A stretch of DNA of 50,121 nucleotides from a virus. The stretch covers positions 1 to 50,121 of IMG/VR virus record IMGVR_UViG_3300012922_000009, one strand, 5' to 3'. The notes beneath the pieces were generated by a model, which was not told where the DNA came from, searched no databases, and was given only the letters and a program-made list of their open reading frames with translations. Position 1 is the first letter of the stretch; every line of letters starts with the position of its first letter. Made by a program: the position numbers and the translations under genes. Positions 1 through 50,121 of this stretch are shown here, piece by piece.

Positions 1-338
1 AGAGCGTCCTCGAAGGCACCCGGATTATCTCGGGTTGCTGACATCGTAGGACCGCTGATTTCGAAGATGGCGTAGACGAACTTGGCCTGGACGAAGGCCT
101 GGATCGGCTGATCCGTCACAGCGTCACCGAACGAGCCGGTGTCACCGCGAGCGTAGATGCCCTCGTTCCATCCGAACTGAACCGGGAAGATGCCCTTGCG
201 GCCCGACAGGGTGAGCTGCTGGGTGATCTTCTCGGCAAAAGGGGTGGCTTTGTTCAACGCGATCTGGATGGCGTCCACGATAGGACGGTCCTTGAGGATC
301 GCATCGACACGAGCCAGAGTTGCCTGGGTAACAGCCAT
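1..338 (-). CDS. Major capsid protein, N-terminal part (cut by window edge)
   Basis: An open frame starts at ATG 338 and runs off the left edge, giving about 112 residues beginning MAVTQATLARVDAILKDRP. There is no signal peptide or membrane segment. I call it the major capsid protein mainly from gene order: it follows large terminase, portal and a scaffold-like gene, the usual head-module order, and it has its own promoter and hairpin leader, fitting the need for very high expression. A CGAGG ribosome site lies 9 nt before the ATG. The fold cannot be confirmed from the visible part. The alternative is another head protein such as a decoration protein. Confidence 0.65.
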   Translation of the reverse strand, partial: MAVTQATLARVDAILKDRPIVDAIQIALNKATPFAEKITQQLTLSGRKGIFPVQFGWNEGIYARGDTGSFGDAVTDQPIQAFVQAKFVYAIFEISGPTMSATRDNPGAFEDA

Positions 339-351
339 GGAAGTATACCTC

Positions 352-367
352 GGGAGCGGGGGCTCCC
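352..367 (-). promoter_or_regulatory. 5' leader hairpin upstream of capsid gene
   Basis: A perfect 6-bp stem (GGGAGC/GCTCCC) with a CCCC loop lies in the untranslated leader 13 nt before the ribosome site of the capsid gene. Such hairpins can stabilise abundant phage mRNAs; that role is inference. Confidence 0.4.
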
Positions 368-429
368 CGTAAGGGATTCACAACGATCTATTGTGTTGTG
401 GCTTCCGAGGTTTCCAGTGCTGCGTGTCA

Positions 430-459
430 ATAGTACACACAAGAAGAGCCTGCTGTCAA
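430..459 (-). promoter_or_regulatory. Sigma70-type promoter for the capsid gene
   Basis: Reading the minus strand, a consensus TTGACA (454-459) is followed after 18 nt by TACTAT (430-435). The start of transcription would fall near 422, leaving a leader of about 85 nt before ATG 338. The -35 box lies in the loop of the terminator hairpin at 445-469. The -10 block GTGTACTATTGACAC recurs exactly at the promoter upstream of the 6964 gene. Confidence 0.5.
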
Positions 460-469
460 GGCAGGCTCT
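445..469 (-). terminator. Terminator-like hairpin after the scaffold operon
   Basis: A perfect 9-bp stem (AGAGCCTGC/GCAGGCTCT) with a 7-nt loop lies directly downstream of the 493-687 gene. On the minus strand it is followed by TCTTGT rather than a long T run, so termination may be partial. Its loop contains the -35 box of the next promoter. Confidence 0.5.
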
Positions 470-492
470 CTTGTCGCGGGGCGGCTACCAGA

Positions 493-687
493 CTACGGCT
501 CGGGAGGGTGCCAGCCGTCGTCCTTCCCGAAGTAGACCTGCCGAGCACCGTAGGTCAAGCTGACTCGCTCGACGCTCTGATGCTTGGACAGGATCTCCAG
601 GAACTGACCGAGCAAGACGTTGACATCACTCTCGCTCTTGTTGTGGTGAACGCCTGTACCCTCGATGCTGATCTGCCAGTTTCCCAT
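493..687 (-). CDS. Small hypothetical head-module protein
   Basis: A 64-aa ORF whose start (687) lies 5 nt past the end of the scaffold-like gene, which places it in the same transcript. It is soluble, has no cysteines and ends in WHPPEP. I do not recognise a family. Position between scaffold and major capsid suggests a small assembly or decoration factor, but that is inference from neighbours only. Confidence 0.55.
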   Translation of the reverse strand: MGNWQISIEGTGVHHNKSESDVNVLLGQFLEILSKHQSVERVSLTYGARQVYFGKDDGWHPPEP

Positions 688-691
688 GGGG

Positions 692-1747
692 TTAACGCTC
701 CACGATGCGTGCGTTGATGGACTTGATCAGGTCACGGAACTTGCCACCGCCGCCTTCACGGACGCTGGTGCCGTCCTTGAGACCAGGGGAGGCGTCAGAC
801 TGACGCTGAACTTGGGCGGTAGCCGCCGAGCCTGCACCCACCTGCTGCTGGGGGGCCTGGCGGACAGCCGCCTGCTTCTGCGGCGTCACAACCTTTTGCT
901 GCGTCTTGGCTTGCTGACGGGGGATGCCCTTGAGCTCAGAGACGAGCCCCTCGACATCCGTGAGCTCCAGATCGCCACCGTTGGCCTTGACCGCAAGGGC
1001 CACGACCTTCTCAGCGGTGTCGAAGGAGACGCCATGGGCTCGCGCCGCTCTGCGAGTGGCGGCGATGACCTGATTCGCCTTCTCGCGCTGGTAGCGCTCG
1101 GACATGGCCCGTTCCCGACGCTGGGCTTCCATCAGTCGGGCTTCGGCCGAGAGCTCACGCTCCCAGGACGCCTTGGCCCGAGGGTCCTGCTCGACTTCCG
1201 TCATGATCTCGGAGACCTTCTTCCACACTTCGGGCTGGCTGAAGGCGAGGGCCAAGAGCACCTTGTCAGGGGCGTTCTTGAGCCGCTCCGAGAACTCCTG
1301 GTAGGACTGCATCACCTGGGAGGCTTCGAGCTGCTTCGTCAGGGCGTCCTGCGCCAGGTCTACGGCGGCAGCCACGAGCTTCTGGTACTGTGGGAGGAGC
1401 TCCTTGGGCACGTCTGCACCGGCGATGCCCAGGTCGATGCCCGCTTCGTTCAAGGCTCCCTCGATCTCTTCGAGCGAGACAACCTCTTCCGTCACGGTCT
1501 CTTCGGTGGTCTGCTGCTGCTGCGTTTGCTGCGTCTGCCCTTCGGGCAACACGGTGACGAGCGGCTCGGTGTCGGGGTTGGGCTGCAACGTGGCACCGAT
1601 GTCGTCGTGTTGCTGGTTGGCAGCGGCGGCGGCGGCCGCGCGTGCCAGTCTACCTGCGTCGATTCCCTCAGCACCGCCTTGATCGGCAAGGTCCGCCGAG
1701 CTGAGAGTGAGATCGCCCGCACCGGCGGGCAGGACATCGTTAGGCAT
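692..1747 (-). CDS. Scaffold-like head assembly protein
   Basis: A protein of about 351 aa. I chose ATG 1747 (MPNDVLPAGAG) because it overlaps the portal stop (ATGCCTAA); the frame stays open upstream only as an arginine/serine-rich shadow. It is rich in Ala, Gln and charged residues, with an alanine run (about residues 30-40), a TQQTQQQQTTEE stretch (about 60) and a long predicted helical middle with a KAKASWERELSAEARL-like pattern, then a Gln-rich tail. Low complexity, high helix content and position between portal and major capsid are typical of phage scaffolds. No protease motif is visible. Confidence 0.65.
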   Translation of the reverse strand: MPNDVLPAGAGDLTLSSADLADQGGAEGIDAGRLARAAAAAAANQQHDDIGATLQPNPDTEPLVTVLPEGQTQQTQQQQTTEETVTEEVVSLEEIEGALNEAGIDLGIAGADVPKELLPQYQKLVAAAVDLAQDALTKQLEASQVMQSYQEFSERLKNAPDKVLLALAFSQPEVWKKVSEIMTEVEQDPRAKASWERELSAEARLMEAQRRERAMSERYQREKANQVIAATRRAARAHGVSFDTAEKVVALAVKANGGDLELTDVEGLVSELKGIPRQQAKTQQKVVTPQKQAAVRQAPQQQVGAGSAATAQVQRQSDASPGLKDGTSVREGGGGKFRDLIKSINARIVER

Positions 1748-3857
1748 TGGACGACTCCTTCTTCTCAAACGGTTTGTTCTTCTTCTCGCCTTCAGCTTCC
1801 TTAGGTGGCATGAGGTACTGGACCAGCGCATCCACCAGCGCTTTGCCGAGCTCCGTCTTGACGTTCTGGGATGTCTCGGCGTCCGCCCGGATCTGGCGGA
1901 GTTGCTTCTCTTGATCGAGCATGGACTGCTTCTCTGCTTCGGCAGCCTGACTGATGGCTTGCTCGTGGCCGCTCATGTGCTGCATGAAGGCCTGCTTCTT
2001 GTTCGGGTCCCAGGCCTTGAACGAGAGCGTCTTGGGGAGCTTCGAGTGCTCCGCCATGTGCGTCTGATGGTTGTTGTGCGGCTCAACCTGCGGCGGCTGA
2101 CCGGAGAGCTGCGGCTGACCTTGCTCATCCTGACCAGTGACCTGCAAGCCCGCGAACTGGTTGTTCTCGTTGCGGGCTTCGAGCACGTCGGGGTCGATAG
2201 CGTCTTGGGCCACGTCGATACCGGTAGCGTTCATGGCGGCGTTGATGCGGTCACGGTCGGGCTGACCATCCGGGCCAGCGAAGATGACGGCACCGGCTTG
2301 CGTATTCATAACGCCGATGACGGTGTCTCGCAAGCTCTGCCGGTCCCAGGTGTAGAGGGGGAGTTCATCGACGTGCAGGGTGGCTTGGAGGTTGTCCAGG
2401 TCCTGTCCCTTGAACTCCCGCCACTGATAGGTCTTGTCCGCACCCACGATGGCAATGGCGCGGGTCTCGGTGTAGAACTTGGCGGCGTAGTCGAGGAGGA
2501 CGTAGCCCATCTTCTCCCACGCGGACTTGGCGTTCATGACGGCGAGCATCGTCTGCTCACCCTCATTGCGCTGATGGGTCGGGAAGCGCACGGGCTTCGT
2601 CTGCTGTCCCGCTGCGGGCTTCTCATCCCGACGGAACTTGTAGCCGCCGACGGTCATGATGTCGTCGGACATGACCTGACGGAGCGAGTCGAACTGGGTC
2701 GGGAAGGCCGGAATCTGTGGCCACTCAGGGTCGGTCCCGGGCTGGACGACGACTTCCTGGCCGGGCTCTTCCGTGAACTCGCCGTACTTGAGGCCATCAC
2801 CGGTGTGACGAATGATCTTCGGGACGACCTTGTTCAGCCATTCCAGCTGCCGGGCCTCCAGTTCCTCGTAGTGCTTGTTTGACCAGGTGATGTCATAGAG
2901 CGGAGACAAGCCTAGGCTTGGATGGCCCGGCAGTGGAATCCACTTGAAGTGGACAATCGGGATCTGACGCCCCGGCAACGGCTGGGGCGGCGTCACCACG
3001 ACCTTGTTGTCCGCAGCGGTCCACCAGAGTCCCCCAGGATTCCGGTTACCACGCGGGAGATAGTGCTCGACGAGGAGCGCAGCAGGCTCCTTGGCAGGCA
3101 TACCAGAGCTTAGCGTCTGCGGGAACACGCTCATCAGGTCCGTAGTAAGGGGGCCTGAGACTGTCTGGTAGCTCAACTGATCAGCGATCTTGTCACCGTA
3201 GCGGTCTACGGCTTGATCGTAGGTGACGAGGTAGCCAACCATGACGCCGGAGTACTGCTGCATGCCCCAGCGCACGAGTTGCGGGGCGATGACTTCGACG
3301 CCAATCTCGCCTTGGTCCACCATCACGGGCTGCTGCATAGAGGGGTCGGGCTGAAGGGTGTCCGGATTGACCGGAATGACACCCCCCTGTCCATCTGGAA
3401 TCGCCAGCGGCAACATGTTCCCGGTGTTGGCATTCCAGTAGACCCGCAGATCGGCGTTCCCGGTTGCCATCAGCCATGCGGCCAGGTCGATCCGCTTCTC
3501 TTCCATGCCCAGCTTGTCCCACAGGTACTTGAGCACCTGATCCGCCAGCTCGGCAGCGGCGATGCTGTCGGGGGAATCAGGCACGGCACTCCAGCGCACG
3601 CGGCTCTGGAGGAACTGACCGACGTAGTCCGCGAAGAGAGCCTGGGTGAAGTTGGAGATCGGGAACCGACGCCAGTCCGGGATCTGCTTCTGGTCCACTT
3701 CCATCAGGATGCGCCAGTGCAGGGAACGAATGTAGTCTACCACGCGCTTCCACCGTTCCACCCAGAAGGCGTAGAAAGCATCGTGGTTGTGCCACATGTT
3801 GATCGAGTACGTCATGTACTCTTGGGCGCTGGCTTCTGGCTTCGGCAGACGGGGCAT
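1740..3857 (-). CDS. Portal protein (P22-like)
   Basis: A 705-aa protein that would form the dodecameric channel at the capsid vertex through which DNA is packaged and ejected. The N-terminal half has the aromatic-rich pattern of P22-type portals (WHNHDAFYAFWVERWKRVVDYI, then a conserved-looking ADYVGQFLQSRVRW block), and the C-terminal third is helical and Gln/Glu-rich, as in barrel-bearing portals. The length matches the P22 class (about 700 aa). It starts in a TAATG overlap with the small membrane gene upstream and its stop overlaps the scaffold start, so the head genes form one operon. Confidence 0.8.
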   Translation of the reverse strand: MPRLPKPEASAQEYMTYSINMWHNHDAFYAFWVERWKRVVDYIRSLHWRILMEVDQKQIPDWRRFPISNFTQALFADYVGQFLQSRVRWSAVPDSPDSIAAAELADQVLKYLWDKLGMEEKRIDLAAWLMATGNADLRVYWNANTGNMLPLAIPDGQGGVIPVNPDTLQPDPSMQQPVMVDQGEIGVEVIAPQLVRWGMQQYSGVMVGYLVTYDQAVDRYGDKIADQLSYQTVSGPLTTDLMSVFPQTLSSGMPAKEPAALLVEHYLPRGNRNPGGLWWTAADNKVVVTPPQPLPGRQIPIVHFKWIPLPGHPSLGLSPLYDITWSNKHYEELEARQLEWLNKVVPKIIRHTGDGLKYGEFTEEPGQEVVVQPGTDPEWPQIPAFPTQFDSLRQVMSDDIMTVGGYKFRRDEKPAAGQQTKPVRFPTHQRNEGEQTMLAVMNAKSAWEKMGYVLLDYAAKFYTETRAIAIVGADKTYQWREFKGQDLDNLQATLHVDELPLYTWDRQSLRDTVIGVMNTQAGAVIFAGPDGQPDRDRINAAMNATGIDVAQDAIDPDVLEARNENNQFAGLQVTGQDEQGQPQLSGQPPQVEPHNNHQTHMAEHSKLPKTLSFKAWDPNKKQAFMQHMSGHEQAISQAAEAEKQSMLDQEKQLRQIRADAETSQNVKTELGKALVDALVQYLMPPKEAEGEKKNKPFEKKESSNA

Positions 3858-4066
3858 TAGAGCGCCTCATTCGGGAAAGGAGGACGTGGCACGGTCTTGG
3901 GACGTGGCGGTGTTGGAGTCTCCGGACGGAAGCCGTCATAGCGGAGACGTTGGAAAGCCTTGTTCGTGGGCCGGACGTAGGCAAAGAGCCAGATGAGGCC
4001 GTCGAGGGCCACGCCGACACCCACACCGGCGACGAAGATAAGCTCTACCGCATTGAGGCCGAACAT
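3857..4066 (-). CDS. Small membrane protein between terminase and portal
   Basis: A 69-aa protein with one hydrophobic segment (about residues 8-30, FVAGVGVGVALDGLIWLFAY) and a Pro/Arg-rich tail. Both ends are fused to the neighbours by TAATG overlaps with terminase and portal, so it is certainly translated with them. Function unknown. It could be a small virion or membrane factor. Confidence 0.6.
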   Translation of the reverse strand: MFGLNAVELIFVAGVGVGVALDGLIWLFAYVRPTNKAFQRLRYDGFRPETPTPPRPKTVPRPPFPNEAL

Positions 4067-5664
4067 TAGAAGTCTCTCGTTGTGAGGGTCTTGTAGCGGT
4101 CTGACTGCTCAATCACGTTCCAGATGACCCGGTCGGCCAGGGAGAGCTGCTTCTTCCATGCTTGCTCCTCGGGCTGCCGGGTGCCTGCGGCCATGATCGA
4201 GCATCCGTAAACTAGCGCGTCGCAGGCATCTGCGCCATCCGCACTGTCCTTGTCGGGCTTCCCGTTCTCTCCCCAGGAGAGCCGCTGCATCTCCCAGAGG
4301 AGTCGGGAGCAGTTCATGTCTCGGCTCTCCCACTTCCAGGTGGAGGTGAGGTTGTTGAAGAAGAAGATGCGGGGAGCACCGAAGACGGGCTTGAAGTTGG
4401 GCTCGGCAGCGGGATCGACGGGATGCCCGAAGCTGGGGATGATCTTAGGATAGAGTCGGTCGGGGTCAGGTTCCAGCAGGGCATGTGTCCGCAGCACCAT
4501 TTCATCGACTCGCTTCTGAATGGGCAGGGGAATGGCGCCGATAGGAGCGGCGATTCGGCTGAAGTGCCAGTTGAGCTCTGCCATGTCTTGGGGGTTCGCG
4601 GAGTCCACGTAGCACGGAAGAGCGCGGTCACGCTTACCCACGAGAGCAGCCATTCGCTCAGCACGCCGAGCCAGCGTGTCATCTTGCGAAAAGAACTCAT
4701 CCGTGACGTAGTACGCGCCATGCTCATCCGCCGCGAAGAACAGGGTCGCAAACCGGTGGTACTGGGGGTCACACACGAACCAGCGAGCGTAATCTAGCGG
4801 GATCTCGAACGGAGGGATAGTGTGCACCTTCGCGTCAAAGCTCCGGAAGACGAGGCCGGAACGGGTGATGAACTCGCCGTACATACGGGCGGCCCGGACG
4901 GCAGGGTCGGGCCAGCGGCGCTCCATCGACTTGATGTCTTCATCGGAGAAGTGTGGGACGAGGGAGTGGCCATCCCGGTCAGCCACGGGCATGTGGATGA
5001 CGTGGAAGTCTGTGATGTCACCGGCTTGCCAGGGGATGTAGATCTTGTCCCGTACCCAGAAGGACTTGATGTCGATAGGGGCGAAGACGAGGATCACGCG
5101 GCCGTGACGGTCGAACACACGGGCCTGGAGCTCTTCGAAGACGCTCTCTTCGGGGGTCTCGTCCATGATGGCCATGTCGATGGAGGCACCTTGGAGACGC
5201 CGCTGACGCATGTCGGAGGAAACGAAGTGGAGCTCGGAGCCGTTCTTGAACTTCACGATAGGCGAGCGGTCGCTGGCCATCTTCAGGATCTCTTTCCGAG
5301 GGGCGAGCTTCTTGAAGACCGGCAGAATGGTCCGGCGGTACATGGTGAGGGACGGCATGACATACCAGACGATCACGGGGGGCGTTGGGACATCGGCCCA
5401 GACGGCACGACCGGTGCAGTAGTAGATGGCCTCCGCCACGGCGTACCAGGTCTTACCGGAGCGGTTACCGCCCACGACCAATAGAATAGGGTGCCGGTCT
5501 TGATGGGCTTCGATCTGGACGCTGTGCGGCTTGTAGACGAGACCGAGGGGATCTTCATGCTCCCGGCGACGGAGCTCGTTCTCGATGTCGCGGTAGTTGG
5601 CGAGCTCGTTCACTTGGCTCTCAGACACTCCAGCCACGATGCTCTGGGCGAGATAGCGATACAC
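4066..5664 (-). CDS. terL: Terminase large subunit
   Basis: The packaging motor ATPase-nuclease, up to 532 aa. The Walker A motif GGNRSGKT is at residues 65-72 and the Walker B with catalytic Glu, DMAIMDE, is at about 163-169. The RNase H-like nuclease half shows candidate acidic residues in a CDPQYH motif (about 300), YVDSANPQD (about 360) and DSADGADACDAL near the end (about 490). The longest frame starts at GTG 5664 and overlaps the preceding gene by 55 nt. In-frame GTG codons at 5637 and 5628 would reduce that overlap, so the start is uncertain. It is followed without a gap by the 69-aa gene and the portal. Confidence 0.9.
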   Translation of the reverse strand: MYRYLAQSIVAGVSESQVNELANYRDIENELRRREHEDPLGLVYKPHSVQIEAHQDRHPILLVVGGNRSGKTWYAVAEAIYYCTGRAVWADVPTPPVIVWYVMPSLTMYRRTILPVFKKLAPRKEILKMASDRSPIVKFKNGSELHFVSSDMRQRRLQGASIDMAIMDETPEESVFEELQARVFDRHGRVILVFAPIDIKSFWVRDKIYIPWQAGDITDFHVIHMPVADRDGHSLVPHFSDEDIKSMERRWPDPAVRAARMYGEFITRSGLVFRSFDAKVHTIPPFEIPLDYARWFVCDPQYHRFATLFFAADEHGAYYVTDEFFSQDDTLARRAERMAALVGKRDRALPCYVDSANPQDMAELNWHFSRIAAPIGAIPLPIQKRVDEMVLRTHALLEPDPDRLYPKIIPSFGHPVDPAAEPNFKPVFGAPRIFFFNNLTSTWKWESRDMNCSRLLWEMQRLSWGENGKPDKDSADGADACDALVYGCSIMAAGTRQPEEQAWKKQLSLADRVIWNVIEQSDRYKTLTTRDF

Positions 5665-5882
5665 TGGTTCTGCGCGGCAATGGTGTTCGCCTTTCGCAGC
5701 TCAGCGATAATCGTGTCAGCTTGGATCATGTGCGCATCGAGCTTGGAAGGGATCTGCAGGCCCGCGCGCACGCCACCTGAGACTCCGGCGATGAGACTGA
5801 TCACTGCGACCAGTGCCGCAATCGCCTTCCAAGCCGACGGCAAGTTGTCGATGAAGTTCGAGATATGGGTGAGCTGCATCAT
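5610..5882 (-). CDS. Small membrane-anchored protein
   Basis: A 90-aa protein with one TM segment at about residues 20-38 (IAALVAVISLIAGVSGGV) and a helical polar tail ending in two cysteine-containing stretches. It sits directly before the large terminase, overlapping its longest frame. The topology resembles pinholins or spanin subunits, but the context is packaging rather than lysis. I do not assign a function. Confidence 0.5.
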   Translation of the reverse strand: MMQLTHISNFIDNLPSAWKAIAALVAVISLIAGVSGGVRAGLQIPSKLDAHMIQADTIIAELRKANTIAAQNQCIAISPRASWLECLRAK

Positions 5883-5889
5883 ACCCCTC

Positions 5890-6636
5890 CTAGTACTGCC
5901 GTTCCCACCACGCGCACTCGAACTCGATGTTGAAGGCGGTGGCCATACCGGGATACCAGGCCAAGATCGCGAAGCTGGACTGAGGCGGAATGCAGATGGG
6001 GCCGACGTTCTCCGTGATCAACTGGGCCGTCGTGCCCGCCTTGTTGCCTGATCCCGCAAAGGTGTCACCGAACATCCAGAGCCACTCATCGCCAACGACT
6101 GGAAGACCCTGACGGAGCGTGCCACGGCCGCAGATGAGACGATTCGTGCCAGCCACGTTGAGCGAGATGGCACCGACGTGGACGTTGGCCGTTGGCGCGA
6201 AGCCTGCTTGGTTCATGACGAGCACGTTCTCGGCGCCATACTCCGGCGAGATCGCTTGGAAGCCGCCGGAGTTGAAGCGGAGCTTCGGGTCGATGACCAG
6301 CCACCATTCGACAGAAGTGGTACCGGTACCTGGGCTGACGACGGTGGCGCGGAAGTAGTGCGGGTAGATGAAGATGCTGCCCTGACCGAGCGGGTCTTGG
6401 GCGGCGTTGGCGATGAGCGACGGCGAGCCACCAGCCGAGAAGGGATAGATCTGGTTGGGGTTCTCCATCTCGAAGAGCGCGGCAGTCGAGGAGAGCGTGG
6501 TGTTCGTGGTGGAGGCATGTCCACCGCCACCCGGCGAGCCAGTCATGGCCTTGTAGTACTTGCCTCCTGCGACATGCCACCGACCACGCATCTCTTCTTC
6601 ACGACGGACGATACCGAGGTTATCCATGGGACTCAC
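5890..6636 (-). CDS. Putative virion structural protein
   Basis: A 248-aa protein beginning MSPMDNLGIVRREEEMRG. After a basic N-terminus it is rich in Gly, Ser, Thr, Asn and aromatic residues with alternating hydrophobic strands (for example VEWWLVIDPKLRF and SSFAILAWYPGMATAF), consistent with a beta-rich particle protein. It lies between the possible small terminase and the large terminase. It could be a decoration, head-fibre or connector protein; I do not recognise the family. Confidence 0.5.
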   Translation of the reverse strand: MSPMDNLGIVRREEEMRGRWHVAGGKYYKAMTGSPGGGGHASTTNTTLSSTAALFEMENPNQIYPFSAGGSPSLIANAAQDPLGQGSIFIYPHYFRATVVSPGTGTTSVEWWLVIDPKLRFNSGGFQAISPEYGAENVLVMNQAGFAPTANVHVGAISLNVAGTNRLICGRGTLRQGLPVVGDEWLWMFGDTFAGSGNKAGTTAQLITENVGPICIPPQSSFAILAWYPGMATAFNIEFECAWWERQY

Positions 6637-6964
6637 TCTCGACTGGGGTCAACAACTCTTTGAGGTTGGCGTCTCCGCTGTTGATCTTCTGAACGATACC
6701 CTTGAGCTCGTCAACGGACAAGTGAGAGAAGCGGGAGCGGCGGAGACGCTCTGCGATACCTTCTGGGTCTTCTTTGAGATTGATGAGGGCCCGGGCTGCC
6801 GGGACGCGCTCTTTGTCCGTGCCGTTCACTGCAGCATCGAGCAGGGCAGAGTAGCCGAGGATGACCCCGAAGAGCTTCAGGGTGTCATAGAGCTGATCGA
6901 GGGTCTTGGGAGTAAGCCCTTCCCCGATCAGTGTTTCGAGCTCGGCGATAGCGCGTTCGTTCAT
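6620..6964 (-). CDS. Helical protein, possible small terminase subunit
   Basis: A 114-aa all-helical, charged protein (MNERAIAELETLIGEG...). A middle segment has an AARALINLKEDPEGIAERL pattern. It is the first gene of the packaging operon and the large terminase is three genes downstream, so a small terminase role is plausible by position. No DNA-binding helix-turn-helix is obvious. Its promoter places the start of transcription at or near the ATG, so the mRNA may be leaderless. Confidence 0.5.
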   Translation of the reverse strand: MNERAIAELETLIGEGLTPKTLDQLYDTLKLFGVILGYSALLDAAVNGTDKERVPAARALINLKEDPEGIAERLRRSRFSHLSVDELKGIVQKINSGDANLKELLTPVESESHG

Positions 6965-6970
6965 GTGTCA

Positions 6971-6999
6971 ATAGTACACGGGGGTTGACAAGATAGCAA
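6971..6999 (-). promoter_or_regulatory. Promoter of the packaging operon, probably leaderless
   Basis: On the minus strand, TTGCTA (6994-6999) is followed after 17 nt by TACTAT (6971-6976). Transcription would begin at about 6964-6965, at the ATG itself. The -10 block is identical (GTGTACTATTGACAC) to that of the capsid promoter. It overlaps the divergent plus-strand promoter. Confidence 0.4.
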
Positions 7000-7012
7000 A
7001 TAAGGGTATAAT
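6985..7012 (+). promoter_or_regulatory. Strong sigma70-type promoter for the plus-strand regulator
   Basis: A perfect TTGACA (6985-6990) and a perfect TATAAT (7007-7012) are separated by 16 nt. Predicted transcription start is about 7018-7020, which would put the following hairpin at the very 5' end of the mRNA. Confidence 0.65.
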
Positions 7013-7016
7013 AGCT

Positions 7017-7038
7017 GGCAACCCCCGACGGGGTTGCC
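7017..7038 (+). promoter_or_regulatory. 5'-end hairpin or operator after the divergent promoters
   Basis: A perfect 9-bp inverted repeat (GGCAACCCC/GGGGTTGCC) around CGAC begins where transcription from the plus promoter should start. It could cap the mRNA as a stabilising hairpin or be an operator for a regulator, perhaps the downstream gene product itself. Confidence 0.45.
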
Positions 7039-7075
7039 TACGCAGATGATGATGACACCTGGAGGGAAAGGGAAT

Positions 7076-7348
7076 ATGAAGTGCCCGCGTTGTGGATACC
7101 GTATCAACAGCATGACAGAGGACAAGGTGAAGTTGATGCGGGAGGACTATCCGAAGGCGTTCTTGCCATGGACGCCACAGGATGATGAGCAGCTCTCTCA
7201 CATGGCCGCTGCAGGAAAGACACTCGTAGATATGGCGAAGGCCCTACAACGTCAGCCGACGGCGATCAAGCGACGTATTGATCTGTTGGGAGCCCAAATG
7301 GTGGAACCACCGGCCGCCACAGCACCGGTGGATTATCTGCCTGAGTAG
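7076..7348 (+). CDS. Zinc-ribbon plus helix-turn-helix protein, putative regulator
   Basis: A 90-aa protein and the only convincing plus-strand gene in the window. I chose ATG 7076 because GGAGGG lies 9 nt upstream; a TTG at 7034 falls inside the hairpin. The N-terminus has a CPRCG knuckle with no second CxxC. Residues about 30-70 (PWTPQDDEQLSHMAAAGKT..MAKALQRQPTAIKRRIDLLG) form a three-helix SANT/Myb- or sigma-like HTH pattern. With a consensus promoter and a divergent partner it looks like a transcription regulator. The target is unknown. It converges with the 7351-7977 gene. Confidence 0.65.
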   Translation: MKCPRCGYRINSMTEDKVKLMREDYPKAFLPWTPQDDEQLSHMAAAGKTLVDMAKALQRQPTAIKRRIDLLGAQMVEPPAATAPVDYLPE

Positions 7349-7350
7349 GC

Positions 7351-7977
7351 TTAGTTCGGGTTGGCGTCTTCCACCATGCGACCACCGAGGTTCTGATCGT
7401 CTTCGGGGACTTCCCGGAGATTCAGATCCGCGCCTTCGTCCTTGGAGATGCCACGAACATCGTCCGCGTTCCCAGCGAAGAGGGGAGCCTGGGGAATGCC
7501 CGGATACTGACCGCCACGGACGTTGCCGACACCGCTTTCGCGGGTCTGGGTATCGTAGGTCGCGCCACCGAGGCTGCCCTTGGTGTCACGGAGACCGTCG
7601 AAGCCTTCTCCGTAGGTCATCGGGACCGGGATACCAGGATACTGGCCCTCAGCCTTCGGGATGGAGACTTCGAGACGCTCATTCGGGTTCTTGACCTGGA
7701 ACTTGCCTGGAGTGGGACCCTGAGAGTTGGACTTGGCCGAGTGGACGTAGTCACCGGCAAGGGCCGGATCGGTGCCACGGCCACCTTCAGAGGCTTGGCC
7801 GGTGTTCGTGGGCTCGTGCTGAACGCCCGCTTCAGCCATGCCTTCCCACTGGCGCTCGCCAGGGTACTGACCGGACTTGGCGCCGCTACCGTGCACGTCG
7901 CCGGTGGTCATCTTGGTCGGGGAGGGTGGAGTCTCCTTGTCAGCCGTCAGTCCACCGAGTGTGCTCTTGCGCGCCAT
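7351..7977 (-). CDS. Hydrophilic protein with GQYPGIP repeats
   Basis: A 208-aa protein starting at ATG 7977 (MARKSTLGGL), the start that abuts the upstream stop at 7979. It is Gly/Pro/Asp-rich and disordered-looking. The motif GQYPG occurs three times (SGQYPGE, EGQYPGIPVP, GGQYPGIPQAP). No cysteines or TM segments. Repeats of this kind are common in small virion or tail-associated proteins. Function unknown. Confidence 0.6.
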   Translation of the reverse strand: MARKSTLGGLTADKETPPSPTKMTTGDVHGSGAKSGQYPGERQWEGMAEAGVQHEPTNTGQASEGGRGTDPALAGDYVHSAKSNSQGPTPGKFQVKNPNERLEVSIPKAEGQYPGIPVPMTYGEGFDGLRDTKGSLGGATYDTQTRESGVGNVRGGQYPGIPQAPLFAGNADDVRGISKDEGADLNLREVPEDDQNLGGRMVEDANPN

Positions 7978-7978
7978 G

Positions 7979-8389
7979 TTAGTTGCCCTCTTGAGTGGAG
8001 CCATACTTCTGTTTGGTGGTGACCGACTGGATGCTCTCATCGTCAGCAGCGAGGCCGATAGTCTCGACTTCCTTGCGCTCGCGGATGCCTTCCTTGGGGC
8101 CGACATCACCCTTCGTGGAGTGATCCGCACCGCTGGAGGGCTTGCCATGGACCGCGAGGGACTGCTTGGCAATCTCCTTCGAGCGTTCCTTGATGTAGCC
8201 GTCACCGGTCGCGCCGAACATGTCGAAGCCGTAGTCCGAGGGGCAGATCACCACGTCACCGTCGTAGCCGTTGGAACCCATGGCCTCGGGTGTGGTGTTC
8301 TTCACGTTCACATCGCGGACGGAGGCGTGAGCGGCCTTCACTTGGCCGGGGATGTCGGAGATCAACTTGTCGATTTCACGCTTACTCAT
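7979..8389 (-). CDS. Hypothetical protein
   Basis: A 136-aa soluble protein starting at ATG 8389 (MSKREIDKL), preceded by TTGGAG. It overlaps the stop of the zinc-ribbon gene upstream. The N-terminal helix is followed by Gly/Asn- and Lys/Glu-rich sequence. It is co-transcribed with the repeat protein downstream. No recognised family. Confidence 0.6.
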   Translation of the reverse strand: MSKREIDKLISDIPGQVKAAHASVRDVNVKNTTPEAMGSNGYDGDVVICPSDYGFDMFGATGDGYIKERSKEIAKQSLAVHGKPSSGADHSTKGDVGPKEGIRERKEVETIGLAADDESIQSVTTKQKYGSTQEGN

Positions 8390-8576
8390 TGGAGACTCCA
8401 AGAGATCGTTGTACGAGCTCGCCAGGGAGCTTCGCTAGAATGTACCCACAGTGGCCGCAGCGCACAACTACCATGTTGGCTACGAGATACCGAGATGGAA
8501 GGATAGTGCGAACCCGTGTTTCGCACTTGACGCAGAACTGGGGGGTCAGTTCCAGCATCTCGGATGTCCACTTCAT
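8382..8576 (-). CDS. Small zinc-ribbon protein
   Basis: A 64-aa protein with two knuckles, CVKCE (about residue 15) and CGHCG (about 40), that would bind one zinc ion. Such ribbons usually contact nucleic acid or protein. It lies in a tight run of small genes, overlapping the next start by 8 nt. It is one of about a dozen CxxC proteins in the window. Confidence 0.65.
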   Translation of the reverse strand: MKWTSEMLELTPQFCVKCETRVRTILPSRYLVANMVVVRCGHCGYILAKLPGELVQRSLGVSNE

Positions 8577-8578
8577 GG

Positions 8579-8917
8579 CTACTCCGTGGCTTCGTCCCCG
8601 CTCATTGCGCCGTACGCTCCATCACGCACCCGGAGATGTACCTTCTGGCCGATCTTCAGGTGGTTGGCATCGTCAATGTGGACGTGGGCGGTGGACTCGG
8701 GACGGTCATCAAACCCGAGTCCGCTGCCCTTCCCCGGCTTCGCTGGCTGCCCATGCTTGATCCGCACCCGGGCGACGCCAGGATGGTCCTGATGGAGCTC
8801 GATGCTGTGGATGGTCCCCGATGCCATCGCCGGGACTGCGCCCTGTTGGGGCATCCCCTGCTGGGCATGGGCCGTCTTCACGAGCTTCGAGAGATCTCCG
8901 GTCGTTGGTCCGCGCAT
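8579..8917 (-). CDS. Hypothetical protein with beta-rich C-terminal domain
   Basis: A 112-aa protein. ATG 8917 is chosen because GGGAG lies 6 nt upstream. After a helical N-terminus, a segment IHSIELHQDHPGVARVRIKH.. and later LKIGQKVHLRV has a small beta-barrel rhythm. It overlaps the end of the upstream membrane-protein frame by over 200 nt. Confidence 0.6.
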   Translation of the reverse strand: MRGPTTGDLSKLVKTAHAQQGMPQQGAVPAMASGTIHSIELHQDHPGVARVRIKHGQPAKPGKGSGLGFDDRPESTAHVHIDDANHLKIGQKVHLRVRDGAYGAMSGDEATE

Positions 8918-9161
8918 TGTCTGCTCCCTGTGGACGTTCCCCTGCAAGATAGCTACCTACCCAAGCTCCCGCAACACATGGGATTGCGAGCCAGGCACTC
9001 TGCGAGACCGCGATGGCAATGACCGAGAGGGAAGCGATGAGTTCGTAGGTTGCGGAGTAGTTCGCTCGACCCAGACGTGTCGCGGCATCCTGCCACTTAC
9101 ACGCCAGCCAGTCGAGCAATGCCGTGGAAATGAAGAGTGCTGCCCAGATGAGTACCCGCAT
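8709..9161 (-). CDS. Two-TM small phage membrane protein
   Basis: The first 80 residues from ATG 9161 have two hydrophobic segments (MRVLIWAALFISTALLDWLA and SVIAIAVSQSAWLAIPCVAGAWVGSYLA). They resemble a small phage membrane family of about 80-90 aa that I have seen as MR(I/V)LIWA..AGA..G(S/T)Y proteins of unknown function. The frame continues for 70 more Arg/Pro/Gly-rich residues that overlap the 8579-8917 gene, so the tail may be a non-functional extension. A TTGACA at 9184-9189 could be its -35 box, but the -10 spacing is poor. Confidence 0.5.
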   Translation of the reverse strand: MRVLIWAALFISTALLDWLACKWQDAATRLGRANYSATYELIASLSVIAIAVSQSAWLAIPCVAGAWVGSYLAGERPQGADNARTNDRRSLEAREDGPCPAGDAPTGRSPGDGIGDHPQHRAPSGPSWRRPGADQAWAASEAGEGQRTRV

Positions 9162-9404
9162 AGGACCCAAGGTACCATATAGCCCAGTAGGGGTGTCAAT
9201 ATCCCCTAGGGTAAGTCGATGGGACCCAAGATCTAACGGCGGTGCATGCTCACGAGGAAAAGGTACAGTGGGTGCGTGCTCACGAGGACTCTCCCGGTGC
9301 GCTTTTGATGTCATCATCTGATGATACATCGGGTCGGGATGGGACCCTAAAGCATGCTTCTGCATGGAGTTAGCTGCGGGGATGGGGACAACGGGAGGGA
9401 ATGA
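9162..9404. other. Gene-free stretch with direct repeats
   Basis: I see no convincing gene here. It holds a TTGACA on the minus strand and two 18-bp near-identical direct repeats GGTGC(A/G)TGCTCACGAGGA at 9241-9258 and 9271-9288, exactly 30 bp apart. GGGACCC occurs three times (about 9161, 9219 and 9340). This could be a regulatory or binding region. Confidence 0.4.
9241..9288. repeat. Pair of 18-bp direct repeats
   Basis: GGTGC(A/G)TGCTCACGAGGA occurs twice, at 9241-9258 and 9271-9288, with one mismatch and a 30-bp period (about three helical turns), as for protein-binding sites on one face of DNA. Confidence 0.55.
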
Positions 9405-9429
9405 TCGGGGCGCAAGTTGCACGCCCCGA
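9405..9429 (-). terminator. Terminator-like hairpin after the 9441-9992 gene
   Basis: An 8-bp GC-rich stem (TCGGGGCG/CGCCCCGA) lies 12 nt downstream of the gene's stop. There is no long T run after it. Confidence 0.4.
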
Positions 9430-9440
9430 CCACGTTACCG

Positions 9441-9992
9441 CTACAACCAACTTGCGATCTCCTGCGGGGTTGCGGCGGCTTTCTTTCCGCTCGGCCGTTC
9501 CGCCTTGCTCGCTTCGGCGTCCGCCTTGACGGCGAGGATGTACCCTCCGCGCCGAGGGGCGGCGAGAATGACACCGCCCGCATTGGTCTCCTTCGCGAAC
9601 GTGCCAGCCTTGCACGCCTCCACGAAGTCTACCGGAGGCGCGATCAGCCCCGCCGTCACCGCAAGGGCATACTGCTTGCTGAGCGCCGGGCGACGAGCTT
9701 TCCCGGGTTCGGCGTAGGGTGAGTAGTTTTGATGCACCCAACTGAAGCGAGGCTGACGGCCCGCAAGCTCAAACTGGGCCGCCGTCGCGATCAGTTCGGG
9801 GTGAGTGGCGGTCACGTCGAGCCCGAGCAGGGCGCACGCGCCGTTGTGAACCTGCTTGCGTTGCGCGTCCGTCAAGCCCGCAAAGGCTTGCGGCTCGGAC
9901 ACATACGCCAGTGCCACCGCAGTATTGTGCGCGCAGTTGTTGCGGATAAGCCGCACAATCGCTTCGATGGGTTTCAACTTGGCCGTTGCCAT
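9441..9992 (-). CDS. Hypothetical helical protein
   Basis: A 183-aa protein starting at ATG 9992 (MATAKLKPIEAIVRLIRN). The N-terminal half is helical and hydrophobic-patterned, with an AGLTDAQRKQVHNGACALLGLD segment. The C-terminus is basic and Lys/Ala-rich. No catalytic motif recognised. It appears to be a single transcription unit ending at the 9405 hairpin. Confidence 0.6.
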   Translation of the reverse strand: MATAKLKPIEAIVRLIRNNCAHNTAVALAYVSEPQAFAGLTDAQRKQVHNGACALLGLDVTATHPELIATAAQFELAGRQPRFSWVHQNYSPYAEPGKARRPALSKQYALAVTAGLIAPPVDFVEACKAGTFAKETNAGGVILAAPRRGGYILAVKADAEASKAERPSGKKAAATPQEIASWL

Positions 9993-10159
9993 AAGGTTAG
10001 CTCCGATCAGTGCCACCGTTTCGCGCCGATGGTCCGCGCCGAGCGGGACCGCGCCCGCTCCCGACACTCTAAGTTACCGCCTACCCGCAAGGGGCCGGAT
10101 CGGCCAGCTTGCGCGTGCATCAGATGTGGATTTCTCTCAGCCTGGAAACATTGGGCTGT

Positions 10160-10411
10160 CTACTGCTGTGGGATATACGCAGCGTCACGGTCGTAGAACA
10201 CGACTGCACCGAGCCCGCGATCCCAAGCGCCATACAGGAAGCCTGTGAAGAACGCTCTGAAATGGCGTGCCGCGTGCTCACCGTGCTTGGGATGAATGCC
10301 AGTGCTGTCTTGGTAGTAGCACTCTGGCTTGATCGTGCGAACATCTGGCAATGGTGAGTAACCCATTGCATCTAGCATCTTTACATCACGGGGATCAATC
10401 TCAGCGGGCAT
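10160..10411 (-). CDS. Hypothetical protein
   Basis: An 83-aa protein with a strong ribosome site (CAGGAGGGAG) before ATG 10411. It is His/Tyr/Phe-rich (for example RHFRAFFTGFLYGAWDRG) and probably a compact alpha/beta fold. No family recognised. Confidence 0.6.
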   Translation of the reverse strand: MPAEIDPRDVKMLDAMGYSPLPDVRTIKPECYYQDSTGIHPKHGEHAARHFRAFFTGFLYGAWDRGLGAVVFYDRDAAYIPQQ

Positions 10412-10427
10412 AGCTCCCTCCTGAGGG

Positions 10428-10462
10428 GTGGGGCGCGGCCCGGACCACGACCGCGACCCCCC
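10428..10462 (-). terminator. GC-rich hairpin between small genes
   Basis: GGGGCGCGG pairs with CCGCG(A)CCCC with one bulge around a loop of about 12 nt. It follows the 10490 gene and precedes the 10411 start, so it may terminate or attenuate transcription. Confidence 0.35.
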
Positions 10463-10489
10463 AAGGTACGGGCTAGCCGCAAGGACATC

Positions 10490-10669
10490 TTAGGCGGAGT
10501 GACAAGTGCAGGGTTTCAGCTCGACCACAATGCCCATGGCATCAGCATCTAGGTCGTTGTACAACTGAGCGTGTTCTGCGGCAGCCGCAGCACTGTGAAA
10601 TGGGCCATCGACGCTCACGTCCTGCAGCATTGGAACTGCAGGGGAGATATGCAGCACGGCGTAGATCAT
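10490..10669 (-). CDS. Small hypothetical protein
   Basis: A 59-aa protein from ATG 10669 (MIYAVLHISPAVPM). It has beta-strand then alanine-rich helix (AAAAAEHAQLYNDLDADAMG) character and ends VVELKPCTCHSA. This resembles small single-domain phage proteins of unknown role. The ATG overlaps the upstream zinc-ribbon gene by 4 nt. Confidence 0.5.
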   Translation of the reverse strand: MIYAVLHISPAVPMLQDVSVDGPFHSAAAAAEHAQLYNDLDADAMGIVVELKPCTCHSA

Positions 10670-10884
10670 TGCCACCCCGCTTGTAAGGGCTGAATAGCAC
10701 GACACTTAGGACACGGTGGACTGTGATGGCCACGATCCACCGCGTACTCGTAATGGCATGCGACACAAGCGGTTGTGCTGTAGGGGATCTTGTAACTGAC
10801 GCCAGCACTCGCGCCACCAGCATGCTTGCGGGACTTACGAATACCCACAGGCAGCCGCTTTACGGCGCTAGAATGGGATGTCAT
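10666..10884 (-). CDS. Small zinc-binding protein
   Basis: A 72-aa basic protein with CVACHYE and CPKCR knuckles (about residues 40-62) forming a rubredoxin-like zinc site. It overlaps the stop of the upstream zinc-ribbon gene by 17 nt, so these genes are translationally coupled. A nucleic-acid-binding role is plausible but unproven. Confidence 0.6.
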   Translation of the reverse strand: MTSHSSAVKRLPVGIRKSRKHAGGASAGVSYKIPYSTTACVACHYEYAVDRGHHSPPCPKCRAIQPLQAGWQ

Positions 10885-11320
10885 CGACTAGCTCCTCTCG
10901 TGTCACGAACACATCACGGTCGAAGTCGTAGGAGACGCCAACATCGAGACGCTTCTTTCCTGCCACATCCATCACGATCTCCTCTGATTCATCACAAGCA
11001 CAGCACTTCTTGCAGCGGTAGTTGTTGAGATTAGCCAGGCCCTTCTCAGCATCTCTGTGACAGGTTCTTGCACACGCGCTACAGAGCACCAGCAAACCTT
11101 TGCATCCTCCGCAGAAGGCGAGTGCATGCTTCACCCTCACAGGCTCTAGCATCTCTGTGTAGCGGTAGCCATCCTCGGTCATCTTCACGAAGCGAGCAGC
11201 GCCACACTCATGGCACAACGCATGGCCCTCGCCTTCCTCGGCCCAGCTGTGCACATGTTCAGCAGCCTTCAGCCCTACGAAGGCTGTGGGCAGTGGGAAC
11301 TGGTTAGTGTGCTTAACCAT
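10868..11320 (-). CDS. Multi-zinc-ribbon protein
   Basis: A 150-aa protein with at least three cysteine clusters: CHECG (about residue 37), CGGC..CSAC..C (about 70-87) and CKKCCAC (about 103). It probably binds two or more zinc ions. The C-terminus DFDRDVFVTREELVDDIPF has a form common in short phage accessory proteins. The start overlaps the lipoprotein stop by 8 nt. Confidence 0.6.
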   Translation of the reverse strand: MVKHTNQFPLPTAFVGLKAAEHVHSWAEEGEGHALCHECGAARFVKMTEDGYRYTEMLEPVRVKHALAFCGGCKGLLVLCSACARTCHRDAEKGLANLNNYRCKKCCACDESEEIVMDVAGKKRLDVGVSYDFDRDVFVTREELVDDIPF

Positions 11321-11489
11321 GAGGCGTTCCTTGCTTTGTGCACAGCAGCACAGGCACTGTGTCCAGCTGCCCGCCTGCGGTGCGTACGGTGTCCGCTGCG
11401 GGTGCCCACTCCAAGCACGGAGAAGTCACCGTGATGCAGCCTGCGAGCAAGCCCAGCAGCAGGTAGAGCAATCCTCTGAGTAGTCGCAT
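11313..11489 (-). CDS. Small lipoprotein
   Basis: A 58-aa protein with a signal peptide and lipobox, MRLLRGLLYLLLGLLAGC, so Cys18 would be lipidated. The mature part has two more cysteines. It starts 1 nt after the metallopeptidase-like gene ends and overlaps the next start by 8 nt. It could act as an outer-membrane spanin-type lipoprotein or a superinfection-exclusion lipoprotein; neither is shown. Confidence 0.6.
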   Translation of the reverse strand: MRLLRGLLYLLLGLLAGCITVTSPCLEWAPAADTVRTAGGQLDTVPVLLCTKQGTPHG

Positions 11490-11490
11490 C

Positions 11491-11877
11491 TTAGCCTCCT
11501 ACAGGGAGTTGCAACAGATGGCAGCGATAGACGAAGTACAGGACTGGATGCTTCTCCTCGTTCGGTGCGGGCTGCAGCAAGTAGTGCAACAGCTCATGCA
11601 CAACGGTCACGCTATCGTTCAGCGTGAGTGGATCAAGGATGATCGTATCTGGAGCGATCCACAAGCCAATCATCGCGTGGAAGCGATCCTTGACGCGCAG
11701 ATCATCGACGTACCAGTGCACTCGTGCCAAGTCGAAGCCAGGCTTTGGCTTGAGTTGACTGCAGGACTGCGCCGCCTCCCATGCTTGGGGAGCAATCGCA
11801 GGCATAGCAATCGGCAACGGTCGTTGTGACATAGCGATGAGCAACAGTACCCACAGTCCAAGCGCGATGACTTTCAT
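11491..11877 (-). CDS. Exported metallopeptidase-like protein (HExxH)
   Basis: A 128-aa protein with an N-terminal signal or anchor (MKVIALGLWVLLLIAMS) and the zinc-protease motif VVHELLHYLL (HExxH, about residues 97-101) near the C-terminus. The size and motif resemble minimal gluzincin-like domains. The third ligand is not obvious. It is followed at once by a lipoprotein gene, so both products would act in the envelope. The motif alone does not prove activity. Confidence 0.55.
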   Translation of the reverse strand: MKVIALGLWVLLLIAMSQRPLPIAMPAIAPQAWEAAQSCSQLKPKPGFDLARVHWYVDDLRVKDRFHAMIGLWIAPDTIILDPLTLNDSVTVVHELLHYLLQPAPNEEKHPVLYFVYRCHLLQLPVGG

Positions 11878-12342
11878 AGAGCCTCCTCTGACCAGCCCGG
11901 GCTATCAGTCCTGGCCCAGCCCTTGGGCATTCACAACATTGCCGCCACTCGCACTAACTAAGTGTCCAGGCGCTGCATGTCGCTAGGTCAGCAGTAAGGG
12001 GTTTCAGGTAGTAGGAACATGTGATGCTGTATACTACCTGATGTGCTCACAACCTGACAGGCCGGTAACTCCCGATCCAAGGCTGTGTTGGAGCATACGT
12101 GTAACATGTGCACAAGTGGCTCAGCTTGCGTGCAACCCGCAGAGGCCGCTATCTCGTTGCAGCGAGTAGGCTTCACGGTGAGGAAGCGCCCTGATCTCGT
12201 ACACCGTAGACATGGCCAGGACACAAGCCATGTTAGAGCAGACTGGGAGGGAAGACTAGCACGGACTGTCTAGTGATGTGCACCAGATCTGCACGGTCAC
12301 CACAGAGCAAGGTCAGTTGCTCGTGCGTGGTAACACGCCAGA
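11878..12342. other. Hairpin-rich region without a convincing gene
   Basis: No ORF here is persuasive. A plus-strand ORF at 12278-12487 and a minus ORF at 11988-12224 overlap structured RNA-like sequence and lack ribosome sites. Several hairpins are present, including a perfect 9-bp one at 12005-12040 and a 7-bp one near 12210-12233 (ACATGGC/GCCATGT). Confidence 0.4.
12005..12040 (-). terminator. Long perfect hairpin
   Basis: CAGGTAGTA (12005-12013) pairs perfectly with TACTACCTG (12032-12040) around an 18-nt loop. It may be a terminator or part of an untranslated RNA upstream of the metallopeptidase-like gene. Confidence 0.35.
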
Positions 12343-12409
12343 GGGTAAGGTGACCAGCATAGTGCTGTGTCGCTCGTCAGCGAGAGACGCTATTACGTCT
12401 CCCTTACCC
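12343..12409 (-). ncRNA. Cloverleaf-like RNA element
   Basis: An 8-bp closing helix (GGGTAAGG/CCTTACCC) encloses three hairpins: a 6-bp stem (GAGACG/CGTCTC), CGCT/AGCG and AGCA/TGCT. The size (67 nt) and four-way layout recall a tRNA, but no T or D consensus is seen. It lies 4 nt from the 3' end of the tRNA-like element at 12414-12527, as if both were parts of one processed transcript. Confidence 0.3.
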
Positions 12410-12413
12410 GTTA

Positions 12414-12527
12414 AAGCTAGGCTGGGAGTCGCACCCAGCCCCTGCTACCTCAGGACACAATGGCCCGCCCGCCTACTGGCGCGTTGAGATGGCTCACATT
12501 GGACAGGCTCTCGCCTGCACCCTAGCT
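12414..12527 (-). tRNA. tRNA-like element, class II-like, with insertion
   Basis: A perfect 7-bp acceptor (AGCTAGG/CCTAGCT) and a T arm (CTGGG, loop TGCGACT, CCCAG) are in correct register. The 83 nt between them hold a CAATG/CATTG stem with a 34-nt loop and a class II-like variable arm (CCTG/CAGG). The D arm is not canonical. It starts 10 nt after the 12537 gene ends. It is either a degenerate tRNA or one with an insertion in the anticodon loop. No anticodon assigned. Confidence 0.35.
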
Positions 12528-12536
12528 CTCCAGGGG

Positions 12537-12920
12537 CTAGCCCTGAATCTTGCCCAGGCTGACCAGCGCAGCCTGAGAGTTGTACTCACCGGCGCCGTAC
12601 GCTCTGGCCGTCGGTGCTTCGGGGAAGATGGCCAAGAGTGCTTCCTTGGCGCTCTGTGCGTGCTGCCCGAAGTGTGAACTGCCGCCCTTGATCTCGCTGA
12701 TCGAACGGCTGTTGGCTTCCCCCAGCAGCTTGCCAGCTGCGTAAGCCCGGGGGAATGCACGCCCACGCACGGTGGCCGTGCTGTTGGTCTTGTTGCTCTG
12801 ATCGTCCGGACCCCGCACCAAGCCAAGCACGTCCCAGAGACGCTTCGTCTCCATCGGGTCGCCGTAGGTGAAGAACTCGTCCAGCGCTTGCAGAGCGCTC
12901 TTCGCGGTCGTTGCAAACAT
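12537..12920 (-). CDS. Hypothetical protein
   Basis: A 127-aa protein with GGAGG before ATG 12920 (MFATTAKSALQALDEFF). It has an N-terminal helix, a middle basic stretch and a Ser/Gly/Ala-rich C-terminal half (SAKEALLAIFPEAPTARAYG). No known motif. It is immediately followed by the tRNA-like element. Confidence 0.6.
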   Translation of the reverse strand: MFATTAKSALQALDEFFTYGDPMETKRLWDVLGLVRGPDDQSNKTNSTATVRGRAFPRAYAAGKLLGEANSRSISEIKGGSSHFGQHAQSAKEALLAIFPEAPTARAYGAGEYNSQAALVSLGKIQG

Positions 12921-13009
12921 TACAACCTCCAGTTGGAGTGAATCAGTGGGACCACTGTACTGCAACCGCAAACTGGACCATGCGTTACTGCGCTTCGCAG
13001 TGTGCACAC

Positions 13010-13503
13010 CGCTAACGCTCCCACCCTTTCCATGAGCTAGGAAAGCCAGGGGCTTTACGGAGAGCGTTCACCCGCCGTTTCCCTGCTGCAAGCCTTTCTC
13101 CTCACGCACAATCCAGTCAATGACGTGCTGGGCCTTGCGCATCTTACGGACGTGGTGGTCTACCCGCTGCAGCGAATAGAGAGTAGCAGCCGTATCAGGC
13201 CCAGCGTTAGTAGCAGCGACTGGCTTTGAACCAGTGTCTCTCGGTTGAGACCGAGTGTCCTAGCAGAGATAACTCCTCAAGCTACAGAGACTTATGATAG
13301 CCATGCTATCTAGTCTAGGGTATCGTGCGCCTGCAACTCCCCATCTTGCAACTAGACTCACAAGCTGTTAAAGCACTCGAAAGCACCACGGTGGGGACCT
13401 AACACACCCTCCCAGCTTGGACCTAGCCACTCAAGGGCGACATGAGCACATGGCTCCTCTGATTCCCTTGCGGGAAACCCGCTAGACGACGCTGCCGTAC
13501 TGC
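13010..13503. other. Gene-poor region with a gene remnant
   Basis: A minus-strand frame from 13259 to 13068 codes for a protein-like tail (TAATLYSLQRVDHHVRKMRKA..), but its only ATG is at 13142 and an in-frame TAG sits at 13260-13262. It looks like the 3' end of a broken or very short gene. The rest holds hairpins (for example AAAGCC/GGCTTT near 13042, AGTCTAG/CTAGACT at about 13314-13363). Confidence 0.35.
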
Positions 13504-13866
13504 CTACTTCCCGATTGCCTTCTTCAGCTTCTCGCGCAGCTTGCCCTTCGGGCTGTCCGCGCCGCTAACGATCCGACTCCGGAGATCCGCGTTGAGCCAG
13601 CCCTTAGCTTTGCGGGTCTCACTGATGCGGAACGTGCCCTTGCCTTCGATGAAGGCCACAGCGCTGATGGGGCAGAAGTCTCCGCCCGCATCCTCCCTGA
13701 TCTTCTGTCTGGCCAGCTCGGCCACCTCACCGTTGACCACCGTGCCACCGATGCGAAGCTTTAGTGCCTCTGGCCGTATGGTCGCACGAAGCGTACCGCC
13801 TTGAACCGTCCACTTCAGGTACGCGGTGGTCTTGCTCAGCGCCTTCAGAAAAGATTGCAACGTCAT
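13504..13866 (-). CDS. Hypothetical DNA-binding-like protein
   Basis: A 120-aa basic protein with GGGAGGAATC before ATG 13866. It is Lys/Arg-rich and ends KLREKLKKAIGK. The middle (GGTVVNGEVAELARQKIRED) looks like alternating strand and helix. No cysteine clusters. The charge suggests nucleic-acid contact; this is inference. Confidence 0.55.
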   Translation of the reverse strand: MTLQSFLKALSKTTAYLKWTVQGGTLRATIRPEALKLRIGGTVVNGEVAELARQKIREDAGGDFCPISAVAFIEGKGTFRISETRKAKGWLNADLRSRIVSGADSPKGKLREKLKKAIGK

Positions 13867-13889
13867 GATTCCTCCCGGGTTGAACTGCA

Positions 13890-13989
13890 TAGCCAAGCAA
13901 GGATTCGAACCTTGATCTCCCACCAGAGAGGCGGGGGTCCTCGGGAACAGTCCTGCATTTAAGTAGTGTGCCACCAGTTCCCCTATGCT
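13890..13989 (-). tRNA. Degenerate tRNA-like element
   Basis: A canonical T arm (CAAGG TTCGAAT CCTTG, 13898-13914) and a class II-like D segment (GGGGAACTGGTGGCACAC) are present. The acceptor pairs AGCATAG with CTTGGCT only at positions 1-3 and 6-7. No proper anticodon arm is found; CCCGC CTCTCTG GTGGG is the best candidate. Probably a decayed tRNA or one with an insertion. Confidence 0.3.
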
Positions 13990-14034
13990 ATCATCAGCAA
14001 TAGCATACCCTTAGACGACTCGGCCAAGATACAG

Positions 14035-14144
14035 TTGCCTCAGCAGGACTCGAACCTGCGACCTTCCATGTGTGACCGCGTGCAGTTGCTGTCCTCATGC
14101 AGGGCGGTATTGAATGGACGCTCTACCAACTGAGCTACGAGGCA
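14035..14144 (-). tRNA. tRNA with about 37-nt insertion in the anticodon loop
   Basis: The acceptor is TGCCTCG/TGAGGCA (7 bp with one G-U), the D arm is fully canonical (GCTCAGTTGGTAGAGC) and so is the T arm (GCAGG TTCGAGT CCTGC). The anticodon stem TCCAT/ATGGA is intact, but its loop is 44 nt instead of 7. The extra sequence folds with an ACCGC/GCGGT helix flanked by 5-nt loops, recalling an intron. Mature anticodon uncertain. It stands apart from the main array and follows no promoter I can see. Confidence 0.55.
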
Positions 14145-14197
14145 GTGGTGGGCCGCAGCTTGCGCTGCTTTATACCGGTAACCGGAGCCCGTTACTG

Positions 14198-14479
14198 CTA
14201 GTAGCGGTCGCCGTTCAGCGGCGCCCCCACCTTGATCCCACCGACGGTGGCTTCCGCCCACGTCAGGTCGTTCGTGATCTTGCGGACCTGCTGCGCCCGG
14301 AGCGACACGGCGGTCAGCAGATCGCTGGCCGTCTTGAAGACCGTCGCTTGCTGTTCGTTCGTCACGAACTTGAACTTCCCGTTCGGCTGCACCTGCACGT
14401 ACTTCTGCGTGCTGACCTGGTGGACCCGCCAGTTCGGGTGTGCGATGCGCCGTGCGGGCTTGGTGCACAGGACGTACAT
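14198..14479 (-). CDS. Hypothetical protein
   Basis: A 93-aa basic protein with GAGAGGA before ATG 14479. It contains a strand-rich KYVQVQPNGKFKFVTNEQQ segment and a helix SLRAQQVRKITND. Family unknown. The unusual tRNA lies 53 nt downstream of its stop. Confidence 0.6.
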   Translation of the reverse strand: MYVLCTKPARRIAHPNWRVHQVSTQKYVQVQPNGKFKFVTNEQQATVFKTASDLLTAVSLRAQQVRKITNDLTWAEATVGGIKVGAPLNGDRY

Positions 14480-14528
14480 TGACTGTTCCTCTCTGCAGAG
14501 GTTCGCTGCGTTATGGTGGACACCTGAG

Positions 14529-14666
14529 CTAGGAACGCAGCCCTGCCCTAGCCATGTCTGGGTTGCTGTAGAGCACGCATGCGGTAAACAGGCCTAACAT
14601 AAGTAGGCCCATCAGCAGCATCGCGAAGACCGCTGCGAGCAACGCAAAGCGCTTGTGTCGTGACAC
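14529..14666 (-). CDS. Very small single-TM protein
   Basis: A 45-aa protein starting at GTG 14666 with GCAGGAG just upstream. A basic N-terminus (MSRHKRF) precedes one long hydrophobic segment (ALLAAVFAMLLMGLLMLGLFTA), giving N-in topology. It begins 14 nt after the peptidase-zinc-ribbon gene. Function unknown. Confidence 0.5.
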   Translation of the reverse strand: MSRHKRFALLAAVFAMLLMGLLMLGLFTACVLYSNPDMARAGLRS

Positions 14667-14680
14667 TCCTGCCCTCCCCT

Positions 14681-16672
14681 CTACTCCCAGCTTCCTGCCT
14701 CTCTAAGCTGAGCAGTAACGTCGTGTGGATCTGGTATGGCAGCAGGCGGTAAGGCGTGCCTGCTGGGTTCTGGGACCTTCTGATTGTCCAACGCCTCCTT
14801 GACCCGAATCTCGTACCACTGCACGAGTTCGTGGCTCTCCTTGCTGTGTGTCGTGCAGGGCGAGACATAGGGCAGCATGCAGCCCCGGGGATACTTCGGT
14901 GCCGCTTGATTGAGCGGGAGTCGTGAGTGCTTCCACACTCCGTTCTGACGTGCGGCGACGATGTTGTTGCTGCACTGGCTGCAGTGATGCACGCACACCG
15001 TCACCTCAAGTGCAGGAATCTCTTGATGGACAGTGCCCGTAAGAGCCTTGGGCTTGACTCGCACGCGACTGTGTGTGGCAAAGCTGCAGGTATCTGCATG
15101 CTGCCCATTGTTGACGGTGAGGTTGTAGTAGCACTCGCTGCAAAAGCCGTCACCTTCGGCCCTTGTCCCACGCTCACCACCCCAGTCTGGGCAGATGATG
15201 CTGTGTCCATCAGCGATCTTGCGGTGACAGTAGCCGCACAAGTCAGGCTTGTTCCAGATGCACTGCGGCTTGTGGTTGGGCAGCAGCTCAGCGCACGTCT
15301 CGCAGGTGCGCTGTGGTGTGGGTAGTGAACGAACATTCCCCTTGCCGCCCGGAACACCCACCGAGAATGCCCCATCGTTGGGACACTCCGCCTTGTGGAC
15401 GTATGTGTTACGACAGGACGGGCAGGGCGAGTGAGCAACAGCGGCCTTCTCGCACTCCGTGCACGATGCAGCGATAGGCTTTCCGTGCAGACAAACGCGC
15501 ACCTTGCCGGTAGCGGCCCGGCTGGGGCGCTTGTGGCACCACAGCTTGTGTTCCTCGACGGGCGCAAGCTCCGCCGCGCCGCAGTAGCACAGAACGTCGT
15601 CCCTGTTCTGGTAACTGTCGGCCATCGGTGTGGCTGCTGGCAGCAGCAACAGCTGGTGTTCCTTGTCCGCTGCCAGCTCCGGAGGGTAAATCTTATCGAG
15701 CATCCGCACCGCTTGCCACCGCTGGATCTTGGCCTTCTCCACGAACTTCCGCACCTTGGCGGCCAGCTTCTTGCGCTTCTTGCCGCTGATGGTGGCCAAG
15801 TCGATCTTGTCTACCTCCTTGATCAGCTCCTCCACATCGGAGACGAACATGCTGCCGACATGGTAGTAGCTGACGCCGCCGTACTGCGTCACCGGCGCGT
15901 AGGTCCGTGCACGGAACTTGAACTGTTCCAGCTTGTCCAGCTTGAGCAGCTTCTTGAGTACGGTGCGCGTGTGCATCCAGGCGCCGAGCAGCAGCATCTC
16001 CCCATCGCTGTGCTCGTGCCAGAAGCCCGCCGAGAGGTTCACGCCGCACAGCAGGATCTCGCCGCAGATGTGGCGGATGTCTGTGCTGCTGCCCTCGAAC
16101 TCCCGCCACGGCTTGTTCTCGAAGTCGAACTTGCTGAGCGTGGACGTGATGAACGCCTTGAACTTGTCCGTGCCGACATCGTAGAACACTGCTTGCCGGT
16201 CACCACGCCGGTCTACCTGGACCGCGAACTGGTGCTTCTCCAGCTCCTTCTTGATGTCCTGCACCGCTGCACGGGCGCCCACCAGTCCACGCTCTTCACC
16301 GGTGGTGACGAGCAGGGAGTGAGAGCCATCCCACAGATCGTACATCAACGCACACCCAGCACGGTCATCAGCGCCGAGTGGGCCACTGGCGACAGCACCC
16401 TTGCCCCACCCACCGCCGGACTGCCCACCGATGCGGCAGCACACATCGCCGATCCAGAGCAGATCGTTGATGGGCTTGTCTTCGTGTACCGTGTCAGCAT
16501 GGGCCACGCACAACACACGGTCAGGCCGCTTGCCGGGGATGTAGACCCACTTGAAGCCCGGCTCTTTGTTCCGGATCGCTCCTGGCAGCTTGAGGAACTT
16601 CGCCACCACCTCATCTTCGGTGGGACGCAGGAAGTTCTCCAACAGCCGCTGCTGTTCTGTCAGCTTGATCAT
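14681..16672 (-). CDS. M20/M28-like peptidase fused to a zinc-ribbon array
   Basis: A 663-aa protein. Residues 1-250 carry the metal-site pattern of M20/M28/M42 di-zinc peptidases: CVAHADTVHED (His-x-Asp, about 57), GADDRAG (bridging Asp, about 102), TGEERG (catalytic and ligand Glu, about 122), an SSTDI segment and WHEHSDGE (last His, about 220). From about 360 to 580 there are many CxxC knuckles (CYCG, CTEC, CPSC, CETC, CGYCH, CSECY, CSQC), about seven zinc ribbons. This fusion is unusual. The substrate is unknown. It overlaps the 16669-17967 gene by 4 nt. Confidence 0.6.
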   Translation of the reverse strand: MIKLTEQQRLLENFLRPTEDEVVAKFLKLPGAIRNKEPGFKWVYIPGKRPDRVLCVAHADTVHEDKPINDLLWIGDVCCRIGGQSGGGWGKGAVASGPLGADDRAGCALMYDLWDGSHSLLVTTGEERGLVGARAAVQDIKKELEKHQFAVQVDRRGDRQAVFYDVGTDKFKAFITSTLSKFDFENKPWREFEGSSTDIRHICGEILLCGVNLSAGFWHEHSDGEMLLLGAWMHTRTVLKKLLKLDKLEQFKFRARTYAPVTQYGGVSYYHVGSMFVSDVEELIKEVDKIDLATISGKKRKKLAAKVRKFVEKAKIQRWQAVRMLDKIYPPELAADKEHQLLLLPAATPMADSYQNRDDVLCYCGAAELAPVEEHKLWCHKRPSRAATGKVRVCLHGKPIAASCTECEKAAVAHSPCPSCRNTYVHKAECPNDGAFSVGVPGGKGNVRSLPTPQRTCETCAELLPNHKPQCIWNKPDLCGYCHRKIADGHSIICPDWGGERGTRAEGDGFCSECYYNLTVNNGQHADTCSFATHSRVRVKPKALTGTVHQEIPALEVTVCVHHCSQCSNNIVAARQNGVWKHSRLPLNQAAPKYPRGCMLPYVSPCTTHSKESHELVQWYEIRVKEALDNQKVPEPSRHALPPAAIPDPHDVTAQLREAGSWE

Positions 16673-17967
16673 ACGAACATCCCCCCAGCGAGAACCGCTG
16701 CTTTGTTGTCCACCTCAGGATAGGGCCAGACCTTCGGCAGCTCCAGCTCAGGGAGCGGACGCCCCGGGCCAGCGCCATTGCGTGTGTAGAGCCCCAGCTT
16801 GTCAGCGTAGTTGAGCACCTCACGGAGATAGTGCTCGGTGTACTTGGTGCGGAAGGCTGTCTTGCCCGCGAGATAGGTGCAATCCGCGTTCGTGTAGAAC
16901 GCTTGATTCTGGTGATCGCGGATGCTGATGACATGCCCACCGAAGGCTTCTGGAGCTGGCACGTTCAAGCCTGCTTCAACCGCTGCGAGCACCGCTGGAT
17001 AGACCAGCTCCTTCGTGAGCCCGTAGAAGTTGCTCACCACGCAGCCTCTGCGGGGAATCCCGATGCCCCAGCCCCGACCTTGGGGCTTCCCAGCTTCCTG
17101 CGCCTGCTTGAGCTTCTTTCCCCCCTCATCTGCGGCGGTGCCCCGATACGTCAGCATCACGAAGGAGTCGGGTAAGTCAGCCGCTAGGAACAGCTTGGAG
17201 CTGTCATGCAGTCCGGCATTACGGTAGCAGGACCCAGCGTCGATCCCCTCGTAATGGCCGAGACTCAGGAAGGCAGAGGGTCTGGCAGTGAGGGTGACGG
17301 CGACGGGCACTTGCTGCCCCACCCACACCGACTCGCCCAGCTGGACGAACAGCTTCTCGTACACCTCGCTGATGTCCGGCCACTGCTTCGTGATCCCTGC
17401 ATCCTCCAGGGCCTCCATGATGAGTGGAGCGATCCGCTGGCCCACCCGTGCTTTGATCTTGATGTACTTCCGCACCTCACGACCGCTGCGTGTCTCACGC
17501 TCCACGTACTGGCCAGCGGTGACGTAGACACCCTTGCTGGGCAGCTTGTAGCCGTCGTAGTTCTCTTGGATGGTCTTGGCGCACAGGAAGTTCTGTGACT
17601 GCGCCACTGCGCCTACGCCGTCCGCGCCAACATACAGCTCCACCATGAACTGACGTGGGCCATACACTGGTGTGCCGCCCATCTCATATCCGTTCTTGAT
17701 GAGCACTGCGTTGACGGCCACGGCGAACTTGTCGTACACGGTCTTGGCAGCCCGCTTCGCTGCGGTAGGATCTTCGATGAGCGTGACGGGACCCTGATGC
17801 TCCCATCCTTCCCACATCTCCAAGAGCTGCCGATGCATGTGGGCGCACCGTTGCACGAACGTCTTGACGGGCATCCGAGGCGGTGTCTTCAAGCCTGGAT
17901 ACTTCGTCAGGAACGTCTCGCAGCGCTTGATCTCCTCTGCGACCAGCTGTTCCATGAGCGGTGGCAT
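16669..17967 (-). CDS. Large conserved-looking hypothetical protein
   Basis: A 432-aa protein, probably alpha/beta. Notable segments are GPRQFMVELYVGADGVG (about 100), GIDAGSCYRNAG (about 245), FVMLTYRG (about 270) and RGWGIGIPRRGC (about 298). It is coupled by ATGA overlap to the peptidase fusion downstream, so the two may act together. I do not recognise a family or catalytic motif. Confidence 0.6.
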   Translation of the reverse strand: MPPLMEQLVAEEIKRCETFLTKYPGLKTPPRMPVKTFVQRCAHMHRQLLEMWEGWEHQGPVTLIEDPTAAKRAAKTVYDKFAVAVNAVLIKNGYEMGGTPVYGPRQFMVELYVGADGVGAVAQSQNFLCAKTIQENYDGYKLPSKGVYVTAGQYVERETRSGREVRKYIKIKARVGQRIAPLIMEALEDAGITKQWPDISEVYEKLFVQLGESVWVGQQVPVAVTLTARPSAFLSLGHYEGIDAGSCYRNAGLHDSSKLFLAADLPDSFVMLTYRGTAADEGGKKLKQAQEAGKPQGRGWGIGIPRRGCVVSNFYGLTKELVYPAVLAAVEAGLNVPAPEAFGGHVISIRDHQNQAFYTNADCTYLAGKTAFRTKYTEHYLREVLNYADKLGLYTRNGAGPGRPLPELELPKVWPYPEVDNKAAVLAGGMFV

Positions 17968-17968
17968 C

Positions 17969-18376
17969 TCAGCCTCCCCGTTGCCCAGGTGGATTTACAG
18001 GCCACTGCAGCCCCTGTGGAGCAATGGCAGCCATGAACTGCCCCAACTGCTGCGGCAGAATCTGCTGTTCCAGCACGGCGGCCATAGCACCTTCTAGCCA
18101 AGGATGCACCTTTCTCACCGGCCTAGCTTCCTCCGTGTGATTCATCATCTCGATTTGCATCCACACTTCTGCGGTCTTCAGCGGTTCTACGGTGATGGTG
18201 ATGACGTTGGCTCCATCCCGTTCGATGTACATGTCGGCACCGCACGAGCAGCCGTATTCATACGGCTCTCGCCTGCCAGTGCGGACATCCCAGCCACCCC
18301 CTTGCCGCTTCCACTCATGCTGATGCGGTGGAGGCGCTGCAGGCGGTAGTGGAGCGGTATCCGGATACTTGAGCAT
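17969..18376 (-). CDS. Hypothetical protein with N-terminal His/Cys site
   Basis: A 135-aa protein with GGAGGAATC before ATG 18376. A Pro-rich start (PLPPAAPPPHQHEWK) precedes YGCSCGADMYIERDG, which may bind a metal together with the HQH residues. The C-terminus is helical and Gln/Pro-rich. It precedes the 432-aa gene by 1 nt. Confidence 0.55.
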   Translation of the reverse strand: MLKYPDTAPLPPAAPPPHQHEWKRQGGGWDVRTGRREPYEYGCSCGADMYIERDGANVITITVEPLKTAEVWMQIEMMNHTEEARPVRKVHPWLEGAMAAVLEQQILPQQLGQFMAAIAPQGLQWPVNPPGQRGG

Positions 18377-18387
18377 GATTCCTCCCC

Positions 18388-18417
18388 GTGCTGCGCTCCA
18401 ACCCCTTCACGCAGCAC
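18388..18417 (-). terminator. Terminator-like hairpin
   Basis: GTGCTGCG pairs perfectly with CGCAGCAC (8 bp, 14-nt loop) between the 18462 and 18376 genes. No T run follows, so it may be an attenuator or processing site. Confidence 0.35.
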
Positions 18418-18461
18418 ACTAACGTGGCCGTCCAACTTCGGAGTATTGCAGGGGTCCCACG

Positions 18462-18665
18462 CTAGATGTAGAGCCCCATGAGCTTGCGACAGTGAATCCC
18501 CAGCTGTTCCAGCGCCTTGCCATCTTGGCCGTAGCGCGCCCGATCCAGCAGCGCCTGCAGATTCCTGATGTACAGCGTCTTCGCTTTCTTCGGACTCTCG
18601 GCAGCGATGATCTCCTCAGGGAAGTCCATCAGCTGCACAGCGTACATCTTGCCTCCGCTCTTCAT
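18462..18665 (-). CDS. Hypothetical protein
   Basis: A 67-aa basic protein: a short beta start (MYAVQLMDFPEEIIAAESPKKAKTLY) then helices. The pattern resembles small phage-encoded single-domain proteins in which a residue-modified 'AESPKKAK' helix follows a strand. Start may be ATG 18665 or the ATG six codons later. Coupled by a 4-nt overlap to the membrane gene upstream. Confidence 0.5.
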   Translation of the reverse strand: MKSGGKMYAVQLMDFPEEIIAAESPKKAKTLYIRNLQALLDRARYGQDGKALEQLGIHCRKLMGLYI

Positions 18666-19018
18666 AGCGCCACCGTTCTGAGCAGGGCATTGAGCCGTGC
18701 CACCTCCATACGGAGCTCGAAAGCGTCCATGCCTGGTCCTCGCTCTGCAGCACCGTCACGGTAGTCTCGCACGGCTTGACGACGGATGTCATCATAGTCA
18801 CCCATCGTCACAAGCCGTATGACGAAGGCGCTGATGACGAGAGCGACTAAAATGAGCACGATGCAGACGAGCCGCCGCTCACCAGGCAGCCAGACGTAGA
18901 ATCCCCCATTGGGTGTGGGGTGGATGTGCATGCTGAAGATGGCTATCACAGTGGCGATACCAAGAATCACTGTGAGCGCTCCCCAGATGCACCAGGCCAG
19001 CTTCTCATTCTCTCTCAT
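18662..19018 (-). CDS. Two-TM membrane protein
   Basis: A 118-aa protein from ATG 19018 with two TM segments (about 8-28, WCIWGALTVILGIATVIAIF, and 50-72, VCIVLILVALVISAFVIRLV) and a charged cytoplasmic tail. Function unknown. It is coupled by overlap to the zinc-ribbon gene upstream. Confidence 0.6.
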   Translation of the reverse strand: MRENEKLAWCIWGALTVILGIATVIAIFSMHIHPTPNGGFYVWLPGERRLVCIVLILVALVISAFVIRLVTMGDYDDIRRQAVRDYRDGAAERGPGMDAFELRMEVARLNALLRTVAL

Positions 19019-19182
19019 CGTTCCTCCCTTGGATCGTCCTCCGGCATGGGCGTGAATCGTTCGCTGCCACAGTGCGGGCAGCATGGCAGCACGAGTGGGA
19101 ATGGTGATGCGAGATCGTCTTCCCAGTCATCTAGCTCACCCGGCTGATCGAAGATTTCGTGGCACTCTTTGCACTGATACAT
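19015..19182 (-). CDS. Zinc-ribbon protein
   Basis: A 55-aa acidic protein with GGAGG before ATG 19182. Two knuckles, CKECH and CPHCG, flank an acidic loop (GELDDWEDD), a rubredoxin-like arrangement. The upstream frame remains open but reads as shadow sequence. Overlaps the next start by 4 nt. Confidence 0.6.
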   Translation of the reverse strand: MYQCKECHEIFDQPGELDDWEDDLASPFPLVLPCCPHCGSERFTPMPEDDPREER

Positions 19183-19364
19183 GCGGCCTCCGGGGTCGCG
19201 CCGTGAGCCCAAAGGTACCCGGTACCCGCAACCCCCCCCGCCGTGCTGCGCGCAGAGCACCCCACAGTGTGCCCAGGATGCCCTAGGAACGATGATCCCC
19301 CATAGCATCGAGGCCAGATACCGTGACTCGGCATCCGGCCTCATGCTTGGAAAAGGAAAGCTGG

Positions 19365-19550
19365 TTAGTTCGCGAAGCGGGCGCTGCGGGACTTGGCAGA
19401 GACCTGGGCGCTGACCATGAGCTTCTGGGCCAGCTCTAGGGCTTGCTCGGGGGTGAGGACGTACGCCGCGCCATCGTTGTCGTCATCCGTGTTGGCGTGG
19501 ATGATCACTTGATCGTCAGCGATCTCGATGTGCAGGTTCGACTGGAACAT
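19365..19550 (-). CDS. Small hypothetical protein
   Basis: A 61-aa protein from ATG 19550 (MFQSNLHIEIADDQVIIHAN). A strand pair with an acidic turn (TDDDNDG) is followed by a helix (PEQALELAQKLM). It overlaps the ATPase stop by 35 nt. No family recognised. Confidence 0.55.
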   Translation of the reverse strand: MFQSNLHIEIADDQVIIHANTDDDNDGAAYVLTPEQALELAQKLMVSAQVSAKSRSARFAN

Positions 19551-20415
19551 GGCTGCTCCCTTCCAAGTACTGCTGGATGACATGTGGCCCAGCGACGAAG
19601 GAGCCGAGCAAGTACTGCTCCAGCTCCACGGTCGTGCCACGGGGGTGACGCTGGCGCCAGTGCGTGGCCAGCTTGTCCACCTGTTCGCCTGTAGCATACA
19701 ACAAGAGGGTCTGTGAATGCAAGAGCAAGGGGATCTCGGGCTGGGCCTCGCAGGTCCGCGTCTTCGTGAAGCTGAGCATGAGCCGGTTCCCCGCCACGCG
19801 CTGGAGATGGAGGCCTGTGTCCGCATCGTCCAGCCACGCTCCGCTGCCTCGGAAGAGCTCATCAGGATCTAGTTGCTCCTGGTCCACCACCGTCTTCTTG
19901 TCATGATGGATGAAGAAGTGAGTAGCCGTCGGGAACATCTCCTGGGACTTCCCGTAGATGAAGCTGGCCGCATCGTCATCGTTCGTGCCGAGCCGCTGGA
20001 TCTTCCGCAGCGTGTCCCAGAAGATGATGGAGGGCCGGAGATGGGCGATCTCACACATGACCGGATCACTCATGGTCACTTGGGCCAGATCGAAGAACCG
20101 TGGAAAGAAGAAGTGGACATCCTTCAGTCGATAGAGCTCCTGGATCTGTCGGATGCGACGCTGCTGGATGTGGGCCGACATGTCCGCTTGGACATACACG
20201 ATAGGCCCATAGGGATGTGTAGGATACTTCCCAAAGAGAGCACCATGCTCACTCAGGCAGGCGATCAGCGTCAGGGCCAACTGGCTCTTACCGATGTTCC
20301 GCTTGCCATGAAAGAAGCAGATGCCCTCTCGGGGAAGAAAGGGCTCGATCAGGAACGCCTGGGGGAAGACGTGATCCCGCAGGGCCTCAGCTGTCCAGAG
20401 GTGCTGCCCGCTCAT
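19516..20415 (-). CDS. RecA-fold AAA ATPase, helicase or RepA-like
   Basis: A 299-aa protein from ATG 20415. Walker A HGKRNIGKSQ (about residues 37-46) and Walker B SIIFWDTL (about 132-139) are clear; HFFIHHDKK resembles the sensor strand of RecA/RepA-type ATPases. The spacing fits a hexameric RepA- or DnaB-like helicase core lacking the primase domain. Within the replication module it may be a helicase or loader. The start at the internal MSGQ is chosen because the upstream extension overlaps the preceding gene and is Arg/Ser shadow. Confidence 0.65.
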   Translation of the reverse strand: MSGQHLWTAEALRDHVFPQAFLIEPFLPREGICFFHGKRNIGKSQLALTLIACLSEHGALFGKYPTHPYGPIVYVQADMSAHIQQRRIRQIQELYRLKDVHFFFPRFFDLAQVTMSDPVMCEIAHLRPSIIFWDTLRKIQRLGTNDDDAASFIYGKSQEMFPTATHFFIHHDKKTVVDQEQLDPDELFRGSGAWLDDADTGLHLQRVAGNRLMLSFTKTRTCEAQPEIPLLLHSQTLLLYATGEQVDKLATHWRQRHPRGTTVELEQYLLGSFVAGPHVIQQYLEGSSHVPVEPAHRDR

Positions 20416-20935
20416 CCCGCCCCACTTGGATACCCACCTTCTGGAACGCGGCTTCGAGCTTCTCGAACACCTTCTTGGGGTCCATCCCAACCTGGGCGTG
20501 AATCGCGGCGGTCACGGTAGCGAACTTCTTCTTGAGATCGTGGGCGTCGTCGAGCGTGAGTTTGACCATGGCGTGATCGGCCATCTCTAGCAGGGTTTCC
20601 ATGAAGAACAGACGCTGCTGGGCATCGGTGGGGTCGTCCATCCACACCTCGGGATGGAACGCCATCAAGGCCGCACCCACCACTTGGGCCACGGCACAGT
20701 ACTGAGGGAAGTTGAGATCGGTCAGGGACACGTTGACCTTGGATGTGTCATACTTCCGGTCATCCAACTCATCCAGGTCTTCATCGCCTGGATCGTTGTC
20801 TCGGATCACCATCGGCTCCTGATCGAGTGCGGGTCCCTGCGGCTGTGAGCAGAGTGGACAGTCGAGCGACTCTGATGCGAGCCACGAGGTGCCGCAGGTG
20901 GGACACGCTTGTTCATCCTTCGGCTTGTGAGACAT
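20387..20935 (-). CDS. Zinc-ribbon replication-associated protein
   Basis: A 182-aa protein with ACAGGAGGCAG before ATG 20935. N-terminal CPTCG and CPLC knuckles (about residues 11-30) are followed by an acidic linker and a helical domain with alternating Ala/Leu (ALMAFHPEVWMDDP..). It lies directly before the ATPase, overlapping it by 29 nt, so it may be a partner such as an SSB-like or loader factor. Not identified. Confidence 0.55.
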   Translation of the reverse strand: MSHKPKDEQACPTCGTSWLASESLDCPLCSQPQGPALDQEPMVIRDNDPGDEDLDELDDRKYDTSKVNVSLTDLNFPQYCAVAQVVGAALMAFHPEVWMDDPTDAQQRLFFMETLLEMADHAMVKLTLDDAHDLKKKFATVTAAIHAQVGMDPKKVFEKLEAAFQKVGIQVGRDERAAPLDS

Positions 20936-20946
20936 ACTGCCTCCTG

Positions 20947-21825
20947 TTAGAAGTTCCATTTGTGACGGAGATACGTTTCTACTGCTGCTCGCTGGGCATC
21001 GGGAATGACACTGTTGTAAACAAGCAGTTCAGCTAGACTTCCCACAAACCCGCCTGGCTGACTTCCATTTCCTCGACCGCCAACGAATGTCGGGTTCGCT
21101 GCAAGAACACTTGGCACTCCAGTGAACTGCGCTGTAATACGGTGCATGTTTCTGAGAATCTGGTTCTTGTAAAGCCACGGGATAGCTCTAGTGTTATCCA
21201 GCTGCACAAGCTGTTGTCCGCTGTACGCCCACGACCATAGCGCCCATTCTCCGACGATATTGATACTTGTGCCATCGTTATACTGGTAAACATCAGTAGA
21301 CAATCCTACGCCGCTTTGCCGGAGAATGACGATATTGACTGCGTTGGAAATGGTGAAGAGATCCTGATACTGAAAGATCCCTCCATTGTTGTTGCTCAAG
21401 GCAGTCGTGAGCAGCGTGTCGGTGTTGATCGACCCTGCCAGTCGTGTCAGGCTGATAATCGAGTAAGGATTCGTGAAACCGAGCTTGACGAGCCAGGATT
21501 TCGCTGATTGGAGACATTGCGTCCCACTGAAAGCGACCACTGGGAGACCGTTCTGCCCCGGAACTGTCAGGGTGGGATTCCCGCCACCCGATCCCGAGGG
21601 GCCAAGATCGTTCCCGTTGCCACTTTTGTCTACCCATGCTGTCACACTCGATCCATTCGTGCCGCTCAAGCTCGTGGCGTCATACCACACGAGCAAGTTA
21701 TTGTCGGGCATAGGGTTGAACGCGCCGGGAGGGTCCATAGGAATGAACACCGCCGTGTTATCCGGCGTAGTCGTCTTGTCCAGATCCTTGGGTGCGTCGA
21801 ATGAGCCTGTACGATAGCCTGGCAT
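20947..21825 (-). CDS. LamG/concanavalin-like beta protein
   Basis: A 292-aa protein from ATG 21825. From about residue 35 it reads as a laminin-G or concanavalin-type jelly roll: LLVWYDATSLSG, WVDKSGNGNDL, LPVVAFSGTQCLQ, and the typical end AELLVYNSVIPDAQRAAVETYLRHKW. Such domains occur in tail fibres and surface proteins. It sits between the polymerase and the zinc-ribbon/ATPase genes, is less GC-rich than its neighbours and looks like an inserted cargo gene. The start overlaps the polymerase stop (ATG inside TAATG). Confidence 0.65.
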   Translation of the reverse strand: MPGYRTGSFDAPKDLDKTTTPDNTAVFIPMDPPGAFNPMPDNNLLVWYDATSLSGTNGSSVTAWVDKSGNGNDLGPSGSGGGNPTLTVPGQNGLPVVAFSGTQCLQSAKSWLVKLGFTNPYSIISLTRLAGSINTDTLLTTALSNNNGGIFQYQDLFTISNAVNIVILRQSGVGLSTDVYQYNDGTSINIVGEWALWSWAYSGQQLVQLDNTRAIPWLYKNQILRNMHRITAQFTGVPSVLAANPTFVGGRGNGSQPGGFVGSLAELLVYNSVIPDAQRAAVETYLRHKWNF

Positions 21826-22838
21826 TACATCCCCTTGTGCTCGAACTTGGCCATGTGACCCCAGTTGTGACCCCGCTTCCACTCGACTGGAATGTAGAGC
21901 TCTCGACCGTGGATGGCAAAGCGGCGTTCGAGGAACGGGCTGACCGTGCGGACGAGGGTCGGAATGGCCTCTGGCGGGCTCTGGAACAAGAGTTCGTCGT
22001 GGATCTGGAGGAGCATATCGACTGGCTGGGTCTTGAGGGCGGTATGGACCCGGGGCAAGGCGTGGTTCATGAGCCACGCAATCGTGCTCTGGGGATAGAA
22101 GCTGAGACCCTCCTTGAGACGTTCATCAGGATCAGGGTTGTGGAACGTCCGACGGTAGCCGAAGCAGTTCCAGAGTACCCCATTCTGCTTCTCCAGCTCT
22201 CGACGGGTGGTATCCCACCAGAGCTCCAAGGGATGGAGCTGCAAGAGCTTGTGGTGCAGGACCGTGACCTGATCCTCGGTGAAGTACATCCCTGTCGTAT
22301 CCGCTTCCTTGTTCAGGTTGAGGGTGATCGTCCGTACCTTGGCGGCGTACTGACTGGCATAGCGGATGGTCTTGGCGATGTCCCGCTGGAGTGGCGTGAT
22401 CTCCGTCTCGAACATGAACTTGGCTAGCTCGACATGCGTATCAATGCCAGCTTCGAGCTTCTCTAGGTACTTCCAGTCCTTGGAATAGGCAGCGCAGCAG
22501 AACGCTTCAGCTCCCACGAAGTCGCAGGCCACCAGCTCCATGCCCTCATCAGCAATGAAGATGTCCCGCACCTTGTACTCGGGGTCCAGCTTCGCCACCT
22601 TCTTCTCCATGTTCTGGAGGTTGGTGGACTCGAACAAAAGACTGTCACTGCTGGACATACGGAAGCTGGCCGTGTCCGGGGAGAGCACGGTACGGATACG
22701 GCCATCCTTGCCCGGGCTAAGGCGTTTGTACGTCCCCGCGACCTTGCGGTCCCGGACTCCCTTGAGCATCGGGACTACTACTGACTCCGCCACTGCTCGG
22801 CGTTCGTTGATCGACTTGATCGAGAACCGGCTGGACAT
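21825..22838 (-). CDS. DNA polymerase A, palm and fingers domain
   Basis: A 337-aa protein with the three polymerase motifs of family A: motif A VACDFVGAEAF (about residue 104), motif B RDIAKTIRYASQYA (about 152; Lys and Tyr present) and motif C LLQIHDELLF (about 275). DGRIRT..SSSDS..NLQN at about 45-75 is the thumb-palm junction. The exonuclease half is in a separate ORF (23272-24858), with two genes between. The start at 22838 overlaps the zinc gene upstream by 122 nt. Confidence 0.85.
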   Translation of the reverse strand: MSSRFSIKSINERRAVAESVVVPMLKGVRDRKVAGTYKRLSPGKDGRIRTVLSPDTASFRMSSSDSLLFESTNLQNMEKKVAKLDPEYKVRDIFIADEGMELVACDFVGAEAFCCAAYSKDWKYLEKLEAGIDTHVELAKFMFETEITPLQRDIAKTIRYASQYAAKVRTITLNLNKEADTTGMYFTEDQVTVLHHKLLQLHPLELWWDTTRRELEKQNGVLWNCFGYRRTFHNPDPDERLKEGLSFYPQSTIAWLMNHALPRVHTALKTQPVDMLLQIHDELLFQSPPEAIPTLVRTVSPFLERRFAIHGRELYIPVEWKRGHNWGHMAKFEHKGM

Positions 22839-23022
22839 CCTTCACCCCTTCGTCCTTGATGTCGAGTACCTGTTTGTGCATGTACTGCACGAAGCACATC
22901 GGGCAGCTCTTGAGCCAGATGGTGTTGCCAAGGGCATCCTTGAACTCTAGGAAGTACCACTCTTTCTTCGTGGTGTACCAGATGTGTCCCTTGGGACACT
23001 TGAGCTTACGGGCTTCGCTCAT
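22717..23022 (-). CDS. Small zinc-binding protein between the polymerase parts
   Basis: A 101-aa protein from ATG 23022. CPKGH (about residue 9) and CPMCF (about 41) make a zinc ribbon with an aromatic strand-rich core. The last third is Gly/Ser/Pro-rich and overlaps the polymerase palm ORF by 122 nt, so the functional part may be the first 60 residues. It may bridge the polymerase halves; that is inference. Confidence 0.5.
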   Translation of the reverse strand: MSEARKLKCPKGHIWYTTKKEWYFLEFKDALGNTIWLKSCPMCFVQYMHKQVLDIKDEGVKDVQPVLDQVDQRTPSSGGVSSSPDAQGSPGPQGRGDVQTP

Positions 23023-23270
23023 GAGGCTCTGTCCGAGAAGCAGCGCACCCAGCAAGCGTATTTGCTGTCGTAATCATCATCCACCGCAATCGGAAACAGC
23101 TCGCCCTTCTTCACGTCTCTCTTCTTGTCGTCTTGAAGAGCCTGAAAATAGTCCACTCGGGTGTACTTCCACACGACCCCTTCGTTGTCCAGCGCGAACA
23201 GTCCAGATGGGCCAACGCTGATCTGGATAAATCTTGATGTCCCGGCAGGATCTCTTGGAATGATTTTCAT
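23019..23270 (-). CDS. Small beta protein
   Basis: An 83-aa protein. The segment RFIQISVGPSGLFALDNEGVVWKY is like a single blade of an RCC1- or tachylectin-like propeller. The rest is charged. It lies between the two polymerase ORFs with a 4-nt overlap downstream. Function unknown. Confidence 0.55.
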   Translation of the reverse strand: MKIIPRDPAGTSRFIQISVGPSGLFALDNEGVVWKYTRVDYFQALQDDKKRDVKKGELFPIAVDDDYDSKYACWVRCFSDRAS

Positions 23271-23271
23271 A

Positions 23272-24858
23272 TTATTGCCCTCTCGCCCACCGCAGCACCT
23301 TCTTCAATGCGGTAGCGTCAGTGGTGATCTTGTTATTCCAGATGTTCTTGGGGGCCCCAATGGCCTCGTACAAGAAGGTCTTCATCTGCGCAGGAGAGTA
23401 TGGATTGAAGTGGTACGCCGTGAGCTTGCCCGTACCGCTACAACGTACACAAGGATGGAGCGTCGCTCCGATCTTCTTCCCGGGCTTCTTAGCGTAACCT
23501 GCGCAGCGCCAACACGCTTGGCGGCTGACTGTCCCGCCCCCGCAGCAATCACAGCGCTTCTGCCGAGCAAACGCTGCCACTCCTTCGCGTTGAATGTAGC
23601 GAAGGCCTTCACCTGCGCTGATCTCTTTCGCAGCTTCTGCGCGGGCTTGTAGGGTAGATAGACGATGGTGCTGGAGCTCGACATTGATCCGTACCCCTTT
23701 CAGTTGCATCTCTACCGTTGCGGGGTAGAGAGATGTGGCGAGTTCGTACTGGGCTTGGCAGCCTGCGGCCTCCATCTCGGGGAGCATACAGGCAGCCAGC
23801 CAGCGCGTGACGTAGGCATCGTTCCCGTTCAAGATGAACATCTTCTCGTTGTGCTGGGGATCATCCGGGAGTGGATAGTCCTTCCACCAGGGCAAGTTGA
23901 AGTAGAGGGAGGCGAGGAACGCGAGGCCCTTGCGGCTCATACGGCTGGGCGTAATCGCTTTATCTTCTTCGTCCGTGTCACCAGATCCCGCAAGGTCAGG
24001 CTCCAGAGCCCACCACATTTGTTGTGTGTCGTGATGATAGTGACGTACACGGAGATCATAGAAGAGTCGCATCGCTGGCACGTCGAACCCAGGTCCGTTG
24101 TGTCCAACTTTCGGCACGTCGGACAGAAGAATCTGCTTCCCGTATAGGTCAAAGTAGTGTCCCCACATCGCTACATACGGTTGCATGTCGTCTCCGCAGA
24201 AGCCGCTGCAGAGCAGTGCGGTCATGTCCCACTTCGTCTCAATGTCCCACGCCACCAATCGAGAGTGAAGAATCTTCTCCACTTGGGCTTGGGTCTGGAG
24301 ACGGAGGGGTACCGGGAACGCATCACGGGGTAGATCACCAGCAAGCCAGCGTCTACCTCGACGGAGATCCATTCCCAGTAGATAGCGCCCTGGCGTAGGC
24401 TTGCGGAGCACTCCAGCGGGATGGAGGGTGGTGAGCACCAGACCGTCCGGTGTGTCCCAGAAGTAACCACGACGGTCTTCGATACCTTTGGCTCCAAGGA
24501 TACCCCGCCCGGCAGTCGGCCATCGAGTACCGAGACAGGCGTATGATGCCTCGTTGCCGAGCGTGATAGTAAGGCTAGGCCGGAGTCTTCGACGGAGCTG
24601 TTGAAGCTGCTCAACTCCTTCAAGTACTCTTCCGGGCTCGTGAGCTTTGAAGTCGTTGGCCGGGGGACGCCAGCCACAGACGTTGGCGATGTTGACATCT
24701 TGGCGTCGGAGTCCGACGCTTCCGAGGACGGTGTCGAGGAGTTCCCCGGCTCGTCCAATGAACGGTCGTCCTTCACGTTCTTCATCCTCCCCAGGATCAC
24801 GTCCAATCAACAGGATGTGTCCCGGCTCTGGGTGGTTGATCTCTGGCGGTACGAACAT
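23272..24858 (-). CDS. Uracil-DNA glycosylase / 3'-5' exonuclease / polymerase N-terminal part
   Basis: A 528-aa multidomain protein. Residues 1-190 look like a family 4 uracil-DNA glycosylase: IGRDPGEDEEREGRPFIGRAGELL (about 18-42), NVCGWRPP, TLGNEA and TTLHPAGVL. Residues 200-370 carry a DnaQ-like exonuclease: LVAWDIETK (ExoI), HNGPGFDVPAM (ExoII), NGNDAYVT (ExoIII). From about 430 a cysteine-rich insert (CDCCGGG, CWRC, CVRCSGTG) precedes a thumb-like end (ITTDATALKKVL). It therefore seems to be the front half of a family A polymerase with UDG fused at its N-terminus. Begins in a TAATG overlap. Confidence 0.75.
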   Translation of the reverse strand: MFVPPEINHPEPGHILLIGRDPGEDEEREGRPFIGRAGELLDTVLGSVGLRRQDVNIANVCGWRPPANDFKAHEPGRVLEGVEQLQQLRRRLRPSLTITLGNEASYACLGTRWPTAGRGILGAKGIEDRRGYFWDTPDGLVLTTLHPAGVLRKPTPGRYLLGMDLRRGRRWLAGDLPRDAFPVPLRLQTQAQVEKILHSRLVAWDIETKWDMTALLCSGFCGDDMQPYVAMWGHYFDLYGKQILLSDVPKVGHNGPGFDVPAMRLFYDLRVRHYHHDTQQMWWALEPDLAGSGDTDEEDKAITPSRMSRKGLAFLASLYFNLPWWKDYPLPDDPQHNEKMFILNGNDAYVTRWLAACMLPEMEAAGCQAQYELATSLYPATVEMQLKGVRINVELQHHRLSTLQARAEAAKEISAGEGLRYIQREGVAAFARQKRCDCCGGGTVSRQACWRCAGYAKKPGKKIGATLHPCVRCSGTGKLTAYHFNPYSPAQMKTFLYEAIGAPKNIWNNKITTDATALKKVLRWARGQ

Positions 24859-25070
24859 TATGGCCGAAGGATGCGGCTCTCAGGCTGCTTCGCTGCCATG
24901 AGCATGCCTTGCACCGCGCTCGTCAAGATACCGACGGCGGCATAGAGGTTCGCGACGTTGGACTGGATACTGATCTGGCCATCCGGCTCCAGCGTCACCA
25001 TGATCTGTGCCTTGGGTGGCGCGACCGGCCGCATGGGCGGCGGGGCGTCGAGGTTGATGACATCAGTCAT
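24858..25070 (-). CDS. Small hypothetical protein
   Basis: A 70-aa protein with a Pro-rich N-terminus (LDAPPPMRPVAPP) and a beta-strand start (QIMVTLEPDGQISIQS) plus helix. The stop forms TAATG with the UDG-polymerase start, so they are coupled. No family recognised. Confidence 0.5.
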   Translation of the reverse strand: MTDVINLDAPPPMRPVAPPKAQIMVTLEPDGQISIQSNVANLYAAVGILTSAVQGMLMAAKQPESRILRP

Positions 25071-25290
25071 GAGCTGGCTCCGTCGGCTTGGGGGACGGCT
25101 TCGATGCTTCCCGGGCTTCCTGGAAGATCTCCGCCAAGGACTTGTTCAGGTGCTGCATGATCTGGAGCGCTCCCTCCGGGTCCATCACGGGGATCGTTCC
25201 CGTAAACTCCCGGAGCAGGATCGTCCGCTCCGTGTGCTTCTTCGACGGCGCGTGCCGCCGTAGCTGGATCTTGAGAGAGACCAACCACAT
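25063..25290 (-). CDS. Small helical protein
   Basis: A 75-aa protein: a basic N-terminus (SLKIQLRRHAPSKK) and a helix MDPEGALQIMQHLNKSLAEIFQEA. It overlaps the 25070 start by 8 nt and is entirely inside the 25067-25570 frame, so its codons decide the reading here. I consider it real. Confidence 0.5.
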   Translation of the reverse strand: MWLVSLKIQLRRHAPSKKHTERTILLREFTGTIPVMDPEGALQIMQHLNKSLAEIFQEAREASKPSPKPTEPAHD

Positions 25291-25570
25291 AGTTCACATC
25301 CATGAGGAAGTTGTCGAGAGCGGCACCCATGGAGGCGTAGCCGTCCGCCTTCCCGATCACGGTGTCGGCACGGTTGCCGAGGGCCGCGTCGCGAATGAAG
25401 CGGATGATGGGCTTGAGCAGGGGCTCGATGAGAAGCAGACAGTTCCGACAGGGACGGCCCTTGGACTCCGTGTGATCGCACAGGAAGCCTGCGCAGCCAC
25501 GCCAGAACTGATTCCCCAAGTGCTCTTCGTCTGCAGCGGAACCGATACGTTGGTACTTGAGTGACGACAT
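25067..25570 (-). CDS. Zinc-binding protein with uncertain C-terminus
   Basis: A 167-aa frame from ATG 25570 (MSSLKYQRIGSAADE). Cysteines CAGFLC and CRNC (about residues 25-45) may bind a metal, followed by helix-rich sequence to about residue 95. After 25290 it overlaps the small helical gene and becomes Gly/Pro/Ala-rich, probably non-coding read-through. The real protein may be 95 aa with an undetected frameshift or an overlapping pair. Confidence 0.45.
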   Translation of the reverse strand: MSSLKYQRIGSAADEEHLGNQFWRGCAGFLCDHTESKGRPCRNCLLLIEPLLKPIIRFIRDAALGNRADTVIGKADGYASMGAALDNFLMDVNYVVGLSQDPATAARAVEEAHGADDPAPGVYGNDPRDGPGGSAPDHAAPEQVLGGDLPGSPGSIEAVPQADGASS

Positions 25571-25750
25571 CCGTTGATGCTTCACAACTCTTGCCTCACA
25601 AGAGGGTCTGGGAAGGGTGGCAGACTGGTGGAGGCAGGCGGAGCGGGGGGCTTGCCTACCGTGCGTGTTGTATCTGCCCTTTCGCACAGTACAACCAGCG
25701 GGGCCGACTTCCCATCAGACGACGTACCGCCTTACGCGGTGTACTGTGAG
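25571..25750. other. Spacer between tRNA array and replication genes
   Basis: No convincing gene. It has two hairpins: a 6-bp CTCTTG/CAAGAG at 25588-25604 and a GTACCGC/GCGGTGTAC-like one at about 25723-25744 just after the last tRNA. The latter could end the tRNA transcript. Confidence 0.35.
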
Positions 25751-25821
25751 TTGGAGAGGTAGGAGTCGGACCCACATTCGACGGTTCAAGGCCGTCTGTC
25801 CTGCCATTGGACGACTCTCCA
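25751..25821 (-). tRNA. tRNA-Gln(UUG), C33
   Basis: Acceptor TGGAGAG/CTCTCCA, discriminator A. Anticodon arm GACGG-CCTTGAA-CCGTC has C33 where U33 is almost universal. T loop is TCCGACT, lacking TTC. No CCA encoded. Last tRNA of the array. Confidence 0.8.
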
Positions 25822-25824
25822 GTA

Positions 25825-25893
25825 CAGCGAGTCTAGGTGTCGATCCCAGGACGGCAAGTTTTGGAGACTCGCCTGTACGCCGGTACACTCGCT
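25825..25893 (-). tRNA. tRNA-Trp(CCA)
   Basis: Perfect acceptor AGCGAGT/ACTCGCT, discriminator G. Anticodon loop CTCCAAA. The T loop is ATCGACA (A54) and the D arm is short, giving 69 nt. Confidence 0.8.
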
Positions 25894-25896
25894 ACA

Positions 25897-25968
25897 TGCA
25901 GCAACTAGGAATCGAACCTAGTCTCTCACCCATGTCAAGGGTGCGCGTTCCCATCTCGCTCTTGCTGC
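25897..25968 (-). tRNA. tRNA-Val(GAC)
   Basis: Acceptor GCAGCAA/TTGCTGC. Anticodon arm CACCC-TTGACAT-GGGTG. T arm CTAGG-TTCGATT-CCTAG is canonical. It abuts the deformylase gene stop at 25969. Confidence 0.85.
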
Positions 25969-26397
25969 TCAGTAATCGACGATCAACTTGCCCTTCAAGT
26001 GATCGAGCTCGTGGAGCAGGACTCTCGCCATCAGTCCTGTGGCGTGGATCTGTTCCCAGAGACCGTCCACGCTGCGGTAGTCCACGATCACTTCCAGCGA
26101 CCGCTTCACCGGCTTCGTGATCCCAGGGAGGGAGAGACAGCCTTCCTCCTGTTTGTTCCGGTTGATCGACTGGGCCCGGAGATGCGGGTTGATCAACGCC
26201 AGCTTCTGGTTCTCGATGTTCACCACGATCACTTGCACCGGCTCGCCCACCTGGATCGCGGAGAGTCCTACGCCGATCCCTTCTACTGTCTCGAACATGT
26301 CGTCGATCAATGTCCGAACCCCGTCGTCGATCTCCTTGAGCGGAAGAGACTTCCGACGGAGTGCCTTCATATCGAACTCTACGATGGTGCGCTTCAT
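25969..26397 (-). CDS. def: Peptide deformylase
   Basis: A 142-aa enzyme that removes the formyl group from the N-terminal Met of nascent proteins. All three motifs are present: GVGLSAIQVG (GxGLAAxQ type, about residue 42), EEGCLSLPG (EGCLS, about 86) and HELDHLKG (HEXXH, about 127). ATG 26397 is chosen because the upstream frame runs through tRNA-Ala. At 142 aa it is shorter than bacterial Defs (about 165-170), like phage deformylases. It lies inside the tRNA array, with tRNA-Val directly downstream. Confidence 0.9.
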   Translation of the reverse strand: MKRTIVEFDMKALRRKSLPLKEIDDGVRTLIDDMFETVEGIGVGLSAIQVGEPVQVIVVNIENQKLALINPHLRAQSINRNKQEEGCLSLPGITKPVKRSLEVIVDYRSVDGLWEQIHATGLMARVLLHELDHLKGKLIVDY

Positions 26398-26399
26398 AG

Positions 26400-26473
26400 T
26401 GGAGGCATGGGGATTCGAACCCCAGTCGCTAGTTTGCGGGACTAGCATAATGCCCAGACTATACGATACCCCC
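26400..26473 (-). tRNA. tRNA-Ala(CGC), C33
   Basis: Acceptor GGGGGTA/TGCCTCC has two wobble pairs. Anticodon arm CTAGT-CCCGCAA-ACTAG has C33. T arm TGGGG-TTCGAAT-CCCCA is canonical. Its 5' end is 4 nt from the RNase P RNA-like 3' end. Confidence 0.8.
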
Positions 26474-26477
26474 AAGA

Positions 26478-26680
26478 TGTGTGTTCCGTAGCCGCGATTC
26501 TGTTTTATCCCGTCATCTGTCTAAGCCCCAACCCGGGGTTCTCTAGGGTCAAGCGATCCCCTGTTTGGGTTGCAGCATTGCCGTGGTGCGAACCGCTACC
26601 CGCACTGCTTGGCGTCCCACGTCCCCATTGCTGTCGCGAACTTCCTCAGGTCTCTCGACCCGCGACGGGTCGAACACACA
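26478..26680 (-). ncRNA. rnpB: Compact RNase P RNA candidate (about 203 nt)
   Basis: The RNA subunit of RNase P, which cleaves tRNA 5' leaders. Seen in order: P1, a perfect 9-bp terminal helix (TGTGTGTTC 26680-26672 / GAACACACA 26486-26478); P2, CCCGTC/GACGGG; mini P3, GGTC-GAGA-GACC; CR I GAGGAAG (26641-26647); P4 CGCGA/TCGCG, differing in sequence from the common CCGGG/CCCGG but still paired; a CR III-like ACGGCAATG; P18-like CCCC-GGGTT-GGGG; CR IV AGACAGATGA; CR V ACAGAATCGCGGCTA. The specificity domain is reduced to a short hairpin (GTGCG/CGCAC). Normal bacterial P RNAs are 330-400 nt. It is flanked by tRNA-Gln (1 nt) and tRNA-Ala (4 nt). Not confirmed by a covariance model. Confidence 0.75.
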
Positions 26681-26681
26681 G

Positions 26682-26754
26682 TTGGGGGAGCAGGGGTCGA
26701 ACCTGCACTCTCCGGGTTCAGAGCCCGGCGTGTTGCCAGTTACACCATCCCTCA
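26682..26754 (-). tRNA. tRNA-Gln(CUG)
   Basis: Acceptor TGAGGGA/TCCCCCA with an A-C mismatch at position 3. Anticodon arm CCGGG-CTCTGAA-CCCGG. D arm of the Gln type (TGGTGTAACTGGCAACACG). The RNase P RNA-like 5' end is 1 nt past its 3' end. Confidence 0.85.
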
Positions 26755-26755
26755 G

Positions 26756-26827
26756 TCTGGCTACCGGGAGTCGAACCCGGACTAAGAGGATCGGAGCCTC
26801 TCGTGATGTCCGTTTCACTATAGCCAA
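26756..26827 (-). tRNA. tRNA-Arg(CCG)
   Basis: Acceptor TTGGCTA/TAGCCAG, anticodon loop CTCCGAT, canonical T arm CCGGG-TTCGACT-CCCGG. Confidence 0.85.
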
Positions 26828-26828
26828 G

Positions 26829-26900
26829 TCCGGCTGGTGGGAGTCGAACCCACACTGAAAGGTTCGTAGCCTTTCCGTCTCTCCGTTAGCTTACAGCCGA
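26829..26900 (-). tRNA. tRNA-Arg(ACG)
   Basis: Acceptor TCGGCTG/CAGCCGG, anticodon loop CTACGAA, T arm GTGGG-TTCGACT-CCCAC. The A34 would be expected to be read as inosine by host TadA. Confidence 0.85.
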
Positions 26901-26901
26901 G

Positions 26902-26974
26902 TTGGACTCCACGGAATCGAACCGCAGCCTGCTGCTTTTCAGGCAGCCGTGCGCACCAGCTACACCAGAATCCA
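26902..26974 (-). tRNA. tRNA-Phe(GAA)
   Basis: Acceptor TGGATTC/GAGTCCA, anticodon arm GCTGC-CTGAAAA-GCAGC, T loop TTCGATT. Confidence 0.85.
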
Positions 26975-26975
26975 G

Positions 26976-27044
26976 ACCGCTCGGAGGGACTCGAACCCTC
27001 ATTGCTCCGGTAGAAACGGAGTCGCTGTCCATCAGCACGAGCAG
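26976..27044 (-). tRNA. tRNA-Arg(UCU)
   Basis: Acceptor CTGCTCG/CGAGCGG, anticodon arm CTCCG-TTTCTAC-CGGAG, canonical T arm. The D arm is short (69 nt total). Confidence 0.8.
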
Positions 27045-27045
27045 A

Positions 27046-27300
27046 TTAGTGACGCTCTCGCCACCAACAGCTGGTGGGGCGTCCGATCACTGCTTCCCCG
27101 TATACCTTCCGTGTGACGAAGCACACCATCACGGGGCTTCCTACTGCTTGCAACCAATACGCTTCGGTCCCGGTTCCATCATAGCTCCGTGGCCAGTAGG
27201 CACGTACAGGGCAGCTGGGGCTCGACACGTCTGGACAGTAGCCCATGTCCTTCACTGTCAGGCCCTGTGTCATCAGGAGAGCTGCGAGCCAGGTCCACAT
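27046..27300 (-). CDS. Small exported or membrane-anchored protein in the tRNA array
   Basis: An 84-aa ORF between tRNA-Asp and tRNA-Arg. The N-terminus MWTWLAALLMTQGL is a short hydrophobic anchor. It has several cysteines and a WWRERH end. There is no strong ribosome site because it starts 2 nt from a tRNA 3' end, so processing would make its mRNA leaderless. Unknown function. Confidence 0.45.
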   Translation of the reverse strand: MWTWLAALLMTQGLTVKDMGYCPDVSSPSCPVRAYWPRSYDGTGTEAYWLQAVGSPVMVCFVTRKVYGEAVIGRPTSCWWRERH

Positions 27301-27301
27301 A

Positions 27302-27375
27302 CGCGACTGGAGGGATTCGAACCCTCGCTCTTCTCCGTGACAGGGAGATGGCTTGGACCGCTAGCCGACAATCGC
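27302..27375 (-). tRNA. tRNA-Asp(GUC)
   Basis: Acceptor GCGATTG/CAGTCGC, discriminator G as usual for Asp. Anticodon loop CTGTCAC. T arm GAGGG-TTCGAAT-CCCTC. Confidence 0.85.
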
Positions 27376-27377
27376 AT

Positions 27378-27476
27378 TGAGATAGTTTACTGTCATATCT
27401 CAGGACTATGTTCTCTTCACTACTCCACAACGACACAACCAGTACCGACTTGCACCCCACGGATAAATAATCCGTG
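27378..27476 (-). ncRNA. Structured spacer with two hairpins
   Basis: Hairpins TGAGATA/TATCTCA (27378-27402) and CACGGAT/ATCCGTG with a 5-nt loop (27458-27476) lie in a 125-nt gap between tRNA-Asp and tRNA-Ser(CGA). No gene or tRNA recognised. Confidence 0.3.
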
Positions 27477-27500
27477 TCCACCAATGTTTGTGTTTCATAG

Positions 27501-27583
27501 CGGAAGGTCAGAGACTCGAACTCTGGAACCCGTTAGGGCCAGCGGTTTTCGGGACCGTTTCCTCGACCGGCCGGACACCTTCC
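27501..27583 (-). tRNA. tRNA-Ser(CGA), C33
   Basis: Perfect acceptor GGAAGGT/ACCTTCC, discriminator G. Long class II variable arm. Anticodon loop CCCGAAA has C33, and the anticodon stem has an A-C mismatch. T loop TTCGAGT. Confidence 0.8.
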
Positions 27584-27585
27584 AT

Positions 27586-27672
27586 TTATTGCGGCTGTGC
27601 GCTCGCTCCACCATGATCTTCAGGAGCATCTGACAACTCTCGCCATCTACGCACAGCTTCATCTGTTGTCAT
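27586..27672 (-). CDS. Tiny ORF between tRNA genes
   Basis: A 28-aa ORF (MTTDEAVRRWRELSDAPEDHGG..) between two Ser tRNAs. It is amphipathic and helical at its start. No ribosome site is visible, so translation is uncertain. Confidence 0.25.
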   Translation of the reverse strand: MTTDEAVRRWRELSDAPEDHGGASAQPQ

Positions 27673-27673
27673 A

Positions 27674-27764
27674 CGGAGCGTCCAGGATTCGAACCTGGGT
27701 GGGGCCTCTGTGAGACTCCTCTGCGTTAGCACCGCAGCGCATTCAACCGCTCTGCCAACGCTCC
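27674..27764 (-). tRNA. tRNA-Ser(GCU)
   Basis: Acceptor GGAGCGT/ACGCTCC, discriminator G, class II with a long variable arm. Anticodon arm CTGCG-GTGCTAA-CGCAG (G32). Confidence 0.85.
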
Positions 27765-27767
27765 AAG

Positions 27768-27847
27768 TCGTGGACCTAGGGTTCGAACCTAGCATGCCGA
27801 AGCGTCTGGTTTACAGCCAGGTGGGACACCGTAGTCCCTTGTCCACG
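27768..27847 (-). tRNA. tRNA-Tyr(GUA)
   Basis: Perfect acceptor CGTGGAC/GTCCACG. Anticodon loop CTGTAAA. Medium variable arm, as in bacterial Tyr tRNAs. T arm CTAGG-TTCGAAC-CCTAG. Confidence 0.85.
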
Positions 27848-27850
27848 AAG

Positions 27851-27922
27851 AGCCAAGTGCGTGACTCGAACACGCGCTCCCGGTTTACGAAACCGGCGGT
27901 CTACCTGTTAACCTAACGAGGC
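27851..27922 (-). tRNA. tRNA-Thr(CGU) with acceptor mismatches
   Basis: Acceptor GCCTCGT/ACTTGGC has T-T and C-T mismatches at positions 4 and 5. Anticodon arm CCGGT-TTCGTAA-ACCGG. T arm canonical. The first 10 nt overlap the end of the 27913-28074 ORF. Confidence 0.75.
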
Positions 27923-28074
27923 GTAAGCTTCTCGAACTTCTTCAGCACATCCTTGAGCTTCTTCAGCCGGACTCCCTCTGCCACCTGCACGGAGAGTCCA
28001 TTTCGAAGCGCGTTGCCATAGGCCACGCTGGTCTCTAGCACCAGCTCTCGGATCTGCTGCATCGTCAACTCCAT
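27913..28074 (-). CDS. Small basic protein in the tRNA array
   Basis: A 53-aa, very helical ORF (MELTMQQIRELVLETSVAYGNALRN... KKLKDVLKKFEKLTPR). Its stop TAG lies inside the 5' end of tRNA-Thr(CGU), so the tRNA processing cut would remove the stop codon. Its ATG lies 3 nt from the tRNA-Asn 3' end, suggesting a leaderless message after processing. Function unknown. Confidence 0.5.
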   Translation of the reverse strand: MELTMQQIRELVLETSVAYGNALRNGLSVQVAEGVRLKKLKDVLKKFEKLTPR

Positions 28075-28076
28075 AA

Positions 28077-28148
28077 CTGGGACCGGAGGATTCGAACCTC
28101 CATCTCAGCGGGTAACAGCCGCGTGACTTGCCATTCGCCCAGATCCCA
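28077..28148 (-). tRNA. tRNA-Asn(GUU)
   Basis: Acceptor TGGGATC/GGTCCCA, discriminator G, anticodon loop CTGTTAC, T arm GGAGG-TTCGAAT-CCTCC. Confidence 0.85.
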
Positions 28149-28149
28149 A

Positions 28150-28224
28150 TGCAGTCAGGAGGATTCGAACCTCCACTTGTACCACCTTCTCAGGATGGCC
28201 CGTATACCGTTCCGGCATGACTGC
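28150..28224 (-). tRNA. tRNA-Leu(GAG) with short variable loop
   Basis: Perfect acceptor GCAGTCA/TGACTGC. Anticodon arm CCATC-CTGAGAA-GGTGG. Leu-type D arm (TGCCGGAACGG), but the variable region is only about 7 nt instead of a long arm. Confidence 0.8.
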
Positions 28225-28227
28225 GAG

Positions 28228-28301
28228 TCGTCGGTCGAGGATTCGAACCCCGTGTCCCCGGTTTATCAGACCGGTACTCCTACCATTCGAGCTGCCCGAC
28301 G
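28228..28301 (-). tRNA. tRNA-Ile(GAU)
   Basis: Acceptor CGTCGGG/ACCGACG with a G-A mismatch at position 7. Anticodon arm CCGGT-CTGATAA-ACCGG. T arm CGGGG-TTCGAAT-CCTCG. Confidence 0.8.
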
Positions 28302-28304
28302 AAG

Positions 28305-28377
28305 TTGGCCGCGTGGGCAATGATCCCACAACCTATCGGTTAAGAGCCGATTGCTCTGCCAGTTGAGCTAGCGACCA
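28305..28377 (-). tRNA. tRNA-Lys(CUU)
   Basis: Acceptor TGGTCGC/GCGGCCA, canonical D arm (TAGCTCAACTGGCAGAGCA), anticodon arm ATCGG-CTCTTAA-CCGAT. T loop ATCATTG deviates strongly from TTCGAnT. Confidence 0.8.
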
Positions 28378-28378
28378 G

Positions 28379-28462
28379 TGCACCTGGGAGGAGTTGAACC
28401 TCCATGACCTTGCGGTCACTGGTTTCTGAGACCAGTCTGTCTGCCAGTTCCAGCACAGATGC
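28379..28462 (-). tRNA. tRNA-Leu(CAG)
   Basis: Acceptor GCATCTG/CAGGTGC, class II long variable arm (GACCGCAAGGTC), anticodon loop CTCAGAA, T arm GGAGG-TTCAACT-CCTCC. Confidence 0.85.
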
Positions 28463-28532
28463 ATGATCGGTGGGCCGCTAAGCCCTACTCCCTGCCGATC
28501 CAGGTAGACGGTAATGAGCCGTCGGGCCCGAG
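28463..28532 (-). ncRNA. Structured remnant with CAU anticodon-like arm
   Basis: GACGG-CTCATTA-CCGTC (28507-28523) is a perfect anticodon-arm-like hairpin with CAT, followed by CCTG/CAGG and GATCGG/CCGATC helices. The acceptor and D arm are missing. Perhaps a decayed tRNA; see the inverted repeat at 28465-28695. Confidence 0.35.
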
Positions 28533-28603
28533 AGCTAAGAGCAGGAATCGAACCTGCGCTAGCTGCTTACCAAGCAGCTGGTCTACCACTAACCTATCGA
28601 AGC
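28533..28603 (-). tRNA. tRNA-Thr(GGU) with acceptor mismatches
   Basis: Acceptor GCTTCGA/TCTTAGC has the same T-T and C-T mismatches at positions 4 and 5 as tRNA-Thr(CGU). Anticodon arm GCTGC-TTGGTAA-GCAGC. T arm canonical. Confidence 0.75.
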
Positions 28604-28606
28604 AAG

Positions 28607-28679
28607 AGCCAGAGGACGGAGTTGAACCGTCACGATCCGCATTACAAGTGCGGCTTGGCATCCCGATAGCCGCTCTGAC
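28607..28679 (-). tRNA. tRNA-Thr(UGU)
   Basis: Acceptor GTCAGAG/CTCTGGC fully paired. Anticodon arm CCGCA-CTTGTAA-TGCGG. T arm GACGG-TTCAACT-CCGTC. Confidence 0.85.
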
Positions 28680-28728
28680 GTGAAGCCCACCGATCCGCAG
28701 ACCAGGGGCTAGTCTCTTCTATGTACAG

Positions 28729-28801
28729 TGCTGCTCGAAGGACTCGAACCTTCAGTCAGCTGGGTTTGAGCCAGCCCCGTCTACCGTTGCGGCAGAGCAG
28801 C
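28729..28801 (-). tRNA. tRNA-Leu(CAA) with short variable loop
   Basis: Perfect acceptor GCTGCTC/GAGCAGC. Leu-type D arm. Anticodon arm GCTGG-CTCAAAC-CCAGC. Variable loop only 5 nt (TGACT), not class II. Confidence 0.8.
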
Positions 28802-28808
28802 AATGCTA

Positions 28809-28949
28809 CTACTTCTTCCCAGCGTGCTTGAAGTACTCGACCTGCCGTTCCCGCTTCACTGCGGCGGCCTTGCTCCCAGGCTTCGAGAGGGGCTTGCCGG
28901 TCTTCTTGCTCTTCAGAACGAACTTCCCGCCGGTCTTCACGATGGTCAT
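28809..28949 (-). CDS. Small basic phage protein
   Basis: A 46-aa lysine-rich protein (MTIVKTGGKFVLKSKKTGK...) with GGGG before the start, ending in two TAG stops. This looks like a widespread small phage protein type, probably DNA- or RNA-binding by charge. It sits between tRNA-Glu(CUC) and tRNA-Leu(CAA). Confidence 0.6.
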   Translation of the reverse strand: MTIVKTGGKFVLKSKKTGKPLSKPGSKAAAVKRERQVEYFKHAGKK

Positions 28950-28971
28950 ACATTCCCCTTGCACAGGTGAG

Positions 28972-29044
28972 TCAGGAGCAGGGGATTCGCACCCCTGTCT
29001 GGACCTTGAGAGGGTCCTGTCCTAGGCTCCTAGACGAGCCCCTG
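28972..29044 (-). tRNA. tRNA-Glu(CUC)
   Basis: Acceptor CAGGGGC/GCTCCTG, anticodon arm GGACC-CTCTCAA-GGTCC. T loop TGCGAAT lacks the second T of TTC. Confidence 0.8.
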
Positions 29045-29045
29045 A

Positions 29046-29119
29046 TGGCAGAGGAGGGAGTCGAACCCTCGGATTCCAGTTTATGAGACTGGCGCAGGAG
29101 CCGTGCCTGCTCCTCTGCT
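29046..29119 (-). tRNA. tRNA-Met(CAU)
   Basis: Acceptor AGCAGAG/CTCTGCC has an A-C mismatch at 1-72, a feature shared with initiator tRNAs, but the anticodon stem CCAGT/ACTGG lacks the three G-C pairs of initiators. Anticodon loop CTCATAA. Initiator, elongator or Ile2 identity is open. Confidence 0.8.
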
Positions 29120-29123
29120 CTAG

Positions 29124-29195
29124 TTGGCCGACTGGGACTCGAACCCAGACCTTACCGCTTAAAAGGCGGATGTGCTGCGTTCACACTATCGACCA
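29124..29195 (-). tRNA. tRNA-Lys(UUU)
   Basis: Acceptor TGGTCGA/TCGGCCA, anticodon loop CTTTTAA, T arm CTGGG-TTCGAGT-CCCAG. Confidence 0.85.
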
Positions 29196-29196
29196 G

Positions 29197-29268
29197 TTGG
29201 AAATCAGGGGATCGAACCCTGGGCCTCTCGGATGTGAGCCGAGCGCTCTACCGCTGAGCTAATCTCCA
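29197..29268 (-). tRNA. tRNA-Val(CAC)
   Basis: Acceptor TGGAGAT/ATTTCCA, canonical D arm, anticodon arm CTCGG-CTCACAT-CCGAG, T arm CAGGG-TTCGATC-CCCTG. Confidence 0.85.
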
Positions 29269-29269
29269 G

Positions 29270-29341
29270 AGCATCTGGCGGGTGCTGCCCCCGCTGCTTC
29301 CACCTTGGCAAGGTGGCAGTCTGCTGTTGACTTACAGATGC
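29270..29341 (-). tRNA. tRNA-Gly(GCC) with aberrant T loop
   Basis: Perfect acceptor GCATCTG/CAGATGC. Anticodon arm CCACC-TTGCCAA-GGTGG. T stem GCGGG/CCCGC is intact but its loop is GGCAGCA, with no resemblance to TTCGAnT. Confidence 0.75.
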
Positions 29342-29433
29342 AGTACCCGCGTTTAATGAGGTAGCGGGGATCTCAGGACGAGAACCAGGGGCACCATCGC
29401 GAAGCTGTTTACCGTGAGTCGCGATCTCACTCA
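29342..29433. other. 92-nt gap in the tRNA array
   Basis: It holds an ATCGCGA/TCGCGAT 7-bp helix and a minus-strand frame (SEIATHGKQLRDGAPG..) starting at a TTG. Neither a tRNA nor a gene is convincing. Confidence 0.3.
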
Positions 29434-29504
29434 AGCACCAGGCGGGAATCGGACCCGCGTGTCAAGTTTGGAAGACTTGCGCGCAGCCACTACGCCACTG
29501 ATGC
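29434..29504 (-). tRNA. tRNA-Gly(UCC)
   Basis: Acceptor GCATCAG/CTGGTGC, anticodon arm CAAGT-CTTCCAA-ACTTG. T loop TCCGATT (C55). Confidence 0.8.
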
Positions 29505-29507
29505 ACA

Positions 29508-29579
29508 TGGGAGAGGAGGGTTCCGACCCCTCTTCTGGAGTTTGAAGGACTCCTGTCCTAGCCAGTAGACGAATCTCCC
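29508..29579 (-). tRNA. tRNA-Glu(UUC), C33
   Basis: Acceptor GGGAGAT/CTCTCCC with a T-C mismatch at position 7. Anticodon arm GGAGT-CCTTCAA-ACTCC with C33. T stem GAGGG/CCCTC with loop GTCGGAA. Confidence 0.8.
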
Positions 29580-29581
29580 GG

Positions 29582-29652
29582 GGTGCTGTACGGGGTACGA
29601 TCCCGTTCCTGAGCCTTCACAGGGCTCAATGCTTCCATTACACCACCAGCAC
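29582..29652 (-). tRNA. tRNA-His(GUG)
   Basis: Acceptor GTGCTGG/ACAGCAC (G-A mismatch at 7), discriminator C as required for His. Anticodon arm GAGCC-CTGTGAA-GGCTC. T loop ATCGTAC. No encoded G at -1. Confidence 0.8.
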
Positions 29653-29654
29653 AG

Positions 29655-29726
29655 ACAGTAGGGTGGGGATCGAACCCACGTTGCTGGGTTTGCAGTCCAG
29701 CGCCTGAACCACTCGGCTACCTACTG
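29655..29726 (-). tRNA. tRNA-Cys(GCA)
   Basis: Perfect acceptor CAGTAGG/CCTACTG, discriminator U. Anticodon loop CTGCAAA. T arm GTGGG-TTCGATC-CCCAC. Confidence 0.85.
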
Positions 29727-29729
29727 AAG

Positions 29730-29801
29730 TCAGTGATGCAGGAGTCGCACCTGCCTGATCGTGCTCCCAAAGCACGCGCCTGTCTGCTAGGCTAATCACT
29801 G
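29730..29801 (-). tRNA. tRNA-Pro(UGG)
   Basis: Perfect acceptor CAGTGAT/ATCACTG. Anticodon arm CGTGC-TTTGGGA-GCACG. T loop TGCGACT. Confidence 0.8.
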
Positions 29802-29970
29802 AAGGTGACCACTTCATTCGTAGGCTGGTCACCCACCCACGCCAGTTCGTTTCGGACGACTGGCTATCCGATAGAGGAGGAGGAGAGGAGGCGTTGCCGC
29901 CCGCTTCTGCCGGTGAGTTACCCCATCCAGCATGTTGTATATCTGCCCGGGGCAGAGTCTCCGTGTCGAG
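29802..29970 (-). ncRNA. Structured gap in the tRNA array
   Basis: A 169-nt gap containing two strong hairpins: GGTGACCA/TGGTCACC (8 bp, 29804-29833) and GCCAGT/ACTGGC (29841-29864). A 34-aa minus ORF (MLDGVTHRQK..) has no ribosome site. It is large enough for a second small structured RNA. Confidence 0.35.
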
Positions 29971-30046
29971 TCGGGGCTGCTGGAATCGAACCAGCCTGAT
30001 GCCTCGCTTCCGAAGCGAGTGGCCCGAGCCTTGAGCCCGAACCCCG
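29971..30046 (-). tRNA. tRNA-Pro(CGG)
   Basis: Acceptor CGGGGTT/AGCCCCG, anticodon arm CTCGC-TTCGGAA-GCGAG, T arm GCTGG-TTCGATT-CCAGC. First tRNA of the array, about 7 nt from the predicted transcription start. Confidence 0.85.
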
Positions 30047-30052
30047 AGGTGA

Positions 30053-30077
30053 TGGACCCATAATATCTATGGGTCCA
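30053..30077 (-). promoter_or_regulatory. 10-bp palindrome over the tRNA-array promoter
   Basis: TGGACCCATA (30053-30062) and TATGGGTCCA (30068-30077) form a perfect inverted repeat around 5 nt. It spans the -10 box and start region of the array promoter, so it may be an operator. It could also be a terminator for the upstream gene. Confidence 0.5.
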
Positions 30078-30088
30078 CCAGTTGTCAA
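30060..30088 (-). promoter_or_regulatory. Promoter of the tRNA array
   Basis: A consensus TTGACA (30083-30088) and TATTAT (30060-30065) are 17 nt apart on the minus strand, with the start of transcription near 30053. It lies immediately downstream of the DUF669-like gene. Confidence 0.6.
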
Positions 30089-30091
30089 GGC

Positions 30092-30706
30092 CTACCGAGT
30101 CCGCAGGGAAGGCCCTGCTTCCTCGACTTCTGCCGGGCTCGGAGCCACCTCGACTCCGTTCACGCCCTTGAACGCGATGACGTTGGCCACCGTCTCCTTC
30201 TTGGCCGAGCCGTCAGGGTTCTTGCGCGTCTTGGAGTCGTAGCTCCGCTGCTCGACCGTGAACAGGACTTCCCGGTTCGTGAACACCCCACCCGAGAGGG
30301 CGGTGATGAACTCGTCCAGGTCCACGTCCACGTTGCCCGTGGCGTCGAACGACGCGGCGCCCAGGGCCAGACCGAGCTGCGAGAACAGCGTGGCCGACTG
30401 CCGGATGCCGTAGGGGATAGAGTCATCCCACTCCGTCACATCCACGATGGAGATCGGCGTCTGTCCTGGCTTCGGGGGACGGACGATGTCGAGCCGCTGC
30501 ATGAGCGGACGGGCACCGACCTGTGGCCCCTCAACCGGGGTGATCTCCTTGAAGGTCAGCGTCAGCCGAGCGCTGTCCTTCTTGTCCGGCGCGTTCTTCG
30601 TGTCCGAGGCGTACCACTCCTGCTTGGCCTCGATCAGCTTCCCCACGAATGTACCCTCGGGGAATGGAGGAGACTTCCCTTCTGCGACGTGCGATGGGAT
30701 CTTCAT
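30092..30706 (-). CDS. DUF669-like single-strand DNA-binding or recombination protein
   Basis: A 204-aa protein. It starts with an IPSHVAEG..P.FPEGTFVGKL strand pattern and carries RLTLTFKEITPVEG and a C-terminal beta segment, like the DUF669 proteins found next to Sak4-type recombinases. The upstream neighbour is exactly such an ATPase. These are thought to bind DNA or act as SSB-like partners. No cysteines. Confidence 0.65.
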   Translation of the reverse strand: MKIPSHVAEGKSPPFPEGTFVGKLIEAKQEWYASDTKNAPDKKDSARLTLTFKEITPVEGPQVGARPLMQRLDIVRPPKPGQTPISIVDVTEWDDSIPYGIRQSATLFSQLGLALGAASFDATGNVDVDLDEFITALSGGVFTNREVLFTVEQRSYDSKTRKNPDGSAKKETVANVIAFKGVNGVEVAPSPAEVEEAGPSLRTR

Positions 30707-30732
30707 GTTGCCTCACTGAGAGTTAGAAGTGA

Positions 30733-31623
30733 TCACTTCTTCGCTGCCTGCGACTGCCGAATGAGCCCCAGAAGCGCCTTGAAGTCATTCGGGATGAACT
30801 GCATGGGCGGCAGCGGCCCAGACAGCTTCGTGTGCCGTTCGTTATCGGGTCGGACCTGGAGCATGTACTGGACATCGAAGCTCTTGGCCGTAGCCGAGAG
30901 TCCCATGTTCGCCTTGATCTGCATGTCCGTGTAGACCACGGTCGGGAACTGGGCCCCGAGCTTCCGACGGTACGAGCCACGGATCATCGGGAGCACATCC
31001 CCTTCGTACTCGACACCCTTGGCGGCATGGTCGGCGCTCTCCTTCTTCACGCCACCGTCCGAGGTGTCGTCCTTCGGCGCCTGGATGTGCCAGGTCACGG
31101 CCACATGCTTCCGCTTCTTGGCGACCTGGGTCAAGGAGATCAGATCCTTGATGCCTTCATCGAGCAGATTAGCCAGAGTCTCATACGGTAGCCAACGAGA
31201 CTTGCCATCCATGTCGGCGGGTGTGCCCACGCCATGGGGAGCGAGCGCCGCGTGCCACGCCATTTCAGCGAGCTCAGTTCCTGAATCAAGAATGACGGCT
31301 TCAAACTGTTCGTCTTCCTCTCTGAGCCAGCGGACCAGCTTCCGGAACTCGGGAAAGCCATTGGCCACGAAGGTCTTGAGTGACGGTGCCCAGTCCTTGT
31401 CTTCGATCAGGACATTGGGAATGGTGAGCTGCTTGTACTTCCAGCTCTCGATCTCCTTCGCCAGCGTGGCGATCAGGAGCGTCTTCTCTGGGCCCACGTA
31501 CTCGGCCATGGAGCCGCAGAGAGTACTCTTGCCGGTGCCCTGCGGACCTTCGATGACGTACGCCACGTACTCTGAGGCGGCCGCCTTGCGAATGTCTGGG
31601 GTGTACTTCGTGACGAGTGTCAT
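30733..31623 (-). CDS. Sak4-like RecA-fold ATPase
   Basis: A 296-aa protein. Walker A EGPQGTGKST (about residues 25-33) and Walker B AVILDSG (about 108-114), then VAVTWHIQAPK and a C-terminal beta part. The arrangement is that of Sak4 single-strand annealing ATPases (about 250-300 aa). It sits beside a DUF669-like protein and a Cas4-like nuclease, a typical phage recombination set. Confidence 0.75.
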   Translation of the reverse strand: MTLVTKYTPDIRKAAASEYVAYVIEGPQGTGKSTLCGSMAEYVGPEKTLLIATLAKEIESWKYKQLTIPNVLIEDKDWAPSLKTFVANGFPEFRKLVRWLREEDEQFEAVILDSGTELAEMAWHAALAPHGVGTPADMDGKSRWLPYETLANLLDEGIKDLISLTQVAKKRKHVAVTWHIQAPKDDTSDGGVKKESADHAAKGVEYEGDVLPMIRGSYRRKLGAQFPTVVYTDMQIKANMGLSATAKSFDVQYMLQVRPDNERHTKLSGPLPPMQFIPNDFKALLGLIRQSQAAKK

Positions 31624-32624
31624 AGGTCCAAGAAGCTCCGATCCACGGTGGTGTAGGCTGTGTGCATAGTGGCCTCACGAATGATCGGCGTCTGCGCACA
31701 GAGTTCGGCGAAGGTGCAGCCCCCGCACATCTTGCCCGTGTGCTGGGGGTAGTAGCCCTGCTGCTCGTAGTAGTCGAGCGCCTTGCGCCAGTGATACTGG
31801 TTCTTGATCGCTTCGTCCAGGTGGCTCGGGGAGTAGAGCATCGGGCCGAAGCGGCCGAAGCGCTCTCCCTTGAAGTCACTCAGGACCGCCCGCTCGCCCA
31901 TGTAGATCCCGTTGATCAGGGCTCCGTTCAGCTGGATCTTCGTCATCCGGCTGAGCATCGCGCAGTAGCCCCGGAGCTGGTTCGAGAACCGGAACTGGTC
32001 GAAGTAGTAGGTCGAGAGATAGCTGTTCGTCGATTTGTGGTCCCACAGGTAGATCGCTCCGCCAGACTCCACGGGCAGGTCTGGCTTGCCAGAGTAGATG
32101 AAGGGGTGGCCCACCACATCCTCGAAGTCCATGATGATCTTGGACTCCCCCAGGATGACGTTGCCGTTGGGGGCGATACGGAAGACGGCCCCTACCACCT
32201 TCGAGAGATCGAGCTCCTCGAACTGGACTTCCAGCGGCTTGAAGGTATCCCGCCGCTTGGCGTAGTCCATGTAGTTCTTGAGCACAGTCTCCAGGAAGCC
32301 CAGGTTCAGGTGGCCGAACTTGGTCGAGGGCGGCGCGAAGTCGCGGCCCTTGCCCCACACGCGCGCGAGTTCCACGAGCGCGAGATCGCCGTCCACGCCC
32401 GCATAGAAGAGGGAGAGGGCGGCGTGGAGGGCCCCACCGGCCTTCATGGCGTAGCTCTCGTCCTTGGCCACGAGCCCATAGCGGATGGCGTACTCCCCGT
32501 TGCGGGGGCAGCGGGCGATCTGGGTGGCCGTGGTGGCGTCCCAGTTCGTCTCTACTCCCTTCTCTAGGAGCTCTCTATTGGGATAGAGAGGAGAGAAGTA
32601 CTCGACTTCCTTGATGTCACTCAT
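31620..32624 (-). CDS. PD-(D/E)XK nuclease with iron-sulfur cysteines (Cas4/AddB-like)
   Basis: A 334-aa protein from ATG 32624 (MSDIKEVEYFSP). The nuclease core shows a GKPDLPVESGGAIYLWDHKST (Asp, Asp-x-Lys) signature at about residue 188, and QLRGYCAML after it. One cysteine near the N-terminus (CPRNGEY) and a C-terminal CGGCTFAELC cluster fit the four-cysteine 4Fe-4S pattern of Cas4/AddB-type exonucleases. It is coupled to the Sak4-like ATPase by a 4-nt overlap. Confidence 0.75.
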   Translation of the reverse strand: MSDIKEVEYFSPLYPNRELLEKGVETNWDATTATQIARCPRNGEYAIRYGLVAKDESYAMKAGGALHAALSLFYAGVDGDLALVELARVWGKGRDFAPPSTKFGHLNLGFLETVLKNYMDYAKRRDTFKPLEVQFEELDLSKVVGAVFRIAPNGNVILGESKIIMDFEDVVGHPFIYSGKPDLPVESGGAIYLWDHKSTNSYLSTYYFDQFRFSNQLRGYCAMLSRMTKIQLNGALINGIYMGERAVLSDFKGERFGRFGPMLYSPSHLDEAIKNQYHWRKALDYYEQQGYYPQHTGKMCGGCTFAELCAQTPIIREATMHTAYTTVDRSFLDL

Positions 32625-32854
32625 GCCCGCTCCGGTGGGAAGAGATGCGCCTTCCCGTGAACCTTGATGAAGGTAAGCCACTCCTTGGGACTCCGTGGCT
32701 CGGTCAGATGGAGCTGATCAATCACGTCTCCACAGGTATCACAGAGCGGTACCGGCTGACGCATGGGCCAGGCGAAGAGTCGTGTCGCCCGGTTCGGACA
32801 GCTCTTCAGCCCACAGAGACTCCGTGGGTCCAGCACGTTCTGTTGGGGCTGCAT
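32621..32854 (-). CDS. Zinc-binding small protein
   Basis: A 77-aa protein from ATG 32854 with CGLKSC and CDTCG (about residues 13-40) probably forming a zinc site, then a helix. It overlaps its neighbours by 4 nt and 1 nt in the recombination operon. Function unknown. Confidence 0.55.
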   Translation of the reverse strand: MQPQQNVLDPRSLCGLKSCPNRATRLFAWPMRQPVPLCDTCGDVIDQLHLTEPRSPKEWLTFIKVHGKAHLFPPERA

Positions 32855-33390
32855 TAGCCAACCTTGTAGTTGGGCGGCCAGTCGTGTGTCTGGCCACGTT
32901 CCTGATCGAGTGCATCGCATTTGCCCTTCACGGAGCAGAACTTGCAGACGTACGCTCGTGGGCTGTCCTTCGCGATGCGACCAGCGTCCCACCAGTCCCG
33001 CAGGGCTCTGGAGATGAGCACCTGTGCCTCGTCACTGGTAGGGATGTCAATGTAGTGTATGGACAAGTTGCCGTCAACCTCTTGAATCAAGTCCACGGTC
33101 TTCACGTTGAACGAGGTGTAGTTGTTCACCACGGCGCCGAGAAGCTGACAGTCGTCCCGCCACCAGTCCTTCCATTGTCCACCACGGAACTGGAGGATGT
33201 CGTGGTTGAAGAGGTAGACGTTGAACGGACCTGCCGGTGTGTCGATTGGACACAGGGTGCCGATGGCAGCCAGGACGGCGTCGCCCCGGACGTTCCGCCA
33301 GTTGCGGCTGCCCCACTGATTGGCTCGGGTACAGCCAACAAGGGGGCAAGGGATGGCGACGACTTGCTCAAGCGCTTGGAGGGGATTCAC
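32854..33390 (-). CDS. Possible Cas4-like partner protein with Cys cluster
   Basis: A 178-aa protein. The end has CKFCSVKGKC (about residues 145-157), as at the C-terminal iron-sulfur end of Cas4/PDDEXK exonucleases. Earlier it has CPLVGC and a helix-rich middle with VNNYTSFNVKTVDLIQEVDG..IHYIDIPTSDE. I see no clear nuclease Asp/Lys triad. It may be a truncated nuclease or an auxiliary subunit of the 31620 enzyme. Confidence 0.45.
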   Translation of the reverse strand: MNPLQALEQVVAIPCPLVGCTRANQWGSRNWRNVRGDAVLAAIGTLCPIDTPAGPFNVYLFNHDILQFRGGQWKDWWRDDCQLLGAVVNNYTSFNVKTVDLIQEVDGNLSIHYIDIPTSDEAQVLISRALRDWWDAGRIAKDSPRAYVCKFCSVKGKCDALDQERGQTHDWPPNYKVG

Positions 33391-33737
33391 CGACCGACTG
33401 TCTCCGCCGATTCGTGGCCGATACCAGCGTTCGCGTGTTGCTCCTCTTCTTCGATCATGCCTCGGAGCAGGGCGAGATAGAGTCTCGCGTCCTTGATGCG
33501 GCCACGGACATCTTCCCGCTGAGACTTGAAGCCGTTGATGTAGGCCAGGATACCGTCGAAGTGCTTCTGCATGTAGACCCAGAGCACCTGCTTCCGGTCC
33601 ATGTGGAGCTGCTCGGCAAGCCGGTTGAAGTTGCCCAGGGCGTCACCGTGCGCGTACTCCTTCTGCGCGACGTGGCGCACCTGCAGCTCCTCGTCCTGCA
33701 TGTGCTCCAGGAGCGTCTCCATCTGTTCGTTCGTCAT
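33387..33737 (-). CDS. MazG-like helical protein (DUF1599-like)
   Basis: A 116-aa helical protein from ATG 33737. The middle (EYAHGDALGNFNRLAEQL, then VYMQKHFDGILAYINGFKSQREDVRGRIKDARLYLALLRGM) matches the layout of all-alpha MazG/DUF1599 phage proteins, thought to hydrolyse nucleotides. The characteristic E-x-x-E pairs are in the last helices (EEEEQH). Tandem with a second MazG-like gene. Confidence 0.5.
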   Translation of the reverse strand: MTNEQMETLLEHMQDEELQVRHVAQKEYAHGDALGNFNRLAEQLHMDRKQVLWVYMQKHFDGILAYINGFKSQREDVRGRIKDARLYLALLRGMIEEEEQHANAGIGHESAETVGR

Positions 33738-34078
33738 GAGATGTCCAGGTTGTGTTTGGTGGAGATGACACCCTTCACGAGCTTCCGGCCCGTGGTATCC
33801 TGGTCCGTGCCCTTGAAGTGAGCCTTGGGATGACGGGGCCGCATGAACTCGATCATGGCGAAGTTGGCCACGTCCACGAGCCACTCCTTGTTCCCCGTGT
33901 CCTTGTAGCGCTGCAGACGGATCTCCAGGGAGGCGACGGCATCGACTCGCTCTGGGTAGCCATCCGCCACCTTGCCGTACTTGAAGAAGCTCATGCACAT
34001 GGCCTTGTACATGAGATCAGCGAACTGATCGCTGAACTCGGATTCCGGGACAGCGGTAGACTTCTTGATGGGTTTCAT
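33734..34078 (-). CDS. MazG-like helical protein, second copy type
   Basis: A 114-aa protein with KYGKVADGYPERVDAVASLEIRLQRYKDTGNKEWLVDVANFAMIEF, a pattern common in phage proteins of the helical NTP-pyrophosphohydrolase-like group. It is coupled by a 4-nt overlap to the previous MazG-like gene and to the HD hydrolase. Function in nucleotide pool control is inference. Confidence 0.5.
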   Translation of the reverse strand: MKPIKKSTAVPESEFSDQFADLMYKAMCMSFFKYGKVADGYPERVDAVASLEIRLQRYKDTGNKEWLVDVANFAMIEFMRPRHPKAHFKGTDQDTTGRKLVKGVISTKHNLDIS

Positions 34079-34647
34079 ACCTTCTCCATGAGTGCTTCCA
34101 CGAAGGCCTCGAAGTCGAAGGCCGCGTCCATCGCACTGAAGCCGTAGAGCCAGTCATCGGACTTCGTGATGGCTTCATTGGCGATGGGGTCCACCCGCTT
34201 GATGCCGTCGCGGTAGTTGGGTCCGGGTTTCAGGATGGCGTCGGCTACCTGCGGAGCAAAGAGTCTTGCTTCCGAGTAGGCCATCTGGTTGTCGATCTGG
34301 TGAACGATACGATCCGTCTGCAGCGATGGGATGGAGAGCTTGAGCTCGGCATAGATACGGTTACGGAGCATCGTCTGCAGGTCTCTCGTCTCGTCCGTCT
34401 TCCACGGCTGCGGGATGTCGTTCGTGATGCTCTCATCCGCGTCATGAAGGAGAGCGTAGAGCTGCGTGAGCGTGGACTCCTTCATCAGCGCCGCGTAGAA
34501 GCTGCAGGCGTAGACGTGGTTGAGGACGGTCCACAAGCGTGTGGTGTGTCCGGCGAAGCGGGGGAGCTGGCTGAGACTGTAGCCGATGTCGTACAGCGAG
34601 GGTGCTCCGTGCTCTCGGGTGACATCCACCCCAGTGATGGTGATCAC
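34075..34647 (-). CDS. HD-domain phosphohydrolase (YfbR-like)
   Basis: A 190-aa protein from GTG 34647, chosen because the upstream gene stop (TTGTGA) overlaps it and GGGAGGC precedes it. GHTTRLWTVLNHVYAC (His) and LLHDADE (HD) with a later acidic region match small HD hydrolases of dNMP or nucleotide type. It is downstream of a metallophosphoesterase and upstream of MazG-like genes, a nucleotide-metabolism cluster. Confidence 0.65.
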   Translation of the reverse strand: MITITGVDVTREHGAPSLYDIGYSLSQLPRFAGHTTRLWTVLNHVYACSFYAALMKESTLTQLYALLHDADESITNDIPQPWKTDETRDLQTMLRNRIYAELKLSIPSLQTDRIVHQIDNQMAYSEARLFAPQVADAILKPGPNYRDGIKRVDPIANEAITKSDDWLYGFSAMDAAFDFEAFVEALMEKV

Positions 34648-35579
34648 AAGCCTCCCTTCTTCGTGAGATAGATCTCCCAGCATTCGAGACAGGGAATCTG
34701 TGGCTGCCGTGTGGCCTTGTACTCGGGATGACGGGAGCAGGCGAGACGCTCGCCACTCGACATCCGGGTGACCTTGTCTTCCTCGTTCGGGATGCGCTTC
34801 TTGTTCGGATCGACGTGGAAGATGTCGTACGTCTGCTCCTTCGAGTGATCGTCGTGACTGTGGAACGTGATCGACAAGTGCGCGGGAAGGATCGGGGGGT
34901 AACCCTTGTCTTCCGCGTAGCCTGAGCGGGAGTCGTAGGCGCAGCCGCAGATGTAGCCGTGCGTGGAGAGCCAGCGGATGTAGCGGGTGCCCCCGTGGGA
35001 GTGGTCCAGGTACGCGCGGCTGCTCGGCGGGATGACCACGCAGATGTGCGAGTGGGCCGACATGATGGCGTCGGCGATGATCACCTCTTCGAACTTCTTG
35101 GCCTTCATGATCTTCGTGCCGGTGGCCACGCCCGAGTCGAGTCCGTGATGCGTGAAGATGGTGTAGGTCGTGCGATGGACTTGGAGATGCCAGAAGGTGG
35201 AGACCCCGTGGTAGGGGATGCCGAGCTTCATGCACAGCCCCTCGTCGAAGTTCAGCCCGCTGTCCTTGAAGGTCCGCCAGCCGTGGTTCCCCTTCACGCC
35301 GAAGAGCATCTTCTCCTTCACCGGGAGGAGCTTGTTGGCCACCCAGTTGAGCTGCTCCTGCGGGTTCATCGTCTGCTCGTAGATCTGTCCCTTGGAAGTC
35401 TTCGTCACGCACTCGCCGCCATCACCGAGATAGATGCCTCGGCCATGGGGATCATCCTTGAGACGCTCGACCATCTCGTCAATGAACTCGTAGTCACACT
35501 GCGGCGCGCCGACGTGCCAGCAGACGAAGGGATAGAGAGTGAGCTTCTTCTCTTTGGTCTCGTAGCGGAAGTAGCGCAT
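34644..35579 (-). CDS. Calcineurin-like metallophosphoesterase
   Basis: A 311-aa protein with the fold's metal motifs: WHVGAPQCD (residues 21-29), LGDGGE (GD, about 51), GVKGNHG (GNH, about 95), FTHHG and SAHSH (GHxH, about 175). The C-terminus has cysteines (CSRHPEY..CLECWEIY). The likely substrate is a phosphoester or nucleic acid; phage versions may act as repair nucleases or phosphatases. Coupled to the HD hydrolase. Confidence 0.75.
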   Translation of the reverse strand: MRYFRYETKEKKLTLYPFVCWHVGAPQCDYEFIDEMVERLKDDPHGRGIYLGDGGECVTKTSKGQIYEQTMNPQEQLNWVANKLLPVKEKMLFGVKGNHGWRTFKDSGLNFDEGLCMKLGIPYHGVSTFWHLQVHRTTYTIFTHHGLDSGVATGTKIMKAKKFEEVIIADAIMSAHSHICVVIPPSSRAYLDHSHGGTRYIRWLSTHGYICGCAYDSRSGYAEDKGYPPILPAHLSITFHSHDDHSKEQTYDIFHVDPNKKRIPNEEDKVTRMSSGERLACSRHPEYKATRQPQIPCLECWEIYLTKKGGL

Positions 35580-35891
35580 CTAGGCTCCGAGGTGACTGTC
35601 AGCCGTGAGCTTCAGCTTCTTCTCGATCCACATGCTGATCTGTTGGCCGGTCGTGCTGCCGTAGACCGTGGCCACTGTGTACGGAACCATGAGAAGCCAG
35701 CTCATGTGTTGGGTCACGATCAGGAACTTCGCCGTGATGTACCACGTCACGTTTGAGCCAATAGCGGCGATACGGTGGTACGCCACGCTGTTCCGATTGC
35801 GAGAGCGACTCACGATAGAGAAGCTCACGTTCTGGCAGAATGCCATGATCATCATCAGGGCGATGGGCCAGATCACGTTCCATGCCTGCAT
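35580..35891 (-). CDS. Membrane protein
   Basis: A 103-aa protein with hydrophobic segments at about 5-25 and 55-80 (WYITAKFLIVTQHMSWLLMVPYTVATVYGS). Charged C-terminal tail. It ends just before the metallophosphoesterase start. Function unknown. Confidence 0.6.
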   Translation of the reverse strand: MQAWNVIWPIALMMIMAFCQNVSFSIVSRSRNRNSVAYHRIAAIGSNVTWYITAKFLIVTQHMSWLLMVPYTVATVYGSTTGQQISMWIEKKLKLTADSHLGA

Positions 35892-35900
35892 TATACCCCC

Positions 35901-36038
35901 CTAGATATGGATGTACCAGTCACAGTTGGGGCAGCCCATGAGCGGACCCAACTTGGCGATGAGAAGTTTCAGTCTGCAGCCACAGAGCTTGCAGACCTTC
36001 AGATAGTCTTCAGGTTGTCTCTGAATCGTAACGCTCAC
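35901..36038 (-). CDS. Small zinc-ribbon protein
   Basis: A 45-aa protein from GTG 36038. CKLCGC and CPNCD knuckles (about residues 16-38) surround a strand, the size of a minimal zinc ribbon. It overlaps the upstream small gene by 29 nt. Confidence 0.5.
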   Translation of the reverse strand: MSVTIQRQPEDYLKVCKLCGCRLKLLIAKLGPLMGCPNCDWYIHI

Positions 36039-36189
36039 GCGGACGCTCCGGCACCTGTAGCTGGAAGGGATTCATTCGCTTGAGCCGCTCGATGGCCCCG
36101 CGCAATCGAGCAACGATGAAGCGGTCGTCGCCGTACTTGTCGCGCAACTTGGCCAAGCGTTGAATCTCGTGCAGTACGTTAGTAGGCAT
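36010..36189 (-). CDS. Small helical protein
   Basis: A 59-aa basic helical protein (VLHEIQRLAKLRDKYGDDRFIVARLRGAIERLKR). It overlaps the transglycosylase stop by 11 nt. No family recognised. Confidence 0.55.
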   Translation of the reverse strand: MPTNVLHEIQRLAKLRDKYGDDRFIVARLRGAIERLKRMNPFQLQVPERPRERYDSETT

Positions 36190-36616
36190 CGCTCTTTAGC
36201 GCAAGTTCGTAGTAGAGGAGGAGTGTGTCAGTATGACGCACATAGGTGGAGTCACCGCCGACATAGCGGTAGCGGGCACAGGTCCAGTCGCCACAGGTCT
36301 TGTAGAGGACAGAGAGGATGTATGCGCCACAGTTGATGTTACGGTGGTAGAGCCACCAGCGGGTACAGTGTGAGTCCTTCCCCCAGATGCTCGGCATGAC
36401 TTGCATCCGTCCGTAGGCACCGGCGGAACTGATCACGCCATCGCCGCGACTGTGGCGTGTCTCTTCGTACGCGACACTCCACATGATCTTGGCAGGGACA
36501 TGATAGTGGTGTCCAGCCTCGCGGAGCTGGAGGGCGTCTGGATGGCCCGTCACGAGGATCATGGCGATGAGCCGAGCGGCAGGGATGATCGCCTGCATGG
36601 CACAGATGTGGATCAT
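36179..36616 (-). CDS. Lytic transglycosylase (SLT-like)
   Basis: A 145-aa protein. WSVAYEETRHSRGDGVISSAGAYGRMQVMPSIW (about residues 48-80) is an SLT-type core with the catalytic Glu in YEET and the G.MQVMP motif. NINCGAYILSVLYKTCGDWTCARYRYVGG completes it. The N-terminus (about 30 residues) is hydrophobic and could be a signal or anchor. It follows the M15 endopeptidase, forming a lysis pair. Confidence 0.7.
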   Translation of the reverse strand: MIHICAMQAIIPAARLIAMILVTGHPDALQLREAGHHYHVPAKIMWSVAYEETRHSRGDGVISSAGAYGRMQVMPSIWGKDSHCTRWWLYHRNINCGAYILSVLYKTCGDWTCARYRYVGGDSTYVRHTDTLLLYYELALKSDAY

Positions 36617-37032
36617 GCACCGATCAGCTCGAAGTGGTCGAGATCCATGAAGTCTCCTTCGTGGTTCAAGGTACCCTTCCATGCGCCGCCCCAACGGATG
36701 GCGATGTTGAGCGACTCAGCGGTCTTCTTGACGTAGCCCGCGAAGTGGTAGAAGCGCACGGTGTCCGTCCAGTTCACTTGGAGGACATCGTTCAGCGGGG
36801 CGACATCCACTGCGAGGGCCTGGGGACGTGCCGGGCCGACGACGTGCTTCGAGTCCATGGGGTTCGTGAGATGGGAGCGGCCACTGTCGATAGCCATCTG
36901 CTCGTCGGCAATGCTCCGAGCGCCCACGAGCACGACACAGTTGTAGCCTACGATGACGACCTGGAAGAGCTGGACGAGCTTCGGATGACAGCCGTTCAGC
37001 CGGGTCAGGGAAGACTGGCCGAACGTGGGCAC
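36613..37032 (-). CDS. M15 peptidase endolysin (L-alanyl-D-glutamate type)
   Basis: A 139-aa enzyme from GTG 37032 (TAGTG overlap with the holin stop). SKHVVGPARPQALAVDVAP (His, Asp zinc ligands, about 70-88) and DLDHFEL (about 130) match the VanY/T5-type M15 family; a WGGAW segment precedes the last motif. It would cleave the peptide bridges of the cell wall for lysis. Placed right after a holin-like gene. Confidence 0.75.
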   Translation of the reverse strand: MPTFGQSSLTRLNGCHPKLVQLFQVVIVGYNCVVLVGARSIADEQMAIDSGRSHLTNPMDSKHVVGPARPQALAVDVAPLNDVLQVNWTDTVRFYHFAGYVKKTAESLNIAIRWGGAWKGTLNHEGDFMDLDHFELIGA

Positions 37033-37253
37033 TACGGGCCACTCTTGGGCTTGAGGAACGGCAGGACGGCGCTCGCTCGGTTCAGGAGATCGTCGGCCAG
37101 GGCCTGGTTGAAGAGGGCCACGCCGAGTCCCAGGAAGGAGAGGAGCAGGATCAGGATGGGCTTCGTCAGCTCGGTGTGGTTGAGCACGAGGATACATCCT
37201 CCAACCACGGAGGCAAGGACGAGGAAGGCACCGAGCAGCTTGTTCCAGTTCAT
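37032..37253 (-). CDS. Holin-like two-TM protein
   Basis: A 73-aa protein with two TM segments (LLGAFLVLASVVGGCILVL and ILILLLSFLGLGVALFNQAL) and a short basic tail, the layout of class II holins. The next gene is the M15 endolysin. No dual start (MKxM) is visible. Confidence 0.6.
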   Translation of the reverse strand: MNWNKLLGAFLVLASVVGGCILVLNHTELTKPILILLLSFLGLGVALFNQALADDLLNRASAVLPFLKPKSGP

Positions 37254-38062
37254 TAGATCTCCCAGGAGCGAAGTAGTTCCTTCTTGCCTCTGTAGCTCTC
37301 AAAGTAACCTGAGTCCCGAGACTGCACAACTCCGACGCGACGCAATGGGATCTTGGTCTGGAAGAACCACGCTACAGCGTGCGGCTCTGTCTTCTTGTTC
37401 TTGTGGTTCATCATGTTGGGGATGCGCCAGCGGACGTACTCGATGGCTTGCTGGATGCAGTCGCCACGGTGGATGGCGTCGGGCTTGATGGAGTTCATCA
37501 ACTCCCGTTCGATGAGTCGGATACGCTCGTGTCCGAGAGCACGCTGCCAGGGGGTCCGCAGATGTCGCTGGGGTAGATGTCGATGCAGGACGATGATCTG
37601 GGTGAAGGGAGACTCGGTGCGCCAACAACCACCTTTGGTCCAGACGATGGAGTTCCGCTTAGGTCGATGGTCATTGTGAGGATTCGTGCCTGCACGTCGA
37701 AGGAAATGTTGATAGCGCTCACTGGATACCCGCTCTCGAAGGAAAGATGCTCCTTCACGAGCTCCACCAATCTGGCAGTGTTGAGCGAAGTCATCCCAGT
37801 ACTCCTCTAGTCCAGATGCGACGAGGACGTTCCACCAGCGCCAGGACCAGTCACGGAAAGGAGCTTTCGGAAGCGTGCTGCCAACTGCTGCTTCAAGCAC
37901 TGTTCTCCCGAAGTAGCGACCAAGTGCAGCAAGTCCCAGGAGACGACGTACTGCCGCCGGAAGATCGGCGTTGGCGGCTTCGTACCGCTGGAGGGCCGTG
38001 ATGGCGCCTGCTCTAGTTCGGGGGAGTCCATGAGAGACGCCGGGGACATCAGTATTTCGCAT
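37253..38062 (-). CDS. Hypothetical protein of about 269 aa, start and frame uncertain
   Basis: The frame is open from 38098 to 37253, with ATG 38062 (MRNTDVPGVSHG) as the first likely start. There is no ribosome site before it. Segments such as FRDWSWRWWNVLV and GLEEYWDDFAQH look protein-like. A second ORF inside it (37794-37498, with AGAGGAG before its ATG) and an 81-aa frame from 37498 are alternative readings. Function unknown; it is first in the lysis operon downstream of a strong promoter. Confidence 0.5.
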   Translation of the reverse strand: MRNTDVPGVSHGLPRTRAGAITALQRYEAANADLPAAVRRLLGLAALGRYFGRTVLEAAVGSTLPKAPFRDWSWRWWNVLVASGLEEYWDDFAQHCQIGGAREGASFLRERVSSERYQHFLRRAGTNPHNDHRPKRNSIVWTKGGCWRTESPFTQIIVLHRHLPQRHLRTPWQRALGHERIRLIERELMNSIKPDAIHRGDCIQQAIEYVRWRIPNMMNHKNKKTEPHAVAWFFQTKIPLRRVGVVQSRDSGYFESYRGKKELLRSWEI

Positions 38063-38120
38063 AGTGAGAGAGAGAGGGTACCGTAGCTGGTGGCCCACGA
38101 CGGGGCCACCGACGCCTCTG

Positions 38121-38148
38121 ATTATACCTTCCGGACGTGGCTTGTCAA
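38121..38148 (-). promoter_or_regulatory. Consensus promoter upstream of the lysis operon
   Basis: TTGACA (38143-38148) and TATAAT (38121-38126) are both perfect, separated by 16 nt on the minus strand. Transcription would start near 38113. It overlaps the end of the 38145-38663 gene. Confidence 0.7.
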
Positions 38149-38663
38149 GGGTGACCGAAGATGAGTCGGAGGAGTTCCACTGTGGCTACAAAGCCAGCGC
38201 CCCAGTGGGCCTTACACTTCAGGTCGCACTGAGGCGGAGGATCGTCAAAGACGATGGCAGGGGCCCCAGTTGGCGTTACACGCAACGAACGCAGGGGACC
38301 GGGCGTCCAGTACTGGTACTGCCAGTGGGAGAGCGTGTAGGCCGAATCTGTGGCCTGCAAGAGGAAGCCATAGGCCAGGGTCGAGTCACCGCGCTTCTCA
38401 CCGATCTGGAGGGCTTCGAGACCCACCAAGTTAGGCACCTTGTAGATCGTTTCGGCGGGTGTCCGGATCACCCGCTCTACGATGTTCACCTTCTGGACCG
38501 TGTCGTGCTTGAGCTTCGTCAGCCAGAGTGTGTCGATTTGACGCACCGTGTCGTACTGGGTGACGATACGTGGCACAGGTGGGAGGCTGGTGTGCCGGAA
38601 CAACAGGCTGCCCAGAATGACGCCACAAGCGACCGCGATAAGCAACGTGAGCTTGTTGTTCAC
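38145..38663 (-). CDS. Membrane-anchored protein, possible spanin-like
   Basis: A 172-aa protein. An N-terminal TM (LLIAVACGVILGSLLF) is followed by a periplasm-sized helical stretch (TVRQIDTLWLTKLKHDTVQKVNIVERVIRT), then two nearby cysteines (CDLKC). An N-terminal anchor plus helix suits an i-spanin, but no o-spanin partner is evident nearby. The strong promoter of the lysis operon is at its 3' end. Confidence 0.45.
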   Translation of the reverse strand: MNNKLTLLIAVACGVILGSLLFRHTSLPPVPRIVTQYDTVRQIDTLWLTKLKHDTVQKVNIVERVIRTPAETIYKVPNLVGLEALQIGEKRGDSTLAYGFLLQATDSAYTLSHWQYQYWTPGPLRSLRVTPTGAPAIVFDDPPPQCDLKCKAHWGAGFVATVELLRLIFGHP

Positions 38664-38929
38664 AGGACCGTCCAGAGTAGAGTGAGCAGGAGGGCCGCAA
38701 TCTCCCGTTGAGCGAAGTCGAGATCATCCCAGCCCCAGGGATCGAGCCAGCGTTCGTAGCCGTAGCTGCCGGTCGTGTAGATGAGCAGGGCCCAGTACGG
38801 GCCGAGCCAGATGGCGAGGGGGATGTAGAAGACGCCGCTGAGTCCCTCGTTGATCCAGGTGCTCTTGGTCATCCAGGCTGGTTCGAAGCTCTGGAGCCAC
38901 TTGATGAAGGCTTTGATCTTACCCAGCAT
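38660..38929 (-). CDS. Membrane protein
   Basis: An 89-aa protein with TM segments at about 30-48 (LSGVFYIPLAIWLGPYWALLIY) and 72-88 (IAALLLTLLWTVL). Amphipathic N-terminus. Coupled to its neighbours by short overlaps. Function unknown. Confidence 0.6.
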   Translation of the reverse strand: MLGKIKAFIKWLQSFEPAWMTKSTWINEGLSGVFYIPLAIWLGPYWALLIYTTGSYGYERWLDPWGWDDLDFAQREIAALLLTLLWTVL

Positions 38930-39104
38930 GATGGCCTCGCTTGTTGAGCAACCACCAGGGTGATCCCCGATGGATCAGGTTGAGCGTGTACTCGGGACCG
39001 GCGAACTCCCAGGGCCAGTCCGCGAGGTGAATCTCGCCACGCCAGGACTCATCGTCTAGAAGTGGAGTGTAATCTCTACGGCTACGGTCGCGCCAGATCT
39101 CCAT
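38919..39104 (-). CDS. Small hypothetical protein
   Basis: A 61-aa Trp-rich protein (DDESWRGEIHLADWPWEFAGPEY). The ORF overlaps the upstream gene by 49 nt. No family recognised. Confidence 0.5.
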   Translation of the reverse strand: MEIWRDRSRRDYTPLLDDESWRGEIHLADWPWEFAGPEYTLNLIHRGSPWWLLNKRGHHAG

Positions 39105-39262
39105 CCGACATCCTTCCAGCTCCAGCCGTTCTTGTCGATGAAGCGTTCGTAGACCACAGAGGGGGCAAGCTCGATAGCGATCCGTGGCAGCAGGTGGTGC
39201 GGGGAGATCCCGTTCGCCGCGAGGGCCAGGAGCATGCCACTGATCACCTCTGGCCAGTCCAC
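39056..39262 (-). CDS. Small hypothetical protein
   Basis: A 68-aa protein (MDWPEVISGMLLALAANG..) with a short hydrophobic segment and a beta end (SGATVAVEITLHF). Its start is at the stop of the DUF3008-like gene (ATG overlap at 39262). Function unknown. Confidence 0.5.
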   Translation of the reverse strand: MDWPEVISGMLLALAANGISPHHLLPRIAIELAPSVVYERFIDKNGWSWKDVGWRSGATVAVEITLHF

Positions 39263-39462
39263 TACTTCTTCCCGAAGGCCTTCTTGGCCTTGGAGAGGGT
39301 GGCGTGGGCAGCCTTCTTCTTCCCGAGGCCCTTGGTCGAGGCGAACTCGTGGAGCTGCTTCTGGCTCATGGAGAGCACGCCCTTGTTCTCCTTGTGGAGC
39401 TTCTCGGGGTGATGCTCAGCGATGGCGAAGAGCTGGCGTTGCTTCTCGGAGACTGCGGGCAT
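39262..39462 (-). CDS. DUF3008-like small protein
   Basis: A 66-aa protein: MPAVSEKQRQLFAIAEHHPEKL then MSQKQLHEFASTKGLGKKKA. This matches the pattern of DUF3008-type proteins common in phages (Pro-x-Ser-x-Lys-Gln start, Gln-x-x-Phe-Ala-x-x-Lys). Function unknown. Confidence 0.6.
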   Translation of the reverse strand: MPAVSEKQRQLFAIAEHHPEKLHKENKGVLSMSQKQLHEFASTKGLGKKKAAHATLSKAKKAFGKK

Positions 39463-39470
39463 GGGGGCTC

Positions 39471-39626
39471 CTAGCTACTCGGGTTGGGGCTACCGTACGC
39501 TTCAGCGTGGACCACCACGGTCTTGCGGCCACCCTTGGCAATCCGGAGGATGTCAGGCATGGACTCCTTCTTGGGAGCAGGCTTGACATGGTTCATCTTG
39601 GCGACGATCCGCTGGGACTCGGTCAT
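39471..39626 (-). CDS. Small basic protein
   Basis: A 51-aa protein (MTESQRIVAKMNHVKPAPKKESMPDIL...) rich in Lys and Pro, ending PNPSS. It overlaps the 39623 gene by 4 nt. Function unknown. Confidence 0.5.
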   Translation of the reverse strand: MTESQRIVAKMNHVKPAPKKESMPDILRIAKGGRKTVVVHAEAYGSPNPSS

Positions 39627-39757
39627 TGTGGTTTCTCATCCGTAATGTACATGCCAGGACCGATCTCTTCCACTCGGAACTTCATGAAGGGCTGGGTGGT
39701 CGGCTTGAGACCTTCCCAGTCCTTCACGTTCCAGAAGTACTCCCAGAGGGCGAGCAT
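39623..39757 (-). CDS. Small hypothetical protein
   Basis: A 44-aa protein from ATG 39757 (MLALWEYFWNVKDWEGLKPTTQ), coupled to the stop of the structural gene upstream. Aromatic-rich start, charged end (VEEIGPGMYITDEKPQ). Confidence 0.5.
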   Translation of the reverse strand: MLALWEYFWNVKDWEGLKPTTQPFMKFRVEEIGPGMYITDEKPQ

Positions 39758-40386
39758 TAGATCGGGACTTCCGCCCAGATCAGGCCAATCGTGAGTACCG
39801 CCGCTGTGGCAGTCACGGTCGCGGCTACCGAGCACCAACTACCTGGAGGCACAATCATGCTACCGCCGAGATCCACGAAGCCAGGGAGTGTGGTATCGAC
39901 TGATGTAGCACCGAGATGAATGCCGACGAACGGAAGCAGGAAGTTTCCTGCATTGACAACTGTTCCGACACGGAAGGCGCTCGCGTTGGGTGCGGCACCG
40001 CCAAGGAACAGGTTGCGGACGCCGTCGATGGCGGTAGTCGTGGTCGGAGCGCTAGGCTGCCCGGTATTTCCTGTGAGGCCGAGACCGAATGCGGCTGTCG
40101 TGGCAGCGGTAGTCAGAGCGAAACTGACAGCGAGCGGGACGATATTGACCGTAGTGGAACCGTTCCAGATCAGCGGGCCACCGGTACCGGCAGCGGTCGT
40201 ATAGACCACCGGAGCTGTGACAATGGCCTGGGCAATGAAGAGACGGCCAGCGCGGCACTGCTCATAGTAGCGACCGTTCAGCTCGCTGACGATGACATCG
40301 GCCAGACGACCTTGTCGAAGGGGTTGGGTAGTGACGCCAACTCCCAGCTGTTGTTCACCAACTTGTCCTGAGACTGGAAGAGGCAT
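39757..40386 (-). CDS. Putative structural or tail protein
   Basis: A 209-aa protein that is Ala/Thr/Gly/Val-rich with long beta-strand-like tracts (for example LAVSFALTTAATTAAFGLGLTGNTG and VGTVVNAGNFLLPFVGIHLG). The composition resembles coat, tail or fibre beta proteins. It is downstream of the repeat protein and upstream of small genes. Confidence 0.55.
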   Translation of the reverse strand: MPLPVSGQVGEQQLGVGVTTQPLRQGRLADVIVSELNGRYYEQCRAGRLFIAQAIVTAPVVYTTAAGTGGPLIWNGSTTVNIVPLAVSFALTTAATTAAFGLGLTGNTGQPSAPTTTTAIDGVRNLFLGGAAPNASAFRVGTVVNAGNFLLPFVGIHLGATSVDTTLPGFVDLGGSMIVPPGSWCSVAATVTATAAVLTIGLIWAEVPI

Positions 40387-40394
40387 AGGAACTC

Positions 40395-41345
40395 CTAACT
40401 CAATGGGGCGTCAATGAATACCGTGGGGTCCGGTGCTTCGATGCGTGGACTGTTGATGAAAGATAGCTGATAGCTGATGCCGCGCAACAAGCCAATCTGT
40501 AGCTTCATCAAGCTGATGAGCGTCTCGATACCAGCCTGCTCAAGGACTTGTACCTGGCCGAGTTGACGAGCAGGACGATCTGCTGGATCAGTGATAACGG
40601 TGGAAGCTAGTGTCACCGCGAGAGTTGCATTGTCTACCGTGACGTGACCGAGCAGTCGGCCCACACGGTCGGTGGGATCGGTCGTGACAGTACCGGCCAC
40701 GCTGGAGACGGCGACGGTGCCAGCCACGGTCACGGTGCCAGTGACGCTGTCCACAATGACGTGACCGATCACGTTGCTACCGGCTGGGATAGCAGCACTC
40801 AGCGCGATGGAGCCTGAGTCTACAATGATATGGCCGATCACGTTCGAGCCAGAGGGTAGCGAGGGCAGGGTATCGACCGTGACGTGCCCTAGGAGGCGTC
40901 CTGAGCGATCTGTGGGGTCTGTGGTGACTGTCCCAGAGATACCGATAGTCCCGCTGTCTACAATCACATGGCCAATCACCGCTGAGCCAGCAGGGATGGA
41001 GGGGAGCGAGGTAACGCTCACCGCGCCTGCCGAGTCTACAATGACGTGACCGATGACCGCTGAGCCTGCATCGACTGTAACGTGGCCTAGAACACGAGCG
41101 GCACGGTCAGTGACATCTACGGTCGAGCCGCCACCAGGACCGCTACTGACGATGCGGACGTAGAGCCCAGCTTCCGTACCGGCTGGAGCAACCGTGCTAA
41201 CCGGAGCCACGCCAGCGGCTGTAGCTGCGTCACTGATAACGACTTGCTGCCGCTCGACAGTGGCGCCGCCAGCATTGACAAGCTCGGAGGTAGCGACCTT
41301 CTTGCCGCCGGAGTCGAGGGGGACTTGGATGAACTGATCAGCCAT
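40395..41345 (-). CDS. Repeat-rich virion or tail-associated protein
   Basis: A 316-aa protein. VIGH(V/I)IVDS occurs four times and RxLGHVTVD four times between residues about 75 and 240, alternating with TDPTDR segments. The period is about 30-35 residues, suggesting a stacked beta structure. N-terminal Ser/Ala/Thr region, C-terminal helix (ETLISLMKLQIGLLRG). Located between the giant structural protein and the 209-aa protein, hence probably a fibre or decoration protein. Confidence 0.6.
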   Translation of the reverse strand: MADQFIQVPLDSGGKKVATSELVNAGGATVERQQVVISDAATAAGVAPVSTVAPAGTEAGLYVRIVSSGPGGGSTVDVTDRAARVLGHVTVDAGSAVIGHVIVDSAGAVSVTSLPSIPAGSAVIGHVIVDSGTIGISGTVTTDPTDRSGRLLGHVTVDTLPSLPSGSNVIGHIIVDSGSIALSAAIPAGSNVIGHVIVDSVTGTVTVAGTVAVSSVAGTVTTDPTDRVGRLLGHVTVDNATLAVTLASTVITDPADRPARQLGQVQVLEQAGIETLISLMKLQIGLLRGISYQLSFINSPRIEAPDPTVFIDAPLS

Positions 41346-44300
41346 TGCGGTACCCTGGCAGACGGTAGCGTTCGATGTGACGGTCCAGGATCTCTTGGAT
41401 CGTGGAAGTTGTCAGGTCACTGCCGGTGAGGCTGCCGACACCGAAGCCAGATGCCGGAGGCAGGGAGTAGGTCCGCTGGAGGGTCAGTTGGACACCCAGC
41501 TCGTTGAATACCTGATACGTGATGGCGAGCTGCTGACCATTGTCCACGACGTTCACGAGCCCAGCGAAGCCCATGAGCCGGGTACCGGCATGGGTGATGG
41601 GACCCTGGGTGTAGACTCCCCCGTACGTCTGCGTCGTCTGGTTCTCGGGGAAGGGCAGGAAGACCACGAGCCCATTCGCGGTACCGTCTGCATTATAGCG
41701 ATCATGGCTACCGTCATCAATGGCGGCGCTGTGCATGTCACCGCAGATGATCGCGATGCTGTTCCCCAACCCGTTGGCTTCGATGTAGTTCGAGATGACC
41801 TGGCGCTCGGTGGTGAAGCCACCCCAGTTGTCTGAGCTGTTGTCGCCCACGGGGGCGATCCAGGGGACCGTCGAGAACCAGAAGACGAACTGGCCCTGGG
41901 CCTTCGCGGTCGTGAGCTCCCCCAGGAACCAGCTGAGCTGGGTGGCCCCCATCATGGTCTTGCTGGCGTTATCGGGGTTCCCGTTCGGGGACCGGTTGGA
42001 GCGCAGGTCCGTGAGCACGAAGCGGCAGCGGCCAATGATGAAGCTGTGGTAGATCGGGCCCGCTGACAGGATCACGGGAGCGCCAGGGACGCCATCGAAC
42101 TGGGTGTCGGTGGCGCCCAAGCCGGTGGCCGCCTTGAAGGCAGCGTAGGACGTGCCGTTGAACCCACCAGTGGAGACATGGTGCCACTCGTTGTTCGTCC
42201 ACTGGTAACCGAGGATGCCAGCGTCGAAGATCGAGAGGATCGAGTTCCCATCGGCCGCCTTCCAGAGATTGTCGTGGATGTAGATCGAGCTCTGGGGCGA
42301 GCCGACCGCGTTCAGGACGAAGGTCGAGAAGATGCCGCCGGACGAGCCACCGCCCACGCCATAGTTGTTGCCCGCCTCGATGTTGCTCATGGTGAAGGCG
42401 CTGTTGTAGCCGATGCGGAGCAGCGCCACACCGGTATCGGGCTGGAAGAACAGGTTGTGCGTGACGACACAGTTGTTCGGGGCGTGACCGTTGCCGCCGA
42501 GCAGCAGGCTCTGCTGCTGGTACTGGGTGCCACCGGGAGCGCCCACGAGAGCTCCGGCACCGAACCAGATGTTGTTCAGGAAGTTGGCCCAGTCCACGAA
42601 GTCCGAGTCCGAGTAGTACTGGCAGTTCAGTCCGAACGAGTTGAAGATGATGCTCGTGTCGATGTTGATCACGCCTGAGGAGGACCCAGCGTGGTGGAGG
42701 TAGAGGTTGTGGCCCTGCTGATTCCGGTTCACGCCCTGGTTGTAGATGATGCAGCCGTAGGCCTCGAACTTGTCCGAGTTCACCGTGCCGTTGAAGGCAC
42801 CGATGCCTGCGGACTCGAAGTCATGGATGATGTTGTGGATGAGCTTCACCCCGTTGGCGTGGCTCGCGTTGAGGGTGAGGCCGTCGTTGAAGACAGGCAC
42901 GACATCGCGCGAGACCCAGCCGTCATCGTACCACTCGACGTTCCAGAACCAGGTGTAGTCACAGCCGAAGTGGACGGCGTCGCCAGAGGCCGAGGAGTTG
43001 GCACGATTGCGGATCTTCCACTTCTCGCCTGGGTAGGCACGGAAGATGACCTTGGAGTCGGGAGCATCGACTCCTGATCCCAGCAGCCCGCTGACAGCCG
43101 TACCAATGTTGAGCGTCGTCGTCCCCGTATCATACGTCCCGCCACGGACGGCGATCACCTTGCCAGGGACGATAGCGCCACCAGCGCCGCTGAGGGCGTA
43201 GGTGAGCGACCAGGGGTCGGTAATCGTCCCGGCACCCGTGCCGCCGGTGGGGGAGACATAGAAGTCCGTGGCGAAGCTCGCTGCCGGTCCCACGACCAGG
43301 AAGGCGTTGAAGAAGGGCGCCGTGGCGGTGGGCGTGGAGACAAAGCCACCCGAGGGTGTGGGATCAGGCTTCTGCGTGGTGGGGAAGGCGACCGTGCCAC
43401 CCGCATAGGTGCCTGTGAGGATAGGCGTTACGAGATCCCGTACGTCATAGATCGAGTAGGCATCACCGGTGGACAGGACGCTGGAGAGATCCACGTTCAC
43501 GGCCGTCAAGTTCGCCCAGTTGTAGAAGGCGACGTGGCCTCGCTTGGCCTCGTAGCGGGTCACCGGCTTCACGAAGATGATCGTGGCGGCTTGTGTCAGG
43601 GGCAGCGGGACCGTGCCAGGGAGTGTGTAGATCGGCCAGTCCTCGCGGTAGGTGAGCTGGGCCGCCGTCTTCGCGAGGGAGGTGGTGTCCGAGTTATCCT
43701 TGCCGAAGTCATGGTCGTCCCAGATCCAGTCAGCGGCCACGTTCTGATAGAGCTTGGCACGCTTGGGGGCGAGGCCCACGCAGTCGAGGGCTTGGCGACA
43801 GAGGGTCTGATCGTTCGAGATGATGTTCCAGTAGTGCAGGTCACCGAACTCGATGTGGAGCAAGGGGTTGTAGGCACGGATCGCGTCATAGAGGTTTGTG
43901 TTGGAGCCCGTGTCCGAGCAGCCGCCACAGGTGAAAGCGAAGGAGGCGGGCTGGTTGGGATACGGGTGCGCCTTGAAGGTGCCAATCGGGCCCGTGGCGA
44001 CACCGTTGTCTAGCGCCTGATAGTAGTACGTGGCCCCAGGGTTCACGGAGATGGCGAACTGGGCGACGTTGTTCGCATTCGTCACCAGGTCGCCGTACTG
44101 GGCGAAGCCGATGAGCGAGGGATTCGTGGCCACGCGGAGCTGGGCATGGATAGTGGCGAGGTTGAACTTCACCGCCACGGTGGCTGCGTTGTGCTGCACA
44201 CCGCCCACCCACACCCACCAGACGCCTTGGGTCAGAGAGGCAGCGGTCGAGACCTGGAAGGCCCCGATAGTCCAGAGTCCTGTGCGGGTCGCTCCGGTCA

Positions 44301-46557
44301 CGTCGAAGTTGAAGGGATACGTGGCATCAGCCGAGAGATCCACGCCCTTGCCGATCAGGCTGGGGTCGCCAGGGAGCGGCAGGGCACTGTTCACCTGGAG
44401 GTAGACCGGGAGGCCGTTGGAGGAGTGGGCTCCTTTCGCATCCAAAGTACCGCTCGACTGGACACCGGGGAGCAGCGCGCCATTCCGTCCGGTCGGGCCA
44501 CAGGTGGAGAAGTTGTAGTCCGAGGCGGCGTTCGGGCCGGTGGAGGTGTTCCAGCCGTTGTCGCACCAGAGCGCGGCGTTGTTCTTGTCGATCACGTCCG
44601 CATGGTCCTGGAAGCCCTGGTTGCAGTTGATCGCGGTGCAGTTGTAGCGCACGATCAGCTGGTTCACGGCCAGGGCCGAGTTGAAGCCGGTGACCGAGAT
44701 GTCGCGGCTCAGCGCATCGTAGGCGATGCAGTTGATGAAGAAGCAGGTGACCCCCGCCACGTCGAAGGTGGCCGAGGGCGGATGGAAGCACTCAGCGACG
44801 GAGCCGTTCGTGAGGATGTGCTGCTCGATACAGTTCACGAACTCCCAGCGAGTGGGGGCCACCATGCCGGTCGAGGCGACGAAGAAGCCACCGCCGCTGG
44901 AGCTGCCGTCGCTGACGGTGAGCCGGAGCTGCATCTGCTTGAAGCGGACGTACTCGGCTTTCACGAGGGCCGCGAGGACGTTGGCGTTCCCGTTGATGTC
45001 CAGGAGGTAGGTGTTCCCGCTGGCGTCGATCCGGCCCACATGGCCATCGAGGGCGGTGACTTGGATGTAGTTCGAGGGCCCGGTCATGTAGCCCGCACCA
45101 CCTGGGTTGTTCCACCCGGGGACCGCGAAGGCAGCCGTGTCGATGCCCTTCACGCAGTCGAAGGCGAGGATGATGTTCTGGGTGAGCATGTTCTTGTGCG
45201 TGAGCAGTTCACCCGCGAAGGCGGCGGCGAGGGAGAGATAGTCTCCGGCCCCCTTAGGATCGACCGTCTTGTGGATGGTCGTGAGGACGCCCGCTGGAGG
45301 TTGGGTGGCATAGGCTAGGTAGCCCACGAAGGATGGGGTGGGATCGGCCACCGTGTGCTGCCAAGAGAAGCCGCCGGTGATCAGGGTGGCCGCCGCAGCC
45401 CCTTGGCGGGCGGGGGCAGTGCTCGCGTTCAAGTAGCAGAGCGTGGCGTCTTCGTCGGTATAGACCACCGTGGAGGGCGTCCAGGGCAGACCCTTCTGTC
45501 CGACGTAGGCGACCGTGTTCCCGTTCTGGTTCACGAGGCCCCAGCTCTGGTTCTCACTGGCCAGATCGACCGTCGGTGAGGTAGAGGCGGCCTTGTTGGC
45601 ACTCACGAACATCACCGCTTGGGGATTGAACGGGAGGGTGTTGATGATCGTGTGCGAGGCGACATCGTTGAAGCTATTGAAGTTACCAGCGGCCCAGTTG
45701 CCGCCTTGGACGCAGAGGGCAGCGAAGCGGCGACCGGTGGTCTGGCCGGAGTCCAGGTTGATGGTGTCGAAGTTGAGCGTGAAGCCCAGGGTATCGAGGC
45801 TCTGCACACTCGCCTGCGTGTTGATGTCCGCCGCGTTGTTCTTCATGATGGACAAGCACTTGCCACCGAGCATGTAGCTGGTGGCCCGGCCTGAGCCGCC
45901 CCCACCGCCACCACCGTTCGTGTTCTCCCCACCCGCCCAGGTCCACTGGTTCAGGTTCTTGTCGCACACGCCGATGTGGGTGGGCGAGTCGGGCTGGACG
46001 AAAGGCACGGCCTGGCTCAGATGGTCGCCGAAGAAGAGGACCATGTCGGGCTTGAAGCCGGGCTGGGAGAAGGAGAGGGCCTGGGGCGTCGTGGGCCCTT
46101 GATAGGTCCGTAGGTCGATCCAGGTGAACTCGTTACCTGCGAAGAACCACGTCTTGACGATGGCACTCTTTGTGAAGACTTCAATGAGCTTGAAGGTGAT
46201 GTTCGTGGCGTCGATGGAGAGGACGGAGAGCTTCCCCGCTGTGACCGTTGCTCCCAAGCCGATAGGCAGCTCGCAGACGATACAGTCGCTCTGGAAGGCG
46301 ACATCCGCCTGCGTGACTGACTGGGCGTTGTCCGAGTGGGCACCGGTGCAGAGATGGGTGAGAGAGCCTCCCTTGGGCAGCACCGCCATGCCGAAGGACT
46401 TCTGATAGTTCTCCTGTACGAGTGCCCCCGTCGTGCTCTGACCGGTGAGATTGGCCATGACGATCTGCGGGGGGAGACTGAGCCCGTGCGCGACCACATA
46501 GGTCGTATTCAGGACATCAGTCGAGAGGACGGAGAAGCTCGCGGAGCCTTGGCTCAT
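41338..46557 (-). CDS. Giant structural protein with split PhoD-like phosphatase and beta-helix
   Basis: A 1739-aa protein. The N-terminal 430 residues are beta-rich (fibre-like). Residues about 430-800 look like a parallel beta-helix beginning KTVDPKGAGDYLSL. About 800-1080 has a PhoD-like front (FTFTCGGCSD-type start as FAFTCGGCSDTGSN, FGDLHYW, WIWDDHDFGKDN). At about 1150-1500 a second beta-helix (VSPTGGTGAGT..VIAVRGGTYD) interrupts it, and the rest of PhoD (ICGDMHSAA) follows at about 1640. Likely a tail fibre or tailspike. Confidence 0.7.
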   Translation of the reverse strand: MSQGSASFSVLSTDVLNTTYVVAHGLSLPPQIVMANLTGQSTTGALVQENYQKSFGMAVLPKGGSLTHLCTGAHSDNAQSVTQADVAFQSDCIVCELPIGLGATVTAGKLSVLSIDATNITFKLIEVFTKSAIVKTWFFAGNEFTWIDLRTYQGPTTPQALSFSQPGFKPDMVLFFGDHLSQAVPFVQPDSPTHIGVCDKNLNQWTWAGGENTNGGGGGGGSGRATSYMLGGKCLSIMKNNAADINTQASVQSLDTLGFTLNFDTINLDSGQTTGRRFAALCVQGGNWAAGNFNSFNDVASHTIINTLPFNPQAVMFVSANKAASTSPTVDLASENQSWGLVNQNGNTVAYVGQKGLPWTPSTVVYTDEDATLCYLNASTAPARQGAAAATLITGGFSWQHTVADPTPSFVGYLAYATQPPAGVLTTIHKTVDPKGAGDYLSLAAAFAGELLTHKNMLTQNIILAFDCVKGIDTAAFAVPGWNNPGGAGYMTGPSNYIQVTALDGHVGRIDASGNTYLLDINGNANVLAALVKAEYVRFKQMQLRLTVSDGSSSGGGFFVASTGMVAPTRWEFVNCIEQHILTNGSVAECFHPPSATFDVAGVTCFFINCIAYDALSRDISVTGFNSALAVNQLIVRYNCTAINCNQGFQDHADVIDKNNAALWCDNGWNTSTGPNAASDYNFSTCGPTGRNGALLPGVQSSGTLDAKGAHSSNGLPVYLQVNSALPLPGDPSLIGKGVDLSADATYPFNFDVTGATRTGLWTIGAFQVSTAASLTQGVWWVWVGGVQHNAATVAVKFNLATIHAQLRVATNPSLIGFAQYGDLVTNANNVAQFAISVNPGATYYYQALDNGVATGPIGTFKAHPYPNQPASFAFTCGGCSDTGSNTNLYDAIRAYNPLLHIEFGDLHYWNIISNDQTLCRQALDCVGLAPKRAKLYQNVAADWIWDDHDFGKDNSDTTSLAKTAAQLTYREDWPIYTLPGTVPLPLTQAATIIFVKPVTRYEAKRGHVAFYNWANLTAVNVDLSSVLSTGDAYSIYDVRDLVTPILTGTYAGGTVAFPTTQKPDPTPSGGFVSTPTATAPFFNAFLVVGPAASFATDFYVSPTGGTGAGTITDPWSLTYALSGAGGAIVPGKVIAVRGGTYDTGTTTLNIGTAVSGLLGSGVDAPDSKVIFRAYPGEKWKIRNRANSSASGDAVHFGCDYTWFWNVEWYDDGWVSRDVVPVFNDGLTLNASHANGVKLIHNIIHDFESAGIGAFNGTVNSDKFEAYGCIIYNQGVNRNQQGHNLYLHHAGSSSGVINIDTSIIFNSFGLNCQYYSDSDFVDWANFLNNIWFGAGALVGAPGGTQYQQQSLLLGGNGHAPNNCVVTHNLFFQPDTGVALLRIGYNSAFTMSNIEAGNNYGVGGGSSGGIFSTFVLNAVGSPQSSIYIHDNLWKAADGNSILSIFDAGILGYQWTNNEWHHVSTGGFNGTSYAAFKAATGLGATDTQFDGVPGAPVILSAGPIYHSFIIGRCRFVLTDLRSNRSPNGNPDNASKTMMGATQLSWFLGELTTAKAQGQFVFWFSTVPWIAPVGDNSSDNWGGFTTERQVISNYIEANGLGNSIAIICGDMHSAAIDDGSHDRYNADGTANGLVVFLPFPENQTTQTYGGVYTQGPITHAGTRLMGFAGLVNVVDNGQQLAITYQVFNELGVQLTLQRTYSLPPASGFGVGSLTGSDLTTSTIQEILDRHIERYRLPGYRNG

Positions 46558-46653
46558 CTAGCTACAGTCGAACCGGTAAGGGGTGCCCCACCAGGGATAG
46601 GGATAGCACATAGGAGTAGCTCCGTATTGCAGCCTCCGGCATCTGCGACGCAT
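46558..46653 (-). CDS. Tiny ORF upstream of the giant protein
   Basis: A 31-aa ORF (MRRRCRRLQYGATPMCYPYPWWG..). Its stop TAG is immediately followed by the ATG of the giant gene (TAGATG), suggesting coupling. Too short to judge; weak evidence. Confidence 0.3.
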   Translation of the reverse strand: MRRRCRRLQYGATPMCYPYPWWGTPYRFDCS

Positions 46654-46670
46654 GAGCGTCGCGATGATGC

Positions 46671-49600
46671 CTACGGCTGCGTGTAGCGGGTGACAGCGTT
46701 CTGGTGCTGCTGCATCGTGGTCATGGCTTCCTGCGTCAGATCCTGGAGCCGCGTCTGCACCGCGCTCTCCGGGATGTAGACGCCCATATGCTGTGCCTTT
46801 AGGAAGATGCGCCATGCTTCCTCCGTGTTGCCTTCCTTGAGCGCGACGGCCATGGAGTTCGTGACGATCTCCCGTGTCGTATTGTAGCTCGCCGCCAGGG
46901 AGTTCTCAAACGAGTTCACCGCCTGGTACTCTTCCCGCCGGATGGTCGAGAAGCCTGCGAGCATGGCGGCCATCTCTTCCGTCCGGTTCTCATAGGGCAC
47001 CTGCTGCGGCTCGCCATCCAAGTTCGTGATATTGCCGTGATTGTAGATCTCCCAGGTCTTGTAGGCGTTCCGGGCCATGGCCGGGACCAGGTTGAACACG
47101 AGCTGCTTGCCCTCCTTGGACTTGAAGAGGAAGTCGCCAAAGGGGTTATCCGCGCTCTTGGAGGCCAGCCACGCGCCCACGAGGCCCCCGGTGGCACCCG
47201 AGAACGGCAGCGGGGCCCCACCGGTGAGCTTGGAGGAGATCAAGTGAGACGCGAGCATGCCAGCCGCGCCACCCAACATGGCTCTCCCTGTCCCACGTCC
47301 AGTGGAGAGATACTTGCCCCACGCCTGGGCCAGCTGCGGATACAGGCTGAACGTCGGGCCTGCTTCCGAGACGAGCCAGTGCGGGAAGTCAGAGAAGTCT
47401 GGCGTGATGTCCTGCCCTGAGACGCCCAGCCGGTTGCCGGTGGCGACGTGGAAGGCCGAGCCCAGGATGCCGTAGTTCAGGAGATCCTGCCACCGATATC
47501 GCATCGTGTTATTGATCCGCTCTTCACCGGTCATGCTCTGCTGCCGCGCGTTCTCCGAGATCGCTTCCAGTCCATCCACATTCAACGGAATGCTGTGTCC
47601 AGCCATGTGAATGACATCTGGGCGACCTGGCGTCAGGAACTTGACGAGAGCCCCCAGATAGCTGATGATGGGATGGGCCATGAGCCCTGTCGCTCCACCC
47701 AGCGCGGCTAGCATGCCGACGTGGCGTCCCAGCTGACCCCAGGCTTCTGGCTTGTTCTGGATCGCTGCGCGCCACAGGTCATACTCATAGCCCGTCGCCT
47801 GGATGATGAACGGCTTGAACTGGAAGAGCAGCCGTCCCGCAGGCCCGAGCTTCGAGAACATCTTCGGCATACCGAGGGCATCGTACTTGAAGAAGGTCTT
47901 CTCCATCAGCCGCTTAGCCGAGAACATAGCTTCACTGGCGATGTCTGGGTGTGCTGCAATCGCCTTGGGATCACGCCAGTTGACGCCGTGCTCCTCCAGG
48001 TAGCCCTTGAGTTCCATGACGACCGTGGCAAAGCGTCCGCTCTGCTCACCACCGTTGAACGCGAGCATGCCCATCCACTTGCCGACATCCGTGGAGTAGT
48101 CCCAGAGGTTCTTCCCGGCCCGTTGTGGGAACGTGCCTGCTACGTCACCCCAGCTCGATCCCGAGCCACCCGCCAGCTGCTTCGACGGCATCAGGTCCGG
48201 GCCGATCTCATGAATGAGCGGCCAGATCCCCTTGAGGTGCTCTGGCGGGCCACCACCGAATGTGTTGTTGTACCAGAGGTTGATCCCGTCCTTCCAGGCG
48301 GTGTTGGCATTCACGAAGCGCTCGAACTCGTTGGCCCCACGGGCGAAGGGCGCGGCGTAGACGTGGAACTGGGTGGCGTTGTAGAGCGCCGACGCTGGAT
48401 TGATGACCAGCTTCCGCAGCGCGTTGTACGACACCGTGCTGGAGGCCCGTGCCCGCGATGCGAACTTGCGGTGATACGTCTCGGAGTTGAGGATGTCACC
48501 CCAGCTGAGTGGGCTGCCATCACTCAAGCCGATCTGTGCACCGAGCTTCTTGAAGCCCTCCATGGGAGCCGCCCAGGACATGGTGGCCCATCTCTGCACC
48601 CAGTCAGAGATCTTATCCATGGTGGTGTACTCCCCAAGGGCCGAGCGGGCGTACTCGTCCATGTCACGCTTGAGATTGGGCATGGTGCTGAGCTCCGGCA
48701 CGCCCGCCTGTGCGGAGAGCGTCCGGTCCAGCTGATCGTTCTGGAGCACCTGCCAGGCCTTCGCCACTTTGAAGTTGTACTGGGCACGGCCAATGCGGGC
48801 ATTGTAAGCGATCATGTCATCCACAAAATCAGGATGCGGACGAGGAAGGTTCGCCACCCGTGGCTTCGCCGATTGGAGCGTACCAAGCGCCGGAGCCTTC
48901 TGCTCAGGAGTCGGTCCCACCTTCTGTGGGATGAAGATGCCCTTCACATCCTCGCCATCCGCACCGATGTGGTCAGCGAAGGCCTTCATGGCCCGGTTCC
49001 ACTCCTTGCGGCTGGCTTGGAGAATGCGAGCATCCGTGGGATCGACGACCTTCCCCACTGGACGGAACACAGCTCCATCCGCTTCGGCTGGGGAGATGTG
49101 GCCCTGCTCCACCAAGTCTCTGAAGGTGAAGGCAGCCTCGTGGAAGCTCGGGGCGAAGCCCGCAATGAGCTCCTGGCCGCCCCGGTTGATGAAGAGGCCG
49201 ATGTTCCCGTTCTGGACATGGGAGACGTAGCGCTTCCGTCCGTAGCGCTTCCAGAAGTCGAAGTCCCGAGTGAAGCGCTGATCGGTACCTGGCGGCAGCT
49301 CCTTCGCGTTGGCATACTGACGACGGAGCTGGAGGAAGGCCTCGATCTCGTCGTGCGTGAAGCGACCGGTCTCTACCTCACCCTGGAAGCCAATGTCTGG
49401 AATCTTCTCCTTCGTGAGTACCGCGAAGCCCGGCATCATCCGGTTCACATCAACGCCGTGTTCGTGCAGCCACGACTCCAGCTTCCCAATGGCGGCGGAG
49501 CCCTTCTCGCGCTCGGCATTGATGGCATCCATGTCGATGTACTTCGGTTGGATACCCTTCTGCATGGCATCCCGGATGTGGTCTTCCATCCCCTCATCGT

Positions 49601-50121
49601 AGAACTTGACAGCGCGCAGGAAGGGATAGTGATACTTCTCATCCACGCCTGCCGCCTTCGCTTCCTCCCAGGTGTCATAGGTCGTGCGCAACCGGTCGAT
49701 CTCCATGGAGTCTGGCGATCCCTTCGCCAGCTTCATGCCGTGCTGAGTGAGATCGTTGACCACTTCCAAGGAGCGACGGTTGTACCGGCTCTGCTCTGAG
49801 TTGGCCAGGTCCACCATGTTCAGGAACATCTTCGTGAGCGGATGACGGGCCGCCTTCTTGATGGGCGTCACGCCGTACTCCGTGAACAGGCCAATGTCGT
49901 GGGCCCCTGGGTACTCGACCTTCACCTCGCCTGGCAGATCAGCCTTGTCCAGCCAGCTGAAGTAGCCGAGCTCCGAGCTGATCTTCTTCGCCACCCGTGC
50001 CACGTTCGGATCGAGATAGCGCTGCTTGATTGCTTCCTGGATGACCCGGGCCATAGGGGCGTGCTTGGAGACCCCCAGGGCCTTCCGCAGCGCTTCCTCG
50101 TCCTTGATGTCGTAGCGGAGC
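46671..50121 (-). CDS. Large virion-associated protein, N-terminus beyond the window
   Basis: At least 1150 aa. The frame is still open at the right edge: upstream of the ATG at 50054 it reads LRYDIKDEEALRKALGVSKHAP in frame, so the real start lies outside. It is helix-rich, with polar linkers and hydrophobic patches in the second half (GMLAALGGATGLMAHPIISYLGALVKFL). Such proteins are often internal or ejection proteins. The large fraction of the transcript and position before the giant tail protein support a virion role. No catalytic motif identified. Confidence 0.6.
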   Translation of the reverse strand, partial: LRYDIKDEEALRKALGVSKHAPMARVIQEAIKQRYLDPNVARVAKKISSELGYFSWLDKADLPGEVKVEYPGAHDIGLFTEYGVTPIKKAARHPLTKMFLNMVDLANSEQSRYNRRSLEVVNDLTQHGMKLAKGSPDSMEIDRLRTTYDTWEEAKAAGVDEKYHYPFLRAVKFYDEGMEDHIRDAMQKGIQPKYIDMDAINAEREKGSAAIGKLESWLHEHGVDVNRMMPGFAVLTKEKIPDIGFQGEVETGRFTHDEIEAFLQLRRQYANAKELPPGTDQRFTRDFDFWKRYGRKRYVSHVQNGNIGLFINRGGQELIAGFAPSFHEAAFTFRDLVEQGHISPAEADGAVFRPVGKVVDPTDARILQASRKEWNRAMKAFADHIGADGEDVKGIFIPQKVGPTPEQKAPALGTLQSAKPRVANLPRPHPDFVDDMIAYNARIGRAQYNFKVAKAWQVLQNDQLDRTLSAQAGVPELSTMPNLKRDMDEYARSALGEYTTMDKISDWVQRWATMSWAAPMEGFKKLGAQIGLSDGSPLSWGDILNSETYHRKFASRARASSTVSYNALRKLVINPASALYNATQFHVYAAPFARGANEFERFVNANTAWKDGINLWYNNTFGGGPPEHLKGIWPLIHEIGPDLMPSKQLAGGSGSSWGDVAGTFPQRAGKNLWDYSTDVGKWMGMLAFNGGEQSGRFATVVMELKGYLEEHGVNWRDPKAIAAHPDIASEAMFSAKRLMEKTFFKYDALGMPKMFSKLGPAGRLLFQFKPFIIQATGYEYDLWRAAIQNKPEAWGQLGRHVGMLAALGGATGLMAHPIISYLGALVKFLTPGRPDVIHMAGHSIPLNVDGLEAISENARQQSMTGEERINNTMRYRWQDLLNYGILGSAFHVATGNRLGVSGQDITPDFSDFPHWLVSEAGPTFSLYPQLAQAWGKYLSTGRGTGRAMLGGAAGMLASHLISSKLTGGAPLPFSGATGGLVGAWLASKSADNPFGDFLFKSKEGKQLVFNLVPAMARNAYKTWEIYNHGNITNLDGEPQQVPYENRTEEMAAMLAGFSTIRREEYQAVNSFENSLAASYNTTREIVTNSMAVALKEGNTEEAWRIFLKAQHMGVYIPESAVQTRLQDLTQEAMTTMQQHQNAVTRYTQP

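Follow-up and report, generated by a model that had tools for sequence, protein, structure and literature searches.

A reduced RNase P RNA homologue in the tRNA gene array of a phage

Results

A homologue of RNase P RNA among phage tRNA genes

The 203-nt element that spans positions 26478–26680 (minus strand) of IMGVR_UViG_3300012922_000009, measured from P1 to P1', is in all probability a homologue of RNase P RNA, to a degree that we regard as good as proven. RNase P RNA is the catalytic RNA that trims tRNAs in nearly all cells. The analysed stretch of DNA (the window; positions 1–50,121 of the record, 50,121 nt) comes from a virus of bacteria that carries its own shrunken copy of this RNA inside a row of tRNA genes. 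The universal core elements CR-I, CR-IV and CR-V are present in order, and the pattern defined by their order and spacing has a single occurrence in the window, where shuffled sequences predict 0.01. At curated thresholds Rfam reports only tRNAs in the window and misses the RNase P RNA. The archaeal model RF00373 (RNaseP_arch) aligns with the element over the full length of the model (48.9 bits, E=6e-13; relaxed threshold, 381 nt), with CR-I, CR-IV and CR-V in register, although this score is below the gathering cut-off of 84 bits; the bacterial model RF00010 gave no match to it. With z -1.5, the folding energy of the single sequence does not stand out and speaks neither for nor against the assignment.

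Secondary structure of the window RNA

All parts described here lie on the minus strand. The RNA is closed by a 9-bp P1, read from the sequence (TGTGTGTTC, 26672–26680, with GAACACACA, 26478–26486) and re-formed with different letters in relatives. Covariation supports P2 (CCCGTCG, 26663–26669, with TGACGGG, 26509–26515) and the P3 hairpin GGTC-GAGA-GACC (26649–26660). CR-I (GAGGAAG, 26641–26647) was placed by alignment, as were CR-IV (AGACAGATG, 26514–26522) and the start of CR-V (ACAGAA, 26498–26503). The 5' strand of P4, AGT[T]CGCGA with the bulged U included (26634–26642), rests on the P4 filter described below and on covariation; its 3' strand TCGCGGCTA (26489–26497), also supported by covariation, sits directly 3' of ACAGAA. 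P5 is formed by CAGCA (26629–26633) and TGCTG (26573–26577), P15 by CCC (26567–26569) and GGG (26527–26529), and P16 by GGGG (26558–26561) and CCCC (26535–26538), all three with covariation; in L144, the nearest distinct homologue, P16 reads GACG/CGTC. CR-III (GCAACCCAAACAG, 26561–26573) was located by alignment. The L15 segment CGGGTT (26530–26535) contains the GGU, the predicted pairing partner of the tRNA 3' end, and a GGU is found in the L15 region of 72 out of 74 phage RNAs. The P6 pseudoknot, GGG (26624–26626) with CCC (26546–26548), is supported by covariation in relatives; in the window itself it amounts to only 3 bp and is assigned by analogy.

Little remains of the specificity (S) domain. 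The covariance model pairs the P7 5' strand CGTGG (26617–26621) with 26582–26586, which is held within a conserved remnant motif (CGGTTCGCACCACG, 26582–26595; alignment and covariance model). What is left is thus P7 plus a short insert ending in the conserved CSGUUNNNACCAC motif, and the rest is gone. P18 is absent from the window RNA and apparently present in some relatives. The window RNA fails the requirement of bacterial type A for a full S-domain (P8–P12); a further type A criterion, a P6 pseudoknot together with P15-P16-P17, is met in relatives, and the window letters agree. P6, P15-P16-P17 and the L15 GGU indicate a stripped type A plan.

The original prediction, made without database searches, had read this element as a minimal RNase P RNA. 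Its sequence, coordinates, 9-bp P1, P2, P3 hairpin, CR-I, P4, CR-IV and CR-V held, as did the statement that almost no specificity domain is present. Two assignments failed: the proposed "CR III" ACGGCAATG is the 3' strand of P7 running into the 3' side of P5, and the proposed "P18-like hairpin" is really P15/P16/P17 plus a strand of P6. P5, P6, P15 and the L15 GGU had been overlooked. The interpretation as RNase P RNA is supported, with catalytic activity remaining an inference.

Covariation and a model built without the window lineage

To assess the structure independently of the window, we used an alignment of 15 compact relatives from which the window, its identical copy L172 and L144 were excluded. 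When covarying helices were sought without an assumed fold, the top runs were P2, P5, P1, P4, P16, P6, P3 and P17, followed by P15. Compensatory double changes were seen in 43 of the 52 base pairs, P4 and the P6 pseudoknot included, and none of 500 shuffles reached the observed covariation values. In the named structure 91.8% of cells are paired, against 33–43% when it is slid. P1 and P2 are built from different letters in almost every relative, and the bulged U of P4 is invariant while the P4 pairs around it are re-formed. Members of the alignment were chosen by P4 pairing and by a detectable P1/P2, so that the least biased evidence is that from P3, P5, P6, P7, P15, P16 and P17. The P4-pairing filter was applied to later relatives; the initial core-pattern scan had none.

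L144 lies in a similar tRNA array. Relative to the window it has P1, P2, P16 and the last P4 pair changed on both sides with compensation, and GAGGAAGTTCGCG, CAACCCAAACAG, TTAGACAGATG and ACAGAA unchanged.

A covariance model built from the 15 relatives scored the window RNA at 126.4 bits (E=1e-32), as its sole match in the window, and also matches most other phage loci. Against 82 cellular P RNA loci the best score of this model was 61.6 bits, and only 17 matches reached E=0.01. Since the window RNA reaches 126.4 bits and the cellular maximum is 61.6, we place it with the phage group. The original prediction would have been refuted by the lack of a significant covariance-model match with P4 and CR-IV/CR-V aligned, or by the lack of covariation in homologues, and it survived both checks.

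Relatives in other phages

Viral contigs were scanned with the P RNA core pattern and then with a pairing filter, which yielded the first phage homologues. The loose first scan gave mostly chance matches, and these were removed by the filter. Scans with CR-IV/CR-V signatures returned 74 and 22 contigs; CR-I with at least 7 of 8 P4 pairs is also present in 81 of 98 signature matches (the window included). At least 70 other phage sequences, some of them from giant phages, carry relatives, and more than 70 metagenomic contigs are among the carriers: the contigs include ones of 300–416 kb, and the huge-phage genome LR756511 (595 kb) carries a relative, while those in LR745206 (634 kb) and LR756501/LR756503 (735 kb) were detected by BLAST only. 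Carrier genome sizes span about 67 kb to 735 kb. BLAST of the window RNA against phages gave only weak short matches, one of which led to the cultured Stenotrophomonas phage DLP6; here an unannotated relative at 105776–106016 of KU682439 lies 7 nt upstream of tRNA-Arg. An RNA identical to that of the window is found in a separate record, L172 (IMGVR_UViG_3300012685_000002, 67410 bp). As a side observation, a terminase gene split across the two ends of the L172 / L221 / L224 contig suggests a circular genome of ~67 kb for the window phage.

At gathering thresholds Rfam missed six relatives in addition to the window RNA, and its RNase P cut-off was reached at the locus of only one relative in 20. 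This one, L150, is a longer relative that matches RF00010 over its full length (189 bits). Longer relatives such as L150 keep more of the molecule, and we infer that the reduction seems to have occurred within the phage group. Almost all phage P RNAs fall short of the Rfam cut-offs and are for that reason overlooked in annotation.

Several further features were noted in these contigs. Smaller phage P RNAs of about 170–180 nt occur at L138:668–838 and L170:3961–4131, on contigs of 180–380 kb; their middle part differs and is cut down further, and the GGU is missing from its usual position. By eye, a tRNA-like sequence is apparently inserted inside the P RNA gene in L127, L125 and L191, and in L055:3095–3410 and L187:4195–4528 the site of the P7 tip within the P RNA is taken up by a small ORF that has a Shine-Dalgarno-like start. 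A phage tmRNA gene (L022:426–1037, minus strand) is apparently interrupted by, or abuts, a group I intron.

A re-paired P4 in the phage RNAs

The window RNA and its relatives share a P4 signature, A(G/A)(C/U)[U]C/GG(C/U)UA. By the bulged U, P4 reads AAG[U]C/GCUUA in 71 of the 86 cellular rnpB genes examined, and the phage form was found in none of the 86. The pairs have changed and the geometry is kept: three pairs, the bulged U, then five pairs. GG(C/U)UA is itself part of the pattern by which the phage sample was collected; the initial scan, whose pattern lacked this element, returned five clear relatives with the phage P4 and a single contig, L016, in which P4 is cellular. Three cellular P RNAs among the rnpB genes compared apparently have another re-paired P4 (AC[CU]UC/GGGUA).

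We also searched 84,980 genomes for the phage signature. Six matches were obtained, of which four were real, all on MAG contigs, and two of these four MAGs also contain an ordinary rnpB. This rarity is in line with the comparison of cellular genes. Near absence from the genomes was dropped as strong proof of phage specificity because the pattern was too strict: its other half is so demanding that, in one phylum, the ordinary cellular form is matched in only 3 out of 198 genomes. That argument was replaced by the direct comparison of 86 cellular genes and by the model scores.

Linkage to tRNA genes

ARAGORN places tRNA-Gln(CUG) (26681–26754, minus strand) immediately upstream of the RNA and tRNA-Ala(CGC) (26399–26473, minus strand) immediately downstream. 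The spacers, originally given as 1 and 4 nt, are 0–1 nt after tRNA-Gln and 4 nt before tRNA-Ala. Both genes belong to an array of 30 tRNA genes (25750–30046, minus strand), the inferred probable substrates, in which 16 of 29 spacers are 5 nt or shorter. The tRNA 3' ends are mostly A73-C followed by U or by the next gene, and an encoded CCA is missing in nearly all. Across 73 P RNA loci, tRNA genes are present at 66 and 845 of 846 tRNAs are on the same strand as the P RNA. The P RNA lies within 50 nt of a tRNA at 33 of the 73 loci, often 2–8 nt upstream of it; at 22 the available sequence has no tRNA on the P RNA's strand up to 300 nt away.

A peptide deformylase gene of the phage (25969–26398, minus strand; Pfam E=7e-38) starts directly after tRNA-Ala. 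This gene points to a bacterial host, and the phage gene content is of bacterial type. Elsewhere in the window, an Rfam tRNA match of 52.7 bits extends over 110 nt (14035–14144, minus strand) and is not reported by ARAGORN, so that an insertion or intron is possible. Two ORFs at 21825–24858 (minus strand) correspond to separate portions of a single family of phage DNA polymerases; a uracil-DNA glycosylase domain is present in the larger ORF, and the polymerase is apparently split by about 430 nt. No matches to the window polymerase were obtained when phages were searched by tBLASTn.

Discussion

Proposed function

Homology, fold, covariation, phage distribution and tRNA linkage are shown by these data. 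The likely function is that of a phage RNase P RNA, reduced to its catalytic domain, that cuts phage pre-tRNAs; transcription, catalysis, substrates and the protein partner are all inferred. In this model the P RNA would be transcribed within the tRNA array and would fold via P1, P2, P4, P5 and the P6 pseudoknot. Cleavage on the 5' side of the pre-tRNA would rely on the P4 metal site, its bulged U and CR-I/CR-V, and the L15 GGU would hold the tRNA 3' end. In an array with so little room between genes (A73-C directly followed by the next tRNA), a single cleavage by RNase P would generate two ends, a tRNA's own 5' end and the 3' end of its upstream neighbour, with completion of CCA left to a nucleotidyltransferase. 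The cut at the 5' end of tRNA-Ala would release the 3' end of the P RNA, which would in this way free itself.

The RnpA protein of the host would probably be borrowed. No RnpA gene was found in 49 phage records by a search that was positive in 10 control genomes, so the phage P RNA must work alone or borrow one. A requirement for host RnpA, raised as a possibility in the original prediction, we judge to be likely, and the question is still open. Several points count against the proposed function: besides the lack of an RnpA gene, the score below the Rfam cut-off and the ordinary folding energy, the T-loop binding site of the S-domain is essentially missing, and the host already has an RNase P, so that the benefit to the phage is not obvious. 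The catalytic domain of E. coli type A RNA cleaves without the S-domain, about 120-fold more slowly, and the P. furiosus catalytic domain, which lacks P18, cleaves without protein, in which case P6 matters (PMC5839562). Such S-domain-free cleavage fits the parts that are kept in the window RNA.

Alternative explanations

One could imagine that the RNA is a decoy, a mimic without catalytic activity that captures RnpA or tRNA-processing factors of the host and thereby inhibits host tRNA maturation. Phages disrupt host machinery, and the lack of an RnpA gene in the phage records and the reduced S-domain would both be in keeping with such a role. However, the parts needed for cutting (CR-I, CR-V, P4 with its bulged U, the L15 GGU and P6) are among the best conserved, a constraint that a decoy does not need, and its association with tRNA genes of the same phage, on the same strand, points to helping maturation; we therefore hold this reading to be very improbable. 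There is similarly little to recommend a purely cis-acting element that cuts only the adjoining tRNA for its own release and has no wider role as an enzyme. The frequent position of the P RNA 2–8 nt upstream of a tRNA would suit it, but the 22 of 73 loci without a nearby same-strand tRNA would not, nor would arrays in which as many as 30 tRNAs share a strand and would be served by an enzyme acting in trans.

That the element is a functionless decaying fragment of a host rnpB, or contamination from assembly, can be all but ruled out. Its shortened form and its score below the Rfam cut-off might be cited in favour, but the idea is contradicted by the pervasive compensatory change, and it has to contend with the identical copy in L172, with the occurrence of a relative in a phage that has been cultured, and with a form of P4 that none of the 86 cellular genes shows. 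Returning to the preferred reading, a catalytic RNase P RNA for phage pre-tRNAs, a bolder version can be formulated: a long-separate phage P RNA lineage with a re-paired P4, whose most reduced form (about 170–203 nt) works in vivo without host protein and which, with tRNA arrays of near-zero spacing, makes up a self-processing cassette where a single enzyme produces the two ends of the tRNAs and also brings about its own release. We consider this extended version unlikely.

Significance and comparison with known systems

RNase P RNA is regarded as a cellular core gene, and here a diverse phage lineage of it is found in tRNA arrays and in a cultured isolate. If catalysis, which is inferred, is borne out, phage P RNAs would add a step to phage control of translation. 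Natural P RNAs cut down to the catalytic domain, with the active-site helix P4 altered, are material for studies of mechanism; they also bear on the reasons for phage tRNA arrays and on the limits of RNase P shrinkage, and with the DLP6 copy the idea can already be put to the test. In the papers on DLP6 (PMC5349666) and on the huge phages (PMC7162821) the main text makes no mention of RNase P, and a 2021 all-Rfam scan of a 536-kb megaphage reported only tRNAs and a tmRNA (PMC8172020). We found no report of a phage-encoded RNase P RNA in the open-licence PMC literature searched; earlier publication elsewhere is not excluded.

Theta (HDV-like) ribozymes beside phage tRNAs (PMC10879173) are likewise phage-encoded with a proposed role in tRNA maturation, but they are self-cleaving, act on the tRNA 3' side and have an unrelated fold. 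Archaeal type T RNA of the Thermoproteaceae shares with the window RNA a degenerate S-domain, a P6 modelled as present and the lack of P18 (PMC5839562, citing Lai 2010). Type T RNA is about 200 nt long, like the window RNA, is encoded in archaeal chromosomes, and belongs to an RNase P that works with several proteins. It had been offered at the outset as a size precedent, which is fair as regards size, but the layout is that of a stripped type A, and the score with the phage model places the sequence in the phage group. Members of this group are carried by tailed bacterial phages and are marked by a P4 signature of their own and by the conserved CSGUUNNNACCAC motif. Archaeal type A (RF00373) is the best Rfam match to the window RNA and P18 is absent as in Pyrococcus; in contrast, the window S-domain is reduced, the score is below the cut-off and the peptide deformylase suggests a bacterial host. 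Finally, bacterial type A (RF00010) has in common with the phage RNAs P1–P5, the P6 pseudoknot, P7, P15-P16-P17, the L15 GGU, CR-I/III/IV/V and the bulged U of P4. It differs in length (350–400 nt as opposed to about 200 nt in phage), in the P18 that the window RNA lacks and the S-domain of which it has almost nothing, and in P4 itself, which is AAG[U]C/GCUUA in bacterial type A and AGY[U]C/GGYUA in the phage group.
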